From Nitrosarchaeum sp. (GTDB lineage: Archaea; Thermoproteota; Nitrososphaeria; Nitrososphaerales; Nitrosopumilaceae), in the NCBI GenBank assembly GCA_023264875.1, contig JAHFUX010000002.1, forward strand, positions 1-64,000: a stretch of DNA of 64,000 nucleotides, written 5' to 3'. This document shows positions 1-64,000 of the stretch, one piece after another (positions within the stretch are counted from its first letter, which is position 1; each line of letters opens with the position of its first letter). The notes below the pieces were generated by a model. That model made no database searches and was not told the origin of the DNA. It was given only the letters and a program-made list of their open reading frames with translations. The translations under genes were made by a program, and so were the position numbers.

Positions 1-405
1 CCTGAAACATTTAATGGATATGACGATGAGGACGGTTGTCCTGATAATTCACCTGTAACTGATACTGATGGAGATTCAATAATCGATACCCTTGATCAAT
101 GTCCAACACAAGCTGAGACAGTAAATGGCTCTGATGACTCAGATGGTTGTCCAGATGTTGTCACTCTTCAAGATTCAGATAAGGATGGAATTTCAGATGA
201 TTACGATAAATGTCCGATCCAATCTGAAACCATAAACAATTATCAAGACACAGATGGTTGTCCAGATATAGTTCCTGCAGATGTGTCTGCACCAAAATCA
301 GACTCTGAACAAGATAATTCCTTATTCCAATGGACTGCTGTTATTGCTGCAATTATTACTGCTGCAGGTGCTCTTGGGGCTGCAAAATTCAGAAAATCCT
401 CATAA
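1..405 (+). CDS. C-terminal part of a surface protein with thrombospondin type 3 repeats (5' end outside window)
   Basis: An open frame runs from base 1 to a TAA at 403-405 (134 residues), so the N-terminus lies upstream of the window. It holds about three Asp-rich units of the form DxDxDGxxDxxDxCP with DGCPD endings, which is the calcium-binding thrombospondin type 3 repeat. The C-terminus has one hydrophobic helix (about residues 108-127) followed by KFRKSS, a typical stop-transfer anchor. I infer an exported, membrane-anchored, calcium-stabilised cell-surface protein. It lacks a PEFG motif, unlike the paralogues near 8-11 kb. The role is unknown. Confidence 0.8.
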   Translation, partial: PETFNGYDDEDGCPDNSPVTDTDGDSIIDTLDQCPTQAETVNGSDDSDGCPDVVTLQDSDKDGISDDYDKCPIQSETINNYQDTDGCPDIVPADVSAPKSDSEQDNSLFQWTAVIAAIITAAGALGAAKFRKSS

Positions 406-553
406 ATTCTCTAAATAGTTTTTTTATTTTTCTGTCTTCTCTTTACTTTGACCCCTTTTGACCTGATCCTTTAACCAAACATTTAATGCCAAAAATTCTT
501 TTTATAAAAATAATTGGTTTGCACGCCAACAATCCAGAAGGAATCATCCAACG

Positions 554-790
554 ATGGTTCTTTCTGGAATTTTAATGAATTTTGAACATCCGTTTGATGT
601 CTTGTTTTTTGTGCTTTCTCATTTGTTTTTGTCCATTATAGAAATTTGTCAAATATCTTTTGTTATTGTTACTTTGTTTGTTGTGTCTGTAGTTAAAATC
701 ATAAAAAATAGAAAAGCCATAAAAATTCATTATAAATTTTCAAAAATGAATAAACATATTTTCTTTAATTTTCTAGTATTATTGCTCTAA
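554..790 (+). CDS. Possible small hydrophobic protein (weak)
   Basis: A 78-residue frame, rich in Phe, Leu and Ile, with one or two potential membrane helices and a Lys-rich end. A TATA-like stretch (ttttataaaaata, near 499) lies about 45 nt before the ATG, so the region is probably transcribed. Composition alone could give such a frame by chance in AT-rich DNA. I do not recognise a family, and a non-coding transcript is equally possible. Confidence 0.25.
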   Translation: MVLSGILMNFEHPFDVLFFVLSHLFLSIIEICQISFVIVTLFVVSVVKIIKNRKAIKIHYKFSKMNKHIFFNFLVLLL

Positions 791-821
791 GTTATTATAT
801 TGAAACAAACTCGTATTCTTA

Positions 822-1145
822 ATGCATATAGAATATGAAGAATTTGCCACCATCGAAGACCTTTTCTTGTATATGGCATCTGCAGCCCCACCCATGAAAA
901 ACACAATGCCCATTAATTCGTATAAGGGTTACATTATGGCATTTATCCCACTCAGTCCCGCAAATGGAGACACATATCTTATGATTTATGCTAAAGGTAC
1001 ACTTGAATCCGGAATTTATGAATTCGATGTAAATTCAACGTCTTTCAAGAAAGTTGATTCTATTGAACGAGCAGACAAAAATTACTTTGTTTCTTTAACA
1101 CCAAAAAGAAACACTATAGCTGACGAAGCTATTAAAAATCTATAA
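822..1145 (+). CDS. Hypothetical protein, 107 aa
   Basis: A soluble, mixed alpha/beta sequence with no signal peptide or membrane segment. A TATA-like ttattatatt lies about 28 nt before the ATG, which suggests a near-leaderless transcript as is common in archaea. The 3' end overlaps the convergent radical SAM gene by 6 bp. I do not recognise the family. Balanced amino-acid composition and a well-placed promoter argue for a real gene. Confidence 0.65.
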   Translation: MHIEYEEFATIEDLFLYMASAAPPMKNTMPINSYKGYIMAFIPLSPANGDTYLMIYAKGTLESGIYEFDVNSTSFKKVDSIERADKNYFVSLTPKRNTIADEAIKNL

Positions 1146-2753
1146 TTTCTTTGTTATAATTTTAGGGGCAGAAATTGATCTACTTCTAGCATATTTGTCG
1201 ATTATTTCATCTGGGGTTCGTCCATTGAATAGATCTTTGCATAACCCTCTCAAATATCTCATAATTGCCCATGTGCCAGCTTTTAGGATTCCATACATGA
1301 ATACTTTCATTGGCGGACCATATGTTTTATTTCTGAGAATAATTGGAATGATGTCATTGATAACCCGAAGATTATTTTCCCAACATTTCCAAAATAATGT
1401 AAACTGTGCCTCATTCAAGTTTCCAAAATGCATAGAATTCTTTTCACTAAAGTCTTGGTAAAGTAATGGCGCAACTAATCCTCTAAAGTTCATTTCTCTA
1501 AAGTCGCTCATCATATCAATTGTATATTGAACATCATCTGGAGTCTCATCTGGCCAACCTATGATAATTGTTGCAGCTGGAAACCAGTGGTTTTTATTTA
1601 AAATTTTTGCTCCTTCTATTACTACACTACCCCACTCTTCAGATGCAAATGGTCTTGTTTTTACACCCAGATGTTTCTTTACCATATTTGGTGCAACTGT
1701 TTCAATCCCCAAATTTGTTGCAAGCCATCTACCTGTTTCATCTTGTTTGTTAATACTCGAAATTTGTCGCATTAATTCTGGATCTGCGGCAACTGCTGAA
1801 AAAGTCATGTGTGTTGTTCCAATAAAATTGGCTCCTAACCCTTTAAGGCCTTTCCAAAGTTCTGTAATTGCATCTCTATTTGGAATGAAATCTCTATTGT
1901 CACATCCATAAAGTAACATTTCATCAGAATGTAACCAAATAGAGTCAAATCCATAATCTAGGTTAATCTTTGCTTCATGCTGTAATCTTTCTAATGGCAG
2001 ATCTTTCTTTGATCTCTTATTTACATCACAAAAATCACACCCTCTGCCACATCCTCTCATTGCTTCAATGAGGGAATTTATTGTAGGTCCTTCGATAACT
2101 GGAATATTTTGTATGTTCTTTACAAAACAATGCATTAATTCTGGTGCATCTCCTTTTTCTAAATCATGAAATAAATCTAATGCTAATTCATCTGCTTCTC
2201 CAACTACAACTGTATCAATTCCATGAATTTGCATTCTATCTGATTTTGCTAGTTCCCATGCACCATTTCCTCCAACTACTACATGAAAATCATATTTCTT
2301 TTTTAGTTGAATAATACTGGCACACATTTTTTTAAATTTCATTGCAACATATGATAATTTTTCAGGTGACATAGTTGTTGTAACTGGTGCCATTCCAAGA
2401 GGATCCATCACATTAATGCCAACTACCTTAGTATCTGGGCCAATTGATTTTTCAAGCATCTCCGGATTTGCAATAAAGACTTCGTCACGTTTGTATCCTT
2501 GTAGTAACGCACTCTCCACTCTTCTTAATCCTACTTGAGCAACTTTTGATTCACCTGTAATTGGATCTGTTTCAACAGGTGGGCAGAAAACTTTGTCAAA
2601 AACCCATTCTGGAAGTACTTCATATGGTCCACACGCAATAAATCCATACAGAAAATTTCCCCTATAATTTGTCATTAAACTACGATCAGCAGTTAGTACA
2701 ATTCGTTTCCCAGCCAATATTAACAAGATTCGTTCTTGTATGCTATATATCAT
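1140..2753 (-). CDS. B12-binding-type radical SAM protein
   Basis: 537 residues. The central motif RGCGRGCDFC supplies the CxxxCxxC triad (Cys235, Cys239, Cys242) that binds the [4Fe-4S] cluster used to cleave S-adenosylmethionine. The preceding 100-200 region, with VVVGGNGAWEL and VVVGEADEL, resembles the Rossmann-like cobalamin-binding fold that precedes the radical SAM barrel in class B enzymes. The substrate cannot be read from sequence. Archaeal proteins of this architecture include the GDGT ring synthases (GrsA/GrsB), which is a possibility only. It lies 48 bp downstream of larB on the same strand and may be co-transcribed with mdh-larB. Confidence 0.85.
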   Translation of the reverse strand: MIYSIQERILLILAGKRIVLTADRSLMTNYRGNFLYGFIACGPYEVLPEWVFDKVFCPPVETDPITGESKVAQVGLRRVESALLQGYKRDEVFIANPEMLEKSIGPDTKVVGINVMDPLGMAPVTTTMSPEKLSYVAMKFKKMCASIIQLKKKYDFHVVVGGNGAWELAKSDRMQIHGIDTVVVGEADELALDLFHDLEKGDAPELMHCFVKNIQNIPVIEGPTINSLIEAMRGCGRGCDFCDVNKRSKKDLPLERLQHEAKINLDYGFDSIWLHSDEMLLYGCDNRDFIPNRDAITELWKGLKGLGANFIGTTHMTFSAVAADPELMRQISSINKQDETGRWLATNLGIETVAPNMVKKHLGVKTRPFASEEWGSVVIEGAKILNKNHWFPAATIIIGWPDETPDDVQYTIDMMSDFREMNFRGLVAPLLYQDFSEKNSMHFGNLNEAQFTLFWKCWENNLRVINDIIPIILRNKTYGPPMKVFMYGILKAGTWAIMRYLRGLCKDLFNGRTPDEIIDKYARSRSISAPKIITKKL

Positions 2754-2801
2754 TTACGAGGTTAATCTACCGCATAATTTCCTAAAATTTCTAAATTATT
2801 A

Positions 2802-3584
2802 TTATTTTGTTCTGTTTTTTCGTACTGCTCTATTTGCAATATTTGCCGCTATCGCACCAGCTGCAATTCCATTGTCTATGTTGACTATTGATAATCCTAA
2901 TGAGCAGCTTTGTAGCATTGATGCAAGAGCTGCTATTCCTTTTCCACCGTAACCATATCCTGCAGATATGGGTACTCCAATTACTGGAATATCTACCATT
3001 GATGAAACTAAAGTTGCTAGTGCACCTTCCATTCCAGCAGCCACAATTATACAATCCACTTCCTTCTCTATCATTTCTTTTAAAACTGGAAATATTCTCT
3101 GAATTCCTGCAACTCCTACATCGTAGCTTGCAATACATTTACAATTCATTGCCTCGCACATCAACCTAGATTCTTCAGCAACTCCTATGTCTGATGTTCC
3201 AGCTGTAAGTATGCCTATTTTTCCACCCTCAAATTTTATTGGGTTTTTAAAAAGTAATATTGATGATGAATTTTTTCCAGTTTTAACTTTTACTTTTAAT
3301 TTTTTTGCAAACGATAAAATTTTTGAATAATCATCCTTATTGATTCTTGAAACTACAACTGAATTTGTTTTCTCTAGTGTTTTTTTAATTATTTTTTTAA
3401 TTTCATCTAATTTCTTAGTTTCTGCAAAAACTACTTCTGGTATGCCTTTTCTCTTCCTTCTATTTATGTCGATTTTGGCAATGCCTTCTATTTTTTCAAT
3501 TGAATATAGTGATAATAGCTTTTTTGCATTATCTACTGAAATTTTTCCTTTTTCCAGAGACTCTAAAATTTCATGAATTTCCAA
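2802..3584 (-). CDS. larB: LarB, pyridinium-3,5-biscarboxylic acid mononucleotide synthase
   Basis: 260 residues. The C-terminal half has the PurE/AIR-carboxylase-like fold signatures ILTAGTSDIGVAEE and GYGYGGKGIAAL. Cys227 in LQSCSLG matches the cysteine that forms the covalent adduct with nicotinic acid adenine dinucleotide in characterised LarB. The GIPEVVFAE motif marks the start of the core domain. LarB carboxylates and hydrolyses NaAD, the first step of nickel-pincer nucleotide synthesis. The gene follows mdh by 33 bp on the minus strand and faces away from larC-larE. Confidence 0.93.
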   Translation of the reverse strand: MEIHEILESLEKGKISVDNAKKLLSLYSIEKIEGIAKIDINRRKRKGIPEVVFAETKKLDEIKKIIKKTLEKTNSVVVSRINKDDYSKILSFAKKLKVKVKTGKNSSSILLFKNPIKFEGGKIGILTAGTSDIGVAEESRLMCEAMNCKCIASYDVGVAGIQRIFPVLKEMIEKEVDCIIVAAGMEGALATLVSSMVDIPVIGVPISAGYGYGGKGIAALASMLQSCSLGLSIVNIDNGIAAGAIAANIANRAVRKNRTK

Positions 3585-3617
3585 TGTTATTTCATATTTA
3601 TTTGAATAAAAAAATGC

Positions 3618-4532
3618 TTAGATTTGTATGCCTGAAATTGCACTCTTTACACTTTGTACTCCAGTATCAAACACTTGTTTTTCTTCAGCATTTAGTTCTA
3701 ATTCGATTATTTTTTCAATGCCGTTCTTTCCAATTACTGCTGGAACTCCTATTGTTACATCTGAATGACCGTATTCTCCATCAAGATATGTTGCAACAGG
3801 TATCACTTGTTTTCTATTTCTTACCACTGATTCAATCATTGCAGAAATTGCATTTCCTGGTGCATGTACTGTTGCACCTTTTAATTCGATAACCTTGGCT
3901 GCAACTTGTCTTGTGTTTTGAACAAGTTCATCTAATTTTTGTTTTGAAAGAAGTGAAGAAAGTGGAATTCCTGAAACTGAGGAGAATCTTGGTAGGGGTA
4001 ACATGTTTTCTCCATGTTCTCCAATCACAAGCGCTCTAATGGAATCACGAGAATGCCCAGTGGCTTCATGGATAAATTGCCTGAATCTGGATAAATCTAA
4101 CATTCCACCCATTCCAAATACTCTGCTTCTATCAAATCCTGAAACCTTGTAGGTAACATATGCCATTGGATCAAGCGGATTTGTCACAGGAATTATCATA
4201 GAATCATTGGCATATTTTTTGATATTTTCTACAACGCTCTTAACAACAGTTGCATTAATTTTTAAAAGATCCATTCTTGTCATTCCTGGTTTTCTTCCAG
4301 AACCTGCTACTACTACTACTATATTGGAACCTTTCATATCTGCAAAATTATTTGAACCCTTTACTTCTACATCAATTCCTTGTTCTGATAACATATGATT
4401 AATGTCCATTGCTTCACCTTGTGGTAACCCTTCTGCAACATCAAGTAATAATATCTGATCATCTAATCGCTTTAATGCTGAGAATAAAGCTGCATCTCCG
4501 CCAACTTTTCCTGAACCTATTATTGTAATCAT
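3618..4532 (-). CDS. mdh: Malate dehydrogenase (LDH/MDH superfamily)
   Basis: 304 residues. Visible features are the N-terminal Rossmann motif GSGKVG, an Asp at position 31 typical of NAD preference, the substrate loop GRKPGMTR with Arg80/Arg86 (Arg in the specificity position favours malate over lactate), and catalytic His173 in GEHGENM. It oxidises malate to oxaloacetate in the cytoplasm and would feed the TCA/gluconeogenic pool used by PEP carboxykinase (42.9 kb). It is first gene of a minus-strand group with larB, divergent from larC across 92 bp. Its place inside a Lar locus is unusual. Confidence 0.93.
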
Positions 4533-4624
4533 AAATTGAGCTGTTGATTTTCAATAATTAAATCTAATGAAGTTTTTTCTCTATTTAGATAGAATTTATA
4601 TGCATTTTTAGTAATTTTCAATCT
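4533..4624. promoter_or_regulatory. Divergent promoter region, mdh-larB / larC-larE
   Basis: This 92-bp AT-rich spacer separates the two head-to-head units. For larC, a TATA-like ttatatgc sits about 28 nt before the ATG. For mdh, tttaattatt sits about 20-30 nt before its ATG on the minus strand. Both units would therefore have short or absent leaders. No palindromic operator stood out. Confidence 0.6.
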
Positions 4625-5848
4625 ATGGTTGTTGTTATAGATCCTCAAATTGCAGGTATATCTGGTGATATGCTTCTTTGCTCTTTAGTGGATTTGGGTG
4701 CAAATAAAGTCAAAATTCTTAACGGTATTAAACTATCTGAAAAATTTCTACCAAATTCCATTATTAAACAAATTGACTTTAGAAAAATTGAGAAACATGG
4801 TATAGAAGCGACTGCATTATTTTTAGAAATTGATGAAAATGTTCATGAACGAAAGGGCATTGAAATAAAAAAAGCAATTATGGATTTAACAAAAGAGGTT
4901 GATCTTTCTAATAGAGCAAAAGTTTTTGCAGAATCTTGTATTGACACACTAATTTCTTCTGAATCAAAAATTCATGGTATCCCTATAGATTCGGTTCATT
5001 TTCACGAGGCATCTAGTATTGATACTTTGATAGATATTGTTGGAGTTGCAATCGCAATAGATGATTTAGGTATGTTTGATGAAGAAATTATCTGTATGCC
5101 TATTGCAGTAGGTGGAGGAAACATGACATTTTCCCATGGTACTATGTCTAATCCAGCAAGTGCCATTCTTGAAATCTTAAAAAATTCTGGATTATCGATT
5201 TATGGTGGTCAAGTAAAAGATGAATTGACTACTCCTACAGGTGCTAGTATTCTTGTACACCTCTCAAAAACCTCAATGGATTATTATCCATCAATGCAGA
5301 TAACATCTATTGGTTATGGTGCAGGAAAAAAAGACTTTGATGAATTTTCAAATGTGTTAAAGATTGTAAAAGGAATACAAAAAAATAATTTTCAATTAGA
5401 CTCTGTTAAAATTCTAGAAACAAATGTTGATGATGTATCTGGAGAAATAATGGGCAATCTAATTGAAAAAATTATGAATAAAGGCGCCAAAGATGTTTCT
5501 ATTTATCATGGCATTACAAAAAAAGGAAGACCTACAAATCTTATCTCTGTAATTTGTGATGATGCTTTTGTGCATGAAATTATGGATATGTTGGTAATTG
5601 AAACTGGAACTTTGGGAATTCGTGTAACTACTTCAAATCGTTTCATCGTTCCAAGAACAACTCATGACGTTAAATTAATTCTTGATGGAAAAGAATTTGT
5701 AGTAAAATACAAAGTTTCATCCTTTAAAGGAAAAAATAACTTTAAAATTGAATTTGATGACTTAAAATTAATCGCAAACACATTAAACAAGTCAATAAAG
5801 GAAACAGAATCATTGATTAGAACAGAAATTATGCAATTAGGTTATTGA
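4625..5848 (+). CDS. larC: LarC, CTP-dependent nickel insertion protein
   Basis: 407 residues. Family motifs are all present in one frame: an N-terminal AGISGDM, VHFHEASSIDTLIDIVG, ELTTPTGASIL and ETNVDDVSGE. LarC inserts nickel into the dithio-pyridinium mononucleotide to complete the pincer cofactor. In some bacteria it is encoded as two overlapping frames joined by frameshift; here it is uninterrupted. It overlaps larE by a few bases, indicating translational coupling. Confidence 0.93.
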   Translation: MVVVIDPQIAGISGDMLLCSLVDLGANKVKILNGIKLSEKFLPNSIIKQIDFRKIEKHGIEATALFLEIDENVHERKGIEIKKAIMDLTKEVDLSNRAKVFAESCIDTLISSESKIHGIPIDSVHFHEASSIDTLIDIVGVAIAIDDLGMFDEEIICMPIAVGGGNMTFSHGTMSNPASAILEILKNSGLSIYGGQVKDELTTPTGASILVHLSKTSMDYYPSMQITSIGYGAGKKDFDEFSNVLKIVKGIQKNNFQLDSVKILETNVDDVSGEIMGNLIEKIMNKGAKDVSIYHGITKKGRPTNLISVICDDAFVHEIMDMLVIETGTLGIRVTTSNRFIVPRTTHDVKLILDGKEFVVKYKVSSFKGKNNFKIEFDDLKLIANTLNKSIKETESLIRTEIMQLGY

Positions 5849-6648
5849 TTATGGCTAAACTTGATAATCTCATCGATTGGTTTGGAAACAAAACCAAGGT
5901 GATAGTTGCTCTTTCTGGTGGAGTAGATAGTGCACTTGTAGCATATGCTGCATTTCAAAAATTAGGACATTCTGCAATAGCAGTTACTGCCGACTACAAA
6001 ACTTTATCAAAAGAGGAACTTGAAACCGCCAAACAAATTTGTTTAGAGATAGGAATAAAACAAATTCTTTTAGATTATGATGAGCTTCAAAATGAAGAAT
6101 TTGTTAAAAATGCATCTGATCGTTGTTTTCATTGCAGAATGGAATTAGGTGATCATTTGATTACTCTGGCAAAAGAACATGATGTTAAATTTATTGTAGA
6201 TGGGACTAATTTGGATGATTTAGGTGATTATAGACCTGGAATTGAAGCATTAAAAAGAAATGGTATTAGAAGTCCATTGGTAGAAACCAATTTTACAAAA
6301 AATGAAATTAGAACAACTGCAAAACTGATAGGATTATCTGTATATGATAAACCATCTAATTCTTGTCTAGCATCACGTATTCCTTGGGGACAAAAAGTCA
6401 CAGCCGAAAAATTAACTCGAATAGAATTAGGAGAAACAATTGTTAAACAAATTACAAATTTAAAACAAGTTAGAGTTAGAGATCTTAATGGAGTTGCTAA
6501 AATTGAAGTGGATAAAGATAAAATTTCTGTTTTTGAGGATAACATTTTAGATGAAATAACCCGTAAATTAGAATTAATTGGATTTTTATCAGTTAAAATC
6601 GATCCCGATGGGTATAGACCAGGAAAAATTAACGTGATTACAGATTGA
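5845..6648 (+). CDS. larE: LarE, sulfur transferase of nickel-pincer synthesis, three-cysteine type
   Basis: 267 residues from a TTG overlapping the larC stop; an ATG six bases later (5851) is an equally good start. The PP-loop SGGVDS (residues 24-29) adenylates the substrate carboxylate. Three cysteines stand out: Cys94 and Cys97 in CFHC, and Cys174 in NSCLASR, the position of the sacrificial cysteine in Lactobacillus LarE. The three-Cys pattern is that reported for LarE proteins carrying a [4Fe-4S] cluster that shuttles sulfur catalytically. The next gene is a cysteine desulfurase overlapping by 4 bp, a plausible sulfur source. Confidence 0.92.
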   Translation: MIMAKLDNLIDWFGNKTKVIVALSGGVDSALVAYAAFQKLGHSAIAVTADYKTLSKEELETAKQICLEIGIKQILLDYDELQNEEFVKNASDRCFHCRMELGDHLITLAKEHDVKFIVDGTNLDDLGDYRPGIEALKRNGIRSPLVETNFTKNEIRTTAKLIGLSVYDKPSNSCLASRIPWGQKVTAEKLTRIELGETIVKQITNLKQVRVRDLNGVAKIEVDKDKISVFEDNILDEITRKLELIGFLSVKIDPDGYRPGKINVITD

Positions 6649-7805
6649 TCTATCTTGATAATGCAGCATCAACACAAATTCATGAAGATGTCTTAGATGC
6701 AATGCTGCCCTATCTTAAAGAGCAATATGGCAATCCTTCCTCAATACATCGTTACGGTAGATTAGCCAATAAAGCTATAGAAAAAGCTAGAAAACAAATT
6801 GCTATGTTGATTAATGCAGATTCTTCTGAAATTTTACTTACTTCTGGTGGAACTGAATCCAATAACACTGCACTTTATGGAATTGCAGAGAAAAAACCTC
6901 ATTCTCAAATAATTACTTCATCTATTGAACATGATGCTATACTTGAACCATGTAAAAAATTAGCCAAAGATGGATTTGATGTAATCTATTTACCTGTTGA
7001 TACTCATGGGGTAGTTAATCTATCTATTCTGAAAAACTCTCTCTCTGATAATACATGTCTTGTTTCAATTATGTTTGGAAATAATGAAATGGGAACAATA
7101 GAACCTATTGCTCAAATTGCTCAACTATGTAATGAACAAAATATTCCATTTCATACAGATGCAGTTCAGGCTGTAGGAAAAATCCCAATTGATGTCAAAA
7201 AATTAGGCATAGATTTGCTTTCAATCTCCTCTCATAAAATTAATGGACCAAAAGGAATTGGAGCATTATACATTAGAAAAGGAATTGACATTAATCCAAT
7301 TATTTTAGGAGGAGGTCAAGAACATGGTTTACGTTCAGGCACTGAAAATGTAGCAAATATTGTGGGATTTGGAAAAGCATGTGAACTTGCTAAACTCAAT
7401 TTATCTGATAATATCTCTCACATGAAAAAACTTCGTGATTATCTCGTTGCAAAAATTCTCAGAGAAATCTCAGGTGTTATTCTTAATGGCCATGCTGAAA
7501 ATCGGTTACCAAATAACGCTCATTTTACTTTTTTTGGAGTTGCTGGTGAAGATTTGATTATAAAGTTAGATGAATATGGTATAGCTGCATCAACTGGTTC
7601 TGCATGTTCAGTGCATACACAAAAAGCATCTCATGTTTTACAGGCTATGGGATTCTCACATGAACAAATTACTGGTTCATTAAGATTGACACTTGGATTG
7701 TTTAACAATCAACAACAAATAGATGAGACAGTAAACATCTTAAAAAAAGTAACAGCAGAACTTCGTTCAGTCTCACCCTTTAAAGACAAATACTCTTTTA
7801 ACTGA
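6645..7805 (+). CDS. Cysteine desulfurase (NifS/IscS family)
   Basis: 386 residues, starting from a TTG that overlaps the larE stop. The PLP-binding lysine is Lys198 in SSHKINGPKG, and the persulfide cysteine is Cys321 in STGSACS, set in a group I (IscS/NifS-like) loop. It converts cysteine to alanine and carries the sulfur as persulfide. General roles would be Fe-S assembly and thiolation, but overlap with larE suggests service to LarE. Whether it is also the cell's main Fe-S desulfurase cannot be told from this window. Confidence 0.93.
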   Translation: MIYLDNAASTQIHEDVLDAMLPYLKEQYGNPSSIHRYGRLANKAIEKARKQIAMLINADSSEILLTSGGTESNNTALYGIAEKKPHSQIITSSIEHDAILEPCKKLAKDGFDVIYLPVDTHGVVNLSILKNSLSDNTCLVSIMFGNNEMGTIEPIAQIAQLCNEQNIPFHTDAVQAVGKIPIDVKKLGIDLLSISSHKINGPKGIGALYIRKGIDINPIILGGGQEHGLRSGTENVANIVGFGKACELAKLNLSDNISHMKKLRDYLVAKILREISGVILNGHAENRLPNNAHFTFFGVAGEDLIIKLDEYGIAASTGSACSVHTQKASHVLQAMGFSHEQITGSLRLTLGLFNNQQQIDETVNILKKVTAELRSVSPFKDKYSFN

Positions 7806-7808
7806 ATT

Positions 7809-8606
7809 CTAAATGTGCATCTGAAATTTATTTTTTGTAACAAATATTGTTGTTATAATTCCTATTGCCAAAATCATCATTGCAATTGTGCCAAATTCTG
7901 GAATTATAGTAGTACCTATTATTTCAATATCTGAATCACCTTGTTCAAAATTGATCGTAATTACTCTCGAGTTTGAATCTGTTATGGTTTCTTGATATGG
8001 TGCTTCAATTCCATCTATTATTATTATGAATATATCATCTGTTTCATCTTGTTTTTTTGCATCTAGGGCATATCTTGGAATCTCTAATGAAATAGATCCA
8101 TCATCGGTCGATTCAATCATTACTATTAATGCAAAAATGTCTTCATCTACCAACATATTTTTTACAGTTCCACCTTCTATGGAATATTCTACATCAAATG
8201 TGCCATGATTGCCTGCATCTACTTCAAATGTTTTTGTCTCAGATGTCTCTGTTTTTGGTGAAAAAGTAAATTGAGTTTCTGCAATATTTCCTTCCCCAAA
8301 TGATACTCTTATTGTGTATTCACCTGCTTTAGACCATAGAGGACCCTCAGCTCTCACTGTATGTGAGTAATTACCATCTTCTGCTACTGTAATCTGTGCA
8401 ATATCTACTAAATTATCTTGGCCGAAAATTTGCATTGTTACCGGAGTACCTGTTATGATGGTACTTACTTTGCCGGAAATTACTATGGTTTCTCCTTCTT
8501 TATAGGAATTAGCATCTGTTTCTACAGAAATTAATGATTCTGCAAAAGCTGGCAAAGTAAAAACAATTAATAAAATTAAAAATCCCAAAATAATTCTAAT
8601 CTTCAC
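7809..8606 (-). CDS. PEFG-CTERM surface protein, paralogue 1
   Basis: 265 residues. A signal peptide ends at PAFA. Next comes an Ig-like module (about 25-115) of the pattern TDxxxYxxGExIxxSGxV...GxYTIRVSFG, then a second beta-rich domain, then PEFG followed by a hydrophobic helix and Lys/His tail. This is the thaumarchaeal PEFG-CTERM sorting signal, an archaeosortase-type target. It converges with the cysteine desulfurase. Its 3' end is diverged from the identical tails of the next three paralogues. Confidence 0.85.
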   Translation of the reverse strand: MKIRIILGFLILLIVFTLPAFAESLISVETDANSYKEGETIVISGKVSTIITGTPVTMQIFGQDNLVDIAQITVAEDGNYSHTVRAEGPLWSKAGEYTIRVSFGEGNIAETQFTFSPKTETSETKTFEVDAGNHGTFDVEYSIEGGTVKNMLVDEDIFALIVMIESTDDGSISLEIPRYALDAKKQDETDDIFIIIIDGIEAPYQETITDSNSRVITINFEQGDSDIEIIGTTIIPEFGTIAMMILAIGIITTIFVTKNKFQMHI

Positions 8607-8675
8607 AAATTTATGACTGCATGATTCTATATTTCCTTTACTATCTAAAATGAAAAAATGGAAAAAGTTGTGAAT

Positions 8676-8777
8676 TTAGTATCTTGGCATAATGCTTAGT
8701 CTTGATTTTGCAGATACTGCAATTATTGATATAATTGCTACTGCTAGAATCATAACTGCGATTGTACCAAATTCTGG
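8676..8777 (-). repeat. 102-nt identical repeat, copy A (3' end of PEFG paralogue 2)
   Basis: From the stop codon through PEFG codons this segment is base-for-base identical to copies B and C. Identity with copy B continues about 23 nt further into the 3' flank (aaaaaatggaaaaagttg...). Confidence 0.95.
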
Positions 8778-9527
8778 GACTACGAAAGTACCTACCACTT
8801 CAATTTTTTCAGCGCCTGCTGGGAACATTATTGTGACTTCATTGCCACTAATTTCCACATCGTTCCATTCTTGTCCATCTACAAGTACCATAAAGATACC
8901 GCTAAGAATTGATTCGTCTGGAGTTAATGTGAGTGTTCCATCTTCATCTGCGCTAATTCTAATGATAATTGAGTTATCATTATTGTTGATGCTTGCACCA
9001 GTTACCATCCCACCTGAAATACTGTATGGTACACAATAATCGCCCTTTAGATATATCTCTGAAGAACTACAATTGTCTGAGCTAGCTGAAGCTTCACCCG
9101 TTAATTCAACAAGTACTTTGTTATTTTTTTGAGAAGTTCCATAGTTGACTTTAATGGTGTATGTACCATCATGTTTCCACAATCCACCTTCTGTGTTGAG
9201 AATCGTTTCAAAACTACCGTCACTGCCAACATCTATCTGAGCAATTGTAACGACAGAATTTAATGGACTCACAACAGTAAGTGTTACTGGAAATCCAGAA
9301 ACATTTGCTACTTTACCTTGTACTGTAATTTTGTCATTATGATCATAGGTTGTTCTATCTGTCCAAACAGATATTGGCATATCCATAAGCAACATTTGAT
9401 TTGCTGCCTTTCTTCCATTATCTGCTTCTTCACAACCTACACATGCTTGAGCATATGCTGATGACATGGTTAAAGTACCGACTGCAGTCAAAACGGCTAA
9501 TAGCACGAACGACGTACGGTTGTTCAT
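8676..9527 (-). CDS. PEFG-CTERM surface protein, paralogue 2
   Basis: 283 residues. A signal peptide ends near AYAQA and is followed by CVGCEE, a cysteine pair close to the mature N-terminus. An Ig-like module follows (about 53-140, TDRTTYDHND through TIKVNYG), then a second beta domain, then VVPEFG, a membrane helix and the basic tail KSRLSIMPRY. The final 102 nt are identical to paralogues 3 and 4, while the bodies are strongly diverged. It probably has its own promoter in the short upstream gap. Predicted exported and surface-anchored; ligand unknown. Confidence 0.85.
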   Translation of the reverse strand: MNNRTSFVLLAVLTAVGTLTMSSAYAQACVGCEEADNGRKAANQMLLMDMPISVWTDRTTYDHNDKITVQGKVANVSGFPVTLTVVSPLNSVVTIAQIDVGSDGSFETILNTEGGLWKHDGTYTIKVNYGTSQKNNKVLVELTGEASASSDNCSSSEIYLKGDYCVPYSISGGMVTGASINNNDNSIIIRISADEDGTLTLTPDESILSGIFMVLVDGQEWNDVEISGNEVTIMFPAGAEKIEVVGTFVVPEFGTIAVMILAVAIISIIAVSAKSRLSIMPRY

Positions 9528-9590
9528 CTTATTTGCGAATTGAACCCATCTCTATTTATGTATATTTAAAAAATGGAAAAAGTTGTGAAT

Positions 9591-9692
9591 TTAGTATCTT
9601 GGCATAATGCTTAGTCTTGATTTTGCAGATACTGCAATTATTGATATAATTGCTACTGCTAGAATCATAACTGCGATTGTACCAAATTCTGG
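9591..9692 (-). repeat. 102-nt identical repeat, copy B (3' end of PEFG paralogue 3)
   Basis: Identical to copies A and C over the anchor-coding segment, although the protein body upstream has a different domain order. Confidence 0.95.
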
Positions 9693-10445
9693 AATTACAA
9701 CACCGTCTTTTATTCCGACTTCAATAGAATACTTGTATTTAGGATCGTCGCCTTGTTGAGCTACAATTGTGTACTGACCGTCTTGATTCCATAATGGACC
9801 TCCAGTTGTAATATCTTTAAGAAAATGACTATTTGTATCTAGAATTGGTGCAAATTGATCAACAACAACTACGTTTCCATTAGGTGCTATTACTTTAATT
9901 GTAATACTATTTGCACTGTCTGTAGTTCCCATTATTGTAATTATGTTAGATCCTGCCATTGCATTTGATTCTTTAATTACCAAGCCTTTTCTTTCTGTAG
10001 GTTTTGGTTCAAAAAATCCTGTTTCTAAATTGGATTCAGTTACATCTGTTTCTGAAGTCATACCATTGATTATTTCAACACGAAGTGATGCTTTATACAA
10101 TGAACTTCCATGTGGGCTTTGTTCAACTTTAATTGTATAAAATCCACTCTCTTTCCACATTGGATTTACTTTGAATTCTATGGCAAAGTCCCCATTTGCA
10201 TCAGGTGTTACTTGACCTACACTAATTACATTTAGACTAGGAGAAATTACTGTAAATGTCATATCTGTAATTTGTGACATTGTATGTCCACTTACTGATA
10301 TGGTGTCTGAACCTTCTGAGGCTATAGCTGAAACTGACATTCCTGTCTCTTGAGCAAAAGCATTCTGTTGAATTGAGGTTATTGAAATTATTGACAATGC
10401 TATTAGGGCTAATGTCACTGATGTTGTTGAACGTTTAAAACTCAT
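9591..10445 (-). CDS. PEFG-CTERM surface protein, paralogue 3
   Basis: 284 residues. A signal peptide ends near AFAQE. Two Ig-like modules follow instead of one: about 33-125 (TISVSGH... to YTIKVEQS) and about 160-250 (IITIMGT... to YTIVAQQG). The tail VIPEFG, helix and KSRLSIMPRY follow directly. It lacks the second beta domain seen in paralogues 1, 2 and 4, so the common tail is attached to a different architecture. A tail swap or conversion is one explanation. Confidence 0.85.
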   Translation of the reverse strand: MSFKRSTTSVTLALIALSIISITSIQQNAFAQETGMSVSAIASEGSDTISVSGHTMSQITDMTFTVISPSLNVISVGQVTPDANGDFAIEFKVNPMWKESGFYTIKVEQSPHGSSLYKASLRVEIINGMTSETDVTESNLETGFFEPKPTERKGLVIKESNAMAGSNIITIMGTTDSANSITIKVIAPNGNVVVVDQFAPILDTNSHFLKDITTGGPLWNQDGQYTIVAQQGDDPKYKYSIEVGIKDGVVIPEFGTIAVMILAVAIISIIAVSAKSRLSIMPRY

Positions 10446-10508
10446 TCTAATTTGGAAACGGTTACTTGGTATTTATATATATTTTTAAAAAGAGAAAAAA
10501 AGATGAAT

Positions 10509-10610
10509 TTAGTATCTTGGCATAATGCTTAGTCTTGATTTTGCAGATACTGCAATTATTGATATAATTGCTACTGCTAGAATCATAACTGCGATTGTAC
10601 CAAATTCTGG
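10509..10610 (-). repeat. 102-nt identical repeat, copy C (3' end of PEFG paralogue 4)
   Basis: Identical to copies A and B over 102 nt. The 3' flank is only partly similar to theirs. Confidence 0.95.
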
Positions 10611-11339
10611 GACTACGACAGTACCAATTATCTCGATTTCCTCAGCACCTGCTGGGAATTGTATTGTTAGTGTTCTATCCGTAGATGTTGTTGTTTCCTC
10701 AAAGTCGACTTCTTCTCCGTCTACTAAGACAAAGAATGTATCATCTTGATCACCCATCTTTGCATCAATCAAAGCTCTTGGTAATGTGATGACAAGTGAC
10801 CCGTCCTGACTTGCAGTTATTGCTATTGTCAGGGAGTGTGCTTCTACATCAGGAGTAATGCTAACAAGCTTACCGCCAGTTATCTTGTAGCTGACCATAA
10901 ATTCAGTACCTTCAACTTTTATTTTGGTTCCTTCACTTGGCGTTCCTGTTGATCCGCCGAATGTAAATGTGGTTTCAGCTGTTCGAGATTCGGTTCCATA
11001 GAGTACTGCAATCGTGTATGTTCCTTCAGATTTCATAAGCGCTCCTCCGGCAGTTAATTCAGTATTGAATTTTTTGTCTGAACCAACATCGATTTGTGCA
11101 ACTGATACTAGGTTGCCATTAGGTGCTATTACTCTGAGACTAACAGGATATCCTGAAAGAAGTTCTCTTACTTCTCCAGTTACTAAGATTGTTTCCCCAT
11201 CTGCATACGATGGTTTGTCTGTAGTAACTACGATTGAATCCGCTATTTGTCCAAATGCTGGTGCTATTCCAATACTTGCAATAATAATTGCAGATAAGGT
11301 AAACACCGATAGATGAGTATTCATCATTTTTACGCTCAA
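10509..11339 (-). CDS. PEFG-CTERM surface protein, paralogue 4
   Basis: 276 residues. A signal peptide ends at AFGQ. The Ig-like module (about 36-125) runs from TDKPSYADGE to YTIAVLYG. A second domain (about 140-240) ends EIEIIGTVVVPEFG, matching the layout of paralogues 1 and 2. The anchor helix and KSRLSIMPRY tail follow. It is divergent from the rpoH-rpoB-rpoA operon. Predicted exported, processed at PEFG and attached to membrane lipid or glycan; this is inference from the sorting-signal family. Confidence 0.85.
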   Translation of the reverse strand: MSVKMMNTHLSVFTLSAIIIASIGIAPAFGQIADSIVVTTDKPSYADGETILVTGEVRELLSGYPVSLRVIAPNGNLVSVAQIDVGSDKKFNTELTAGGALMKSEGTYTIAVLYGTESRTAETTFTFGGSTGTPSEGTKIKVEGTEFMVSYKITGGKLVSITPDVEAHSLTIAITASQDGSLVITLPRALIDAKMGDQDDTFFVLVDGEEVDFEETTTSTDRTLTIQFPAGAEEIEIIGTVVVPEFGTIAVMILAVAIISIIAVSAKSRLSIMPRY

Positions 11340-11411
11340 ATTTATCCTATTTAAGGTTGTGAAAAATATTGTTGACTAAAAAGAAAAAAGACTGGTTTTT
11401 GCCGAATTTCA

Positions 11412-11496
11412 GATTAGATATATATTAACCTGAGCGTGAGTTTTTGACAGTTTGTGTGTATTATTTGCTGTTACATTTAATGTTCGTCATGGAGGT
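11412..11496 (+). promoter_or_regulatory. Promoter and ribosome binding site of the RNA polymerase operon
   Basis: The TATA-like gatatatatt near 11417-11426 is followed by about 75 nt to the rpoH ATG, so this transcript probably has a leader. A strong Shine-Dalgarno ggaggt (11491-11496) sits 7 nt before the ATG, unlike the many leaderless-looking genes elsewhere in the window. Confidence 0.7.
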
Positions 11497-11503
11497 TTTG
11501 TAA

Positions 11504-11755
11504 ATGGCAACTAAGAAAAATCAAGTTCTTGTACCTGATCATATCTATGTACCAAAACACGAAATCATTTCAAAACAAGAAGCTGAAGAAGTTTTAAAAA
11601 AATATAATTGCAAACCTACTGAATTACCGTTAATTTTTGTAAATGATCCTGCAATATTGGGGCTAGGTGTTAAACCAGGTGATATGATAAAAATCACAAG
11701 AAAAAGTCCAACTGCTGGTGAGAGTCTTTACTATAGATATGTGGTGGAAGTTTAG
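11504..11755 (+). CDS. rpoH: DNA-directed RNA polymerase subunit H (Rpo5)
   Basis: 83 residues, the usual archaeal length, equivalent to the C-terminal domain of eukaryotic RPB5. Hallmarks include DHIYVPKHEI near the N-terminus and LGVKPGDMIKITRKSPTAGESLYYRYVV at the end. It forms part of the polymerase jaw. The stop codon is directly followed by the rpoB ATG, so the two are translationally coupled. Confidence 0.97.
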   Translation: MATKKNQVLVPDHIYVPKHEIISKQEAEEVLKKYNCKPTELPLIFVNDPAILGLGVKPGDMIKITRKSPTAGESLYYRYVVEV

Positions 11756-14700
11756 ATGGCTGATCCTTCAGTTAAACGTTGGCCAGTAATTCAAGATATA
11801 TTAAAACGTGAAGGTATTGCACGTCAACACCTCAACTCATTTGATGAATTTCTAGAAAGGGGCCTTCAAAGTATTATCAATGAAGTCGGACAAATTGAAA
11901 TTGAAAATGCAGAATATCCTTACAAAATCCAATTAGGTAAAGTCAAGCTTCAACAACCCCGAATGATGGAACTTGATGGTTCTATTACTCATATTACTCC
12001 AGCTGAAGCTAGACTCAGAAACGTTTCTTACTCTGCACCTGTTATGATGGAGGCAAGTGTTGTAGAAGATGGCAAAATCTTAGAATCTAGATTTGTACAT
12101 ATTGGTGATGTGCCAGTAATGGCAAAATCAGATGCTTGCATTTTGCATAATTTTTCAACTCAAAAACTTGTTGAGCATGGAGAAGATCCAAACGATCCTG
12201 GTGGTTATTTTATCATAAATGGTTCTGAGAGAGTTATTGTAGGGCTAGAAGATCTTTCATACAACAAAATAATTGTTGATAGAGAGAGTGTTGGTGGGAA
12301 TACTGTTTTCAAAGCTAAAGTTTATTCTTCTATTGTTGGTTATCGTGCAAAACTAGAACTAGTTATGAAAAATGATGGTTTAATTGTTGCACGAATTCCT
12401 GGTTCTCCTGTTGATATTCCAGTTGTTACTCTAACAAGAGCACTTGGATTAGAATCTGATAGGGAGATTGCAGCAGCGGTTTCACTTGTAGATGAAATTC
12501 AAAATGAATTAGAAGGTTCATTTGAAAAAGCAGGTGATGTACCTACAGCAAAAGATGCAATTGTTTACATCAGTAAAAGAATTGCACCTGGAATGTTAGA
12601 GGAGTTCCAAATTAAACGTGCAGAGACACTTTTGGATTGGGGATTATTGCCACACTTGGGCAAACATCCTGAAAATAGAAAGGAAAAGGCTCAATTTCTC
12701 GGCGAAGCTGCATGTAAATTATTAGAGCTTAAACTAGGTTGGATTTCTCCTGATGATAAAGATCACTATGGAAACAAAGTAATTAAATTTGCAGGACAAA
12801 TGTTAGCTGATCTTTTCAGAACTGCTTTTAGAAATTTGGTTCGAGATATGAAATACCAATTAGAAAGATCTGGTCAGAAAAGAGGTATAAACGCAGTTGC
12901 TGCAGCAATTCGTCCTGGAATTATCACTGATAAATTAAACAACGCTATTGCAACAGGAAACTGGGGTCGAGGTCGTGTTGGTGTAACTCAATTACTTGAT
13001 AGAACAAATTATCTTTCTACTATTAGTCATCTTAGAAGAATCCAATCCCCTCTTAGTAGAACTCAGCCAAACTTTGAGGCAAGAGATTTACACGCTACAC
13101 ATTTTGGAAGAATCTGTCCAAGTGAAACCCCTGAGGGCTCTAACTGTGGTCTTGTAAAAAATTTAGCACTTTCTGGAATTATCTCTGTAAATGTTCCATC
13201 AGAAGAAATTGTTGAGAAACTCTATGATCTTGGAACAATTCATTTCTTTGATGCAAAAGAAGATGTAAAAAAAGATGGAGCTAGAATATTTGTTGATGGT
13301 AGATTAATTGGGTATTACAAAGATGGTTCTCAACTAGCAGAATCTCTTAGAGAACTAAGAAGAAACTCCAAAATTCATCCTCATGTTGGAATTTCATTTC
13401 ATAAATCAGAAATTGAAGGCTCAACAAAAAGACTTTATGTTAATTGTAATGCAGGACGTGTTTTACGTCCGTTAATTATAATTAAAGATAACAAACCATT
13501 ATTGACACAAGATCTTTTAGATAAAATTTCCAAGAAACTACTTTCATGGACTGATTTGTTACGTATGGGAGTATTGGAAATGATCGATGCAAATGAAGAA
13601 GAAAATTGCTATATTACATTAGATGAAAAAGATGCAAAGAAACATACTCATCTTGAAGTATTTCCACCAGCAATTTTAGGTGCAGGTGCATCTATTATTC
13701 CATATCCAGAACATAATCAATCTCCAAGAAATACATACGAATCTGCAATGGCAAAACAAAGTTTAGGATTTTCCACTCCTATGATGAATACCAGTACTTA
13801 TGTAAGACAACATTTGATGTTGTATCCACAAACACCTATTGTTAATACAAAAGCAATGAAATTATTGGGATTAGAAGACAGACCAGCTGGCCAAAATTGT
13901 GTTGTAGCAGTATTACCATTTGATGGTTATAATATTGAAGATGCTATTGTACTAAGTAAAGCATCTGTTGACCGAGGTTTAGGTCGAACTTTCTTCTTTA
14001 GAATTTATGATGCTGAAGCAAAACAATACCCCGGTGGAATGCGTGATACTTTTGAAATTCCAAATGCTGAGGATAATATCAGAGGATACAAAGGAGAAAA
14101 AGCTTATCGATTATTAGAAGAAGATGGAGTTGTTGCATCCGAATCTCCTGTTCATGGTGGAGATATACTAATTGGAAAAACTAGTCCTCCAAGATTTATG
14201 GAAGAATATAGAGAATTTGAATCAACAGGTCCTTACCGAAGAGACACTTCAATTGGAGTAAGACCATCTGAAACTGGTGTTGTTGATACTGTTGTAATGA
14301 CACAATCTAATGAAGGTGGAAAAATGTACAAGATTAGAGTTAGAGATATGAGAATTCCGGAAATCGGTGATAAATTTGCATCTAGACATGGACAAAAGGG
14401 TGTACTCGGAATTTTAGCAAAGGCCGAAGATTTACCATATACTGCAGATGGCATCTCACCAGATGTATTGATCAATCCACACGCATTTCCTTCTAGAATG
14501 ACTGTTGGAATGTTCATGGAATCAATTTGTGGTAAAGCTGCAGCATTAAGAGGAAGCCAATTTGACGGTTCTGCATTTGTTGGTGAAAAAATGGAAGAAG
14601 TCAAACCCGTAATGGATGTTGCTGGATTCAAATATTCTGGTAAAGAAATAATGTATGATGGAAGAACTGGTAAATCATTTCCAGTAGAAGTTTTCATTGG

Positions 14701-15103
14701 AGTAGTATACTATCAAAAATTACACCATATGGTTGCAGACAAAATTCATGCAAGAGCTCGTGGACAAGTCCAGATGTTAACTAAGCAGCCAACTGAAGGT
14801 AGGGCAAGAGGTGGTGGATTAAGATTTGGTGAAATGGAGCGAGATTGTTTGATAGCATATGGTGCATCAATGATTCTTAAAGATAGATTACTTGATGAAT
14901 CTGATAAAGCCGATATTTTTGTTTGTGAGAGATGTGGATTAGTTGCATATCATGATGTTAAACAAAGAAAATATGTATGCCGAGTTTGCGGTGATAAAGC
15001 TAAAGTTTCATCCGTATCTGTTGCATATGCCTTCAAACTTTTGTTACAAGAAATGCAAAGTTTGAATGTGGCTCCAAGATTGCTCATAAAGGAGAAAGTA
15101 TAA
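11756..15103 (+). CDS. rpoB: DNA-directed RNA polymerase subunit B (Rpo2), unsplit
   Basis: 1115 residues in one frame, covering both the B'' and B' portions that are separate genes in many euryarchaea. Visible landmarks are the lobe/fork segment SETPEGSNCGLVKNLALSG, the hybrid-binding GDKFASRHGQKGVLG, and a C-terminal zinc ribbon (CERCGLVAYH, then CRVCG). It supplies half of the catalytic cleft. It sits in rpoH-rpoB-rpoA with zero to one-base junctions. Confidence 0.98.
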   Translation: MADPSVKRWPVIQDILKREGIARQHLNSFDEFLERGLQSIINEVGQIEIENAEYPYKIQLGKVKLQQPRMMELDGSITHITPAEARLRNVSYSAPVMMEASVVEDGKILESRFVHIGDVPVMAKSDACILHNFSTQKLVEHGEDPNDPGGYFIINGSERVIVGLEDLSYNKIIVDRESVGGNTVFKAKVYSSIVGYRAKLELVMKNDGLIVARIPGSPVDIPVVTLTRALGLESDREIAAAVSLVDEIQNELEGSFEKAGDVPTAKDAIVYISKRIAPGMLEEFQIKRAETLLDWGLLPHLGKHPENRKEKAQFLGEAACKLLELKLGWISPDDKDHYGNKVIKFAGQMLADLFRTAFRNLVRDMKYQLERSGQKRGINAVAAAIRPGIITDKLNNAIATGNWGRGRVGVTQLLDRTNYLSTISHLRRIQSPLSRTQPNFEARDLHATHFGRICPSETPEGSNCGLVKNLALSGIISVNVPSEEIVEKLYDLGTIHFFDAKEDVKKDGARIFVDGRLIGYYKDGSQLAESLRELRRNSKIHPHVGISFHKSEIEGSTKRLYVNCNAGRVLRPLIIIKDNKPLLTQDLLDKISKKLLSWTDLLRMGVLEMIDANEEENCYITLDEKDAKKHTHLEVFPPAILGAGASIIPYPEHNQSPRNTYESAMAKQSLGFSTPMMNTSTYVRQHLMLYPQTPIVNTKAMKLLGLEDRPAGQNCVVAVLPFDGYNIEDAIVLSKASVDRGLGRTFFFRIYDAEAKQYPGGMRDTFEIPNAEDNIRGYKGEKAYRLLEEDGVVASESPVHGGDILIGKTSPPRFMEEYREFESTGPYRRDTSIGVRPSETGVVDTVVMTQSNEGGKMYKIRVRDMRIPEIGDKFASRHGQKGVLGILAKAEDLPYTADGISPDVLINPHAFPSRMTVGMFMESICGKAAALRGSQFDGSAFVGEKMEEVKPVMDVAGFKYSGKEIMYDGRTGKSFPVEVFIGVVYYQKLHHMVADKIHARARGQVQMLTKQPTEGRARGGGLRFGEMERDCLIAYGASMILKDRLLDESDKADIFVCERCGLVAYHDVKQRKYVCRVCGDKAKVSSVSVAYAFKLLLQEMQSLNVAPRLLIKEKV

Positions 15104-18100
15104 TGTCGATTCAAGCAATCAAATCAATTGACGCAATAAGATTTTCAGTTTGGTCTCCAACAGAAATCCGAAAATACTCTGTTGCAGAAATTACTGCTCC
15201 TGAAACATATGATGAGGATGGAATGCCTGTTCAAGGAGGGCTCATGGATGGTAGACTTGGTACACTTGAACCAGGACAAAAATGTCTGACATGTGGAAAC
15301 ACTGCTGCTAGATGTCCGGGGCACTTTGGTCATATTGAACTTGCTGAACCTGTTTTACATATTGCATTTATTGATAATATTTACAAGCTTTTACAATCTA
15401 CTTGTCGTTCTTGTGCAAGACTCAAAGTTCCGCAAGAAGATCTAGATGAATTTAGAAAGATTAAAGAAAAACATGCAGCATACACTGTAATTTCAGAAAA
15501 ACGTATTCCAGAACAAATTATCGAAAAAGCAAAAAAAGCAAAAGAATGTCCTCATTGTGGTAAAACTCAGTATGAACTAATCTTTACAAAACCAACTATT
15601 TTTGTTGAAAAAACAGAGATAGGTGAACACAGATTACTCCCAATTACAATCCGAGAAAGATTCTCTCAAATTATTGATGATGATCTTAATCTTTTAGCAT
15701 ATGATCCTGTTACTGCAAGACCTGAATGGTTTATTCTACAAGTTTTGCCTGTTCCACCAGTAACTGTAAGACCATCTATTATTCTTGAAACTGGAATTAG
15801 ATCTGAAGATGATTTAACACACAAAATGGTAGATATTATCAGAGTTAATCAAAGACTAAAAGAAAGTAAGGAAGCTGGAACTCCTCCATTAATTGTTCAA
15901 GATTTAGTAGATTTGTTACAATATCATGCAACTACATATTTTGATAATGAAGTCTCTGGTATTCCACAAGCTCATCATCGTTCAGGACGTCCACTAAAGA
16001 CATTAACTCAAAGACTCAAAGGAAAAGAAGGAAGATTCAGAGGATCATTATCTGGAAAAAGAGTTGATTTTTCAAGTAGAACTGTGATCTCACCTGATCC
16101 TAACTTGGACTTGTCCGAAGTAGGAGTTCCTGAACAAGTTGCAATGAAACTAACAATTCCTGAAATTGTCACTGAATGGAATATTGAAAGAATGAGAAAA
16201 CTTGTAATTAATGGTCCAAACCAATTTCCTGGTGTAAATTATATCGTTAGACCTGACGGTGTTAAAATCAGACTTGATTTTGTTGAAGATCGTTCTACAA
16301 TAGCTGAAACATTAGAGATTGGATATCTTGTAGAGAGACATCTTGCTAATGGTGATATTGTCATGTTCAATAGACAACCATCTCTTCACCAAATGTCAAT
16401 CATGGCCCATTATGTAAGAGTACTTCCAGGAAAGACTTTCAGATTACATCCATCTGTATGTCCTCCATATAACGCAGACTTTGATGGTGATGAGATGAAT
16501 CTTCACGTCCCTCAAAGTGAAGAAGCTAGAGCAGAAGCAATTCTATTGATGAGGGTACAAGATCAATTAATCTCTCCAAGATATGGTGGTCCAATAATTG
16601 GAGCACTAAGAGACTTTGTTACTGGCGCATATCTTTTAACAAAAGATGGTACTACTCTAACCCCACAAGAGTTTTACAATTATGCAATGCTTGGTGGATT
16701 TACTGATAAACTTCCAAAACCTGCAACAAAAACTAAAGATGGTTTAATGTACACCGGTAAACAACTATTCTCATTATTCTTACCAAAAGACTTCAACTAT
16801 GTAATTACATCAAAGTGGTCAAAGGGAACAAAAGGTGCTCAAAAAGATGTTGTAATTAAAAACGGTGAACTAATTAGCGGTGTAATTGATAAATCATCAA
16901 TAGGTGCAGAAGAACCCGAAAGTGTATTGCATAGAATTGCAAAAGATTACGGAAACACCAAAGCAAAGAACTTCTTGAACTCTATTCTAATTATAGTAAA
17001 ACAATACATCACTCATTATGGTTTTAGCTATGGTTACGCTGATCTTGAAGTGCCAGAAAAAGAAAAACAACAGATTCTAGATGATATTCAAGAGACATAT
17101 GGTATCATATCTGATCTTACTTCTCAATATGAAAAAGGAACCCTAAAACTAACCAGAGGAATGAGACCTGAAGAAGCATTAGAAGCATACATTGTTAATG
17201 AATTGGGAAAAGCAAGAGATAAAGCTGGAATGACTGCAGATCAATCCCTTGATCAAAGTAATGCTGGAAGAATCATGGCTACAACTGGTGCAAGAGGTTC
17301 ATCACTTAACATTGGTCAGATGGCAGGTGCATTAGGACAACAATCAAGACGTGGAAATAGATTACATGATGGTTACAATAATCGTGCATTACCTCATTAT
17401 CAAGAACATGACAATAATCCAGATGCACATGGATTTGTAAAATCAAATTATAGAGAAGGTTTGTCTGCACTTGAATTCTTTTTCCATGCGATGGGAGGAA
17501 GAGAAGGACTAGTAGACACTGCAGTTAGAACACAACAAAGTGGATACATGCAGCGTAGATTGATCAATGCATTAGAGCATATTAGATTAGAATATGATGG
17601 AACAGTTAGAGACCCACACGGTCATATTATTCAATTCCTTTATGGTGAAGATGGAATAGATGTAGCAAAAAGTGATCATGGTGAAGCATTTAATGTTAAT
17701 AGATTAATTGAATCCCAAACAATTATTGATTCTGGTAAGAAAGCAACTAGGGAAGAGATTATAGAGTTATCAAAGAAATACACAAAGACATTCAATCCAA
17801 GATTAAAACAACTTGTATCTGATGGATTGTTAGATTCCAAATTAAGTAAAGAAGGTGCAGAAATTGTTTGTAAAAAAGGATTATCCTTATACAACAAAGC
17901 CAAAGTTGAGCCTGGTCAAGCAGTAGGAATCATCACCGCACAATCAATTGGTGAACCTGGTACTCAGATGACATTAAGAACATTCCACTTTGCAGGAATT
18001 GCAGAAAGAAACGTAACCTTGGGTCTTCCAAGATTGATAGAACTTGTTGATGCAAGAAAAAAACCAGTTACTCCAACTATGGATATTTATCTTGATAACG

Positions 18101-18894
18101 AATCAAAAAAATCTAGAGAAAAAGCTATAGATGTTGCAAGAAATGTTTTGCAAACCAAAGTAAGTGCATTAATTTCTGACAGTGAAACTGATTATACTTC
18201 TCAGATCAAATTAATTTTGAGTGCAAATAGACTCAAAGAAAGAGGATGCACTGTTAGTGAAGTAGAAGCAGCGTTACAATCAAACAAAAAATTCAAAATT
18301 GAAACAACAGGCGATTTAATCACTCTGAAATTAGTTGAAGAATCAGATGCTCCAACTGTAATTGCAATTAGAAATAAAGTACTCAATACTACTGTTAAGG
18401 GAGTTCCAGATATTGAACGAGTAACCTTAGTTCAAAAAGATGATGAATGGGTAATTCAAACAACTGGTTCAAACATAGCCAAAGTACTTGAAGTTTCAGG
18501 AATTGACAAGAAAAATGTTCGAACAAACAATGTATTTGAGATTGCAGGTACGTTGGGAATTGAAGCATCACGAAATGCCTTGATTAATGAGCTAAACAGT
18601 ACTCTAGAAGATCAAGGTTTAGAAGTTGATAATAGGTATATCATGTTAGTATCTGATTTAATGTGCTCTAGAGGTTACATGCAACAAATTGGCAGACATG
18701 GAATTGCTGGAACCAAAGACAGTGTTCTTGCAAGAGCTGCATTTGAAATTACTGTTCCAACTATTGCACATGCTGCATTGGCTGGTGAAGTTGAGCAACT
18801 CAAAGGTATTACTGAAAACGTTATTGTTGGAAGCATGATTCCAATCGGAAGTGGAACTGTAGATCTTTACATGCAAGTCTCCAAAAAGAAATGA
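15103..18894 (+). CDS. rpoA: DNA-directed RNA polymerase subunit A (Rpo1), unsplit A'-A''
   Basis: 1263 residues, covering A' and A'' in one polypeptide. The N-terminal zinc site is CLTCGNTAARCPGHFGH. The catalytic magnesium loop NADFDGDEMNLH is present. The bridge-helix/trigger-loop region includes QSIGEPGTQMTLRTFH in the A'' half. Most other archaea split this gene, while thaumarchaea are known to carry the fused form, so this supports the taxonomic call. It starts on the last base of the rpoB stop (TAATG). Confidence 0.98.
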   Translation: MSIQAIKSIDAIRFSVWSPTEIRKYSVAEITAPETYDEDGMPVQGGLMDGRLGTLEPGQKCLTCGNTAARCPGHFGHIELAEPVLHIAFIDNIYKLLQSTCRSCARLKVPQEDLDEFRKIKEKHAAYTVISEKRIPEQIIEKAKKAKECPHCGKTQYELIFTKPTIFVEKTEIGEHRLLPITIRERFSQIIDDDLNLLAYDPVTARPEWFILQVLPVPPVTVRPSIILETGIRSEDDLTHKMVDIIRVNQRLKESKEAGTPPLIVQDLVDLLQYHATTYFDNEVSGIPQAHHRSGRPLKTLTQRLKGKEGRFRGSLSGKRVDFSSRTVISPDPNLDLSEVGVPEQVAMKLTIPEIVTEWNIERMRKLVINGPNQFPGVNYIVRPDGVKIRLDFVEDRSTIAETLEIGYLVERHLANGDIVMFNRQPSLHQMSIMAHYVRVLPGKTFRLHPSVCPPYNADFDGDEMNLHVPQSEEARAEAILLMRVQDQLISPRYGGPIIGALRDFVTGAYLLTKDGTTLTPQEFYNYAMLGGFTDKLPKPATKTKDGLMYTGKQLFSLFLPKDFNYVITSKWSKGTKGAQKDVVIKNGELISGVIDKSSIGAEEPESVLHRIAKDYGNTKAKNFLNSILIIVKQYITHYGFSYGYADLEVPEKEKQQILDDIQETYGIISDLTSQYEKGTLKLTRGMRPEEALEAYIVNELGKARDKAGMTADQSLDQSNAGRIMATTGARGSSLNIGQMAGALGQQSRRGNRLHDGYNNRALPHYQEHDNNPDAHGFVKSNYREGLSALEFFFHAMGGREGLVDTAVRTQQSGYMQRRLINALEHIRLEYDGTVRDPHGHIIQFLYGEDGIDVAKSDHGEAFNVNRLIESQTIIDSGKKATREEIIELSKKYTKTFNPRLKQLVSDGLLDSKLSKEGAEIVCKKGLSLYNKAKVEPGQAVGIITAQSIGEPGTQMTLRTFHFAGIAERNVTLGLPRLIELVDARKKPVTPTMDIYLDNESKKSREKAIDVARNVLQTKVSALISDSETDYTSQIKLILSANRLKERGCTVSEVEAALQSNKKFKIETTGDLITLKLVEESDAPTVIAIRNKVLNTTVKGVPDIERVTLVQKDDEWVIQTTGSNIAKVLEVSGIDKKNVRTNNVFEIAGTLGIEASRNALINELNSTLEDQGLEVDNRYIMLVSDLMCSRGYMQQIGRHGIAGTKDSVLARAAFEITVPTIAHAALAGEVEQLKGITENVIVGSMIPIGSGTVDLYMQVSKKK

Positions 18895-18925
18895 GGATCC
18901 AATAAAATATTATAATGTGATACTG

Positions 18926-19156
18926 ATGGGCGACGAAATTTCTACTTTAATGAACAATAATAAAAATAAAGTTCTTTTGTTACGATTAAGAAACAACAAA
19001 ACTGTCAGAGGAAATCTACAAGATTTTGATATCCATATGAATCTGACATTAAATGATGCTGAAGATATTTCAGACAACAAGACTACAAAACTTGGAACAA
19101 TTCTTTTACGCGGTGATAATATTTTGGCAATTTCATTACCTGATGAAGAATCCTAA
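18926..19156 (+). CDS. LSm/Sm-like archaeal RNA-binding protein
   Basis: 76 residues from the ATG at 18926; the track's GTG nine bases earlier is less likely. The Sm1 motif (LLRLRNNKTVRGNLQDFDIHMNLTLNDA) and Sm2 motif (LGTILLRGDNILAISLP) are both clear. Such proteins form hepta- or hexameric rings that bind U-rich RNA and function in RNA processing or tRNA metabolism. It follows rpoA by about 30 bp and is probably in the same transcript. Confidence 0.9.
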   Translation: MGDEISTLMNNNKNKVLLLRLRNNKTVRGNLQDFDIHMNLTLNDAEDISDNKTTKLGTILLRGDNILAISLPDEES

Positions 19157-19211
19157 CTCAAAATACCATTTATTCTCAAACATTAAATTCTAACTCTGAT
19201 AATTTGTAATT

Positions 19212-20393
19212 ATGTTGGTGCTTCCTTTAATTTTTTTAATGTTTTTACCTTCTGTATTTGCTGAACAAGTTCCAGATTATGATAATCCATATTCTCCAAT
19301 TTTTACTGACAAATCAGTATACTCGTGGACAGAGAAAGTTAAAATGACTATTCTTGCCCCTAGCTGGAACACTGATAGATATTTGATTGATTCAATAGGC
19401 GATGATGAAGATCATCCTATTGAAATTTCTACAAGGGAACATTCACTTACTCCATATAGATTTACAGAAACTGATGTAAATTCTGGGATATTTACTGCTG
19501 AAGTAATCCTTACAGGATTTTCTCATGATGTTGATGGTGATGGAGATATTGATACTTCTCCTAGAACTATTGGAAATGGACCAACAGGTGGATTTTTAGA
19601 AGTAGATAGAGACTCTGCAATTACAATCTCGTTTGAATTTGCAGATGGAGTTGTATTGACTGAATCTGCTCCAATACAATGGAATATTGGAAAAATTCAA
19701 TTCTCTGAAGAAAATTACCTTTCTGACAACATTGCATTAATACGTGTAATTGATTCGGATCTTAATCTTAATCCCGAATCTTTGGATCATATGCCAATTC
19801 AAATTTCTTCAACTTCTGATATATCTGGTATTGAAGTTAATGCCATTGAAACATCTGAAAGCTCTGGTATATTTGTTGCAACAATTTCTTTTACTCAAAA
19901 TTTATCTTCAAGTGGAAATCGTCTATTTGTCACATCTGGTGATACAATTTTTGCAAAATACGATGATTATACACTTCCAAAACCCTATAGTACTTCTGAT
20001 AATCTTGAAGTCACGACATTTGCATATGTTGATTCTTCAATTCCCACATTGCAAAGACTGCAAAGTTTACCAATTGTTTTCTCTGATACTTTTGGTAATC
20101 CATTGACATCATTTTCAATTAATGATCAAATACAAATTGTTGGAACAATATCAAATGAACAGAATTTTAAACAAAAATTTGTTTATCTATTCCAAGTCAA
20201 AGATGAGAACAATTATGTTGTATCTGTTTCTTGGATCCAAGGTGAAATATCTGGAAATCAAAATCTAAATGTCTCACAGTCTTGGATTCCTAAGAAAACT
20301 GGGATATATACTATTGAAACCTATACTTGGAATTCATTACTTAACACAGCTCCTTTATCTCCATCTCTATCTACATCAATCTTTGTTAAATGA
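19212..20393 (+). CDS. Exported protein with S-layer-like beta repeats
   Basis: 393 residues. A signal peptide (about 1-17) ends SVFA. Two repeats carry the pattern ET-x-x-x-SGIF-x-A (FTETDVNSGIFTAEV near 90; IETSESSGIFVATI near 210), with intervening Asp-rich strands (VIDSDLNLNPESLD). I recall this style from thaumarchaeal S-layer and related surface proteins, but cannot search for it. There is no C-terminal anchor or PEFG motif, so it may be secreted or bound non-covalently. It interrupts the usual rpoA to L30e gene order. Confidence 0.75.
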   Translation: MLVLPLIFLMFLPSVFAEQVPDYDNPYSPIFTDKSVYSWTEKVKMTILAPSWNTDRYLIDSIGDDEDHPIEISTREHSLTPYRFTETDVNSGIFTAEVILTGFSHDVDGDGDIDTSPRTIGNGPTGGFLEVDRDSAITISFEFADGVVLTESAPIQWNIGKIQFSEENYLSDNIALIRVIDSDLNLNPESLDHMPIQISSTSDISGIEVNAIETSESSGIFVATISFTQNLSSSGNRLFVTSGDTIFAKYDDYTLPKPYSTSDNLEVTTFAYVDSSIPTLQRLQSLPIVFSDTFGNPLTSFSINDQIQIVGTISNEQNFKQKFVYLFQVKDENNYVVSVSWIQGEISGNQNLNVSQSWIPKKTGIYTIETYTWNSLLNTAPLSPSLSTSIFVK

Positions 20394-20447
20394 GTAAAAA
20401 TACAATTTCTACATAACCAATAAATACAAAATTACGATTTTAGCCGT

Positions 20448-21887
20448 GTGTTTGAATACAAAATTGGACTCTTGTTATCTGTAATAGTATTATTTCCAAT
20501 TATTATATCCCAAAGCTTTGCAGATTCAATTTTGATAGAATTTGATAAACCAGAATATCAAACTGGCGATTCTATGGTGCTCTCTGGGCATCTTTTGGAT
20601 TTTAAGATACCTATGATTGCATTGAGTCTTTATGATCCTGACGGAAAAATTTTATCTGCAAATAATGTGATAATTGATTCCAATGGAACTTTCTCAAAAA
20701 TAATTTCCTTGGATTCTCCATTTTATGATAAATCTGGAGAATATACCGTAAAGCTAAATTATGGTAAAATAACTCAAAATGAATTTTTTACCATAACCGG
20801 AAATAATTCTGAGCCAGAAATTATCTCAGAATCAATAAAGCCTGAAATTATTTCATTAATCACCGACAAGAATCAATATTATGACAATGATTTTGTCATG
20901 ATTACTGGTATTGTTTCTACTATTGATTCACCAAATGTGTTAATCGGCGTTTATGATCCATTTGGAACTCCTACAGGATTCTATTTCGGACAAATTGATT
21001 CTGATTTGAATTTTTCTGCAAATTTTCTTGTAAAGTCTGGTATTAATTTTAAAACTTATGGAACTTATTCCATAAAAGCACACTATGGGGAAACTGAAAA
21101 AATAACTACTTTTAATTTTCAAGAGTCTAATACTAAAACAAAGCTTGAAAACAAATCCATAATCAAAAATAATAATGAATCAAAAACTGCAGCAGAAAAA
21201 AATAATTTTGATATTAAATCACCTGAAATTATAACTGATCAAAATAAAAAATCATTAGACACTAAAATTAAAAAATATGATAATCTCTCTGTTGAAGATT
21301 TAGAACTAGGTAAACTACTTAATCAGATCAATTTAGAATGTGATCATAGTAACCTTGTTGATACTATTTCTTACTATGATGGTATGGGTCCTGCACTATA
21401 CAGACTTTGTAAATTTGATCAATCTTTAATTATTTTTGATGATTCATTAATTAAAGATCCAAATAATGTTGAAATTATTACTAACAAAGGTTCAGCTCTT
21501 GGCAAACTTGGATATATTTCAGAATCTATTTTTTATTATGATCAAGCCCTTAAAATTGACTCTAATTTTATTCCTGCAATCAATAACAAAGCAAATGCAC
21601 TTGCAAATATGGGAAAATATGACGAATCTATTTTACTTTATAATGACGCTCTTCAAAAAAATCCTGATTATAATACCGCAAGAAAAAACCTCAAATCTAT
21701 TTTATCTGAATTACCTCTAGAAAACCAACTAGCCTCTGTAGAACACGAGTCATCATCTGAAGAAACTCCATCTGAAACAGTATTTGAAAATAATTCAACA
21801 CATCAAATAAAAAAATCTTCTAATTTTTTTGAAGAAATATCTTTAGCTTTTTCATCGTTAGGATCTTTCTTTGGATTTCACAATTAA
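20448..21887 (+). CDS. Exported Ig-like/TPR fusion protein
   Basis: 479 residues from a GTG start. A signal peptide ends QSFA. Two Ig-like modules follow (about 25-110, FDKPEYQTGD to YTVKLNYG; about 125-215, TDKNQYYDND to YSIKAHYG), similar to those in the PEFG proteins. A Lys/Asn-rich linker leads to about three tetratricopeptide repeats (about 310-415, with NKGSALGKLG and NKANALANMG). The tail is amphipathic without a PEFG motif. It is probably an extracytoplasmic scaffold; partners are unknown. Confidence 0.78.
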   Translation: MFEYKIGLLLSVIVLFPIIISQSFADSILIEFDKPEYQTGDSMVLSGHLLDFKIPMIALSLYDPDGKILSANNVIIDSNGTFSKIISLDSPFYDKSGEYTVKLNYGKITQNEFFTITGNNSEPEIISESIKPEIISLITDKNQYYDNDFVMITGIVSTIDSPNVLIGVYDPFGTPTGFYFGQIDSDLNFSANFLVKSGINFKTYGTYSIKAHYGETEKITTFNFQESNTKTKLENKSIIKNNNESKTAAEKNNFDIKSPEIITDQNKKSLDTKIKKYDNLSVEDLELGKLLNQINLECDHSNLVDTISYYDGMGPALYRLCKFDQSLIIFDDSLIKDPNNVEIITNKGSALGKLGYISESIFYYDQALKIDSNFIPAINNKANALANMGKYDESILLYNDALQKNPDYNTARKNLKSILSELPLENQLASVEHESSSEETPSETVFENNSTHQIKKSSNFFEEISLAFSSLGSFFGFHN

Positions 21888-21969
21888 GTGTATTTTTGAC
21901 ATTTTTTATGAGTACAATTTCAATAAACCTATAAAGCCCTGTAAAGACGATCGACAATAAGGATAACAA

Positions 21970-22293
21970 ATGAGTAAGATACTAGAAAAAATATTGAAGG
22001 ATGCACTTAAAGAAGATAAAATTATGATGGGCACCAAACAAGTATTGAACTCTATGAAAAACTCCAAGCTAATTGTATTGTCTCAATCTGTACAAAAAGA
22101 AATGTTTACAAAAATTGAATCAGATGCAAAAAAAGAAAAGATACCATTAGTTAACTTTCAAGGAACATCTGTTGCATTAGGAAGACTATGCGGCTTACAA
22201 TTCAGAATTTCAACAATTTCATTTACATCTCTGAGTGATGCAAACATCAAATCAATTATTAAGGATACAGAAACTGAGGAAAAAAATGAATAA
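21970..22293 (+). CDS. rpl30e: Ribosomal protein eL30 (L30e)
   Basis: 107 residues with the L7Ae/L30e RNA-binding fold: KQVLNSMKNSKLIVLSQS near the N-terminus and a LGRLCG turn before ISTISFTS. It belongs to the large subunit. It heads the L30e-NusA-S12-S7 group, which in archaea normally follows rpoA directly; here three extra genes intervene. An AT-rich TATA-like stretch upstream suggests its own promoter. Confidence 0.92.
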   Translation: MSKILEKILKDALKEDKIMMGTKQVLNSMKNSKLIVLSQSVQKEMFTKIESDAKKEKIPLVNFQGTSVALGRLCGLQFRISTISFTSLSDANIKSIIKDTETEEKNE

Positions 22294-22357
22294 TTGCATT
22301 ACATCAAATGAAAGTTTAAATGAGACAGATCTTGCTCGGAGATAAAAAGGAATTCTA

Positions 22358-22822
22358 ATGACACAATCAATTAAACTTACAACTGATCAAATGCGTATGA
22401 TGTCTCTCTTTCAAAATGTTACAGGTGCAACTGCTCGTGATTGTGTTGAAGATGAAAAACAAGATCGTGTAATTTTTGTAGTAAATACTGGTAAAATGGG
22501 ATTAGCTATTGGAAAAGGTGGAATTCATATCAAATCATTACAAAACATTGTAAAGAAAAGTGTTGAACTAGTTGAATTTGATGAGGATCCTGCTAAATTT
22601 TTAACAAATCTACTTAACTCTAAATTGGTTTCTGAAGTAAAAATAAATACACGAGCAGATGGTTCTAAACAGGCAATAATTATGGTAGACCCAAGAAAGA
22701 AAGGCATTGTTGTAGGAAGAGAAGGAAGAAATGCCGAGAAAGCAAGATTGCTTGCAAAGCGATATTTTGATATTACGAGCGTTCTAATTAACAGTCCTGA
22801 AAAAGCAACATTGGAGATGTAA
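22358..22822 (+). CDS. nusA: NusA-like KH-domain protein
   Basis: 154 residues with two KH RNA-binding domains. The GxxG loops are seen as IGKGGIHIK (near 55) and VVGREGRNAEKAR (near 120). Archaeal NusA lacks the bacterial N-terminal polymerase-binding and S1 domains, and this length agrees. It probably acts in transcription elongation/termination or rRNA processing. It is 3 bp upstream of S12. Confidence 0.92.
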   Translation: MTQSIKLTTDQMRMMSLFQNVTGATARDCVEDEKQDRVIFVVNTGKMGLAIGKGGIHIKSLQNIVKKSVELVEFDEDPAKFLTNLLNSKLVSEVKINTRADGSKQAIIMVDPRKKGIVVGREGRNAEKARLLAKRYFDITSVLINSPEKATLEM

Positions 22823-22825
22823 GAT

Positions 22826-23263
22826 ATGACAAAATCACCCCTTGGCTTGTTTGCTGGTAGAGTTTTAGTTGCAAAAAGAAAAAGACAGCGATGGGCAATC
22901 TCTACTTACAAGAGAAGAAAACTTGGTATTGATAAAAAAGCTGATCCTCTTGGAGGTGCACCTCAAGGAAGAGGAATTGTTTTAGAAAAAGTAGGTATTG
23001 CAGCAAAACAACCCAACTCTGCTGTTAGAAAATGTGTTCGAGTTCAGTTAATTAAAAATGGCAAAACTGTTACAGCATTCTTGCCACGAGACGGTGCAAT
23101 GAATTTCATTGATGAACACGATGAAGTACATATTCAAGGAATGGGTGCAACACAAGGCGGTGCAATGGGAGATATCCCTGGAGTTAGATTCAAAGTTTTC
23201 AAAGTAAATGGCACATCACTTAATGAGCTAGTAACTGGAAAGAAAGAAAAACCAAGGAGATAA
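22826..23263 (+). CDS. rps12: Ribosomal protein uS12
   Basis: 145 residues. Decoding-centre signatures are [20 protein letters not shown] and [18 protein letters not shown], near the archaeal norm. A GGAG Shine-Dalgarno lies within the end of nusA. It contributes to tRNA selection in the small subunit, and is followed immediately by uS7. Confidence 0.97.
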
Positions 23264-23265
23264 AA

Positions 23266-23865
23266 TTGGCAGAAACAAAGAATCTATTACTATTTAGAAA
23301 GTGGGATATGTCTAATATCGAAGTCAAAGATCCTGGATTAAAAACCGCAATTTCCTTAAGAAAGCAAATTTTACCATACACATTTGGTCGTTCAGCACTA
23401 AAACGATTCAACAAAGCTGATGTAAACATAGTTGAAAGATTATGCAACAAAGTTATGCATTTTGGTAAAAAATATGCAAAAAATACTGGAAGAATGACTG
23501 GTAAAAAAACTAAAATAATCAATACTGTAAAAGTAGCGTTTGATATTATTGCATTAAAGACTGGTAAAAATCCAGTTGAGGTTCTAGTTAGAGCAATTGA
23601 ATTTTCTGCACCAAATGAGGATACAACAAGAATTGTATATGGTGGCACTGTCTATCATGTATCTGTAGATGTTGCTCCAATCCGAAGAGTAGACATGGCA
23701 CTAAAATTCATTGCAGATTCTATACGAGATGCAACATATTCTAACCCCAAACCAATTGAGGAGCATATGGCAGAACAGCTTATTTTGGCAGCTTCTAATG
23801 ATCCAAATGCCCCATCTGTAAAGAAAAAACACGAATTAGAAAGAATAGCACAAGCATCTAGATAG
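23266..23865 (+). CDS. rps7: Ribosomal protein uS7
   Basis: 199 residues from a TTG start, which is supported by an AGGAG Shine-Dalgarno 7 nt upstream, inside the end of rps12. Signatures are VERLCNKVMHFGKKYAKNTGRMTGKK and APIRRVDMALKFIADS. It organises the 30S head next to the E and P sites. It is last in its operon and convergent with the tRNA-Gln gene. Confidence 0.97.
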   Translation: MAETKNLLLFRKWDMSNIEVKDPGLKTAISLRKQILPYTFGRSALKRFNKADVNIVERLCNKVMHFGKKYAKNTGRMTGKKTKIINTVKVAFDIIALKTGKNPVEVLVRAIEFSAPNEDTTRIVYGGTVYHVSVDVAPIRRVDMALKFIADSIRDATYSNPKPIEEHMAEQLILAASNDPNAPSVKKKHELERIAQASR

Positions 23866-23877
23866 TAATTTTACCAG

Positions 23878-23985
23878 TAGCCCGAGGCAGATTCGAACTG
23901 CCGTCTCCGCCTATCCACTCTTGAGATCCAGAGGGCAGAATCCTTGATCTAAAATTTTTTTATTTGACCGCTAGACTATCGGGCT
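23878..23985 (-). tRNA. tRNA-Gln(CTG) with two apparent introns
   Basis: Reading the minus strand, the acceptor AGCCCGA pairs with TCGGGCT, discriminator A, and no CCA is encoded. The T arm is GGCAG-TTCGAAT-CTGCC. The anticodon stem CTGCC/GGCGG encloses loop CTCTGG plus A, giving anticodon CTG. A 15-nt insertion (23913-23927) sits at the canonical 37/38 position. A further 20 nt, AT-rich, interrupt the D loop (about 23944-23963); its borders are ambiguous because TCAA occurs on both sides. Removing both leaves a normal cloverleaf. A1-U72 fits archaeal tRNA-Gln. Confidence 0.85.
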
Positions 23986-24029
23986 ACCGAAACAAATTCT
24001 AATGTTTTAGCATATATCATTTGCTGAAA

Positions 24030-24365
24030 TTACTTGAACTTAACTTCATGAATAGCTGTAGCGTAATCACAATTCGCTTTTAATCTCATATATGGAATTA
24101 ATCTAAAATGAATTGAGTAAATATCCTCTTCTTTCAACAAGATTCCTTTCTGCATTAAGGATACTAATCCACGTGATGTGACTGTTATCTTCACGTTATT
24201 TTTTTCACATACTTGATCACGTTTTTTTTGATATTGTTTTAATGAAAATGCTACATCATTAATTTCTAAAATCAAAGGCCATACAATTTCAGCCCAAACA
24301 AATCTTCGATTTTCTGTAGCTGATGCGTACTTGCCTTTTTCACTCAACATTAATAACATCTGCAA
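24030..24365 (-). CDS. Hypothetical protein, 111 aa
   Basis: Soluble, mixed charge, with no signal peptide, membrane segment or metal-binding motif. The sequence is complex and protein-like (RFVWAEIVWPLILEIND, ending HEVKFK). It is divergent from the cysteine-cluster gene with only 20 bp between them, so promoters must overlap coding DNA or transcripts are leaderless. Family not recognised. Confidence 0.6.
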   Translation of the reverse strand: MQMLLMLSEKGKYASATENRRFVWAEIVWPLILEINDVAFSLKQYQKKRDQVCEKNNVKITVTSRGLVSLMQKGILLKEEDIYSIHFRLIPYMRLKANCDYATAIHEVKFK

Positions 24366-24385
24366 AAGATGTTATAACTTAATAG

Positions 24386-25090
24386 TTGTCTCAAAACGAA
24401 ATTGAAGAATCACTGAATCTATTGCAAAAAGATTGGGATATTGATCCTATTTTACGAGAATTTATGTTAGGAAAAATAACTGATGTTTCTGATTATCCAT
24501 TAAAAGTTAAAGATGTCATTTTTCATATTCCGTACCTTGTATCAAAAAAAAAATATATTTTATGGAAATGTTTTTGGCCCGATTGTCATAATTGTTGTGA
24601 CAGACAAGGTAGATTGCCTCTAACTTCAGATGATCTAATTACTATTGGAAAAGGATTGAAGTATCAAAGATCATCTGATTTTATAAAAAATGAAACAATC
24701 ACAACCACTTGGCAAGACACTGCTCCATCTGGTCAAGTCACTACAATGACTACAATTAATCTTAAAAGAAAAACAGATGAAACTGAACATGAAGACGGAA
24801 CTCATATCTCATGTAGATTCTTAGATGAAAAGGGTGGATGTAGCATGCATCCTGATCGTCCTGGAGTATGTTATTTGTATCCATTTTCTACATGGCTTGA
24901 AAATGAAAAAGGTATGCCACGAGTACATGCAACATATCAATTTACAGGTGACTGTCCTGGATTTTATCTATCTGATGATCTGCAATTAATGAAACAAGAA
25001 CTAAAAGATTATTCTAAAATAATTTATGATTATAACATGTCATCAAGTAGAACAATGAGAGAAAATCTTGGTTCTGTAAGTTTTGGTTAA
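24386..25090 (+). CDS. YkgJ-like cysteine-cluster protein
   Basis: 234 residues from a TTG start. Cysteines occur as CFWPDCHNCC (near 71-80), then ISCRFLDEKGGCSMHPDRPGVCYLYPF, then GDCPGF. This is the pattern of the YkgJ/CxxCxxCC family, thought to bind a zinc or iron-sulfur centre; the molecular role is unsettled. It overlaps the convergent flavoprotein gene by 4 bp. Confidence 0.8.
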   Translation: MSQNEIEESLNLLQKDWDIDPILREFMLGKITDVSDYPLKVKDVIFHIPYLVSKKKYILWKCFWPDCHNCCDRQGRLPLTSDDLITIGKGLKYQRSSDFIKNETITTTWQDTAPSGQVTTMTTINLKRKTDETEHEDGTHISCRFLDEKGGCSMHPDRPGVCYLYPFSTWLENEKGMPRVHATYQFTGDCPGFYLSDDLQLMKQELKDYSKIIYDYNMSSSRTMRENLGSVSFG

Positions 25091-26100
25091 GCTTTAGCTA
25101 CTTTCATCAAATCTGATATTTTAATATCCATTCCAAATCGCACTTCATTCTTTTTCATGTATCTAAAAATAGAGATAAAGTCTGGAAGTGATTTGAAAAA
25201 ATTAAAGTTCTTGTGAATCTTTGCTCTGACAAACTTGAATACTTTGTCGTAAATTTTATAGTGGTTATCTACTGCTTTTTCATATGCTGCAAAGTCATGC
25301 ATGTTTTCTAAAAAGATATCAACACATTGCATACTAGGAATTATTCCCTCCCCTAGAAGAGCATAGACTGTACCAATTGATTCCCCAACTCCTACAACCT
25401 TACCTTTGTAAAACGGCTTGCACTTTCCTGGAGTTGCTAATCTAATTGGTCTTCCTTTAGTTTTTAGAACCTTGCCCCCATGTTTTTTTAGAAAATCATC
25501 AGTTGCTTTGATGTGATTTTTTCTATAATCTCCTGCACCAATATGTGCCCATTTCTCACCTAACGGGAAATACCAGAAATATCCGGACATTCCTGGAAAT
25601 GGTTCTATGTAAAAGTCCTCATATGGTACTTTGTCTTCATATTCTACTTTGTATTCATATGTTGGCAAGAAAAAATCTTCTTCTAATTTTGGTAAATAGG
25701 TTCTTGCAAATCCAGTACAGTCAACTATCATGTCGTATTCTTTTTCCAAGTATTCTAGCTTTGGAGCTTCACCGTAGATTATTTTGGAATCTTTAATGAA
25801 ATCTTTGATTAATGCTAATTTGTCATATGTGCATAATCCGTGCAAGCCGATATCAAATTTCACGCTGTTATTCATTTTAACATGCATTGTCTTTCCATCA
25901 TGAATCAAAAAGTCATCGAAATTGCGTCCAGTCTTTTTGCAAAATTTTTCTAGTTCTGATTTTATTGTTCCCCATGCACAAATAGAATCATGTCTTTCTT
26001 GTGTGCTTCGCTCATATCCTATTACTTCATGTTCCGAATTTTTGAGTCTTGCCATAAGGTAACTGCCTGCAACTCCCATACCCATAACTGCAATTTTCAT
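25087..26100 (-). CDS. Geranylgeranyl-reductase-family flavoprotein
   Basis: 337 residues. The N-terminal FAD-binding GMGVAGSYLMARL is followed by the family motif YFWYFPLGEKWAHIGAGD (about 190-208), matching the YxWxFP signature of geranylgeranyl reductases. VGVGESIGTVYALLGEGI provides the second FAD contact. Such enzymes saturate the isoprenoid chains of archaeal lipids or prenyl cofactors. It is somewhat shorter than many lipid GGRs, so another substrate is possible. Confidence 0.82.
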   Translation of the reverse strand: MKIAVMGMGVAGSYLMARLKNSEHEVIGYERSTQERHDSICAWGTIKSELEKFCKKTGRNFDDFLIHDGKTMHVKMNNSVKFDIGLHGLCTYDKLALIKDFIKDSKIIYGEAPKLEYLEKEYDMIVDCTGFARTYLPKLEEDFFLPTYEYKVEYEDKVPYEDFYIEPFPGMSGYFWYFPLGEKWAHIGAGDYRKNHIKATDDFLKKHGGKVLKTKGRPIRLATPGKCKPFYKGKVVGVGESIGTVYALLGEGIIPSMQCVDIFLENMHDFAAYEKAVDNHYKIYDKVFKFVRAKIHKNFNFFKSLPDFISIFRYMKKNEVRFGMDIKISDLMKVAKA

Positions 26101-26266
26101 TTCACATCTAGTCCCTTTTGACCTAATAAATACAATATTGCATTGTTTTATGATTATTTGTTTTGAATTTGGCTTTTACATCATTACATTGCTCAGATAG
26201 GGAAATTCAAAACAGTTGAGAGATTAGTGAATCTTAATGCATATAACAAGAGATTTTGGATTGAAA

Positions 26267-29146
26267 CTATTCAATCAAAATAGCAGGCTTGAATGGCCTT
26301 GCGTGTCTTGCCTTTACTTTAGGATCATAGATGTTGTCATCTGATTCTGCGAAAACATCAATCTCTACTCCAAACTCTTTCTTTCCTAATTGAATCAATT
26401 CATTTGTAAGAAAACTCTTCTCGTCAAAGTCTTTAGAATCTAGTTTTGTCTGTCTAATTTCAGTTGGTTCAGATAAAATATCCTTGATTGTCTTTTGTAC
26501 AAAGTCTGGAATTTTTTTAACATCAGATGTGTCTGGGTTGGCAATTAGTTCTTTCATTACAATTCCCATGTTTGTTTGTCCTGCCATTACTTTTTCTAAA
26601 ATGGAATGATACACTTTGGACTTGAATGAATCAGCTGTATAGATTGTAATCTTTTTTGGAGTAATTTTTGTTACTTTGAGAATATTTGAAATATCATCAA
26701 TTAGTAATTTTAACAATTCTTCGGATTGAATGGCAGATGCATTGACATTTTCTGCAGAGAATTCTGGCCATTGAGATGTTGATACTAGCTTAGAATGTCC
26801 TAGTTTTTCCCATATTTCTTCTGCAATATGTGGTGCAAATGGTGATAGCATTGCCACTCGTGTAGAGTTTATCTGGTGTAAGATTCCTGAAATGTTTTCT
26901 CTGTTTTTTGCATTTGCTCTTTTCATATACCAGCTCAAATTCGATTCAAATGAAAACAAAATGTCATGTAGGGCTTCTCGTAATCTCATTTTTTCAATAG
27001 ATGATGTAACCTCCGACACCATACTTTGAGTTTTAGATAAAATCCATCGATCTTCTGCTTCTAGGATATCATTTTTTTCAGATTTAAGCCTAGAGCACTC
27101 GTTGTATAATGCTTCTAGCTTATTTTGAATTCCTGAAACTGACTCCATGTTAAAATCCGCATCTTGTAGTAATTCTGCAGAAATTATTATTGCCAGTCTG
27201 ATAGGATCTGCACCATAATCTTGGATTGCTTTTCGCAATGGTATGATATTTCCCATGCTCTTTGACATTTTAGAGCCATTCATCAAAACAGAACCATTAA
27301 CTACAATTTCTTTGGGCCAATTGCTTTTAGGAAATATTGCAACATGGTTTAGTACAAAAAATGTCAAGTGATTTGGAACCAAATCCCGTCCAGAGTGTCT
27401 TGAATCTACTGGATAAAAATACTGGAACTCTTTTTTGATTTCATTGATTATATTCTCTGACATTCCAGTAATTGCAGAGACCTTATTTACATCACCAATA
27501 TCCAAGAAAATATAATCAAAGAATTCTTTGGATAATTTTTCTGTCTTTAGTGTTCCATTGTTTACAAATTTTGAAATTGTATAGTATGCCATGTAAATTA
27601 CAGAATCTGAAAGACTCTCTACAATCCAGTCCTTATCCCATGGTAGTTTTGTTCCTAATCCGTGTTGTCTTGCACATGCTCTTTCTCGTAGCCATCCAAT
27701 AACATAGTTAAATTCTGTTCTAATCTCTTGCGGTAAAATATTCATTTCATCAAAGCATTTGGTAGCTAACTCCTTCCAGTCTTTATCTCCATAATTTAGG
27801 AACCATTGATTATTGAGAACTTTGACAACGCATTCTGCTCCACATCTGCATCTTACTGGAGTGTTTGTTAGTTCTAGTAAGATATTTGCATGTTTGTTTT
27901 CAATTAACCATTCTTTGATGGTATCTTTTGCATATGCTACTTTGATTCCAGCAAATCTCTCTGTGTTTTGTTTTAGCTTTCCACCATAGAATTCCTTTCC
28001 ATATACTTCCTTTGTTGCCTCTTCTAATTTCGGATCATTTTGATCTTTTACTCCGAATCTCTCAACTGCCTCTTTTGCTGGATTATCACCATACCCCTCA
28101 GTCTGAATAATGGATATGGGCATGATTTTGTTTACTAGTGAGGCCAATTTAGGCTCGATTTTTGCTTTTTTGAGGTCCTCTAATGCCTGATGATCAAATG
28201 GTGCATGTGCTGGAACTGACATGACTATTCCAGTTCCTGTTCCACTCTCAACAAAACTTGCAGGAAGCATCACAATTGATTCATTTCTATGTGGAACCAT
28301 TACTGATTTTCCAATTAATTCTGAACCCTTTATCTCGCCATCATATGTTATTTTTTTATCCAAAAATTCTAGTTTGTATGCACATTCTGCACTCACAATC
28401 CATTTTTCATCATCTACTGTAATTTTTTTGTAAATGATTTCTGGATTGACCCAAAGATTCACAACACCAAAAATTGTTTCAGGCCGTAGTGTTGCAGTTG
28501 GAATGATATAATCTTCATATTTGAATTTGATCAAAATGTATTCAGTAAAGTCTGGCTCTACATCACCTAGTGTGTCATGTTGTGACACTGGATTTTGATC
28601 CTTTGGACACCAACCAACTGGATGTGAGCCTTGAATGATTAGCTTCTTTTCTCTTAATGTGTTGATTTGCCATTCGATAAATTTACTATAAACTGGATCA
28701 ATTGTTGTAAACTCTCTTCTCCAGTCAATGGAATAACCCATCTCAATCATTCCTGTCTTGATTTCTTTATGAAAATAATCTGCAATCTTTACTGGTTCGA
28801 CAAATGTTTTAATTGATTCCTCTGCAACTCCATAAAGATTTTTTAAATTTTCAATTATCTCTTTGTCATTTGCCTCTACTCTTTTTGCCATTCCTAATAT
28901 CGGAGTTCCAGTATAATGAAATCCCATTGGAAATAAGACATTGAATCCTTGCATACGGTAAAACCTTGCATGAACATCAGCTAGTGTGTATGTTCTTCCG
29001 TGTCCTATGTGCTGAGGTGAATTTGGATATGGATATGCTACTGTGATGAATTTTTTTGGCTTATCATTTGGATTTGTCTCAAAATCTTTATTTTCATTCC
29101 ACTTTTGTCTCCACTTTGCTTCAATCTCTTTCCAGTTTATTTTCAT
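26267..29146 (-). CDS. leuS: Leucyl-tRNA synthetase, archaeal type
   Basis: 959 residues. The class I signatures are HIGHGRTYT (near 43) and KMSKS in GSKMSKSMGN (near 640). The editing CP1 domain includes TLRPETIFGVVNLWVNP. A long C-terminal anticodon/variable-arm binding region follows. It charges tRNA-Leu in the cytoplasm. It is 10 bp downstream of alaS, so the two synthetases probably share a transcript. Confidence 0.97.
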   Translation of the reverse strand: MKINWKEIEAKWRQKWNENKDFETNPNDKPKKFITVAYPYPNSPQHIGHGRTYTLADVHARFYRMQGFNVLFPMGFHYTGTPILGMAKRVEANDKEIIENLKNLYGVAEESIKTFVEPVKIADYFHKEIKTGMIEMGYSIDWRREFTTIDPVYSKFIEWQINTLREKKLIIQGSHPVGWCPKDQNPVSQHDTLGDVEPDFTEYILIKFKYEDYIIPTATLRPETIFGVVNLWVNPEIIYKKITVDDEKWIVSAECAYKLEFLDKKITYDGEIKGSELIGKSVMVPHRNESIVMLPASFVESGTGTGIVMSVPAHAPFDHQALEDLKKAKIEPKLASLVNKIMPISIIQTEGYGDNPAKEAVERFGVKDQNDPKLEEATKEVYGKEFYGGKLKQNTERFAGIKVAYAKDTIKEWLIENKHANILLELTNTPVRCRCGAECVVKVLNNQWFLNYGDKDWKELATKCFDEMNILPQEIRTEFNYVIGWLRERACARQHGLGTKLPWDKDWIVESLSDSVIYMAYYTISKFVNNGTLKTEKLSKEFFDYIFLDIGDVNKVSAITGMSENIINEIKKEFQYFYPVDSRHSGRDLVPNHLTFFVLNHVAIFPKSNWPKEIVVNGSVLMNGSKMSKSMGNIIPLRKAIQDYGADPIRLAIIISAELLQDADFNMESVSGIQNKLEALYNECSRLKSEKNDILEAEDRWILSKTQSMVSEVTSSIEKMRLREALHDILFSFESNLSWYMKRANAKNRENISGILHQINSTRVAMLSPFAPHIAEEIWEKLGHSKLVSTSQWPEFSAENVNASAIQSEELLKLLIDDISNILKVTKITPKKITIYTADSFKSKVYHSILEKVMAGQTNMGIVMKELIANPDTSDVKKIPDFVQKTIKDILSEPTEIRQTKLDSKDFDEKSFLTNELIQLGKKEFGVEIDVFAESDDNIYDPKVKARHARPFKPAILIE

Positions 29147-29156
29147 ATTGTAATTC

Positions 29157-31847
29157 TCATCCTAAAATCATTGATTTTGCTTTGTTAATTGCTTCATCTT
29201 TTTTAGATGTGTCTTTTCCTCCACCTTGGGCAAATTTTGCATCTCCTCCGCCTGCTCCTCCTAGAATTTCAGCCACAGATTTGGCAATATTTCCAGCATT
29301 TTTGCTCTTTGATGCCTCATCACCAGAGTATGCTATTACTCGAATAGTTGGGCCTGACTTAAAAATCCCGACATAAACTAAATTTGGATTCTCTTTGACT
29401 AGTTTTTTGCCAAAATTCATGTGAAAGAATTCATCATATTGTTCTGAATTTGTAAAACATGATTTTATTGAATTCACATTAATCTCAATCTCATCAATCA
29501 CTCCAGTACTGGAAAGTGTTGCAATTTGCTCTAACAATGCTGGAATCTTTTCTTTTGCTTTTTGCCTTTCTTCTTCTCTTTGTTTATCTTTGAGTTCTTT
29601 CTGTACTGATTCTTCTGCTTTCTTTAATTGTTCAATTTCTTGTTGTTTTACATATTCTCGTGCAGTTGGTCCTGAAACAAACTCTAGTCTTACTACTCCA
29701 TCTTGAATTCTCTTTGTTTTGGTAATTTTGATTAATTCTACATCTTTGGTTTTTTTGACATGAGTTCCACCACATGCTTCAACATCAAAGTCTTCAATTG
29801 ATACAATTCTAACTGATTTGACAGGAACTACACCCCCCTGATAAATTTTAAATCCATATTTTTGCTCTGCAGTTCCTCTGTCATAGTTTTCAATAGTTAC
29901 TGACATATTTTTTGCAACAATATAGTTTGCAGCATTTTCAATATCTTGCACTTGTTGATCTGTTAATGATGAATGATGTGTGATGTCTAATCTTGCATGA
30001 TCTGCTTCTTTGAATGCAGAGTGCTGCCATATCCATGAACCTAATACTCCTCTTGCTGATGAATTTAGAATGTGTGTACTTGTGTGATTTTTTGTTATGT
30101 TTGCTCTGCGTGTTACATCAACTTTGCATGGTACTATGCTTCCTTCTTTTGGAGTCTGACCTTCTATCTCATGAATAATTACCCCCCCGTGTTTATTGAC
30201 ATCAATTACTTTGGCTCCTGCAATGGTTCCATGATCAGGCTCTTGTCCTCCACCTCTTGCATAAAATGAAGTTCTATCAAGCACTACTGATTTATCAAAA
30301 ACTTTGAGAACTTTGGCATCAAACTCCATAGGATCATCTTTGTAAAACAACATTTCAGTTTCTGGAATGTTTTCAAGTGGAAGTTGTTCCGCATCTTTTT
30401 TCTTGTCTGATTGGTGCAAATCTGATAATTTTGTATAAAATGATGAGGGAATTTCAGATATTACGTCAATTTCTTTGAGATACTCTGGCGTAATTCCATC
30501 TGATTCGTATAGTGTGATTAGTTCATCAACAGTTGGTGCTCTACCTTTTTCTTTTAGACGTTCTGCCATTTTGCCCATTCTTGTTTTTGATTCAACATAT
30601 CTTTCAGATTCTAATTTTAGAATAGTTTTGACGTCTTGTCTTTTGGCATCAAGCTCCGGATAGGTATCTTTTAGATAATCAATATGCATATCCACTAGCT
30701 CATCAATGTCTAGCTTGAGATTCATTCTATCCATTGTTCCATTGATTCTTCGTAGCATCATTCTTAGATTGTATCCTCCACCAACATTACTTGGTAATGC
30801 ACCATCTGTAATTGCAAAGATCAATGTACGAAGATGATCTGCAATCAAATACATTCCTTCAAGTGGTGTGATTGTTCGATTAATCTGATCTTGTGTTAGC
30901 CCTGCAGATTTTACTGCATGTCTTCTTACATCAATTAAATCCTCATAAATCTCTAGATTTTTTGCAATTGCTGTAAAATACTTTCTAAACATTTCAGAAT
31001 CTGAATCAATTCCTCTTTTTTCAAATAATTTATTTGTGATTGGACCAAAACAGCAGTCATATGCAGTAGGTGTTCCCATGGTAATCCATGCAAATCTCTC
31101 TAGACCTGCTCCCATATCGATAATTTTCTGATCAAGTGTAGTATGTTTTCCAAGCTCTCCTTGGAATTCAGTAAATACCGCATTGCCAATCTCTAATCCT
31201 CTGACAAAATACTCTAATGATGAACCAAAAGAGCCTCCACCTGCCCAAACATCTTCAACAAACACCACTTCTTCTTTTTTTATTCCAAACTGATTCGTTA
31301 ATAGCCTAAAGTCTAAATCTACACATTCATCTTTCCAATATCCCTGAGAATTTGGAATACTGTGTTGTCCAATCATACAAAAACTAGAAAAATGTCTTCC
31401 AGTTACTCCGACATTTTCCAAGTCCTTGAATCTTAAACAAGTTTGTGGAACAACTAATGGGTTTGCAGGAAACTCAAAGACAACTTTTGAACCCATTATT
31501 CTTTGAAAATCTACAATAGATGCAATTGTAAAGTAAAGATCATCTCGCCATCTACAAACAACTGGATATCTTGAAACTGATGTGTGACCATTTTTTACAA
31601 AAAATGATTCTACTTCTTTCCAAGCTTGTGTATAATCAAATCTCTTTGCAGTTGGAGGATCTCCGATAAACGAATATGTATCATCTGCATCATCTGGGCA
31701 TAATTCTCTTCCAGAATCTAAAGTCCAGAAGAATCTTTTGCATTTTAAGCATGATTTTCTGACAAATCCTTGCTCTTCAAATAATTTAACCTTGTAGTAT
31801 CTATTTGGGTCAGATGAAAATTCCTTTAGAATTTCTTTTTTATCCAA
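29157..31847 (-). CDS. alaS: Alanyl-tRNA synthetase, archaeal type
   Basis: 896 residues. An N-terminal zinc-binding stretch (CLKCKRFFWTLDSGRELC) characteristic of archaeal AlaS precedes the class II catalytic core. The editing domain has HTSTH and CGGTHV metal-binding motifs (near 600 and 715). The C-Ala part ends in a Gly-rich GGAGGGDAKFAQGGG segment, the DHHA1-type end. It charges and proofreads tRNA-Ala and heads the alaS-leuS pair. Confidence 0.97.
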   Translation of the reverse strand: MDKKEILKEFSSDPNRYYKVKLFEEQGFVRKSCLKCKRFFWTLDSGRELCPDDADDTYSFIGDPPTAKRFDYTQAWKEVESFFVKNGHTSVSRYPVVCRWRDDLYFTIASIVDFQRIMGSKVVFEFPANPLVVPQTCLRFKDLENVGVTGRHFSSFCMIGQHSIPNSQGYWKDECVDLDFRLLTNQFGIKKEEVVFVEDVWAGGGSFGSSLEYFVRGLEIGNAVFTEFQGELGKHTTLDQKIIDMGAGLERFAWITMGTPTAYDCCFGPITNKLFEKRGIDSDSEMFRKYFTAIAKNLEIYEDLIDVRRHAVKSAGLTQDQINRTITPLEGMYLIADHLRTLIFAITDGALPSNVGGGYNLRMMLRRINGTMDRMNLKLDIDELVDMHIDYLKDTYPELDAKRQDVKTILKLESERYVESKTRMGKMAERLKEKGRAPTVDELITLYESDGITPEYLKEIDVISEIPSSFYTKLSDLHQSDKKKDAEQLPLENIPETEMLFYKDDPMEFDAKVLKVFDKSVVLDRTSFYARGGGQEPDHGTIAGAKVIDVNKHGGVIIHEIEGQTPKEGSIVPCKVDVTRRANITKNHTSTHILNSSARGVLGSWIWQHSAFKEADHARLDITHHSSLTDQQVQDIENAANYIVAKNMSVTIENYDRGTAEQKYGFKIYQGGVVPVKSVRIVSIEDFDVEACGGTHVKKTKDVELIKITKTKRIQDGVVRLEFVSGPTAREYVKQQEIEQLKKAEESVQKELKDKQREEERQKAKEKIPALLEQIATLSSTGVIDEIEINVNSIKSCFTNSEQYDEFFHMNFGKKLVKENPNLVYVGIFKSGPTIRVIAYSGDEASKSKNAGNIAKSVAEILGGAGGGDAKFAQGGGKDTSKKDEAINKAKSMILG

Positions 31848-31947
31848 CGATGAACATCTCTTAGTCTGATATTAAGAATTGTCGATTAATAATTCATTAA
31901 ATACGATCTAACTTGGACATAATACCCACTAAAATCCTAATCAGAAA

Positions 31948-33378
31948 CTAGTCTTTCTTTACTGCATCATATTTTGATAATTCAGAGTTCCATACTATCT
32001 TGACATATGGGTCAAACTCGTATGTGTCTGCAAATTTCTTTACATTTTCTTTGTGAACATCATCTAGTATTTTTAGGGCTACTATCTTTTCTTGCAGGAT
32101 ATTCTCTTGTGTTGAATCATATTTTTTTCTTATTTGCATGATTTTAGTGCTAAGCTCCTCTATTGTCATGCCAGTACGCTCACTCTGATCTTTTATTGCA
32201 CTTTTTTCATCATTTTTTGATTGTTTTAATGCCTCAGAATATTTTTTGTCATATGCATCTTTTAGCTCTGCCTGTTTTAATGCAAGGTCATCATCAAATT
32301 CTTCTAATTTTTGGTTTATTTCTTGAATTATTACTGATACCTCCTTGTCCTGAATTTTATCTAAAATGTATGATTGAGGATCATGCGATTCTGCAATGCC
32401 TTGTGCTATCCATAAATCTGCAGTTTCTTGCAGTACACATGAATATTTTCCAGACTCTAAAGCATAGACTACTGTTAATCCTTCATCACATTTTGTCAGT
32501 GGAGTTACCGAATCAACATTAGATGCTGTAGAGTTTCCATTGATTTCTCCCATTCCATGTCGTATCCACATTTCTGCAGTTGACATTGAAACACAGACAT
32601 AGTCATTTGCATGAAAACGATACACTACAACAGATCCTTTTCTACACTCTGTATCCGGAGTTGTTTTTCCTAAATCATCCCATGATATTGTATCATCAGG
32701 ATTTGCTTGTAGATATGCAGGATTTGTTCTATAGTCTTCATAGTATTTTCGTAGTTGTTCTCCAGTTATTGTAGTTTCAATAAACTGTCCTTCTTTGTTA
32801 AACATAATTTGCTGATTGTAATATGCCAAGTTGTGATTTACATTAAAGATACTGTTTGCCTCAATTAGCTCTATTCGTTTTGTTTCTGCTGCTTTAAGAT
32901 ATGCTTGACGTGCTTCTTTTAGTGAACCGCCATTTGCTAAAACTTTTTTGAGCGCATCCCGTCCCGCATCAACTTTAATTTGGTGAAATTCAAACTGATC
33001 CCAAAAAACTTCTTTTACTTGTGATTCTTGGACTTTATCTACAAATCGTGAAAAAGAGTTTTTTGGTGAGTAATATTCCCATAGTGCTTCCCATTCATTG
33101 AGATCCTGATTTAGCTTTTCAAGTGCCTGTGCTCTTTTTGCCTCTAGTTCTTTTTTAGCTTCTAGTGCTTCATAGTTTTTCTCTTCTAGTTCTTTAATCC
33201 ACTTTTTTGTCTGCTCTATTTTTTTTAAGATGTCTTGTGCAACAGGATTGTTTGCAAGATCCCCTGACAGAGTAACCTGCTCAGAATCATCTGCAAAGGA
33301 ATAATTTACTGAAATCATCATTAATCCAAAAAGACATGCATAGATTATGCTATTCACAAAAAATTGATCTGTCATCAT
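31948..33378 (-). CDS. Exported coiled-coil protein with duplicated cysteine module
   Basis: 476 residues. A signal peptide ends SFADD. A long Glu/Lys coiled coil (about 45-180) and another near the C-terminus (about 345-450) flank two copies of a roughly 38-residue module: ECRKGSVVVYRFHANDYVCV... and KCDEGLTVVYALESGKYSCV..., each followed by TAxxWIxxG. Each copy has two Cys about 17-18 residues apart, a likely disulfide loop outside the cell. No anchor helix at the end. Function unknown. Confidence 0.75.
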   Translation of the reverse strand: MMTDQFFVNSIIYACLFGLMMISVNYSFADDSEQVTLSGDLANNPVAQDILKKIEQTKKWIKELEEKNYEALEAKKELEAKRAQALEKLNQDLNEWEALWEYYSPKNSFSRFVDKVQESQVKEVFWDQFEFHQIKVDAGRDALKKVLANGGSLKEARQAYLKAAETKRIELIEANSIFNVNHNLAYYNQQIMFNKEGQFIETTITGEQLRKYYEDYRTNPAYLQANPDDTISWDDLGKTTPDTECRKGSVVVYRFHANDYVCVSMSTAEMWIRHGMGEINGNSTASNVDSVTPLTKCDEGLTVVYALESGKYSCVLQETADLWIAQGIAESHDPQSYILDKIQDKEVSVIIQEINQKLEEFDDDLALKQAELKDAYDKKYSEALKQSKNDEKSAIKDQSERTGMTIEELSTKIMQIRKKYDSTQENILQEKIVALKILDDVHKENVKKFADTYEFDPYVKIVWNSELSKYDAVKKD

Positions 33379-33443
33379 TATTTAAGATGTGCTGAGAAAT
33401 TATACGCACGTATGATTTCTGAAATTCATAACATTAATCCAAA

Positions 33444-34160
33444 TTATGGCTGATAAAACTCGCCAGTAATTTCAGAATCAATATTATCTACAGAATTGAA
33501 TATGGAAGATGTCACAGTACCATAATCTTTATGCTCAACAGTGATGTCCACATAATATGATGTTCTAGAAACATCATTTATCACAGTTTTAAAATTTGAA
33601 GTAAAAAAAGTTCCAGAAAATATTTCTTTTTCATTAGTTCTAATTACTACGTTAGTGCTTTTTGTATTCCCAGTAGCGTCTGAATACTGAAGCAAGACAT
33701 CTCCATTAGATTGTTGAATCATTGACAAATCAAGTTTTTCATAAACAACATGTGGATAGTTGGATTCAATACTTGAATCAGTATTTGGGGGGTTTGTTGG
33801 TTGAGTTGTAGGCGTGATTGATTGAGTTGCAAATTCATCAGCAGGTTTTTTGAATATATCGTCGATACTCTTCACGGGATTTATTTGAGATATTTTTTCA
33901 GATAATAGATCCTTTGAAGACTCTTTTGCACTGTTTATTTGGCTGCTGATTTTATCACTGGTTTCATCCATTACTTTGACTGAGGAGTCAAGACTGGTTT
34001 CAACTGTTTTTGTTGTTTTAATTCCCAAGCTATTTGCATTTTCTTTCATAGGCTCAATTACATTACTAGAGATATTGGGAAATAGACCATTAATTTCTGA
34101 TGAGAACATAAACACTCCTAGAGTCAAAATAGAGGCTATTACAATTATTTTTATGAGCAT
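33444..34160 (-). CDS. Hypothetical membrane-anchored protein, 238 aa
   Basis: An N-terminal hydrophobic helix (about 1-19) lacks a clear cleavage site and probably anchors the protein. A helical Ser/Lys/Asp-rich stalk (about 30-105), a Thr/Pro linker (TPTTQPTNPPNTD) and a C-terminal beta-rich domain (about 135-238) follow. Orientation and spacing (65 bp) suggest linkage with the downstream coiled-coil gene. Family not recognised. Confidence 0.65.
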   Translation of the reverse strand: MLIKIIVIASILTLGVFMFSSEINGLFPNISSNVIEPMKENANSLGIKTTKTVETSLDSSVKVMDETSDKISSQINSAKESSKDLLSEKISQINPVKSIDDIFKKPADEFATQSITPTTQPTNPPNTDSSIESNYPHVVYEKLDLSMIQQSNGDVLLQYSDATGNTKSTNVVIRTNEKEIFSGTFFTSNFKTVINDVSRTSYYVDITVEHKDYGTVTSSIFNSVDNIDSEITGEFYQP

Positions 34161-34410
34161 GTGTTATTTATCTAAAAAATATGTTTTAGACTACAAGTCA
34201 AAAAAAATTACTGGCAAGCTAAAACACTAAATGTTCTTACATATCGCAGCCTACAAATAGACACAATCCAATGCTTTCAAAATAAAACACTGGCAATTAA
34301 TTCTGATTTCAAAAACATTTTGCTAATCTTGTTTTAATTTTGTAATGGCTGCTGGAGATAATTACATCTGGTTTGATACCAATAAATACACTACATAACG
34401 CATTCTAATC

Positions 34411-34920
34411 ATGTTTGGAAAAAAACCTGTATTAAGAGAAGGGGTTCATGTTTTCTCTACTAAAAAAAATGGAGAATTTTATGATTTCATTTTTGGTGTA
34501 GTAACTGGAGTTGATGGAAGAAAAGTTGGCATTAACGGTATAATTGTAACTCCTGTTGGTCTCAAAAACAAAATTTCTCAAGGTAAAACAGGTGTCAGGT
34601 CTACTGAAATTCTTGAACATCCTACGCCTGATAATGTTGTATTAGCTCTAGTTTACAGAGTTGAACATGAAAATTATGCTGAAGTCATAGACTTGGATAA
34701 GGACAAATGTGATTTAATTCCGCCAAAAGTTTATGCAATGTTGGATGGTTGGATTCGTGAATCTCTTCCAGAATTAATTAACAATGTGTTGTCATTGCCA
34801 CCAGGTTCTGAAAGAGATGAGGCAAAACGTGTTTTAAGACATAGAATGGATACACTTGTAGATAAGCATCTAAAAAGAACACTCTATTCTGTTTGTAGAA
34901 GTTTGAAAATACTAAACTAG
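34411..34920 (+). CDS. Hypothetical soluble protein, 169 aa
   Basis: No signal or membrane segment. The N-terminal half is beta-rich (FDFIFGVVTGVDGRKVGINGIIVTP-like region), the C-terminal half helical and basic (RDEAKRVLRHRMDTLVDKHLKRTLYSVCRSL). TATA-like aataaataca lies about 30 nt before the ATG. The sequence is protein-like and probably conserved in the lineage, but I cannot name a family. Confidence 0.7.
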   Translation: MFGKKPVLREGVHVFSTKKNGEFYDFIFGVVTGVDGRKVGINGIIVTPVGLKNKISQGKTGVRSTEILEHPTPDNVVLALVYRVEHENYAEVIDLDKDKCDLIPPKVYAMLDGWIRESLPELINNVLSLPPGSERDEAKRVLRHRMDTLVDKHLKRTLYSVCRSLKILN

Positions 34921-35083
34921 AATTTCTGTTTTTGACATAATCTCGACCACACATGAATTTGGATGGAAAGACACCATCTGAGGCTTGTTGAATTACTGTT
35001 GAAGGATAAAACAATGGTATCTAAACCAAAAACAGAGCAAGAGAAGATAAACTTCAAATTATCAATTGTAACATTGGTATGAT

Positions 35084-35269
35084 ATGCTAAAATTCAAATG
35101 TAAAGATGTTGGATTTGATTGCGGTTTTGTAGCAAAAGGTAAGACTGAAGAAGACATTCTCAGTCAATGTGCCGTTCACGCCACAAAGGATCACAATATG
35201 AAACCAGAAGACATCACAGACGAGTTGAAAGGCAAAATAAAGTCCAAAATTAAAAAATCATTGTTTTGA
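35084..35269 (+). CDS. DUF1059 small protein
   Basis: 61 residues. The FxCxDxGFDCGFVAKG start followed by SQCAVHATKDHNM is the Cys/His arrangement of DUF1059 proteins, probably a small metal-binding fold. Six Lys in the last 13 residues give a basic end. A second, shorter family member lies at 59806-59973. Molecular function is unknown. Confidence 0.8.
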   Translation: MLKFKCKDVGFDCGFVAKGKTEEDILSQCAVHATKDHNMKPEDITDELKGKIKSKIKKSLF

Positions 35270-35454
35270 TTTCTAAAGATGAAACAGAAGTCTAGATGAA
35301 CATCCTCAAAAACTAAATTCTAAACTCTTTTTGTTTTCCTAAATCCAAGTGAATACATAGTTCATAAAATCATACATGGGGCATTGGGATTCTAATGTAG
35401 GTCTGTTTAGACTAAATCCTTAAGTCAATACCTCATACATAATTGTGATTTCAG

Positions 35455-35928
35455 TTGGTAAAATGCACCGTTTCAGATTGCAAAAATGAGGTCGATTTTT
35501 TCACTGGTAAAAAATGCAAGTTTTGTAATAATTCGTATTGTTTTGAACATATTCAATTAGAAAAACATGAATGTGTTAAAACAACTCCTGTGAAATTTCT
35601 AAGAAAATCTTGGCTTAGAAAATATGGTGTGAATATTAGCTCTGGGCGATATATTGTGGTGTGTGACGTTTGTGGATATGTTTCACAGTTAGGTATGTTG
35701 ATAGACCTTGCAGGAGAAGAAAGAACCTTTCACATAAACACAGTTGGGTGTGATGAGAAGAAAGTCTTTCTTGAAGAAGATCTAAGCCACGAAAAAATCT
35801 CAAAAGACATCAATTTAGAATCGGTTGTTCCAAGTGATAGAATATTTTGGGTGTGTAGTTATTGTAGACCTCCTCAAAAATTTACTACCCGTTCAGAATA
35901 CATTGCACATCATTACTCTCATAATTGA
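35455..35928 (+). CDS. AN1-type zinc finger protein
   Basis: 157 residues from a TTG start. The N-terminal 40 residues form an AN1 finger (CKNEVDF, CKFC, YCFEH, KHEC). Two more potential zinc sites follow: CDVCGY (about residue 70) and CSYC...H..H near the end (WVCSYC to AHHYSHN). AN1 fingers in eukaryotes accompany ubiquitin or stress functions; archaeal ones are poorly studied. A multi-zinc adaptor or nucleic-acid-binding role is inference. Confidence 0.8.
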   Translation: MVKCTVSDCKNEVDFFTGKKCKFCNNSYCFEHIQLEKHECVKTTPVKFLRKSWLRKYGVNISSGRYIVVCDVCGYVSQLGMLIDLAGEERTFHINTVGCDEKKVFLEEDLSHEKISKDINLESVVPSDRIFWVCSYCRPPQKFTTRSEYIAHHYSHN

Positions 35929-35977
35929 AACTGATATTTTGATCAGTTTTATAATCAATTTTTGAAACTTAGTTTTA

Positions 35978-36190
35978 ATGGGTAAAAAAACACAAATTTC
36001 AGTTGCATTGTTATCAATCTCATTAGGCATTTTTATCGTAACAAGTGTTCTAGCTGTATCATGTGCCAATAACAAAAACAACCCATCAGAAGAATGGCGT
36101 AAAATGGGAGATGATTACTGTATTTACGTGCAAAATGTAAATCAATTTTTAACTAATTTCGTAGAGTTTATTCGAAATAATTTTACCTAA
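35978..36190 (+). CDS. Small single-helix membrane or secreted peptide, 70 aa
   Basis: An N-terminal hydrophobic stretch (about 8-27, ending LAVSCANN) could be a signal or membrane anchor, with a polar tail. It starts 49 bp after the AN1 gene. No family recognised. The tail overlaps a weak opposite-strand frame. Confidence 0.45.
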   Translation: MGKKTQISVALLSISLGIFIVTSVLAVSCANNKNNPSEEWRKMGDDYCIYVQNVNQFLTNFVEFIRNNFT

Positions 36191-36361
36191 AACTAACCAA
36201 AGTAATAAAATCATTATGGAAAATATTTGAATCCACTCTGTTAAATTAAAAATGTCCATGGGTGATGCCATTCTATAACCTAAAACCCATATGTAATTCC
36301 CATCCAAAAAATTGAAAAAATAAAATAAAATCTTGAAGAACATTATCAAAGAATTTAGCAA
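36149..36361 (-). CDS. Possible two-helix membrane peptide (weak)
   Basis: A 70-residue frame with two hydrophobic stretches (about 3-18 and 44-62). It overlaps the 3' end of the opposite-strand peptide by 42 bp. It may be real or a by-product of AT-rich DNA. No family recognised. Confidence 0.3.
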   Translation of the reverse strand: MLNSLIMFFKILFYFFNFLDGNYIWVLGYRMASPMDIFNLTEWIQIFSIMILLLWLVLGKIISNKLYEIS

Positions 36362-36420
36362 CCGTTAGGTAACATCTCTTTGAAAAACCGAAGACGTAAC
36401 AGAACCCAATTTCACAATAG

Positions 36421-36430
36421 TTTTATATTA
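36421..36430 (+). promoter_or_regulatory. TATA box of the P1 stalk gene
   Basis: ttttatatta lies 23 nt before the P1 ATG, which points to a leaderless or nearly leaderless transcript for an abundant ribosomal protein. Confidence 0.6.
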
Positions 36431-36453
36431 TGCCCTAAGAAAATCTCGATACA

Positions 36454-36750
36454 ATGGAATATGTTTATGCTGCTTTACTTCTTCACAAGCTACAAAAAGA
36501 CGTTAATGAAGCCAACATCAGCTCAGTTGTTAAAGCATCTGGCGCCCCAGTTAATGATGCTCAAGTAAAAGCACTAGTTGCAGCTTTGGCTGATGTTAAC
36601 ATCGAAGAAGCAATCAAAGCCGCACCTGTAGCAGTAGCAGCAGCCGCTCCGGCAGCCGCAGCAGCAGGTGAAGCAAAGAAAGAAGCACCAGTTGATACAA
36701 GTAAAAGTGAAGAAGCCGCAATGGAAGGTCTATCTTCTCTATTTGGCTAG
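36454..36750 (+). CDS. rpl12: Ribosomal stalk protein P1
   Basis: 98 residues. A helical dimerisation domain (MEYVYAALLLHKL to EEAIKAA) leads into an Ala-rich hinge and the charged tail ending EGLSSLFG, the conserved factor-binding end of archaeal P1. Multiple copies bind uL10 and recruit translation factors. In many archaea it follows L10 on the same strand; here it lies beyond L10 in the opposite orientation. Confidence 0.95.
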   Translation: MEYVYAALLLHKLQKDVNEANISSVVKASGAPVNDAQVKALVAALADVNIEEAIKAAPVAVAAAAPAAAAAGEAKKEAPVDTSKSEEAAMEGLSSLFG

Positions 36751-36772
36751 ACAACTTTTCTTTTTTCAATTT
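36751..36772 (+). terminator. T-rich terminator after P1
   Basis: acttttctttttt follows the stop codon. Runs of T on the non-template strand are sufficient for archaeal termination. Confidence 0.5.
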
Positions 36773-36829
36773 AATTTTGATTTTTATTTACATCAATGTT
36801 AATTAACAATTATTCATTTTTCATTTTAA

Positions 36830-37468
36830 TTGGTTGATTTTTCAATTCCCGCGCAGGTTTTCATTTACATTCTGGATTTGTTTGGTACAATGGCTTTTGC
36901 AGTAACTGGTGCGTTTAAGGCCATTGAACACAAATCCGATATTGTTGGAATTTTACTATTAGCAACGATTACTGGCGTTGCTGGTGGTACAATTAGGGAT
37001 GTTATCATGGGACAATTCCCAAACTCTCTTTCTGATCCTGTATACGTGATAATTACTGTGCTTTCAGGAGTATCGATTTTTTTCTTGTATTCACATCTCA
37101 AGAAACATTGGAATCTGTTTTTAAAATTTGATGCTATTGGATTGGGAGTTTTTGCAATAATTGGGGCTACATTTGCTTATAATTTAGTCGGATTGAATTT
37201 TCTAGCAATAATGCTGGCAGGAATGCTTACTGCAGTAGGTGGTGGAATACTACGAGATGTCTTTGTTACTCATATTCCAATAGTTTTTGTCAAGGAATTT
37301 TATGTTTCTGCAAGTTTTATTGGAATTACTGTGTTTTACTTTACATTATATTTTGGAGGAGAATTATATTCTGCAACAATTTTGGGAATAACTCTAACTA
37401 CAACATTAAGATTAATTGCAATGAAATTCAACTGGAATCTTCCCAGAGCTAAAGGAAGTTTAGATTAA
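36830..37468 (+). CDS. TRIC-type cation channel family protein (UPF0126)
   Basis: 212 residues from a TTG start. About seven membrane helices form two repeats, each with a GG-x2-RD motif (GVAGGTIRDVIMG and VGGGILRDVFV), the prokaryotic TRIC/YadS signature. Such proteins form trimeric monovalent cation channels. It overlaps the convergent L10 gene by 4 bp. Confidence 0.88.
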   Translation: MVDFSIPAQVFIYILDLFGTMAFAVTGAFKAIEHKSDIVGILLLATITGVAGGTIRDVIMGQFPNSLSDPVYVIITVLSGVSIFFLYSHLKKHWNLFLKFDAIGLGVFAIIGATFAYNLVGLNFLAIMLAGMLTAVGGGILRDVFVTHIPIVFVKEFYVSASFIGITVFYFTLYFGGELYSATILGITLTTTLRLIAMKFNWNLPRAKGSLD

Positions 37469-38331
37469 GATGCAGCGTAGCCTTTTGCTTTAGTTGAGAC
37501 AGATTTAGCTTGACTATGGGCTTTTTGTAATATCTGTTCCTTGGTTTCATCTGTCATGAATCCTGATTCGATAGATACAGAACGTGCAGATTGAGCTGCT
37601 TTACTGAGAATTTGGTTAATGTTCTCTGCAGTAACGTATGCTATTTCAACAGATAGTGAAATTGCTTCTTGATGAAATTGAGTAAATGCATTTCTTATTT
37701 TTGCAACATCTACAATCATCTCTTCTGCTGAATATTTCAAGCCCTCTTCTAATGCAGTATATAGTGAAATTCCTGCCTCTACTGGTTTGATATCTAGTTT
37801 ACCAAGAAGTGCTGCTAATTTTTCATTGATTGCTTCTCCTTTCTTTACTGGAGTGGTATCTTTTTGAATCCAAATTGTACCTTGATCAATCTTTGTTGGA
37901 ATTCCTGCTTCTTTGAATTCTGTAAGCATTGGTCCTGGTGCAATTCCTGTATTTTTTGCTGGTACTACAATGTCTACACTTGCAATATCTCCACCTCTTG
38001 CTGCCATCATAATTTTATTTTTTGCCAATAACACATTTAGCTTAAATGGTGACATGTTGGTAAACAGGAAAAGACACTGACCTGTGAGTTCTTCTGAAAT
38101 TCCTTTGATTCCCGCAATGTTTAATTTTTCTAATGCTTTTTGTGCAACTTTGTCTTTTACACATACAAACTCTACTTGGCCTTTGAATGCTTTTCTTAGT
38201 GGAAGAATTTGTGATGCTCTAACTTTGTTTATTTTAACGATAGCTATAACTTTGTATTTTTTTGGAATTTCAAGTAACTGCTGGTACATCTGAGCTTTTC
38301 TTTTAGGATATACTGTTCTATTTTCATGCAT
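37465..38331 (-). CDS. rpl10: Ribosomal protein uL10 (P0)
   Basis: 288 residues. Starts with a KKYKVIAIVKINKVRASQ region that binds 23S rRNA. The archaeal insertion domain follows, then C-terminal helices that bind P1 dimers. The charged LFG-type end common to archaeal P0 is not seen; the tail is instead Lys/Ala/Ser-rich (SVSTKAKGYAAS). It overlaps the end of L1 by 8 bp. Confidence 0.93.
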   Translation of the reverse strand: MHENRTVYPKRKAQMYQQLLEIPKKYKVIAIVKINKVRASQILPLRKAFKGQVEFVCVKDKVAQKALEKLNIAGIKGISEELTGQCLFLFTNMSPFKLNVLLAKNKIMMAARGGDIASVDIVVPAKNTGIAPGPMLTEFKEAGIPTKIDQGTIWIQKDTTPVKKGEAINEKLAALLGKLDIKPVEAGISLYTALEEGLKYSAEEMIVDVAKIRNAFTQFHQEAISLSVEIAYVTAENINQILSKAAQSARSVSIESGFMTDETKEQILQKAHSQAKSVSTKAKGYAAS

Positions 38332-38986
38332 TCTTCTTTCTGACCTCTTCTATTTGTTTGACTGGTTTGCCCATTGTAGTTTTTATGATTACTCTTTTGA
38401 GATTCTTTTCACCGCTTGGTAATTTCTTTTCTACTGCACTTAATACTGCATGTGCATTAATTGCCAAGTCTGCATTTTCCATTGACTCATCTCCTATTTT
38501 GCATGACATGGCTAACGATGCTCTTGCTCTAACTTTGATTGATGTTCTAAATCTTTGTAAAAATGATTCAATTGAAGCATTAAATGGAACTGGGGTTGGC
38601 ATTTTGCCTCTTGGACCTAAAAGTTGACCTAGTACTTTACCAACTACTGGCATGATTTGAGTATCTGCTAAAAAGAAATCATATTTGTTAATGAATTTTC
38701 TAGATGCTCTTTTGTTTGTTGCAAATCTATCTAATTCTTCTGATCCTACAACTGCATCTGCTTTTGCTTCCCTTGCTTTTTGACCCATATCTCCAGTAGC
38801 CATAATGCATACTGTAGCTGGTGAATTGGTTTTTGGAAGTTGGACCACTTCATTAAGTGCAAAGCCTTTTTTTACATCAATATCTTTGAAGACAATTATC
38901 ATTTCTATTGATTGTTTGAATTTCCTTTGTTTAGTGCTGGTCTTGGCTTGGTTAATCATTTCTTCCAGCTTAGCCTCTGTAATCAT
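38324..38986 (-). CDS. rpl1: Ribosomal protein uL1
   Basis: 220 residues. Family signatures include VVGSEELDRF and LGPRGKMPTPVPF, which binds rRNA and can bind its own mRNA for autoregulation in archaea. The order L1-L10 matches the archaeal operon, but L11 is cut off by the inverted Lrp gene. Promoter DNA shared with Lrp lies in 38987-39153. Confidence 0.95.
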   Translation of the reverse strand: MITEAKLEEMINQAKTSTKQRKFKQSIEMIIVFKDIDVKKGFALNEVVQLPKTNSPATVCIMATGDMGQKAREAKADAVVGSEELDRFATNKRASRKFINKYDFFLADTQIMPVVGKVLGQLLGPRGKMPTPVPFNASIESFLQRFRTSIKVRARASLAMSCKIGDESMENADLAINAHAVLSAVEKKLPSGEKNLKRVIIKTTMGKPVKQIEEVRKKNA

Positions 38987-39153
38987 TATGAAGATTTCCG
39001 AGAAAGCCTACTTAAAATCGTTTAGAGGCTATGAATTGTGATTCTTGTATTATTTTAAAAATTTACACTTTTTGAAGGTTATATTTGTAATTCCAAAGTA
39101 AAATTCCCTCTGAACTTACATTTATTAAATCATCAAGCCAATTTTCGAGCACA

Positions 39154-39609
39154 TTGCAGCGATTTGATGAACTTGATATGAAATTGCTTTTTGAGCTAAC
39201 CAAAGATGGTTCTATTTCTGTCCCTGCACTATCAAAAAAACTTGGAATCAATGCATCTGTTCTTTATAGCAGAATAAAGCGATTAATGAAAAAAAAATTA
39301 ATCAAAAAATTTACTGTAGTAATAGATGACTCTCTTTTAGGAATAGGTGTTAAAGCATCTGTTGGAATTAACAGGGATCCAAAACTTAAAGATAATATTC
39401 ATAAAAAGATGATGGAAACCCCCGAAGTTATATCTATTTCCGAAGTAACTGGTAGGTTTGATATTATTGTCAATGTCCATGCAAAAAATCTGGAGGCACT
39501 ACATTCTATAGTTATAGAGAAAATAGGAAAAATTGATGGTATTATAAACACAGAAACCTTTGTAGAGTTACAAAAAACCGATAAAGATCCAGTTTATTCT
39601 ATCTTGTAA
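39154..39609 (+). CDS. Lrp/AsnC-family transcription regulator
   Basis: 151 residues from a TTG start. An N-terminal winged helix (DELDMKLLFELTKDGSISVPALSKKLGINASVLYSRIKRL) is followed by a RAM effector-binding domain (VKASVGINRD through ETFVELQKT). Regulators of this type respond to amino acids or act globally. It is inserted in inverse orientation between L1 and L11, diverging from L1. Confidence 0.9.
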   Translation: MQRFDELDMKLLFELTKDGSISVPALSKKLGINASVLYSRIKRLMKKKLIKKFTVVIDDSLLGIGVKASVGINRDPKLKDNIHKKMMETPEVISISEVTGRFDIIVNVHAKNLEALHSIVIEKIGKIDGIINTETFVELQKTDKDPVYSIL

Positions 39610-39610
39610 T

Positions 39611-40093
39611 TTATTTTAGTTTTGCATCCCACTTGCCTTCATTAATTTCGGCAGTGATCTCTTTTGGCGATTTTCCTTCAATCTTAATTCCAAGTGATGA
39701 GCATGTTCCAATTATTGTTTTTGCAACAGCTTTTAATGAAGATGCATATGATTTCTCTAATTTTGTATTTGCAACTTTGATGACAGAATCTATGGTTATA
39801 TCACCTACCCATGTTGATCCTGCAGTTCCTGTTCCTTTTTGAATTCCTGCCTCTTTTAGCAATAGTGCAGCTGCAGAAGGAATTCCGATCTCTATCTCCC
39901 ATTTTTTTGTATCAGGATAAACAGAAACTGTTACTGGCACTTTCATTCCTTCAAAGTCTTTTGTCTTTTCATTAATGGCCTTGATTATCTCCATAATGTT
40001 GACTCCTAATGGACCTAAAGCTGGACCTAACGGTGGACCTGCTGAAGCAGCTCCGCCAGTTACAAGTGATGATACTTTTTGTGCTTCTACCAT
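39611..40093 (-). CDS. rpl11: Ribosomal protein uL11
   Basis: 160 residues. The N-terminus has GGAASAGPPLGPALGPLGVN, the factor-binding proline-rich motif, and the C-terminal rRNA-binding domain ends VAKTIIGTCSSLGIKIEGKSP. It forms the GTPase-associated centre with 23S rRNA. It lies 34 bp downstream of nusG. Confidence 0.96.
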   Translation of the reverse strand: MVEAQKVSSLVTGGAASAGPPLGPALGPLGVNIMEIIKAINEKTKDFEGMKVPVTVSVYPDTKKWEIEIGIPSAAALLLKEAGIQKGTGTAGSTWVGDITIDSVIKVANTKLEKSYASSLKAVAKTIIGTCSSLGIKIEGKSPKEITAEINEGKWDAKLK

Positions 40094-40127
40094 ATTTATC
40101 AGCTTAATACGAAAAATTTAATCCTTC

Positions 40128-40586
40128 CTAAGACTCACTTGACAGTTTTAGATAGTTGGCGTCTACAGTTACTGGTAATTGATAAGATGCATCTAATAGA
40201 ACAACAGTTGCTTCTTCTTTGTCTACATCTATTCTAGTGATTGTGGCTTTCATTCCTTTGAATGGACCGCCTGTGATCTCAACTATGTTATCTACTGCTA
40301 ATTGTGAAACTGTGGATTTCTTTATCAAATATCCTTCAATGTCTTTAAATTCTAATTCTCCTCTAAGTTGACCGCGAATATGTCTAACTCCTTCCACTGC
40401 CATGTATGCATCGCTGGGGTTTATTGCCTCGATTACAACATATCCTTTTAGATTATCTACTAGTAATACTGACTGGATGTTGATTTTGTTGGCATTTGCT
40501 TTTGCTTCTAATAGTCTCATGACTACTTTTTCTTGACCTCCAGTGGTTCTTATTGCAAAAAGATGAGATTTAATTTCCTCGGACAA
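40128..40586 (-). CDS. spt5: Transcription elongation factor Spt5 (NusG)
   Basis: 152 residues from a TTG start. The NGN domain (LFAIRTTGGQEKVVMRLLEAKA) is followed by a KOW motif (VEITGGPFKGMKATITRI). It clamps RNA polymerase with Spt4 and stimulates processivity. The start is 2 bp after the secE stop, the conserved archaeal secE-nusG-L11 order. Confidence 0.95.
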   Translation of the reverse strand: MSEEIKSHLFAIRTTGGQEKVVMRLLEAKANANKINIQSVLLVDNLKGYVVIEAINPSDAYMAVEGVRHIRGQLRGELEFKDIEGYLIKKSTVSQLAVDNIVEITGGPFKGMKATITRIDVDKEEATVVLLDASYQLPVTVDANYLKLSSES

Positions 40587-40588
40587 TT

Positions 40589-40762
40589 TTATCTACCAAA
40601 TGTAATTACAGAAAAGACAAACTGAATTGTAAAGCCAATAGCACCAACTCCTGCAATTCCTATCAATACTAATCTGAGATGCTGTTGATACTCTTCACGA
40701 TCTGGCTTTTTAGCCATTTTCAAAGTATTTGCCATATTTTTCAAAGTCTGCTTAGGGTTCAT
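40589..40762 (-). CDS. secE: Preprotein translocase subunit SecE (Sec61 gamma)
   Basis: A 57-residue frame too short for the ORF track. The N-terminus is amphipathic (LKNMANTLKMAKKPDREEYQQH) and the C-terminus a single membrane helix (LVLIGIAGVGAIGFTIQFVF). The KPDREEY stretch is typical of archaeal and eukaryotic SecE. It clamps SecY, which is encoded at 52.2 kb. Position immediately upstream of nusG confirms the call. Confidence 0.93.
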   Translation of the reverse strand: MNPKQTLKNMANTLKMAKKPDREEYQQHLRLVLIGIAGVGAIGFTIQFVFSVITFGR

Positions 40763-40801
40763 TGCTGGAAATTAATAAGGTGTCCTTATATCTCTTATCT
40801 C

Positions 40802-41578
40802 ATGGAACTACTAGTCGCATACCGTGATGACCCTGCGGGATACAACATGGCAAAATTTCTTTCTCAAGAAATGACACAAGACGGTGAGATTTATCGAGGC
40901 AAGTACTATGATTTGTTGATAATTTCAACTCCTGCAATTTCTGCTGATTGGCTAGAAGAAAAATATAATTATGATGGATTTATTTTTCTCTCAAAACATG
41001 CTGCAGAGTCTGGTGTTTTAGCTCTTACTTGTCATAGCACTGGTAATTTTTCAGAAGCCAAATTTGGAGGAAATGACAGACAAATAGCAATTCCTCATCC
41101 ATATATTCAAAAAGAATACCTTCAAACACTCTGGAAAAATAAATCCCAGTTCTCAGATTTTCAAATTACAATCGAAGCTACACACCATGGACCTACTGCA
41201 TTGACTAAACCTACTATATTCATTGAAATTGGCACAACTGAAAAACAATGGACTGATGTTTCTTTGTGTAATTCAGTTGCTGTTTTAGTACATAGTGTAA
41301 TGACTAAAAATATCAAGCCATCTCCTGTGGCAATTTGTTTTGGAGGCACACATTATCCTGATAAATTTACCAAGGAATTACTAGAAGAAAGATTTGCACT
41401 TGGAACTGTTGTACCAAAACACGCACTAGATAACATTGATGAAGATTTGTTTTTACATATTTTAAAGCAAAATAAAATGGCAAAAAATGTTCTTTTGGAT
41501 TGGGGAGGGCTAGGATCAAACAAACAAAAGTTAATTAATTTTCTCAATGACACTGATCTTGAGATCGTCAAACTTTGA
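40802..41578 (+). CDS. dtdA: D-aminoacyl-tRNA deacylase, archaeal DtdA type
   Basis: 258 residues if started at the ATG of MELLVAYRDDPAGYN (the track's upstream extension lies across secE and lacks family similarity). Hallmarks are ALTCHSTGN and EATHHGPTALTKPTIFIEIGTTEKQW, of the GEK1/DtdA family. The zinc-dependent enzyme removes D-amino acids from mischarged tRNA. It overlaps the alkyltransferase gene by 4 bp. Confidence 0.93.
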   Translation: MELLVAYRDDPAGYNMAKFLSQEMTQDGEIYRGKYYDLLIISTPAISADWLEEKYNYDGFIFLSKHAAESGVLALTCHSTGNFSEAKFGGNDRQIAIPHPYIQKEYLQTLWKNKSQFSDFQITIEATHHGPTALTKPTIFIEIGTTEKQWTDVSLCNSVAVLVHSVMTKNIKPSPVAICFGGTHYPDKFTKELLEERFALGTVVPKHALDNIDEDLFLHILKQNKMAKNVLLDWGGLGSNKQKLINFLNDTDLEIVKL

Positions 41579-41874
41579 ATCTTGATAAAAAAATTTACAA
41601 AAAATTACTTGAAGTACCTAAAGGAAAAATAACCACATATGGTGAATTGGCAAGAGCGGTTGGTTTGAAAAATGGACAAAGAGCAGTTGGTAAAATTATG
41701 AACAAGAATCCTTACCCCGTAATAATTCCATGTCACAGAGTTGTAAAATCAGATGGTAAAGTTGGTGGATATGCATATGGTGAAGAGATTAAATCTGATA
41801 TGTTGACTAGAGAAGGAATTGTAATAAAGAATGGCAAAATTTTGGATTTAGAAAATAAGATTTATCGATTCTAA
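41575..41874 (+). CDS. ogt: Methylated-DNA-protein cysteine methyltransferase, single domain
   Basis: 99 residues from a TTG start. Contains the active-site IIPCHRVVKSDGKVGGYAYG with nucleophilic Cys, plus the helix-turn-helix YGELARAVGLKNGQRAVGKIM. The usual N-terminal domain of Ogt/MGMT is absent, so this is the minimal DNA-binding/active domain. Retention of Cys implies a true alkyl acceptor rather than an alkyltransferase-like protein. Confidence 0.9.
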   Translation: MNLDKKIYKKLLEVPKGKITTYGELARAVGLKNGQRAVGKIMNKNPYPVIIPCHRVVKSDGKVGGYAYGEEIKSDMLTREGIVIKNGKILDLENKIYRF

Positions 41875-42332
41875 CTTTTTCTCTTGGAAATAGTTTCTTC
41901 CATTAGTAATCTTAGGTGGGCCTTGTTTCTTACAGTGTTTCCACCTACTTTTTTGTAAAGTATCCAAAATTCTGGATTTGTTAGTTCTTTTCTATCTTTG
42001 GCAATTTTTAGCAATCTTCTTAATGCGCGAACTTTGGCAACGTAGACACTTTTCTTTCCCACTCTTGCACCTTTTGTACCTTGTTTTGATCCTTGGGTTG
42101 TTCCTCTTTTATTTTTTTGAGCTTTTTTAGTATGTGCTCTTCCTCGTGAAGTTCCAACAATTGATTTTATTTTGATTTTTTTTGCTGTAATTAGACTACG
42201 AATATTTGCTCTTGTAATTGCATCAGCTACATCATCTAGGTGATCTGAATCAAATTTTACTCTGTGAATTCCAACGCCGGTAACCCGTGCTACCAGTCTT
42301 TTTTTAGCTCTAAGATTTACTACCACTTGCAC
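41871..42332 (-). CDS. rpl19e: Ribosomal protein eL19 (L19e)
   Basis: 153 residues from a GTG start overlapping the end of L32e by 23 bp. Basic and Lys/Arg-rich, with VVNLRAKKRLVARVTGVG at the start and a long helical C-terminus (SVYVAKVRALRRLLKIAKDRKE). It contacts several 23S rRNA domains. Confidence 0.95.
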   Translation of the reverse strand: MQVVVNLRAKKRLVARVTGVGIHRVKFDSDHLDDVADAITRANIRSLITAKKIKIKSIVGTSRGRAHTKKAQKNKRGTTQGSKQGTKGARVGKKSVYVAKVRALRRLLKIAKDRKELTNPEFWILYKKVGGNTVRNKAHLRLLMEETISKRKS

Positions 42333-42714
42333 TCACTCTCGCATTAAAAACTTTGAATTTACTTTCCATTGCTTTTGCAATGATTTCTTTTCTTTTTCTA
42401 GTACCAACACCATGTCCAAATCTTACTCCATCTGTTTTTGGGTTTAGTTTTTCCAAGTCACTTAATGTGTGAACTAGATTATCTGTATATCCTGAAGGAT
42501 GTAATCCTTTTGCCTCTTTTGGTCCTCCATAACCTACTTTGACAAGTCCTGGACGACCTCTACTTTTTTGTTTTCTTTGATGATGATCAATTCCTTTTGG
42601 TTTTCTCCAATTTGTTTGTAGTCTAACATAACGCCAGCTTTCTGGTCTGACAAATTCTGGATTGTGTTCTTTAACTTCTTGTCTTTTAGCTAGCTTCTCT
42701 TTATTGATCGGCAT
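42310..42714 (-). CDS. rpl32e: Ribosomal protein eL32 (L32e)
   Basis: 134 residues from the ATG of MPINKEKLAKRQ; the track's longer start adds an 18-residue hydrophobic extension not found in the family. Signatures are PESWRYVRLQTNWRKPKGIDHHQRKQ and GRPGLVKVGYGGPKEAKGLHPSG. L32e-L19e normally sits before L18-S5 in the spc operon; here it is separated by about 8 kb and inverted. Confidence 0.95.
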   Translation of the reverse strand: MPINKEKLAKRQEVKEHNPEFVRPESWRYVRLQTNWRKPKGIDHHQRKQKSRGRPGLVKVGYGGPKEAKGLHPSGYTDNLVHTLSDLEKLNPKTDGVRFGHGVGTRKRKEIIAKAMESKFKVFNARVSASGSKS

Positions 42715-42858
42715 CAGTTTGATTCTTGAAATTTTAAATAAATACGTTCCTAGATGAAAAAAAATCATCTGATAGGAAAGAGATAATAAGGAAAATTAAG
42801 GCGGATCGAAATATCTCATGATTAAGCCTGGGATTATTATGATAATTGTTGATGGGGG

Positions 42859-44466
42859 TTGTTTCCTCTGACCGAAATAGTAGGTCCTATTAAAACTGAC
42901 AAATTTTTATCACAGATACAAGACTTTGGAATAAATCCATCAAAAATAAGTCGTAATTTGAGCGTAGATGATCTAGTCAAAGCTGCTGTCACTCGAAACG
43001 AAGGAGTGATAAATTCAACTGGTTCTCTTTCTGTAAATACTGGAAAATACACTGGAAGATCTCCTGATGACAGATTTATTGTGTATGATGATAAAACCCG
43101 TAACACAATTGACTGGGGAAAAATTAACCATCAATTTGCAAGTGACAAATTTGAAAAAATTCTTGAAAAAATGAAACGTTTTGTAGATGGAAAAGATCTT
43201 TTTGTGTTTGATGGATTTACAGGTGCAGACAAAGAAAATCGATTATCTATTAGAGTAATCAATGATCATGTTTGGCAAAGTCTCTTTTCAAGGCAATTAT
43301 TCATAAGGCCATCAAAAGAAGAATTAGAGAATCATGAACCCGAATTTACTGTAATGTGTATTAATGATTTTGAAGCAATCCCTAAAGTTGATGGTACTGC
43401 ATCAAATGTTTTCATATTGATTGATTTGACTAGAAAAATTGTTTTGATTGGTGGAACTCAATATGCAGGTGAGATGAAAAAATCCATGTTTAGCGTAATG
43501 AATTTTCTCTTACCTGACCGTGGTATATTTCCAATGCACTGTTCTGCAAATATTGGAAAAAATGGTGATACTACTTTGTTTTTTGGGTTATCTGGTACTG
43601 GAAAAACTACTCTTTCAGCTGATCCTAATAGAAGATTAATTGGAGACGATGAACATGGTTGGTCTGATAATGGAACATTCAACTTTGAAGGAGGATGTTA
43701 TGCAAAATGTATCAATCTTAGCCAAGATGCAGAGCCTGAAATCTGGAACGCAATAAAACCTGGGGCTGTGCTAGAAAATGTTGTACTCAATGACAATGTT
43801 CCTGATTATGACGATAACAGATTAACTGAAAATACCCGTGTCGCATATCCACTGGATTACATTCCAGGTGCAGTAATTCCAAGTGTAGGCGGACATCCAA
43901 AAATAATTGTATTTCTAACTGCAGATGCTTTGGGCGTTTTACCACCTATCTCTAGACTAACAAAAGAAGGTGCAATGTATCATTTTATGTCTGGTTACAC
44001 TAGTAAACTAGCTGGAACTGAACGAGGAATCAAAGAACCAAAATCTGTATTTTCTGAATGTTTTGGAGCACCATTTATGCCTAGACCTGCATCTGTGTAT
44101 GCAAAACTACTTGGAGAAAAAATCATTGAACACAATACAATTGTTTATCTTGTTAATACAGGATGGTCTGGTGGACCATATGGCATCGGTACAAGAATCA
44201 AGATAAAGTATAGTCGAGCAATGGTTACTGCTGCTCTTACTGGCGCTCTTGACACAATAACGTATCGCCATGATGATTTATTCAATCTAGATATTCCAGT
44301 TGAAGTTCCAAATGTTCCATCTGAAATACTTGATCCAAAAAATACTTGGTCAGATAAAGACTCATACAAACTTTCTGCAAAAAAACTAGCTCAGATGTTT
44401 GTTGAAAATTTTAAGAAATTTCACAATGTTTCCCACGAAATACTAAATGCAGGTCCTAAATCTTAA
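42859..44466 (+). CDS. pckA: Phosphoenolpyruvate carboxykinase (ATP)
   Basis: 535 residues from a TTG start. The kinase-1a loop FGLSGTGKTTLSADPNR (about residue 235) binds ATP, and IGDDEHGWSD and NFEGGCYAKC provide metal and nucleotide contacts. This identifies the ATP-dependent family. It converts oxaloacetate to PEP, linking dicarboxylic acids (malate dehydrogenase at 3.6 kb) to gluconeogenesis in an autotroph. Its 3' end overlaps the convergent protease gene by 4 bp. Confidence 0.96.
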   Translation: MFPLTEIVGPIKTDKFLSQIQDFGINPSKISRNLSVDDLVKAAVTRNEGVINSTGSLSVNTGKYTGRSPDDRFIVYDDKTRNTIDWGKINHQFASDKFEKILEKMKRFVDGKDLFVFDGFTGADKENRLSIRVINDHVWQSLFSRQLFIRPSKEELENHEPEFTVMCINDFEAIPKVDGTASNVFILIDLTRKIVLIGGTQYAGEMKKSMFSVMNFLLPDRGIFPMHCSANIGKNGDTTLFFGLSGTGKTTLSADPNRRLIGDDEHGWSDNGTFNFEGGCYAKCINLSQDAEPEIWNAIKPGAVLENVVLNDNVPDYDDNRLTENTRVAYPLDYIPGAVIPSVGGHPKIIVFLTADALGVLPPISRLTKEGAMYHFMSGYTSKLAGTERGIKEPKSVFSECFGAPFMPRPASVYAKLLGEKIIEHNTIVYLVNTGWSGGPYGIGTRIKIKYSRAMVTAALTGALDTITYRHDDLFNLDIPVEVPNVPSEILDPKNTWSDKDSYKLSAKKLAQMFVENFKKFHNVSHEILNAGPKS

Positions 44467-46505
44467 TCTGTAGATGTTTTTCTTATTGCTATAACTCCAA
44501 CAATTCCAATAATTATGATAATTCCTGAAACTATTGCTATTTGTTTTTCTGGAATGTCTGATAATTCAAATCCATACTGATCCTCATTTATTGAATTAAC
44601 TTCAATAGTATTATATGCATTAAAAGTTTTTTCACCCACTTTGATTTTTGCATCAATCCAATATTCTGCATTTTCATTGACTCTTATCGATGCATCCCTT
44701 TCTGGAGTCGCTGTGATGGTTTCTGTTTTTCCATCTTTACTGTTTATTACTGAAATTTTTGCAAAATTCCATTGTTCTGGATGATAAATTGTAAAGTTAA
44801 GTTTATCATCTTTTTGATTTACAGAAATTGAACCTTCAGTATAATGTATTAAAAAAGGAATTACATATTTTGTCCCATCATGATTTATGATTATTTTTCC
44901 TTCATGTTCTCCATAATTTTGTCCAAAAATTTTTATTGTAATTAGTAAATTATTTTCTTCTAAACTATGTGCGAATTGTATGAATTCTGGTCCCTCAAAT
45001 TTTACTTCTAAATTTTCCAGTGTTCCTTCTAGAAGTTTTAATTCTAATTGTTTTTGAGCAGTAGGATTATCTGAAGATAAGTTAATCACAAAGTTTGGTG
45101 GTGTGATAATTAATTTTGCATGAAACGCCTTTGCAATATTTAGCCTACCAGAACCTGAATCACTCAATGAAAATTCTTGGCCATAGGCATCAGAAACAGG
45201 TTCAGCTGTAGTCAATAACAATGACTTGATTTCATGACTATGCATGCTGGGATATTTTTCAAGCAATAATGCAGCTGCACCACTTACATGTGGTGCTGCA
45301 AAACTTGTACCGCTAGTGAAATTATATCCTCCATTACTTTGTGTTGTATTGATGTATGCCCCTGGGGCTACAATGTCTGGTTTTATGTAAAACGGTGAAA
45401 CAGGTCCTCTTGAACTAAAATATGCAACAAAATCTGGATTATAAAAAAGATGTAAACTAGCTTTGTTTTCTTTTTGAAGTGATTCTTTGATTTCCAATCC
45501 CTCTTTTCTATCCATTGATACTACTGGAATTTGTGGTTTGTAATCAGATTCCACAAATTCATGTATTAATTCACCAAGAAAAATTCCAGGTTCATTATTA
45601 TACACTATCAAAGCTTTTGCTCCTGCAGCTACTGCATTTTTTTCTTTTGTAGAAAAATACAGAAGGTCTCCTTTGACATCACTTCCCCTTTCTACAAGAA
45701 GAATTGAGTCTGCTGCGTTAATATCTTTAAGATCTTTTTCTTTTCCATATCCTCCAAAGATTATTTTGCCTACAATTGGTTCATTTAATTTTGAAGATCC
45801 TACCATGGGAATTACTATGTATGGTTTTTCATTAACTTCTAATGTTGCAACTAAACTTGATGTCAAATTATTATAAGTTGCACCGACTGTAACAGAACCA
45901 TAATTTCTTCCTGGGCTACCAATTGTTTGAGGTGTTGGGCCGTCATTTCCCGCAGCAACTACTACAAAGATTTCTTTTTCAAGTGCTCTATTTACCGCAT
46001 GTTCAATACTTGCATTTGTTTTGTTCACACCTAGACTGATATTGATTATATCGACACCATCTTCAATTGATTTGTCTATTGCTTTTATGATCAAATCTGA
46101 TGATACTGCTTCACCATTCTCTGAAACCTTGTATGCTAAAATTTTTGCTTTTGGAGCTACTCCTACTAATTGTCCATCGGCAGCAATTATTCCAGCAACT
46201 TGTGTTCCATGTCCATTTGTATCAAGTGGAGGTTCACCTTCTTGAATGAAATTATATCCTCCAATTACCTTTCCATCTGGTCCCCATCCAAAAAGATCTG
46301 GATGGTTAAAATCCACCCCTGTATCAATTACTGCAATTTTAATTCCATTCCCATCAATTCCCTCAAGTCTTGGAATGTCTCCTCCAACAAATGGGACACT
46401 TCTATTAAGATAAGTGTGAGAAGTATCATTTGGTTCAAAGAACTGCAAACTAATCAAAGATGCTGAAATAGTTACAATACATGCAAAAACTATCAATAGT
46501 TTCAT
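44463..46505 (-). CDS. Membrane-anchored subtilisin-like protease (S8) with PA domain
   Basis: 680 residues. An N-terminal hydrophobic helix is followed almost directly by the catalytic domain: Asp61 in AVIDTGVD, His99 in NGHGTQVAG and Ser401 in GTSFAAPHVSG. An insert at about 225-350 has the look of a protease-associated domain (VERGSD, GAKALIVYNN). Beta domains follow, and a C-terminal membrane helix (about 655-672) with a charged tail. The usual I9 inhibitor propeptide is not visible. It is probably extracytoplasmic. Confidence 0.92.
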   Translation of the reverse strand: MKLLIVFACIVTISASLISLQFFEPNDTSHTYLNRSVPFVGGDIPRLEGIDGNGIKIAVIDTGVDFNHPDLFGWGPDGKVIGGYNFIQEGEPPLDTNGHGTQVAGIIAADGQLVGVAPKAKILAYKVSENGEAVSSDLIIKAIDKSIEDGVDIINISLGVNKTNASIEHAVNRALEKEIFVVVAAGNDGPTPQTIGSPGRNYGSVTVGATYNNLTSSLVATLEVNEKPYIVIPMVGSSKLNEPIVGKIIFGGYGKEKDLKDINAADSILLVERGSDVKGDLLYFSTKEKNAVAAGAKALIVYNNEPGIFLGELIHEFVESDYKPQIPVVSMDRKEGLEIKESLQKENKASLHLFYNPDFVAYFSSRGPVSPFYIKPDIVAPGAYINTTQSNGGYNFTSGTSFAAPHVSGAAALLLEKYPSMHSHEIKSLLLTTAEPVSDAYGQEFSLSDSGSGRLNIAKAFHAKLIITPPNFVINLSSDNPTAQKQLELKLLEGTLENLEVKFEGPEFIQFAHSLEENNLLITIKIFGQNYGEHEGKIIINHDGTKYVIPFLIHYTEGSISVNQKDDKLNFTIYHPEQWNFAKISVINSKDGKTETITATPERDASIRVNENAEYWIDAKIKVGEKTFNAYNTIEVNSINEDQYGFELSDIPEKQIAIVSGIIIIIGIVGVIAIRKTSTD

Positions 46506-46582
46506 GTTTTTACGATATTTTTAGCAAGTAAAAACCAATTGGCTAGTAAAGCAATAAATGGAATAAATGTTGAGCTATCTAT

Positions 46583-47203
46583 ATGGGAAAATATACACTT
46601 CCAAAAATACCATATGCTTATGATGCATTAGAACCTCACATTGATGCAAAAACAATGGAGATTCATCATACAAAACATCACCAAACATACACAGACAAAC
46701 TTAATGCAGCACTAGAAAGTTGTCCAACAGAAATCCAGAATAAAGACATCTTGGACATTTTGTCTAACATTAACCAAGTACCAGAAGGACAAAGAGGTGC
46801 CATTAATTTCAATGGTGGTGGATATGATAATCATCAGCTATTTTGGAACAACATGAAACCAAATGGAGGCGGAGAACCTGGAGGATCAATTGCAGACGCA
46901 ATAAAGAATTCCTTTGGAAGCTTTTCTGACTTTAAGGAAAAATTCTCATCCACAACTGCAGTAATTCAAGGCAGTGGTTGGGGATGGTTGGTATACAATC
47001 CTTCCACTAAGAAGGTTGAGTACAAATCCATGCCAAACCAAACTAGTCCAAGAACTGAAGGATTAGTGCCATTGCTTGGCTGTGATGTTTGGGAACATGC
47101 ATACTATCTGAAATATCAAAACAAAAGACCTGACTATATTGCATCTTGGTGGAATGTAGTTAATTGGGACGAAGTAGAAAACAGATTCTCCAAAGCAAAA
47201 TAA
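46583..47203 (+). CDS. sod: Iron/manganese superoxide dismutase
   Basis: 206 residues. Metal ligands are in the conserved contexts MEIHHTKHHQTY (His), GGYDNHQLFWNN (His) and GCDVWEHAYYLKYQN (Asp, His). It dismutates superoxide in the cytoplasm, relevant to an aerobic ammonia oxidiser. Metal preference cannot be decided by eye. It has its own promoter region and a T-rich terminator. Confidence 0.96.
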   Translation: MGKYTLPKIPYAYDALEPHIDAKTMEIHHTKHHQTYTDKLNAALESCPTEIQNKDILDILSNINQVPEGQRGAINFNGGGYDNHQLFWNNMKPNGGGEPGGSIADAIKNSFGSFSDFKEKFSSTTAVIQGSGWGWLVYNPSTKKVEYKSMPNQTSPRTEGLVPLLGCDVWEHAYYLKYQNKRPDYIASWWNVVNWDEVENRFSKAK

Positions 47204-47213
47204 AGTTCTAATC

Positions 47214-47232
47214 TTTATTTTTTTTATTATTC
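47214..47232 (+). terminator. T-rich terminator after sod
   Basis: A tttattttttttattatt run 10 nt after the stop codon, typical of intrinsic archaeal termination. Confidence 0.5.
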
Positions 47233-47242
47233 CATGAATGAA

Positions 47243-47265
47243 TTTATAACCATCTCAAGATGGTT
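47243..47265 (+). promoter_or_regulatory. TATA box and perfect inverted repeat before prefoldin alpha
   Basis: tttataa (47243-47249) is overlapped at its end by AACCATCT-CA-AGATGGTT (47248-47265), an 8-bp perfect inverted repeat. It ends 8 nt before the pfdA ATG, covering the expected transcription start, where repressor binding would block polymerase. Confidence 0.55.
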
Positions 47266-47273
47266 TGTTGTAA

Positions 47274-47699
47274 ATGAGTGAAGAGCAAGCACAACAATTA
47301 ATGCAACAAATGCAAATGCTTGAAACCTACTTTACTGATTTGTCGCAACGTGAAGGAACCCTTCTCAGTGTTCTAAGAGAAGCTATATCTGCAATTGAAT
47401 CGATAAAATCACTTCGTCAGAAACCTGACTCTGATACTTTAGTTCCGATTGGAATGGGTGCTTATGTCCAAACAAAAATTTTATCTGATAACAAAATTAT
47501 TTTGAATATAGGTGCAGGAATTGCCATGGAAAAAACATATGATTCTACTATAAACTATCTTGAGGCACGAATTAAGGAAATTGAAGTCGCATTGCAAGAT
47601 ACTTCTGCAAAAAAACAAGAAGCGGTTGCAAGATTGGAACACGGTAAAGAACAAATGAATCAACTCATGCAAGATACATCTCAAGATATTTCAGGATAA
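47274..47699 (+). CDS. pfdA: Prefoldin subunit alpha
   Basis: 141 residues. Two long coiled-coil helices (about 1-48 and 93-135) flank a beta hairpin region with DTLVPIGMGAYVQTKIL and LNIGAGIAMEKTY, the standard alpha-prefoldin layout. With the beta subunit it forms the hexameric holdase that passes unfolded chains to the thermosome. It lies 4 bp upstream of ftsY, a conserved archaeal pairing. Confidence 0.93.
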   Translation: MSEEQAQQLMQQMQMLETYFTDLSQREGTLLSVLREAISAIESIKSLRQKPDSDTLVPIGMGAYVQTKILSDNKIILNIGAGIAMEKTYDSTINYLEARIKEIEVALQDTSAKKQEAVARLEHGKEQMNQLMQDTSQDISG

Positions 47700-47703
47700 A
47701 ATA

Positions 47704-49092
47704 ATGTTTGATCACCTACGCAATGCATTTTCAAATGCAGCGAAAAGTCTTGGTGAAAAAGAATTAAATGAAAAAGACATCGAAGAAATTCTTTTTGAGT
47801 TGGAACTATCTCTTCTTGAATCTGATGTAGCTAGCGAAGTGATCGATTCCATCAAAACAGACTTGAAAAATCATCTAATTGGTTCTAAAGTAGCTAAAAA
47901 TGAAATTGAAAAATTTGTTAAAGACAGCTTGATTTCTAGTATTTCATCATTGTTTGATGCTGCAGGTACTGTTGATCTCTTTGAAAAAATTAATGAAAAA
48001 AAGAAAACAGGTAATCCTTTTCTCATACTCTTTGTAGGAATTAACGGAACTGGAAAAACTACTTCTCTTGCTAAAGTAGCTCACATGTTACAACAAGCAA
48101 AATACTCTATAGTGGTAGCAGCTGCTGATACATTTAGAGCAGGAGCAATAGAGCAATTACGTGAACACACAAATCGTCTGAATCTAAAATTAGTTGCTCA
48201 AAACTATAATTCTGATCCTGCTGCTGTAGCGAGAGATGCAGTTCTTTATGCAAAATCACACAAAATGGATTGTGTACTAATTGATACTGCGGGTAGAATG
48301 CAAACCAGTAAAAATCTGATGGAACAAATTACTAAAATTACCAAAGTAGTAAATCCAGATTTTAAGATTTTTGTTGGTGATTCTTTAGCTGGAAATGATA
48401 CTGTAAACCAAGCACGTGAATTTTTTGAACACGTAAAATTCAATGGTTCAATTCTAACAAAAAGTGATGCGGATGCACGTGGTGGGGCTGCACTATCTAT
48501 TGTGAAAATTACATCTACCCCTGTACTCTACCTTGGTGTTGGACAAGAATATGCAGATCTAAAACCTTTTGATAAAGAAATTTTTCTAGAAACTGTGTTT
48601 GGTTCATTATCCGGAGTAGATATTAAAAAAATTTCTTCTGAACCAGAACCAAAAGTAATACCAGAACCAAAAGTAATACCAGAACCAAAAGTAATACCAG
48701 AACCAAAAGTAATACCAGAACCAAAAGTAATACCAGAACCAAAAGTAATACCAGAACCAAAAGTAATACCAGAACCCAAAACTGATTCTTCTGTAAGTGA
48801 TCCTTTTGCAGGAATTATAGATGCTGATATTTTCAAATATTCGGAATTATATGATATTACTCCACCAGAAAATGATGATGAAGCAATTCAACTTAGTACA
48901 AAAATTTGTGATTGGATTAAACAGGGACGACCAAAACCTGGAGACTCTAAAACTGATAAGAAAACAAAATTTGGTGAATTTGATGAACATTTGTCTAAAA
49001 AAGAAGAAATTAACGATGAGAAACACAAACAAGATAAAGAAGAAGAAAAATCTAAAAAGAAACGAGGTGTATTTGGATTCTTTAAGAAATGA
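47704..49092 (+). CDS. ftsY: FtsY, signal recognition particle receptor, with C-terminal repeat extension
   Basis: 462 residues. The N domain (1-95) and GTPase domain contain G1 GINGTGKTT (about 113), AADTFRAGA, the DTAGRMQ G3 (about 194) and TKSDADARGG (about 252). The NG core ends at VFGSLSG near 304, where archaeal FtsY normally stops. Here about 155 residues follow: seven perfect EPKVIP units, a small acidic domain (DPFAGIIDADIFKYSELYD to ICDWIKQG) and a basic tail ending KKKRGVFGFFKK. The tail could contact membrane. FtsY docks SRP-ribosome complexes to SecY. Confidence 0.95.
   Translation: MFDHLRNAFSNAAKSLGEKELNEKDIEEILFELELSLLESDVASEVIDSIKTDLKNHLIGSKVAKNEIEKFVKDSLISSISSLFDAAGTVDLFEKINEKKKTGNPFLILFVGINGTGKTTSLAKVAHMLQQAKYSIVVAAADTFRAGAIEQLREHTNRLNLKLVAQNYNSDPAAVARDAVLYAKSHKMDCVLIDTAGRMQTSKNLMEQITKITKVVNPDFKIFVGDSLAGNDTVNQAREFFEHVKFNGSILTKSDADARGGAALSIVKITSTPVLYLGVGQEYADLKPFDKEIFLETVFGSLSGVDIKKISSEPEPKVIPEPKVIPEPKVIPEPKVIPEPKVIPEPKVIPEPKVIPEPKTDSSVSDPFAGIIDADIFKYSELYDITPPENDDEAIQLSTKICDWIKQGRPKPGDSKTDKKTKFGEFDEHLSKKEEINDEKHKQDKEEEKSKKKRGVFGFFKK
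48646..48771 (+). repeat. Seven perfect 18-bp tandem repeats inside ftsY
   Basis: The unit gaaccaaaagtaatacca (EPKVIP) is repeated seven times without a mismatch, followed by a partial eighth (gaacccaaa). Perfect identity at synonymous positions implies recent expansion. Confidence 0.95.
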
Positions 49093-50000
49093 AACTAAAA
49101 ACAAAAGATTTACTCACTTTAGCGGAATTGACCCCGAAAGAATTTGCTCAATTAATTGATTATTCTATTATACTAAAAAAAGAACTAAAAAATGGCAACA
49201 AACCTTTATTGAAAAATAAAACACTTACTATGATTTTTCAAAAGCCATCCACTCGAACAAGGGTAAGCTTTGAAACTGGTATGTATCAATTAGGTGGACA
49301 TGCAATAAATCTCTCCTCACAGGATATGCAATTATCACGAGGCGAATCAATAGAAGACACTGCAAAAACTTTATCACGATATACCGATTGTATCATGGCA
49401 AGAGTTTATGATCACAGTGTATTAGAAAAATTATCTGAATCTTCTAGCATACCTGTTATCAATGGTTTGTCTGATTCTTTTCACCCGTGTCAAATCTTGG
49501 CAGATTTTATGACCATTAAAGAAAAAAAAGGAAAATTCAAAGGACTAAAAATTGCTTGGATAGGTGACGGAAACAATGTATGTAATTCAATGATCTACGG
49601 ATGTGCTTTATCTGATGTTAAATTATCAATTGCAACTCCAAAAGGATTTGAACCTTCTAAAACAGTCATTAAAGAATCTGGAAAGTTTATTGATATTGAT
49701 TTAACAACAGATCCTCTCAAGGCAATTAAAAATGCAGATGTTGTAGTGACTGACACATATACCTCAATTCATAATAATGATCCAAAACGAATCAAAAAAT
49801 TCATCCCAAAATATCAGATCACACAAACTCTAATGAGTAATGCCAAAAATGACGCAATCTTTATGCATTGTCTTCCAGCAAAAAGAGAAAGTGAAGTTAC
49901 ATCTTCTGTAATTGATGGTCTTCAATCTGTTGTTTGGGATGAAGCAGAAAATAGACTTCATACTCAAAAAGCTTTACTTGCTTCCCTAATTCGCGCTTAA
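49089..50000 (+). CDS. argF: Ornithine carbamoyltransferase
   Basis: 303 residues. Carbamoyl phosphate site KPSTRTRVSFE (near 52), FHPCQILADFMT (near 135) and ornithine-site HCLPAKRESEV (near 260) identify OTC over aspartate carbamoyltransferase. It forms citrulline in arginine synthesis. The ATG overlaps the ftsY stop by 4 bp, so it is translated with an unrelated targeting gene. Confidence 0.95.
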   Translation: MKLKTKDLLTLAELTPKEFAQLIDYSIILKKELKNGNKPLLKNKTLTMIFQKPSTRTRVSFETGMYQLGGHAINLSSQDMQLSRGESIEDTAKTLSRYTDCIMARVYDHSVLEKLSESSSIPVINGLSDSFHPCQILADFMTIKEKKGKFKGLKIAWIGDGNNVCNSMIYGCALSDVKLSIATPKGFEPSKTVIKESGKFIDIDLTTDPLKAIKNADVVVTDTYTSIHNNDPKRIKKFIPKYQITQTLMSNAKNDAIFMHCLPAKRESEVTSSVIDGLQSVVWDEAENRLHTQKALLASLIRA

Positions 50001-50001
50001 C

Positions 50002-50010
50002 GTATATAAG
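50002..50010 (+). promoter_or_regulatory. TATA box for the L18-S5 operon
   Basis: gtatataag lies about 27 nt before the L18 ATG, suggesting transcription starts near the ATG even though argF ends just upstream. Confidence 0.55.
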
Positions 50011-50036
50011 TGCAGTTTCAAACTCGTGTTCTATAG

Positions 50037-50519
50037 ATGGCCTATTCAAACATACTAAGAAGACTAAGAGAGGAAAAGACCAATTACAAAAAACGTGGAA
50101 CTCTATTGATAGGTAAACGTGATTTCATTACAGTCAATATTACTAATGAAAATACCCAAGTCCAAGTTTTAAAACCTGGTATGACTGGTGATAAGGTAAT
50201 TGCATCTGCGCATTCAAATTATTTACTTAAAAAAGGTTGGAAAGGTTCAAGAAAAAGTATACCTGCAGCATATCTGACTGGTTATCTTGCTGGAAAGAAA
50301 GCTATTGGTAATGGTGCTAAAGATGCCGTTTTGTATACTGGCACTAGAAAATATACACAACGAATGGCAGCTGCACTAAAAGGCGTTGTTGATGCTGGTG
50401 TAAAAGTTCCAGCAGATTCAGAAACATTTCCATCAGATGATAGAATTAAAGGAGAACATCTTACAGTAAAAAATGATACTACAAAAATTAAATCTGCTAT
50501 TGATAGTGAGGTCAAATAG
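50037..50519 (+). CDS. rpl18: Ribosomal protein uL18
   Basis: 160 residues. RRLREEKTNYKKRGTLLIGKRDF and SYLTGYLAGKKA-like sequence (AAYLTGYLAGKKAIG) mark archaeal uL18, which binds 5S rRNA. It opens the L18-S5-L30-L15-SecY group. In many archaea L32e-L19e precede it; they are elsewhere here. Confidence 0.95.
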   Translation: MAYSNILRRLREEKTNYKKRGTLLIGKRDFITVNITNENTQVQVLKPGMTGDKVIASAHSNYLLKKGWKGSRKSIPAAYLTGYLAGKKAIGNGAKDAVLYTGTRKYTQRMAAALKGVVDAGVKVPADSETFPSDDRIKGEHLTVKNDTTKIKSAIDSEVK

Positions 50520-50521
50520 AA

Positions 50522-51298
50522 ATGAGTCAAACAACACAAAGTAAACCCTCTGGTAGAGGTGGACCTGGAGGTAGAGGTGGACCTGGAGGTAGAGGTGGAC
50601 CTGGAGGTAGAGGTGGACCTGGAGGTAGAGGTGGACCTGGAGGTCAAAAAACTTATGGTGGAGGTAAACCTAGTGGACAAGCTCGACGACCAAGAAGAGA
50701 ACCTGAAGAAGAAGCTTGGATTCCAAAAACAATTTTAGGAAAAAAAGTAGCTTCTGGAGAAATAAATTCTATTGAAGAAATTATTCAAGATGGTTTGAGA
50801 ATTCAAGAAGCTGGTATTATTAAAAAATTATTACCTGATTTGAAAAGTGAAGTTATTGATGTAGGTATCATTCAAAAAATGACTTCTAATGGGCAATCTA
50901 CTAGATTCAAAGCAATTGTTGCAACCGGTAATGAAAATGGTTACTTGGGAGTAGGTCAAGGAAAATCTAAACAAATGAGAATTGCAATTGAAAAGGCAAC
51001 AAATCAAGCTCTTCTTAATGTAAGTCCAATCAAACTAGGATGTGGCAGTTGGGAATGTAGATGTGATCAAAAACATTCTGTTCCATTTAAAATTCGAGGA
51101 AAAGGTGGAAGTGTTACAATTGAAATAATTCCAGCTCCTCGTGGATTGGGGTTAGTAGCTGGTGGTAAAATTAAACGACTGTTACAATTAGCAGGTCTTA
51201 AAGATGCATGGACAACTGCAAAAGGCTCTACTCCAACAATGAATTCTACTTCTAAAGCTATATTGGATTGTCTAAAACAGACATTTAGTCAGGGTTGA
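50522..51298 (+). CDS. rps5: Ribosomal protein uS5 with RGG-repeat N-terminal extension
   Basis: 258 residues. The conserved S5 core starts near EAWIPKTILGKKVASGEI (about 62) and includes FKAIVATGNENGYLGVGQGK and APRGLGLVAGGKIKRLLQLAG. Before it is a Gly/Arg/Pro extension of five GRGGPG units (about residues 11-40). RGG boxes commonly bind RNA. The extension is atypical for archaeal uS5, whose N-terminus is usually short. The core functions at the mRNA entry tunnel. Confidence 0.95.
   Translation: MSQTTQSKPSGRGGPGGRGGPGGRGGPGGRGGPGGRGGPGGQKTYGGGKPSGQARRPRREPEEEAWIPKTILGKKVASGEINSIEEIIQDGLRIQEAGIIKKLLPDLKSEVIDVGIIQKMTSNGQSTRFKAIVATGNENGYLGVGQGKSKQMRIAIEKATNQALLNVSPIKLGCGSWECRCDQKHSVPFKIRGKGGSVTIEIIPAPRGLGLVAGGKIKRLLQLAGLKDAWTTAKGSTPTMNSTSKAILDCLKQTFSQG
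50552..50641 (+). repeat. Five 18-bp tandem repeats inside rps5
   Basis: Units of ggtagaggtggacctgga, five in a row without mismatch, coding for GRGGPG. Same unit length as the repeat in ftsY about 1.8 kb upstream, but unrelated in sequence. Confidence 0.95.
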
Positions 51299-51304
51299 TA
51301 TAAA

Positions 51305-51772
51305 ATGGCAAATGCATATCTTGTAGTTAGAATAAAAGGTCAAGCTGATTGTCCTTATTGGGCAACTACTACTATGACTTTGCTAAAATTAGATAAAAAA
51401 TATCGTGCTACAATTTTACCTGCTAAAGAAAATACATTAGGAATGTTAAACAAAGTAAAACACTATGTATCTTGGATTGAATTGGATGCTAGTTTAGCAA
51501 AAGAACTCATTGATAAAAAAGCAAGAAAAGATGGTTATCAAAAAATTACTGCTACTGATCTTAAAGAACTTGGATTTGCCAGTACTGAGGCACTTGGCTC
51601 AGCACTAGCTGAAGGAAAAGCAACTCTTTCTAAACTAAAGCCTCTAAAACCTTGGTTTGCTTTAGCTCCACCAAGACATGGATTCAAGCGAAGCACCAAA
51701 AAACTATATGGACAAAAAGGTATACTAGGACAAAATAAAGATCTTGGAACATTGGTAAGGAATATGATGTAA
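51305..51772 (+). CDS. rpl30: Ribosomal protein uL30
   Basis: 155 residues, the long archaeal form of uL30: YLVVRIKGQADCPYWATTTMTLLKL at the start, with the archaeal extension ending APPRHGFKRSTKKLYGQKGILGQNKD. Large-subunit component between S5 and L15 in the standard order. Confidence 0.94.
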   Translation: MANAYLVVRIKGQADCPYWATTTMTLLKLDKKYRATILPAKENTLGMLNKVKHYVSWIELDASLAKELIDKKARKDGYQKITATDLKELGFASTEALGSALAEGKATLSKLKPLKPWFALAPPRHGFKRSTKKLYGQKGILGQNKDLGTLVRNMM

Positions 51773-51773
51773 A

Positions 51774-52199
51774 ATGGCAACAAGATTAAGAAAAACAAGA
51801 AGATTAAGAGGCGGACGACATATGGGATGGGGACAAGTAGGTCAACATCGTGCAAGTGGTCACAAAGGAGGTCTTGGAATTGCTGGATTACATAAATATC
51901 ATTTTAGTACTTTGCTAAAAGAAAACCCAGATCATTTTGGACATGATTCTACTCACCCACCTCACCCAATTATCACAAGAAAATGGGCTAGTGTCCGTGA
52001 TCTCGATGACCTATTCTCAAAATTTGGTAAAGAAGAAGGAGGAAAGAAAATCATAGACCTCGTAACTGCTGGATATGATAAACTCCTTGGTGGCGGTAAG
52101 GTATCTAACCCATACACCGTCAAAGTACCAAGATTTACTGCAACAGCAGAAGAGAAAATAAAATCAGTAGGGGGAGAGGTGCTAGCTGATAATGGCTGA
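51774..52199 (+). CDS. rpl15: Ribosomal protein uL15
   Basis: 141 residues. TRLRKTRRLRGGRHMGWGQVGQHRASGHKGG is the Gly/Arg-rich rRNA-binding N-terminus of uL15. It starts one base after the L30 stop and overlaps the secY start by 8 bp, so the chain is tightly coupled. Confidence 0.95.
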   Translation: MATRLRKTRRLRGGRHMGWGQVGQHRASGHKGGLGIAGLHKYHFSTLLKENPDHFGHDSTHPPHPIITRKWASVRDLDDLFSKFGKEEGGKKIIDLVTAGYDKLLGGGKVSNPYTVKVPRFTATAEEKIKSVGGEVLADNG

Positions 52200-53622
52200 A
52201 GGTAGCGTAACTACTCTTATTAGAAAAGTTGTTTTCAAAGCAGAACCATATATTCCTCAAGTACCAAAACCAAAAAAAAAGATACCACTACAAACTAGAT
52301 TGATTTGGTCTGGAGTAGTATTGTTAATCTACATGGTTATGGGGCAGACTCCATTATTTGGAGCAACAGCACCAGCGTTTGATTTTCTACAATTTGCCAG
52401 AGTCATTTTTGCATCTCAGCAAGGAACACTTGTTGAACTAGGAATTGGACCTATTGTCACTGCAGGTCTCTTGATGCAATTGCTTAAAGGTTCAGATATT
52501 CTAAAGTTTGACTTTAAAAAACCAGAAGAAAGAGGTGTATTTCAAACTGCCACTAAACTAGTAACCTACATTGTAATTGCAGCTGAATCAATCGTATATG
52601 CAACTGCTGTTTATGGTCCAGGTGTACCAGAACCATATGTTTTGTATGTTATGATTGGCCAATTGATGGCTGCATCAATTATCATTATGTTCTTAGATGA
52701 ATTAATCCAAAAAGGCTGGGGTCTAGGTAGCGGAATCAGTTTATTCATTATGGCCGGTGTAGCTCAACAAATTTTATGGAATTTATTTAGTCCATTACCA
52801 GCTGGCGATGGCGGTACTATTGGTATCATACCCTATATTGCTCAATCAATGATGACTGGAGATTTATCCAATGTATTATTCCGTTCAAATCAACTGCCTA
52901 GTATTTTTGGATTATTCCTTACTGCCGGAATACTCTTGATTCTAGTATTTACTCAGGGTATGAAAATTGAGATTCCTATTGTTTCTACAAAATACAGAGG
53001 ATTCTCAGCAGTTTATCCAATTAAAATGTTGTATACTTCAAACATTCCAGTTATTTTGGCATCTGCTCTAACTGCAAATGCTGTATTTATGGGTCAGATG
53101 TTATGGGCAAACTTTAACCCCAGAAACAATAATGCGTTCATGAATATTCTGGGTCAATTTGATCCTACTAGTCCTTCTACTCCAATTGGAGGAATCATTT
53201 ACTATGTTACTCCACCAAGAGGATTAGCTATTGCAGCTTTGGATCCTGGAAGAGCTATAGGTTACATACTGTTTATGGTTGGAATTGTAGTTTTATTTGG
53301 CAAACTGTGGGTTGAACTAGGAGGTTTATCCCCAAAGAGTGCAGCTCAAAACTTACTTGATGCAGATGTACAAATTCCAGGATTTAGAAGATCAAATGCA
53401 CCTGTGGAAGCATTATTGGCCAAATACATTCCATCTGTTACAATTATTGGCTCTATGATTTTGGGTTTATTGTCTGGTGTATCTGATGTTTTAGGAGTAT
53501 TTGGTGGAGGGATTGGAATTTTGCTTATGGTGGATATTCTTATCAACTATTACACTCAACTAGTAAGAGAACAAGTAGAAGTTGTAATGCCACGTCTTGG
53601 TGCTTTACTTGGCAGAAAGTAG
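52192..53622 (+). CDS. secY: Preprotein translocase subunit SecY
   Basis: 476 residues with about ten membrane helices. PLQTRLIWSGVVLLIYMVMGQTPLFG carries helix 1 and the plug region. GWGLGSGISLFIMAGV and the cytoplasmic loop KYRGFSAVYPIKMLYTSNIPVILASAL are family signatures. It is the protein-conducting channel for the exported proteins in this window, working with SecE (40.6 kb) and FtsY (47.7 kb). Confidence 0.97.
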   Translation: MAEGSVTTLIRKVVFKAEPYIPQVPKPKKKIPLQTRLIWSGVVLLIYMVMGQTPLFGATAPAFDFLQFARVIFASQQGTLVELGIGPIVTAGLLMQLLKGSDILKFDFKKPEERGVFQTATKLVTYIVIAAESIVYATAVYGPGVPEPYVLYVMIGQLMAASIIIMFLDELIQKGWGLGSGISLFIMAGVAQQILWNLFSPLPAGDGGTIGIIPYIAQSMMTGDLSNVLFRSNQLPSIFGLFLTAGILLILVFTQGMKIEIPIVSTKYRGFSAVYPIKMLYTSNIPVILASALTANAVFMGQMLWANFNPRNNNAFMNILGQFDPTSPSTPIGGIIYYVTPPRGLAIAALDPGRAIGYILFMVGIVVLFGKLWVELGGLSPKSAAQNLLDADVQIPGFRRSNAPVEALLAKYIPSVTIIGSMILGLLSGVSDVLGVFGGGIGILLMVDILINYYTQLVREQVEVVMPRLGALLGRK

Positions 53623-54187
53623 AAAAGTCGTAGTGGTAGGAATACCTGGTGTTGGAAAAACTTCTTTATTGCAAAAACTAGCTGAAATATTAAAAGATCA
53701 TAACAAAAGTGTTAGCGTTAATAGTTTTGGAAGTGTAATGTTTGAAGTTGCAAAAGCGAATGGCATTAAAGATAGAGATGAGCTCAGGAAATTACCTCTA
53801 TCTGAACAAAAAAATCTTCAAAAAATTGCTGCTGAAAAACTTGCAATGCTAAACGATGATGTGGTAATTATTGATACTCATGCTTTTATTAATTCCCCTG
53901 AAGGATATTATCCTGGATTGCCAGAGCATGTTTTGAAAATTCTTAAACCTACCAACTTTGTGTCTGTTTCTGCAAAACCTGAGGAAATTTACAATAGAAG
54001 AATGAAAGATGATACTAGAAATAGAGATCAAATTTCAATTGATAATATTAAAAAAGAATTAGACGTACAATCTGGCATGATTTCTGCATGTGCTGTATTT
54101 TCAGGCTCTCCTGTGAAACACGTGCTTAATCTAGAAGGAAAGATTGATGAAGCAGTTGATAAAATAATTAGAGCAATAGGACTGTAA
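53609..54187 (+). CDS. adkA: Adenylate kinase, archaeal type
   Basis: 192 residues if started at the TTG of MAESRKVVVVGIPGVGKTS, which leaves a normal family N-terminus; the track starts four codons earlier. The P-loop GIPGVGKTS and IIDTHAFINSPEGYYPGLPEHVL identify archaeal adenylate kinase rather than bacterial Adk. It overlaps secY, the conserved archaeal secY-adk coupling. Confidence 0.93.
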   Translation: MAESRKVVVVGIPGVGKTSLLQKLAEILKDHNKSVSVNSFGSVMFEVAKANGIKDRDELRKLPLSEQKNLQKIAAEKLAMLNDDVVIIDTHAFINSPEGYYPGLPEHVLKILKPTNFVSVSAKPEEIYNRRMKDDTRNRDQISIDNIKKELDVQSGMISACAVFSGSPVKHVLNLEGKIDEAVDKIIRAIGL

Positions 54188-54188
54188 G

Positions 54189-54833
54189 ATGGATTTTAAT
54201 TTTATCTTGTTATTTTTGGATTCTGTATTCCTTAAAGATGATGGCATATTTGGATTTCTTGGTGGCGGTGGTGGTCAAGCTGCATTAGGAAGTGATGATC
54301 CAATTGTCAAAGGTCTAATTCTAACTGCATTTGCAGTAACTGGCTTTGGAATTTTGTTGAATCTCTTTAATGCTGGAGTCAGAAAGAAAATGGTTGATCA
54401 AACAAAACTACAACGAATAATGAAAGAGACGCGTTCTTGGCAGAAGGAAAGAATGGCTGCAATGAGATCAAAAGATCAAGACAAGATCAATGCCCTAAAT
54501 AAAAAATCGGCTTACATGAACAAAATGTCTATGGAAATGATGCAGATGAATATGAGACCTATGTTAATTACATTTGTTCCTTTAATTTTGATATTTTATC
54601 TTGTCTTGCCTGTACTATTTTCACATATTGTGGCACTATCTCCAATTTCACTAAACATAATTCCTGGTAACTTTTTCCATCTTACTTGTTCTGCAGCGCA
54701 AGCAGCAGAACCAGATGGTATATGTACTCAAAAAGAAAATGCCCTGTATCTTTGGGCTTGGTATTTTCTATCATCCATTGCGTTTAGTGGCATCATTATG
54801 AAACTAACAAAAACATCCATGAGTCCCAGTTGA
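54189..54833 (+). CDS. DUF106 / Oxa1-EMC3-like membrane insertase
   Basis: 214 residues. A hydrophobic helix near 37-55, a cytoplasmic coiled coil (about 65-125, KLQRIMKETRSWQKERMAAMRSKDQDKINALNKK), then two helices (about 130-150 and 188-207). This is the archaeal DUF106 layout, homologous to the YidC/Oxa1/EMC3/GET1 superfamily. It is likely to aid membrane protein insertion, consistent with its place after secY-adk. Confidence 0.88.
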   Translation: MDFNFILLFLDSVFLKDDGIFGFLGGGGGQAALGSDDPIVKGLILTAFAVTGFGILLNLFNAGVRKKMVDQTKLQRIMKETRSWQKERMAAMRSKDQDKINALNKKSAYMNKMSMEMMQMNMRPMLITFVPLILIFYLVLPVLFSHIVALSPISLNIIPGNFFHLTCSAAQAAEPDGICTQKENALYLWAWYFLSSIAFSGIIMKLTKTSMSPS

Positions 54834-55390
54834 CCAAGTCAATTGTAATTTCTGGTCCTCCGGCTGTGGGAAAAACAACTGTAGCTAAAGGATTAGCAGA
54901 TGAATTTAATCTGACATATCTTAGTGGTGGTGATATTCTAAAAGAAATGGCAAACGAACAAGGATTTGATGTAGTTGGTGATGATTGGTGGGACACTGAA
55001 GATGGTATGAAATTTCTCAATCAAAGAGAAAACAATTCTGAATTCGATAAGAAAGTCGATGATAAATTAATCCAACTCTTTAACATAGGTGGAATGGTCA
55101 TAACAAGTTATACTCTTCCATGGTTAGTTAGTAATGGTATCAAAATTTGGCTAGCTGGTTCTCATGATAGTAGCTCAAAGAGAATGCAAACTAGAGATAA
55201 CATGACTTCGCAAGAAGCATACGAAATAACAAAAATAAGATATGATAAAAACCGAGCATTATACAGGAAATTATATCATTTTGATTTTGGAAATGACACG
55301 TCTGTATTTGATAAAATCATTGACACTGATAATCTTAATGCAACTCAAGTAATTAATATTGCAAAAGAAACTGTGAGAAAATTATTATGA
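54830..55390 (+). CDS. cmk: Cytidylate kinase, archaeal type
   Basis: 186 residues from a TTG overlapping the previous stop. P-loop ISGPPAVGKTTVAKGLADEF, then LSGGDILKEMANEQGFDVVG and the lid-type RDNMTSQEAYEITKIRYDKNRALY. It phosphorylates CMP/dCMP. L34e, often just before cmk in archaea, and L14e, often just after it, are not present here. Confidence 0.9.
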   Translation: MTKSIVISGPPAVGKTTVAKGLADEFNLTYLSGGDILKEMANEQGFDVVGDDWWDTEDGMKFLNQRENNSEFDKKVDDKLIQLFNIGGMVITSYTLPWLVSNGIKIWLAGSHDSSSKRMQTRDNMTSQEAYEITKIRYDKNRALYRKLYHFDFGNDTSVFDKIIDTDNLNATQVINIAKETVRKLL

Positions 55391-56385
55391 GTCTCAAACA
55401 ACTTCAGAATTTACTTGTAATTGATCAGGATATCACTGATGATGCATATGGAACATATTATGATAAAAGAACTATTGAACAATTACTCAATTACGGTCTG
55501 ATAATTTTAGATAAGCCTCCAGGCCCTACTAGTCACGAAACTGTTGCTTGGACAAAAAGAATCTTAAAGATTCCAAAGATTGGTCACAGTGGAACTCTTG
55601 ATCCTCAAGTTTCAGGTGTATTGCCTTTGGGTCTTGGAGAGGCGACTAAGGCTCTTGGTGTATTACTTTATGGTCCAAAAGAATACCATGCACTTGGAAG
55701 ATTTCATTCACTCCCATCAAAAGAAAAACTTGATGATGTACTTGATATGTTCAGAGGAGAAATTTTTCAAAAGCCTCCACAACGCTCTTCTGTTCTTAGA
55801 CAAACTAGAACAAGGACTATCTATGAACTAGAAGTACTTGAGCAAAAAGAAAGATTACTTTTAACTCGTATATTATGCGAGGCTGGAACATACATTAGAA
55901 AACTATACTATGACATTGGAGAAATTCTTGGTCCTGGTGCTACTATGATAGAACTAAGAAGAACAAGAGTTGATCAATTCTATGAATCTGATGGTCTAGT
56001 AACGTTACATGAACTTGCAAATGCTTTTGCACTTTGGGAAGAAAAAAAAGATGACACAAAACTTATGAAAATGATTAAACCTATCGAATATGCGCTTAGT
56101 GAGCTAAAATCTGTAATTATTCGTGATTCTGCAGTAGATGCATTATGTCATGGTGCACAACTCGCAATTCCTGGCATATTGCAAATTTCTCCAAATCTAA
56201 ACAAAGGTGACATTGTAGGAATTTATACCCAAAAAGGAGAAGCTGTCGCTTTGGCCGAATCCATGATGTCTGAGGCAGAAATACATGATGCAATCAAAGG
56301 TTATGCTTTTGAGACAAAACGAATTATTATGGCTCCTAACACATATCCAAAGAAATGGAGATCCAAATCTCCCCCAAAGGATTAA
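55387..56385 (+). CDS. cbf5: Cbf5/TruB pseudouridine synthase
   Basis: 332 residues. Catalytic Asp72 in GHSGTLDPQVSGVLPLGLGEATK; LDKPPGPTSHETVAW marks the family start. A C-terminal PUA domain (about 245-320, VIIRDSAVDALCHGAQLAIPGIL and KGDIVGIYTQKGEAVALAES) binds the ACA-end of H/ACA guide RNA. It modifies rRNA with Nop10, Gar1 and L7Ae, or tRNA U55. It ends the ribosomal group. Confidence 0.95.
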   Translation: MSLKQLQNLLVIDQDITDDAYGTYYDKRTIEQLLNYGLIILDKPPGPTSHETVAWTKRILKIPKIGHSGTLDPQVSGVLPLGLGEATKALGVLLYGPKEYHALGRFHSLPSKEKLDDVLDMFRGEIFQKPPQRSSVLRQTRTRTIYELEVLEQKERLLLTRILCEAGTYIRKLYYDIGEILGPGATMIELRRTRVDQFYESDGLVTLHELANAFALWEEKKDDTKLMKMIKPIEYALSELKSVIIRDSAVDALCHGAQLAIPGILQISPNLNKGDIVGIYTQKGEAVALAESMMSEAEIHDAIKGYAFETKRIIMAPNTYPKKWRSKSPPKD

Positions 56386-56412
56386 AAAATCAAATAAAAA
56401 ACTCTTGAGTAA

Positions 56413-56859
56413 TTGTTAGCAAAAAGTCTTGTAATTTTTATTAGTGTTGGTGTTTTAGCAGGTTTTGTATTTGGGTTTTATTTGCTTGATATGAAAAATA
56501 CCAATCAACTGGTATTTGTTGATGGTTCTTCAATTTCTATAGTGACAGAAAAATCTGATTTTAAGAAAGGTGAAGAAATTAAAATAACTATTATAAATTC
56601 TGGAACAACACTGCTTACTTTTTCAGATACATCTTATGGCTTAAAGATAAGTGGTTTATTTGGTATTATGATGTATTCTCCTCCTACATCACAAGTAATT
56701 ACAACCTTAAAACCAAATGAAGAAATTGTATTTGTTTGGGATCAAATGAAATCTGATAATTTACCTGTTTTAGAAGGTCTTTACAAAATCAGCTCAAATG
56801 GAATTGATTCTCTGGGAAACAAAGTAGAAAAATCTATTACTATTAACATTTGGAAGTAA
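56413..56859 (+). CDS. Hypothetical anchored protein with Ig-like domain, 148 aa
   Basis: Starts from TTG. An N-terminal helix (about 3-25, VIFISVGVLAGFVFGFYLL) is followed by a beta sandwich with KGEEIKITIINSGTTLLTFSDTSYGLKI and KPNEEIVFVWDQ, reminiscent of BsuPI-like Ig folds. Predicted extracytoplasmic. It is probably expressed separately from cbf5. Ligand unknown. Confidence 0.65.
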   Translation: MLAKSLVIFISVGVLAGFVFGFYLLDMKNTNQLVFVDGSSISIVTEKSDFKKGEEIKITIINSGTTLLTFSDTSYGLKISGLFGIMMYSPPTSQVITTLKPNEEIVFVWDQMKSDNLPVLEGLYKISSNGIDSLGNKVEKSITINIWK

Positions 56860-56927
56860 ACTTTTGTAATTCCAAGTAACACAATATATAATCAAATTTT
56901 CCCGAATTACTTTGTCGAAAGACAAGT

Positions 56928-57025
56928 GCCGGGGTCGCCTAGCCTGGTAGGGCGCGCGCCTGGAAATAATTTACCATAAAGCGCGTTCTCGCAAGGGAAC
57001 GGGAGTTCAAATCTCCCTCCCGGCG
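56928..57025 (+). tRNA. tRNA-Ser(GGA) with a 14-nt intron
   Basis: Acceptor GCCGGGG pairs with TCCCGGC, discriminator G, and CCA is not encoded. The D arm is GCCT...GGGC, the anticodon stem CGCGC/GCGCG, and a long variable arm (GTTCTCGCAAGGGAAC) marks a class II tRNA. The loop CTGGAA reads anticodon GGA, followed by about 14 extra bases (ATAATTTACCATAA) at the canonical 37/38 intron site. T arm GGGAG-TTCAAAT-CTCCC. Confidence 0.93.
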
Positions 57026-57138
57026 CCTTCATGATTTGAACTATTTCTATTTTAAAATTGTAAACCTATTCTAATTACTTCTATTCTACGTTATTTCATA
57101 CATCTCGTTTTATGATTTTATTTTAATATCTACTTTCA

Positions 57139-58341
57139 TCATAAAATTTGTTTTACTGGATATTTTCTTAAAAAACCAATCATACTACACATAGCAATCA
57201 AAGTAAGTATGACACTATACACAACTGCACTGGCAAGACCATTATTATCCCACAAAAACCCAAACAAGACATTTCCTACAAAAAAACCTACGCCAATCAC
57301 AATGCTGAAAAGACCAAACGCAGTTCCACGTAACTCTGATGAAACATATCTTGGAATAACTGCACGTTGCACTGTTTCTGAAATCCCCATATATACTCCA
57401 AATACTCCTGCAAGCACATATGCATAAAGTGCATTGCTAGACAAAACTACCATCAATATTGATGATATGCCAAAGACACCATATCCGATTAGCAGTACTT
57501 TTTCTTTTCCTATTTTGTCTGCAAGAAAACCTGATGGAATTCCAATTACTGTGTGTGCTATGTTAATTACCGCATACACTATTGGTATGAAATTTTTATC
57601 AACTCCAATATCTGATGCTTTGAGTAATACAAAGGAAAAATTGAATGCTCCTAGACTAAATATACACGAAATAACAAGTAATGTAACAAACGGTTTGTTT
57701 TTGTGAACAACTTGTTTCATGTTTACAAAAATATTTGACGTGGGTTGTTTTTTAATAGCAACCTCTTTTACAACAAATATCAAAATTAGAACTGCTATTG
57801 CTCCAGGAATTAGAGACATAAGAAAAACTCCGCGAATATCAGTAAACTGAAGCAGCACAAATGCAGCAACTGGTCCAACTATGGCCCCTGCCTGATCAAG
57901 TGTTCTGTGAAACCCAAATGCTTTGCCTGCATTTTTGATAGAAACAGAATCTGCAATGAGTGCGTCTCTTGGTGGGGTTCGTAGCCCTTTACCTATTCTG
58001 TCAGTTGCTCTTACTGTAAATGCATCTATCCATCCGCTAGACGCTGCAAAAAATGGTTTGCTTATTGTAGAAAGCCCATACCCAGCTATGATGAATGGCT
58101 TTCTTTTTGTTGTTTTATCTGATATGGAGCCTGAAATTATTCGAAATGCATAGCTTACTAATTCCGCAGAACCTTCAATTGTTCCAAGAATTGCCCTTGA
58201 TGCACCAAGCCCTGTAACTATGAAAAACGGTAAAATTCCCAAAATCATTTCTGTAGAAAAATCTGTAAAAAAACTCACAACCCCCATTGCATAGACATTT
58301 CTCATTCCACTGGGTTTGTTTTGGTCAGGATTTTCAGCCAT
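57139..58341 (-). CDS. MFS permease
   Basis: 400 residues, about 12 membrane helices. The loop 2-3 region has RIISGSISDKTTKRKPFIIAGYG, and RATDRIGKGLRTPPRDALIADSV is a signature of an MFS group often annotated as uncharacterised or drug/metabolite transport. Substrate cannot be assigned. The ATG is preceded by a TATA-like stretch within about 30 nt. It borders the accessory-looking region. Confidence 0.88.
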   Translation of the reverse strand: MAENPDQNKPSGMRNVYAMGVVSFFTDFSTEMILGILPFFIVTGLGASRAILGTIEGSAELVSYAFRIISGSISDKTTKRKPFIIAGYGLSTISKPFFAASSGWIDAFTVRATDRIGKGLRTPPRDALIADSVSIKNAGKAFGFHRTLDQAGAIVGPVAAFVLLQFTDIRGVFLMSLIPGAIAVLILIFVVKEVAIKKQPTSNIFVNMKQVVHKNKPFVTLLVISCIFSLGAFNFSFVLLKASDIGVDKNFIPIVYAVINIAHTVIGIPSGFLADKIGKEKVLLIGYGVFGISSILMVVLSSNALYAYVLAGVFGVYMGISETVQRAVIPRYVSSELRGTAFGLFSIVIGVGFFVGNVLFGFLWDNNGLASAVVYSVILTLIAMCSMIGFLRKYPVKQIL

Positions 58342-58430
58342 GTATGTTATATTTTTCTATACTGAAATAAAAAGAGATTTTATGCTACGCATAATTTAGT
58401 ATTTTACTTATAACTTGTATTGTTCTCTTT

Positions 58431-59150
58431 TCAGTTTTTTTTATTAATTTCTTTTTTGATTTTATCTATTGAAGTAGTTAATACTTCAATCTGACTATTG
58501 ATTACTGAAATTTTCATCAAGATTGTATCTTTTTCCCAATTAGTATCCTCTTTGATGTTTTTTAATATTTTTTTGTAATCATTACATTGATTTACAATAT
58601 TTTGACCTAATAATGGGTCTTCAAATAATTCCTCAATATACACAATATCGCTTTTTATATGTAGAATTGTAAAGTACTCGATAATTTCTAATTTTGTTCC
58701 AGATGATAAAATTATATTCTGTTTAATTTCATCTGTACCTTTATTGATATAATCTTCTAACTTTTGTTTTATTTCGTAATGATTATTCAGTATGACTTCC
58801 AAATTAGTTATGATCCTATAACTGAATACCTTTAGTCTTTTTTGCTCTCGCTCATAATTTCGCTGCTCAATGTTCTGTATATTCAAAACTAATTCCGTAA
58901 TTTTCTCTTGTTGTTCTTCAGATTTTTTTAGTTGATTATTTGAATAAATTAAAATGGCAATTGTGATAGATGTTCCAATTCCAGTTTCAACTACTGATGT
59001 AGTCCAGTTTGTTGAGTCATTATTACTAACCAAAGGAACATTAAAAATTAGATGTGTAATAAACATGGTCAAAATCATGACTATTGGAGTCAAAATAAAC
59101 AACAATTTTATTTTTTGATTTATCGAATTTTTCTTCTTTTGGTTCATCAT
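58431..59150 (-). CDS. Hypothetical two-helix membrane protein with coiled coil
   Basis: 239 residues. Two hydrophobic helices (about 13-33 and 50-66) are followed by a long, charged, cytoplasmic helical region (about 68-239) with EEQQEKITELVLNIQNIEQRNYEREQKR. No catalytic motif seen. The organisation resembles membrane-anchored helical proteins of defence or stress loci, but I cannot assign it. Confidence 0.65.
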   Translation of the reverse strand: MMNQKKKNSINQKIKLLFILTPIVMILTMFITHLIFNVPLVSNNDSTNWTTSVVETGIGTSITIAILIYSNNQLKKSEEQQEKITELVLNIQNIEQRNYEREQKRLKVFSYRIITNLEVILNNHYEIKQKLEDYINKGTDEIKQNIILSSGTKLEIIEYFTILHIKSDIVYIEELFEDPLLGQNIVNQCNDYKKILKNIKEDTNWEKDTILMKISVINSQIEVLTTSIDKIKKEINKKN

Positions 59151-59269
59151 TTTACAAAATATCTTTATTTTCCCACATATTCAACATTCCTCAAATTTTT
59201 TCTTTTCTTAAAACGGCCCATATCATTATGTTCTGCCAATTTCAGGTATGCATCAAAATAAGACATTAC

Positions 59270-59282
59270 TTAACATTGTTAA
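59270..59282. promoter_or_regulatory. TTAACAWTGTTAA palindrome, site 1
   Basis: TTAACATTGTTAA, a near-perfect palindrome, ends 35 nt before the ATG of the 148-aa gene at 59318. In a leaderless archaeal promoter this is just upstream of BRE/TATA. Sites 2 and 3 share the spacing. Confidence 0.6.
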
Positions 59283-59317
59283 TTGAAAGTTATTAGTCAC
59301 CATGAACAAACTAGGAT

Positions 59318-59764
59318 ATGGATAACACAACACATCTGATTTCAGAAAAGATTGAAACAATTGAGAATGACAATAAAGATCAAGCAATTTCTATATGTGA
59401 AATAATGAAAAACAATACATCAGATATAATCCAGAAACTAGAAGTAGAAATTCCAATTCTTTTTCAAAACTATTCAGATCTATATTCTAGATATCTTCAT
59501 TCAATACAAGATCTGTTTGGAGTTTGCCATTTAGCGGAAAAACAATATTTTGACAAGATACATGTTGATCAAAAGGTCTTGAAATCCTTTGATGAGTATT
59601 GGAAATTCATGACAAATATTGCTGAATCACAAATTAATTTATCTACCAATTTTCTAAAATCTTATGTCCAGTTTAGATTATCGTTTATTGATTCTTGGGA
59701 TGAATATGCTCATGCTGCAATGAACACATATGCCAAAATGTTATCTCGATTTATTCAAGAATAA
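59318..59764 (+). CDS. Hypothetical helical protein, 148 aa
   Basis: Entirely helical and amphipathic, with no signal peptide: IENDNKDQAISICEIMKN, then aromatic-rich helices (YSDLYSRYLHSIQDLFG, FIDSWDEYAHAAMNTYAKML). The overall look is phasin-like, meaning lipid- or granule-surface-binding helices, but that is only resemblance. Its promoter carries palindrome site 1, shared with the C2H2 gene, so they may be co-regulated. Confidence 0.6.
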   Translation: MDNTTHLISEKIETIENDNKDQAISICEIMKNNTSDIIQKLEVEIPILFQNYSDLYSRYLHSIQDLFGVCHLAEKQYFDKIHVDQKVLKSFDEYWKFMTNIAESQINLSTNFLKSYVQFRLSFIDSWDEYAHAAMNTYAKMLSRFIQE

Positions 59765-59805
59765 AAGTTATTTCTGGTGGCAATTTTTTTTAATTTAATT
59801 TCAAT

Positions 59806-59973
59806 TTACCTAGTCTTTCTTAGGATGACCTGCATTAGCACTTCTTTTGTATATTCTATTCCATGTTCCTCATCAGTATGCTTGCCAAATTGAGATATTA
59901 CTGAATCAACTTCTCCATAAGCTACAAATTCACACTCAAAACCATAATCACTACAACAAAGTTTTATTGTCAT
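59806..59973 (-). CDS. DUF1059-like small protein, 55 aa
   Basis: Too short for the ORF track. Translation begins MTIKLCCSDYGFECEFVAYGEVD, followed by a HTDEEHG segment. The Cys/GF-x-C/H-x4-H arrangement matches the DUF1059 protein at 35084 (FKCKDVGFDCGFVAKG). It lies 40 bp downstream of the C2H2 gene on the same strand, so they probably form an operon. Likely metal-binding; function unknown. Confidence 0.75.
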   Translation of the reverse strand: MTIKLCCSDYGFECEFVAYGEVDSVISQFGKHTDEEHGIEYTKEVLMQVILRKTR

Positions 59974-60013
59974 GCTAAATTCCTATAATGATTACATTTT
60001 TGCTCTGTCATTT

Positions 60014-60196
60014 CTAGTGTTCTTTTTCACGTTTTGGTTTTGAGTGGGCTTTAATCATATGTTTCTTTGTTCTTTCTGCATCCGTAAATTCCATTTTACA
60101 TATATTACATTTATTTGTAAATTGAGGATTTTTTCTAAATACATTTTTCAGGCTAGGTATGCCTATTTTCTTTGAAATTTGTATTTTAGATTCCAT
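60014..60196 (-). CDS. C2H2 zinc-finger mini-protein, 60 aa
   Basis: One classical C2H2 finger, Cys30-x2-Cys33-x12-His46-x4-His51 (CNICKMEF...HMIKAH), flanked by basic segments (KNVFRKNP before, HSKPKREKEH after). Single-finger proteins of this size in archaea can be DNA-binding regulators. Palindrome site 2 ends 35 nt before its ATG, which could mean autoregulation or control by a neighbour. Confidence 0.78.
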   Translation of the reverse strand: MESKIQISKKIGIPSLKNVFRKNPQFTNKCNICKMEFTDAERTKKHMIKAHSKPKREKEH

Positions 60197-60231
60197 GCCA
60201 TATCAAAAAATTATTCATATTAAAACATCAC

Positions 60232-60244
60232 TTAACAATGTTAC
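60232..60244. promoter_or_regulatory. TTAACAWTGTTAA palindrome, site 2
   Basis: TTAACAATGTTA (12 of 13 positions) lies 35 nt upstream of the C2H2 gene ATG (60196, minus strand). On its other side it also lies about 37 nt before the left arm of the inverted repeat. Confidence 0.6.
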
Positions 60245-60276
60245 CTTGAATTCGATACTGTGAACTTATTTAATAT

Positions 60277-60407
60277 AAAATATGCAGAAGCATATCTAGG
60301 AAAAACATTATCTGTGTCTTGGGCAGTAAATGAAAACTAGGTGATTTCCAGATTCATACATTCTGTAGTTTTTCCTTGGAGTAGATATGTTTGCTTCTGC
60401 ATATTTT
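60277..60407. repeat. 131-bp imperfect inverted repeat
   Basis: The left arm starts with aaaatatgcagaagca, which recurs exactly in reverse complement as the end of the right arm. Pairing continues imperfectly through tatct and ggaaaaac. The arms are about 30 and 40 nt, with about 61 nt between. It could be a structured RNA, a small MITE-like element or an inverted duplication. Confidence 0.75.
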
Positions 60408-60437
60408 GTATTTTTGATTTTAGTATTTACGGCATGC

Positions 60438-60450
60438 TTAACATTGTTAA
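60438..60450. promoter_or_regulatory. TTAACAWTGTTAA palindrome, site 3
   Basis: TTAACATTGTTAA, identical to site 1. On the minus strand it ends 35 nt before an ATG (60402) that opens a 21-codon frame within the inverted repeat. Confidence 0.6.
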
Positions 60451-60630
60451 TTGTTGAAAAATACCCGTCAAATAATTCCCATTTCTTTTAGATTTTGTCA
60501 TGAGAACCTTCTACAGAGACATCATTTTTCTGTTTTACAGAAAATTGAGATATGACTTTATCGTGATATTAAACCTGAATCTACGTTACAGCAAAAACTA
60601 CAAATCTGAATAAAAAATAAAAAAACCAGT

Positions 60631-61086
60631 CTATGCTAAAAGACTAGTTTTCTTTTCTCTTCTAATGGATAAAATGATGTATGCTGAAACAGCTATAATC
60701 CCACCTTGAAGAACTTTACTTAGGATGTCAATAAAGCCGACATCGTCTTGCTGACCCACAAATGGAATATCTGCGGTTCTAGACAATACATAAAGACCTA
60801 TCAGAGCCAGAGAGCCTCCTATTGCTAAAGCATAAGGCACCTTGCTTGTGTGTCTGGTGATAGTTGCCCACAATCCAATTGGAATATACGCAGCACCAAC
60901 TGCAGCAAAAAATGCAGTTTCAATAAAAGCACCACTTTCAAACTCTTGTGGATTGCCTGCATTTTCTTCAAATTCTTGACTAGCTTCTGCAATTTCTTGA
61001 GTAGATACAAAAAGATACAGAGATCCTGTAGCTAACATCAAAAATGCCATTGAAATTATAGCTAATTTCATTGCTTTTGATTTCAT
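60631..61086 (-). CDS. Hypothetical four-helix membrane protein, 151 aa
   Basis: Helices at about 8-28, 52-75, 83-100 and 125-142, with an acidic loop after the first (ASQEFEENAGNPQEFESG). No ligand residues or family recognised. It is divergent from the membrane protein/regulator operon at 61186 across about 100 bp that hold two palindromic elements. Confidence 0.6.
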   Translation of the reverse strand: MKSKAMKLAIISMAFLMLATGSLYLFVSTQEIAEASQEFEENAGNPQEFESGAFIETAFFAAVGAAYIPIGLWATITRHTSKVPYALAIGGSLALIGLYVLSRTADIPFVGQQDDVGFIDILSKVLQGGIIAVSAYIILSIRREKKTSLLA

Positions 61087-61102
61087 GATTTGTATATGGA
61101 AA

Positions 61103-61140
61103 ATCGGATATAATAGATACCGATCATTTTCACAAAATGA
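61103..61140. promoter_or_regulatory. Divergent control region: ATCGG-N12-CCGAT and TCATT-N7-AATGA
   Basis: ATCGG and CCGAT flank a TATA-like atataatagata (61103-61124) that would serve the minus gene. It adjoins TCATTTT-CAC-AAAATGA (61124-61140), a 7-bp perfect inverted repeat 45 nt before the plus-strand ATG. Confidence 0.55.
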
Positions 61141-61185
61141 GAATAGAAGCTATTAATTAAATACAGATTTGCAGACAAGAGAAAG

Positions 61186-61452
61186 ATGCCAGAGGAAATT
61201 CATTATGTAACAATGGCAATACATCTAATTGTAGGATTTGTACTTGTGTTTTTGGCTGCAAGAGCATTTAAGAAAACAAAATATCCACCAATGGCATTAC
61301 TCGTGCTTGGATTTTCTTTAATTGTTATAGGCGATACAATAATTGGAGATGTAGTAGAATTTCTGGAGCAAGGTATTTTTGGTGAAATCTTAGAGGAAGG
61401 CGTTGAAATTGCAGGTTTTATTGTTTTAATATTAGCGGTGAAACGAAGCTGA
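61186..61452 (+). CDS. Three-helix membrane protein, 88 aa
   Basis: Helices at about 8-27, 36-54 and 69-85, with a conserved-looking acidic loop (GDVVEFLEQGIFGEILEEG). Its length and pairing with a winged-helix gene recall small archaeal membrane proteins (DUF7521-like) found next to ArsR-type regulators; this is not certain. The stop is one base from the regulator start, so they form one unit. Confidence 0.65.
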   Translation: MPEEIHYVTMAIHLIVGFVLVFLAARAFKKTKYPPMALLVLGFSLIVIGDTIIGDVVEFLEQGIFGEILEEGVEIAGFIVLILAVKRS

Positions 61453-61453
61453 A

Positions 61454-61792
61454 ATGGACGATGCAAGTGAGATCTTCTCCACAATATCTGATGAACAGAA
61501 TCGAGAAATAATAAAACTAGTCTCAAAGACAGAACTTACCATTCAACAAATTTCCAATATGCTAAACATCCCATTATCTACTACATATCGGAAAACAAGA
61601 AAATTAGAGGAATTAAAGATAATCAAGAAAACTAAAGTAATTCGAACACTTGAAGGTCTTGATGAAAGTTATTACAAAAATTGGATATCTGAAATTGTAA
61701 TTACCTATAGAGATGGAGAACTATCCTACAAATTAGAACATGTAAAGATTGAAGATAAAATTGTAAGACTTTGGCAAAAGTTTTCGGAATAA
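61454..61792 (+). CDS. Winged-helix transcription regulator, ArsR-like
   Basis: 112 residues. DDASEIFSTISDEQNREIIKLVSKTELTIQQISNMLNIPLSTTYRKTRKLEELKII is a winged HTH of the ArsR/TrmB type. The C-terminal half is short and lacks obvious metal ligands. It is translationally linked to the upstream membrane protein. Two matching palindromes (61124 and 61797) flank the operon, so autoregulation is plausible. Confidence 0.82.
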   Translation: MDDASEIFSTISDEQNREIIKLVSKTELTIQQISNMLNIPLSTTYRKTRKLEELKIIKKTKVIRTLEGLDESYYKNWISEIVITYRDGELSYKLEHVKIEDKIVRLWQKFSE

Positions 61793-61796
61793 CTGA

Positions 61797-61813
61797 TCAT
61801 TCTCAATAAATGA
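61797..61813. promoter_or_regulatory. TCATT-N7-AATGA element, second copy
   Basis: TCATTCTCAATAAATGA with flanks TGA- and -TAATGGAAG resembles the 61124 element (about 22 of 28 positions alike). It ends 43 nt before the ATG at 61857, a similar distance to the first copy. Confidence 0.5.
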
Positions 61814-61856
61814 TAATGGAAGTCATGATATTATATGTATAATTTGATGCATAATC

Positions 61857-62054
61857 ATGAACAAAAAAATTTTGATAGGAATTGCAATTGCAATAATCAT
61901 TGTTGCAGTTGGAATAGTAGGCATCAAAGCAATGCTAGGTGATGAATCTACAGAACTACCATATGAAGAAAAAGTTGAAAAAACACTAAATATTCAGGAA
62001 ACACCAGAATCTGGTGAATCTCCAGAAGAAGAGGCACAAGAATACACGCCATAG
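61857..62054 (+). CDS. Small membrane-anchored acidic protein, 65 aa
   Basis: An N-terminal helix (about 4-26, ILIGIAIAIIIVAVGIVGIKAML) is followed by an acidic Glu/Pro-rich tail (ESGESPEEEAQEYTP). A TATA-like attatatgta lies about 25 nt before the ATG. It probably belongs to the same regulon as the 61186 operon. Function unknown. Confidence 0.6.
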   Translation: MNKKILIGIAIAIIIVAVGIVGIKAMLGDESTELPYEEKVEKTLNIQETPESGESPEEEAQEYTP

Positions 62055-62212
62055 CAATTGAATACATTCCCTTTTTCTTTAGGTATATCTGAAATCATGC
62101 TCTTTTTGGCATTTCGCCATTGTCCAGATTAGTTGCACAAATCACAATGATCAGAGAATTAGTATATGAAAAGAATCTTATAGATTAATTAGATGTGTAA
62201 TTAAAAAAAACC

Positions 62213-62518
62213 ATGACTGGAAAAAGTTACCGAGATAAAATTTACATTATAAAAGATATCATTAGTCTTCTTACTGAATATGGCCAGCTAAATCAAACAA
62301 CCCTTATCAGCTACAGTGGCCTGAATCTAAAAAAACATAAACATATTCTTGATACTCTAGAATCGCGAGGATTTATCTCAAAATTAATTTCAGAAAATGA
62401 CAAGCGTCCAGTTACAATTTACAAAGCCACAAATAAAGGAATTGAGTTTTGTCAAACAATAATAGCACCATATGAAGAATTGTTTCCTAGAAAATCTAAC
62501 TCAAATCAGAATAACTAG
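62213..62518 (+). CDS. Winged-helix regulator, archaeal HTH_45-like
   Basis: 101 residues. KIYIIKDIISLLTEYGQLNQTTLISYSGLNLKKHKHILDTLESRGFISKL forms the HTH, followed by a wing (KRPVTIYKATNKGIEF). This matches the small archaeal regulators with transcription-unit-sized single domains (for example ArnR-like). It overlaps the convergent membrane gene by 4 bp. Confidence 0.8.
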   Translation: MTGKSYRDKIYIIKDIISLLTEYGQLNQTTLISYSGLNLKKHKHILDTLESRGFISKLISENDKRPVTIYKATNKGIEFCQTIIAPYEELFPRKSNSNQNN

Positions 62519-62913
62519 GGGCCTTGTTCTTCATCTAGATTAAACTCTGAGGAGATCTGATTATCCATCTGATCTTTTCTTTGAATATATCTAGAATATT
62601 TTTTGTTCCAAGATTTGAGCATTAAGTATTGATGTATCCCTAACACAAGCCAAGATATTGAAATTATAATTATTACAACTAGTGATATGGCAAGAAAGAT
62701 TCCAAATTCATCATATTCATCCAATATGAAAAAAAAGTGTGGATGAAGAATCAGGTATAATGAAAGGCCTATTGCCAGTGGTGCCAAAATTAACGCAGAT
62801 ATTGATATTCCTAACAGAGTTTTTCCTATATGATTTATCTTCTCGATAAATCCATCCATTACTTCAATTATGCTAAAACGTGATTGTGAGTCAGAATTTT
62901 CTATATTTGGCAT
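62515..62913 (-). CDS. Two-helix membrane protein, 132 aa
   Basis: Two hydrophobic helices (about 33-55 and 70-92) follow a polar N-terminus, with a charged cytoplasmic tail (MLKSWNKKYSRYIQRKDQMD). No family recognised. It is 28 bp downstream of the cupredoxin gene and may be co-transcribed with it. Confidence 0.6.
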   Translation of the reverse strand: MPNIENSDSQSRFSIIEVMDGFIEKINHIGKTLLGISISALILAPLAIGLSLYLILHPHFFFILDEYDEFGIFLAISLVVIIIISISWLVLGIHQYLMLKSWNKKYSRYIQRKDQMDNQISSEFNLDEEQGP

Positions 62914-62941
62914 GTTTATCCTATTTTAATAATTTTTGAGG

Positions 62942-63406
62942 TCATTTTACTATAAAAGTTCCGCTCATTTCAGGATGTAGTGTACAATGAAACGTAAATT
63001 CACCTGTCTTGTCAGCAATAAATGTAATTGATTGGGATTCAAAATAACTCAAGTCTTTTGTGTGAACATTAAATTCATCCATATTCAAATTATGTTTTTG
63101 ATTATCTTGGTTAATTATGTGAAAAGAAATCAGCTCACCACTACTTACTGAAACTATTGGTTTCTTACTTGGAGTAAAACTATTTTTTCCACCTTTTGTT
63201 GACGATAATGCAAACATAGGACCGTGTTGTGTTGGTATTGATTTTACATAAAAGTTTGCTGGTGCTCCAAACACAGGAGATGTTGCATTTACAGGAATCA
63301 TGGAATTAACAACATAATATCCGCCAACTGAACAAAGCACAACAATGCCTGTGATTGTAAGTATTGTATTTCTTCCTAATTTAATCTGGTGTTTTTGTTT
63401 TACCAA
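62942..63406 (-). CDS. Membrane-anchored cupredoxin
   Basis: 154 residues. An N-terminal helix (about 15-37) is followed by a cupredoxin beta sandwich. Type 1 copper ligands are visible: His105 (QKHNLN), Cys141, His144 and Met147 in FHCTLHPEMSG. It is likely to carry electrons or copper outside the membrane; ammonia-oxidising archaea use many such plastocyanin-like proteins instead of cytochromes c. Partners are not in this window. Confidence 0.88.
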   Translation of the reverse strand: MVKQKHQIKLGRNTILTITGIVVLCSVGGYYVVNSMIPVNATSPVFGAPANFYVKSIPTQHGPMFALSSTKGGKNSFTPSKKPIVSVSSGELISFHIINQDNQKHNLNMDEFNVHTKDLSYFESQSITFIADKTGEFTFHCTLHPEMSGTFIVK

Positions 63407-63633
63407 TCGATTGCATGATATTTGCCACTATTTAGACAATGATGAACAAAGTTAAGTATATTATAAAAACAAAAAATCAAAACCTCATTGAGCACAAATG
63501 TATTGCACTTTATTACATCAAAACATCTATCAATTCTGTAATTTAAAAAAATATGGAAAAATTCTACCTAATTCTTTTATAATCGTACTATGAGAAAAAA
63601 CAATTAATAACAAAATACGTTATGTGATAAAAA

Positions 63634-64000
63634 ATGACTAATACACAAAAACTTCTAATCGTGGCAATAATAATTCTTGGAATACTTGTTGCAATAACTC
63701 TTCCACCATCTATGGAATTTTATTTTGAAAAGAAAAACCAACTAGATACAACTGAAATAATAGGTCTCAAAGATATAACTCCAGAGAGCAAATCTGATGA
63801 AATAATAAAGGAAATCACAACAAATGACAATTCTCAGCATGAACAAAGTAATACAAATCTAGGTAGAATCTATCAAAACTTGGAAAATTCTGTTGTACAA
63901 ATAACCAGTACTGTCATAGAAACAAGATCAAATATCATCATCAATGGCAATCCATTGGAGCAGCAGTCATCTAGGCTAGGTTCTGGATTTGTGTATGATA
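63634..64000 (+). CDS. HtrA/DegP-like serine protease, N-terminal part (runs off the window)
   Basis: An ATG at 63634 opens a frame to the window end (122 codons). A membrane anchor (about 6-23) precedes a polar linker and the start of a trypsin-like domain: SVVQITSTVIETR, then RLGSGFVYD, the N-terminal strand pattern of HtrA/DegQ. The catalytic His, Asp and Ser lie beyond the window. It would be an extracytoplasmic quality-control protease. Confidence 0.8.
   Translation, partial: MTNTQKLLIVAIIILGILVAITLPPSMEFYFEKKNQLDTTEIIGLKDITPESKSDEIIKEITTNDNSQHEQSNTNLGRIYQNLENSVVQITSTVIETRSNIIINGNPLEQQSSRLGSGFVYD

Follow-up and report, generated by a model that had tools for sequence, protein, structure and literature searches.

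Nickel-pincer nucleotide biosynthesis genes in an ammonia-oxidising archaeon: a probable multi-turnover [4Fe-4S]-type LarE with a likely but replaceable cysteine desulfurase partner

Introduction

The LarE protein of Thermotoga maritima holds a [4Fe-4S] cluster through Cys92, Cys95 and Cys172 (the discussion of the same paper gives Cys96 once), retains its cysteine sulfur, and performs multiple turnovers with IscS and cysteine, with Escherichia coli IscS handing sulfane sulfur directly to the cluster-loaded enzyme (PMC9283937). The mechanism of LarE proteins with this CxxC-C pattern, including IscS as sulfur donor, was already published in 2022 (PMC9283937). An archaeal counterpart from Methanococcus maripaludis is represented by 8CNZ, a [4Fe-4S] LarE structure phased by Fe-SAD; Fe-S assembly in that organism is thought to depend on sulfide and not on a cysteine desulfurase (PMC12584684). 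Orphan larBCE genes are known in cyanobacteria, in approximately 15% of about 1,000 genomes surveyed (PMC11796402), and larBCE has been noted for Haloferax (PMC8305020).

Here we analyse a 64,000-nucleotide stretch of a Nitrosarchaeum sp. contig (JAHFUX010000002.1), referred to below as the window, together with a sample of 300 genomes of the same class. Our analysis indicates that the window probably carries a locus for the biosynthesis of nickel-pincer nucleotide (NPN), in which LarE is of the [4Fe-4S], multi-turnover type and the paired desulfurase is its usual but replaceable source of sulfide.

Results

Host genome and organization of the lar locus

The genome from which the window derives comprises 1.33 Mb in 61 contigs and is 97% complete. 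An archaeal amoA was found in it, and the closest named relatives of its LarE belong to Nitrosarchaeum assemblies (97% identity), which together identify the host as an ammonia-oxidising archaeon.

Profile matches revealed that LarB, LarC and LarE, the members of the NPN pathway, are all present at the window locus. LarB (2802..3584, minus strand), a NaAD carboxylase/hydrolase of 260 aa, matched NF033503 with 240 bits against a cut-off of 175, while LarC (4625..5848, plus strand), the nickel insertion protein, has 407 aa with both halves fused, scoring above cut-off for TIGR00299 (167 bits) and NF052512 (102 bits) and reaching 347 bits for PF01969. LarE, the sulfur insertase, follows as a protein of 265 aa (5851..6648, plus strand), and is itself followed by a group I (IscS/NifS-type) cysteine desulfurase of 386 aa (6645..7805, plus strand). 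The interval between larB and larC is occupied by an LDH-like malate dehydrogenase gene (3618..4532, minus strand; PRK06223, 383 bits), whose product is probably outside the NPN pathway because the gene is retained where larBCE has been lost. A B12-binding-type radical SAM protein (1140..2753, minus strand; PF04055) is a further conserved neighbour. On the minus strand at 7809-11339, the window also encodes four tandem secreted paralogues whose C-terminal PEFGTIA...transmembrane tail resembles PEFG-CTERM sorting signals.

The same assembly contains a second lar locus on another contig (G000:C60, locus L139). Its LarB, LarC and LarE are about 58-68% identical to the window copies, so that the contig is probably a stray from another species and not the product of a duplication.

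LarE belongs to the cluster-bearing class

LarE scored 260.9 bits for TIGR00268 (E 1e-77), where the cut-off is 150. Its homologues start at the position of ATG 5851, with an upstream TTG at 5845 as the alternative start, and this choice affects residue numbering: the cysteines named in the original prediction as Cys94, Cys97 and Cys174 are real, and become Cys92, Cys95 and Cys172 when counted from the ATG. The codons of these three predicted cluster ligands lie on the plus strand at 6124..6126, 6133..6135 and 6364..6366, respectively. Conservation of all three had been proposed as a check, and the alignment bears it out, since each is invariant in 102 of 102 LarE proteins, with no loss in relatives. 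Among five additional loci that we inspected, four have the three cysteines intact, and L139, which is clipped by a contig end, retains the first two. Cys64, a fourth cysteine, varies and is shared by 44 of the 102 proteins.

The surrounding residues are those expected of a LarE enzyme. The PP-loop reads SGGVDS, in agreement with the SGGxDS pattern, with S22, G23, G24, D26 and S27 invariant, and S175, R208 and R210 align with S180, R212 and R214, the proposed phosphate ligands of Lactobacillus plantarum LarE. An AlphaFold (AF2) model of the protein was obtained with a pLDDT of 92 and a pTM of 0.87, and its top match in the PDB was 8CNZ, mmLarE-[4Fe-4S] (E 9e-23, TM 0.87/0.90, 31% identity), with all three cysteines aligned with cysteines of that structure and Cys92 falling on its RCYNCK motif. 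The CxxC-C pattern announced by the original prediction is thus present, at the very numbers of the Thermotoga [4Fe-4S] ligands, and both the sequence and the predicted structure argue strongly for membership of LarE in the cluster-bearing class.

We considered whether LarE could instead be sacrificial, as in L. plantarum, losing a cysteine sulfur for each transfer. The NCBIfam name of TIGR00268, 'sacrificial sulfur transferase', speaks for this reading, but the name spans both types, and the residues point elsewhere: Ser171 stands where L. plantarum LarE has its sacrificial Cys176, with Cys172 one residue off, and the CxxC pair, invariant here, aligns with non-cysteine residues in the L. plantarum protein. 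A sacrificial LarE is consequently very improbable, and the catalytic route favoured by the original prediction is well supported, owing to the invariant CxxC-C, Ser171 at the sacrificial site, and 8CNZ as best PDB match. By analogy with its homologues, LarE would carry a [4Fe-4S] cluster, turn over many times, and accept donated sulfur.

On the proposed mechanism, LarB would convert NaAD to P2CMN, and LarE would adenylylate each carboxylate of P2CMN. Attack on the adenylylated carboxylate would then come from a noncore sulfide bound at the open iron site of the [4Fe-4S] cluster held by Cys92, Cys95 and Cys172, so that LarE could turn over without destroying itself, and LarC would insert nickel. 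The usual source of the noncore sulfide would be the co-translated IscS-type desulfurase, replaceable by SufS or free sulfide.

The paired desulfurase is conserved but not obligatory

The desulfurase starts at TTG 6645 and, as stated in the original prediction, has an intact SACS persulfide loop, GSAC(321)S, with the persulfide Cys321 encoded at 7605-7607; the PLP lysine is Lys198 in SSHK198 (codon 7236-7238). It matches Archaeoglobus fulgidus IscS (4r5f) with an E value of 2e-110 and passes the broader subfamily PRK02948 (312.5 bits against a cut-off of 304). The PLP lysine and the GSACS cysteine thus place the protein in group I, although the curated equivalog cut-offs are not reached, narrowly for NifS (511.3 against 530.75 bits), nor that for IscS (398.3 against 643.2 bits).

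The stop codon of larE overlaps the start of the desulfurase gene by four nucleotides, TTGA (6645..6648, plus strand), in which TGA is the stop and TTG the start. An overlap of exactly -4 is kept in 42 loci (41 TTGA and one ATGA, a few of these being the same genome counted twice) and persists down to desulfurase identities of 47-57%; the gene order LarC-LarE-desulfurase is common to the family of the window and several others. The overlap had been taken as direct evidence for coupling, a claim that is not supported, because overlaps are common (of the 43 co-directional gene pairs in the window, 9 overlap by 1-20 nt) and because LarE and the desulfurase occur separately in both directions. LarE proteins with all three cysteines are found with no such desulfurase adjoining at L058, L089/L140 (both in the single-contig genome G046), L122/L123 and L142. 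By-hand comparison of the LarE, desulfurase and AmoA lists for the 300-genome sample, in which absences from fragmented assemblies may represent gaps, yielded at least 19 AmoA-positive genomes, G046 included, with a full LarE and no match to the paired desulfurase at E<=1e-60. Conversely, genome G185 (locus L141, contig G185:C129) keeps the radical SAM, malate dehydrogenase and desulfurase genes, the last two separated by just ~125 bp, with larB, larC and larE absent; in this ammonia oxidiser the NPN pathway has been lost naturally from a locus that is otherwise intact. The desulfurase is therefore not present if and only if LarE is present, as a dedicated donor would be.

This dissociation leaves room for a reading in which the neighbour of LarE is an IscS/NifS enzyme of general purpose, engaged in Fe-S assembly and tRNA thiolation, that shares only an operon with it, the overlap being ordinary gene packing. 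Such a role would suit the frequency of overlaps in the window, the survival of the gene in G185 and its absence from the LarE-bearing genomes just described; on the other hand, gene order and the exact -4 overlap are kept in 42 loci, the adjacency to LarE extends to other AmoA-positive families (f3 and f5), and the genome of the window already encodes a second desulfurase, SufS, adjoining SufU. We regard a purely general-purpose enzyme as less likely than not.

A related question is whether the noncore sulfide comes from free sulfide or SufS, with the paired desulfurase acting as an auxiliary supplier. In most of the desulfurase-lacking, LarE-positive genomes tested we observed SufS-strength Aminotran_5 matches, among them G046, where a three-cysteine LarE stands in a single-contig assembly, and the M. 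maripaludis enzyme, also of the [4Fe-4S] type, functions in a host thought to rely on sulfide for Fe-S assembly. Against this stand the direct transfer from E. coli IscS to cluster-loaded T. maritima LarE (PMC9283937) and the LarE-desulfurase pairing kept in most of the ammonia oxidisers sampled, and we consider this second alternative, too, less likely than not. The Methanococcus case also means that three cysteines alone imply no desulfurase. Delivery of cysteine-derived sulfur to a [4Fe-4S] LarE, as the original prediction had it, is supported insofar as it draws on the IscS-type neighbour and the published IscS precedent, and does not follow from the cysteines alone.

Taken together, our preferred reading of the desulfurase as the usual, replaceable sulfide source makes it a likely, non-obligatory partner of LarE. 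The link may be looser than this explanation states, since at least 19 AmoA-positive genomes with LarE lack the desulfurase, which in G185 outlives larE.

NPN genes are near-universal in ammonia oxidisers and canonical LarA is scarce

To our knowledge, the only known users of NPN are racemases and epimerases of the LarA family. We compared match lists by hand across the 300 genomes of the class, of which 201 encode AmoA. Within these 201, LarE was detected in 189 (E<1e-60) and LarC in 194, and canonical LarA in four (G128, G175, G239 and G241). Both LarE and LarC are present in all 31 of the single-contig AmoA-positive genomes, and these gave no LarA match by PF09861 or by profile A1, a full-length profile that we built from 12 LarA proteins. 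Neither search found a canonical LarA client in the genome of the window, an absence that the original prediction had overlooked. PF09861 was silent in the Corynebacterium glutamicum control, from which a LarA homologue has been reported, so that a divergent LarA could be missed in these counts, and A1 is a partial remedy. A weak A1 match in G083 proved to be false, being CoaBC by sequence.

That LarA is confined to a small number of sediment lineages is in line with PMC8397731, in whose text we found no mention of larC or of the pincer cofactor. Four loci in families f16, f21 and f11 (L049, L042, L050 and L051) encode a LarA with a complete NPN site in genomes that gave no LarC match and in which LarE stayed below cut-off; NPN may be scavenged or made by a divergent route there, or detection may have failed. 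In family f7, the LarA ORFs (L046, L047, L048 and L052) have about 655-669 aa, and in the two that were scanned (L047 and L048) LarA carries a cytidylyltransferase (CTP_transf_3) domain fused to its N-terminus, a hint that the substrate may be a sugar acid.

Neither LarC nor LarE is found in G185, G098, G181, G192 and G229, the last four having possibly lost larBCE as G185 did, and the 16 AmoA-negative genomes of family f4 have no LarC and no LarE over cut-off.

A divergent LarA-fold protein and other candidate clients

Profile A1 also exposed a LarA-fold protein of roughly 360-400 aa in 271 of the 300 genomes, encoded in the genome of the window at G000:C15:39723-40808 (L175:1507-2586) between the gene of an M50-type protease and pyrE. 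It is homologous to LarA by profile comparison (97.5% probability, E 5e-12) and shares the fold of the LarA structures 6c1w/2yjg (E about 1e-18, query TM 0.71-0.78), while the four scanned members fall far short of the NCBIfam cut-offs for racemases. Homology and wide occurrence would recommend this protein as the NPN client, but Asp72, His108, His174, Lys184 and His200 are retained by none of 23 sequences, so that all tested NPN-binding, nickel-coordinating and acid/base residues of LarA are lost. Its presence where both LarC and LarE are missing, namely in f4 and the five genomes named above, likewise makes it an unlikely client. We found no report, in the open-access literature, of a LarA-fold protein that occurs throughout the class and lacks the NPN site. 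A protein tested as LarAH12, from 'Ca. Nitrososphaera gargensis', showed no activity (PMC7583248) and may be a member of this divergent family.

Other candidates were rejected. The malate dehydrogenase and the radical SAM protein, considered for their synteny, are unlikely clients because both remain in G185 without larB, larC and larE. The genome of the window encodes no DUF362 protein, a family whose Pfam clan also contains LarA, so that DUF362 is not the client.

Discussion

The distribution of these genes raises the possibility that ammonia-oxidising archaea as a group make NPN for a client other than canonical LarA, an unrecognised NPN-dependent enzyme that would be near-universal among them; we consider the chances of this proposition to be evenly balanced. 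Our search of the open-access literature found no paper linking ammonia-oxidising archaea with the nickel-pincer cofactor, and the near-universal occurrence of larBCE in this group appears to be new in that literature, the LarE mechanism itself being known. With this observation the missing-client question, so far one of cyanobacteria, extends to archaea of central ecological importance, for which relatives that have lost larBCE (G185, and possibly G098, G181, G192 and G229) and the LarE-free family f4 offer the comparisons for a client search. It also recasts the desulfurase as a swappable partner, correcting an over-reading of the gene overlap.

With respect to known systems, the locus resembles the orphan larBCE of cyanobacteria in having NPN genes without LarA; the cyanobacterial set has been shown to make NPN (PMC11796402), whereas for that of ammonia oxidisers NPN synthesis is predicted from the genes. 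The desulfurase resembles A. fulgidus IscS (4R5F/4EB5), of NifS/IscS group I, in its whole-length match, PLP lysine and GSACS loop, and differs from that group in scoring below the equivalog cut-offs and in adjoining LarE. The sacrificial LarE of L. plantarum (5UDQ) shares the fold, the PP-loop and the substrate phosphate residues, but has Cys176 where Ser171 stands here and no CxxC pair. M. maripaludis LarE (8CNZ/8CP4) is likewise an archaeal [4Fe-4S] LarE, with three ligands aligned to those of the window protein, whose cluster is predicted; M. maripaludis, however, is believed to assemble its Fe-S clusters from sulfide and not by way of a cysteine desulfurase (PMC12584684). In T. maritima, the desulfurase genes lie far from larE and in the window they adjoin it, the fourth cysteine Cys174 corresponds to Ala174 here, and a LarA homologue is present, where the genome of the window has no canonical one; the two systems share the NPN pathway, an IscS-type donor, predicted for the window, and a CxxC-C pattern at residues 92, 95 and 172 (PMC9283937).

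Follow-up and report, generated by a model that had tools for sequence, protein, structure and literature searches.

The closest described system is that of TFB-RF1 (PF1088) in Pyrococcus and the Thermococcales, where a weak BRE is preceded at a conserved distance by a 13-nt palindrome, TCTGAANTTCAGA, and where activation and recruitment of TFB have been proven (PMC5937170). In Methanococcus maripaludis, the archaeal activator EarA has its sites immediately upstream of the BRE, four of them, each of 6 bp, at one operon (PMC5512572). The locus described here lies in a window of 64,000 nt, the whole stretch of DNA that was analysed. The relatives that carry its C2H2 protein belong to Nitrosarchaeum and Nitrosopumilus, which assigns the window to an ammonia-oxidising archaeon of their family. 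Like the TFB-RF1 system, it combines a 13-nt palindrome at a conserved distance just upstream of BRE and TATA with few target promoters, a regulator gene linked to a target and phylogenetic conservation. It differs in its motif (TTAACAWTGTTAA) and in its lineage, and we do not claim membership of the TFB-RF1 regulon; recruitment of TFB is a proposal here, and no structured RNA or zinc-finger mini-proteins, such as those found here, are described among the targets of TFB-RF1. As with EarA, the putative operator sits immediately upstream of the BRE, but it consists of one palindrome used at several promoters.

Dimers of MarR proteins bind AT-rich palindromes. The regulator that we propose for this locus, HTH_45, has a predicted fold that matches those of MarR regulators (HpaR 7el3, HsmR 8zde and OhrR 1z9c). 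Unlike them it is short (101 aa), is 15–26% identical, lacks the usual N-terminal dimer helices and would work in the context of archaeal TBP and TFB. It falls into the same Pfam family as Sso10a (PF14947; NCBIfam NF053610, E 7.9e-9), but with 35.4 bits it stays below the NF053610 cut-off of 60; moreover, Sso10a carries the name of a chromatin protein, whereas we propose that HTH_45 recognises a specific sequence. We found no operator, regulon or regulatory RNA described for these archaea in the open-access full text that we searched, Nitrosopumilus in combination with palindrome, MarR, DUF1059 and C2H2 included. Circuits of this kind are known from archaea; the motif, the regulator family, the lineage and the RNA have, to the extent of these searches, not been described.

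Palindromes at a constant distance from start codons

The sequence-only reading had reported three palindromes within 1.2 kb of the window, each exactly 35 nt from an ATG. This is correct, with one qualification: the 1.2 kb contain two exact copies of the consensus TTAACAWTGTTAA, and the middle copy has one mismatch (Table 1). A further palindrome, the fourth in Table 1, had been overlooked. In the whole 1.33-Mb genome, the exact form occurs only at the two sites in the window. The genome holds six other one-mismatch sites; five of these are within long open frames, and none has an ATG at a distance of 35 nt, so that a scatter of the motif unrelated to start codons is rejected. When three window positions were drawn at random, they shared some gap to an ATG (0–150 nt) about 1% of the time and the gap of 35 nt in 0 of 20,000 draws. 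The genome-unique exact copies, the off-register one-mismatch sites elsewhere and the random triples together indicate that the spacing of the three sites is not due to chance. Two-mismatch matches, counted in the window alone, number 8, compared with 8.5 in shuffled sequence. The data from the genome and from relatives derive from pattern searches and from the stretches around the matches.

Table 1 Features of the locus and their coordinates in the window
Feature	Position	Strand	Details
Palindrome 1, TTAACATTGTTAA	59270..59282	no strand	exact; 35 nt before ATG 59318(+)
TATA-like box TTATTA	59290..59295	+	8–13 nt past palindrome 1; orthologues have GTTAATAA or CTAAATAC at the same position
148-aa helical protein	59318..59764	+	target; predicted model of two long helices, low confidence (pLDDT 70)
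DUF1059 protein	59806..59973	-	directly downstream of the C2H2 gene; PF06348, E 1.6e-5
C2H2-A mini zinc-finger protein, 60 aa	60014..60196	-	target; palindrome 2 upstream
TATA-like box TTTAATAT	60217..60224	-	8–15 nt past palindrome 2
Palindrome 2, TTAACAATGTTAC	60232..60244	no strand	one mismatch; 35 nt before C2H2-A ATG 60196(-)
Structured RNA, beginning as the 21-codon frame	60272..60402	-	5' end 35 nt past palindrome 3
TATA-like box TAAATA	60424..60429	-	9–14 nt past palindrome 3; CTAAATA conserved
Palindrome 3, TTAACATTGTTAA	60438..60450	no strand	exact; 35 nt before RNA start, ATG 60402(-)
HTH_45 (PF14947), MarR-like winged-helix protein	62213..62518	+	proposed regulator, from Pfam, predicted fold and co-occurrence
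132-aa membrane protein	62515..62913	-	conserved neighbour of HTH_45 and cupredoxin
Membrane-anchored cupredoxin-like protein	62942..63406	-	target; TTG start; PF13473, E 6.7e-11
TATA-like box TAAATA	63429..63434	-	9–14 nt past palindrome 4 (CTAAATA, same register)
Palindrome 4, TTAACTTTGTTCA	63443..63455	-	2 mismatches; 36 nt before cupredoxin TTG

The sites are kept in related genomes. Palindrome 1 is found before the 148-aa gene in six relatives, orthologues of palindrome 2 mostly have the exact form at the same place, and palindrome 4 is kept in a Nitrosarchaeum MAG from Lake Fargette (L196). All 11 C2H2 orthologues examined, of which the most distant is 69% identical and which include a second genus, have a palindrome of no or one mismatch whose end is separated from the start codon by exactly 35 nt. 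The window together with 62 stretches from relatives supplied 145 exact sites, or 290 strand-views; ATG was counted 54 times at gap 35 and 44 times at gap 36, the median over all offsets being 6. These counts overstate independence, because several sites are related by descent. The register is common to six unrelated target classes (gaps of 35/36 nt: C2H2-A 22/1, C2H2-B 8/1, 34-aa acidic peptide 9/3, 148-aa protein 6/1, RNA 3/19; DUF1059, 2 at 36). The initial observation stands; the pattern is conserved and extends beyond what was first reported.

In every class a TATA-like box follows 7–15 nt past the palindrome, in one register. Its sequence is CTAAATAC at the RNA and the cupredoxin, TTATAAT or TTTAATAT at C2H2-A, CTAAAAG at C2H2-B, TTTATTA at the 34-aa peptide, GTTAATAA at the 148-aa protein and TATATTA at DUF1059. 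A TATA box about 20–25 nt ahead of the start codon is typical of leaderless archaeal promoters. The boxes found here lie at this distance, thereby placing the palindrome directly upstream of BRE and TATA. The earlier suggestion of a regulatory site at a fixed distance just upstream of BRE/TATA, serving a small regulon, is thus well supported by the conserved spacing and the TATA-like boxes.

The proposed regulator and the direction of control

HTH_45 scores 31.1 bits against PF14947, above the cut-off of 25.5 (E 2.4e-7), and is also above the cut-off of the MarR family PF01047. Its predicted model consists of a winged helix and a long C-terminal helix (pLDDT 81). The best matches in the PDB are MarR proteins, DNA complexes included (HpaR 7el3, E 1.8e-4; HsmR 8zde), with TM-scores to the query of 0.6–0.68 and a match probability of 1.00.

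We consider it probable that a small Nitrosopumilaceae regulon has TTAACAwTGTTAA as its operator, most likely bound by a homodimer of HTH_45 at leaderless promoters. Counted from the start, the operator would cover roughly -48 to -36, with the BRE and the TATA-like box following immediately downstream, and transcripts would begin at or beside the start codon. The constant distance of 35 or 36 nt would fix the orientation of the dimer relative to TBP and TFB, on which it would act from a fixed face, most simply activating by recruitment at weak promoters. Its targets would be the cupredoxin/membrane-protein pair, DUF1059, one or two mini C2H2 proteins, the 34-aa acidic peptide, the 148-aa protein and an RNA of ~100–140 nt with its 5' end at the mapped 'ATG'.

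The position of the site and its constant phase make us lean towards an activator, as does the precedent of TFB-RF1, the nearest available; in our analysis, activation appears about twice as likely as repression. Most MarR proteins act as repressors, and there is an appreciable, if smaller, chance that HTH_45 represses from the same operator until a ligand or oxidation releases it, as is typical of that family. The site is near enough to the BRE to hinder TFB, and repressors too can bind upstream of TATA. However, the palindrome is found upstream of the TATA-like box and not over it, and its 35/36 register is constant over unrelated genes, a constancy that steric repression does not need.

Under the preferred reading, of an HTH_45 dimer activating from a fixed position, the regulator, its exact site, the promoter geometry and the targets, including a new RNA family, can all be named from sequence. 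This makes fixed-distance control at leaderless archaeal promoters readily testable, and offers an entry point to the role of one-finger C2H2 proteins in archaea. The core of cupredoxin, membrane protein and DUF1059 leads us to speculate about a copper- or redox-linked response.

The 148-aa protein matched no Pfam family. DUF1059 has its own palindrome in other genomes, at a gap of 35–37 nt. Several further small proteins were observed in relatives. C2H2-B, a second one-finger mini-protein of 51 aa (CPxCxxxFxSLxxYMSHIK...ELKWSFR), occurs 35 nt past a palindrome in genomes of genera g12 and g4 (L096:5524-5676, L119:7167-7319 and L121:4581-4733), with none seen in the window. A conserved acidic peptide of ~34 aa (..DWWRLEKxQIGRxRF), without a known family, lies 34–36 nt past a palindrome at L095, L117-L122, L130, L132, L134, L135, L141 and L150. 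A small double zinc-ribbon-like protein without a Pfam match (SxxCKGICxxxxxxxxxxxxRYxxGQKRCxxC...CPCCGxxLRxKSR) recurs in the module (L118:6047-6265, L119:8226-8417, L130:5820-6011 and L182:1474-1668).

Distribution across genomes and the candidate DNA-binding partner

Genera are labelled g1, g4, g9, g12, g17, g20 and g41, and the 118 genomes counted here are those of g1, g4 and g12. Among the relatives that encode the C2H2 protein is Ca. Nitrosopumilus salaria BD31, where one contig carries the cluster; in the closest relative, a Nitrosarchaeum of Lake Fargette (G010), the C2H2 protein is 97% identical. C2H2-A (E<1e-15) is carried by 30 of the 118 genomes. These 30 hold 154 exact palindromes (mean 5.1 each), compared with 23 in the remaining 88 (mean 0.26 each). 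Of the 30, 29 have HTH_45 (E<1e-30), which none of the 88 has, and 29 have the RNA; G004 and G017, which account for the two gaps, are fragmented assemblies. Palindrome clusters, C2H2, RNA and HTH_45 share practically the same 30 genomes, a co-occurrence that is partly shared descent, the locus being inherited or moved as a block.

In g17, g20 and g41, HTH_45 is present with palindromes of no or one mismatch in its neighbourhood, usually 36–37 nt from the TTG, GTG or ATG of the cupredoxin, 35–36 nt from DUF1059 and ~34–40 nt from HTH_45 itself. No C2H2-A orthologue from these genera is among the matches listed, which comprise weak C2H2 paralogues only (E ~1e-11 to 1e-4). Because genera without C2H2-A keep the palindrome beside HTH_45 and the cupredoxin or DUF1059, the comparison points to the MarR-like HTH_45 as the ligand, and not to the C2H2 protein, which would thus be a target more than a ligand. 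The sequence-only reading had named the C2H2 protein or a nearby winged-helix protein. The second option is supported for HTH_45 at 62213; the first, the C2H2 protein, is not supported. Nor is the other winged-helix protein, at 61454: it does not track the motif, being missing from most palindrome-rich g4 and g12 genomes and present in the palindrome-free G009. The latter region (61186-61792) encodes a small HTH_5 winged helix preceded by a DUF7521 membrane protein, and HTH_5 is spread family-wide independently of the palindrome.

It is unlikely that C2H2-A itself binds the operator and autoregulates its own cluster. It is the most constant target, tracks the palindrome clusters perfectly in three genera and has an invariant basic tail, KxHSKPKR, that could bind nucleic acid, but a 13-bp symmetric site is rarely specified by one C2H2 finger, whereas a winged-helix dimer is well matched to a perfect palindrome, and g17, g20 and g41 keep palindrome promoters by HTH_45. 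As for HTH_45, its gene in the window has no palindrome in its own promoter, so that any autoregulation is not universal.

The ancestral core is HTH_45 with the 132-aa membrane protein and the cupredoxin; C2H2-A, C2H2-B, the 34-aa peptide and the RNA joined it later, unless they were lost in other lineages. An observation that speaks against the proposed reading comes from g9, where HTH_45 is present, exact palindromes are absent nearby and only a three-mismatch version precedes the cupredoxin, which suggests an altered operator in this genus. At one such cupredoxin promoter (L188:1225), TAAATA is kept in register and the palindrome has drifted to TAAACTTTGGTAA.

A constitutive promoter element, or a recombination or transposition mark of a mobile cluster, would agree with a cluster present or absent as a block and with a multi-copy RNA with inverted ends, but is very improbable, given the lone palindromes 35–37 nt before isolated genes elsewhere (L079-L081, L089, L090 and L125), the absence of target duplications and transposases at the loci read, and the lack of the palindrome in module-free genomes, unlike a general promoter element.

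A structured RNA at the third site

The third start codon had been described as that of a 21-codon frame. The frame does not encode a conserved protein: it is open for 21–50 codons, is shifted by indels and is not conserved past the first codons. DNA conservation is instead concentrated in two pairing arms and a loop, and folding exceeds that of dinucleotide shuffles (z -5.3 for a 236-nt region; mean z -3.7 with 19 of 22 copies below -2). On these grounds we prefer to interpret the 21-codon frame as the 5' end of a probable RNA gene. A real small protein (MQKQ..., 21 codons or more) is correspondingly hard to credit, even though every copy begins with ATGCAGA(A/G)GC or nearly so, since frame lengths vary and no peptide is conserved.

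In the window, the RNA has a closing stem ATGCAGAAGC/GCTTCTGCAT and an inner stem AGGAAAAAC/GTTTTTCCT. Copies are ~100–140 nt long and sometimes multiple in a genome; they start with ATGCAGAAGC, close with GCTTCTGCAT and have CTACTCCAA inside, then the second stem and then the loop (C)TAGTTTTCATTTACTGCC..AAGACAC. The second stem differs between copies (AGAGAAAA/TTTTCTCT, AGGAAATATG/CATATTTCCT and GGAAAGAT/ATCTTTCC), with pairing kept by eye in a per-sequence helix search, which was used in place of alignment-based folding; the closing stem is nearly invariant. RNAalifold on the MAFFT alignment recovered the closing stem alone. Column-wise covariation in the same alignment is not clearly above shuffles, because there is little variation in the closing stem and the alignment of the inner stem is poor.

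Rfam 15 gave no match up to E 1 in the RNA of the window. A covariance model detected the RNA at E below 1e-6 in 29 genomes, with three copies each in G002 (C4:32935, C5:9101 and C15:100641) and G159 (C29, C86 and C128), most of them with their own palindrome promoter. A palindrome of no or one mismatch lies 33–37 nt upstream in 27 of 30 RNA loci, and two more, L213 and L235, have it at 35 and 36 nt; the weak match in G125 is the only one of the 30 loci with no palindrome upstream. The matches in G125, G209 and G242 (E 2e-4 to 8e-3) were taken as chance. A miniature transposon, considered because of the inverted ends of the RNA, was rejected, the palindrome and TATA-like box being found in every copy at one end only and in register, and no target duplication being seen.

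The function of the RNA may lie in a wider cascade. It is conceivable, if doubtful, that in a previously undescribed circuit of ammonia-oxidising archaea the MarR-like dimer switches on, through the locked operator, both a new family of structured RNA and the one-finger C2H2 proteins, and that RNA and fingers cooperate in trans. The basic KAHSKPKR tail, for example, might bind the RNA or the targets of the RNA, giving a transcription-factor/sRNA/zinc-finger cascade.

Apart from the palindrome module, positions 56928-57025 (+) of the window contain a 98-nt Rfam tRNA match (40.5 bits) that was missed by ARAGORN and is possibly an intron-containing tRNA gene.
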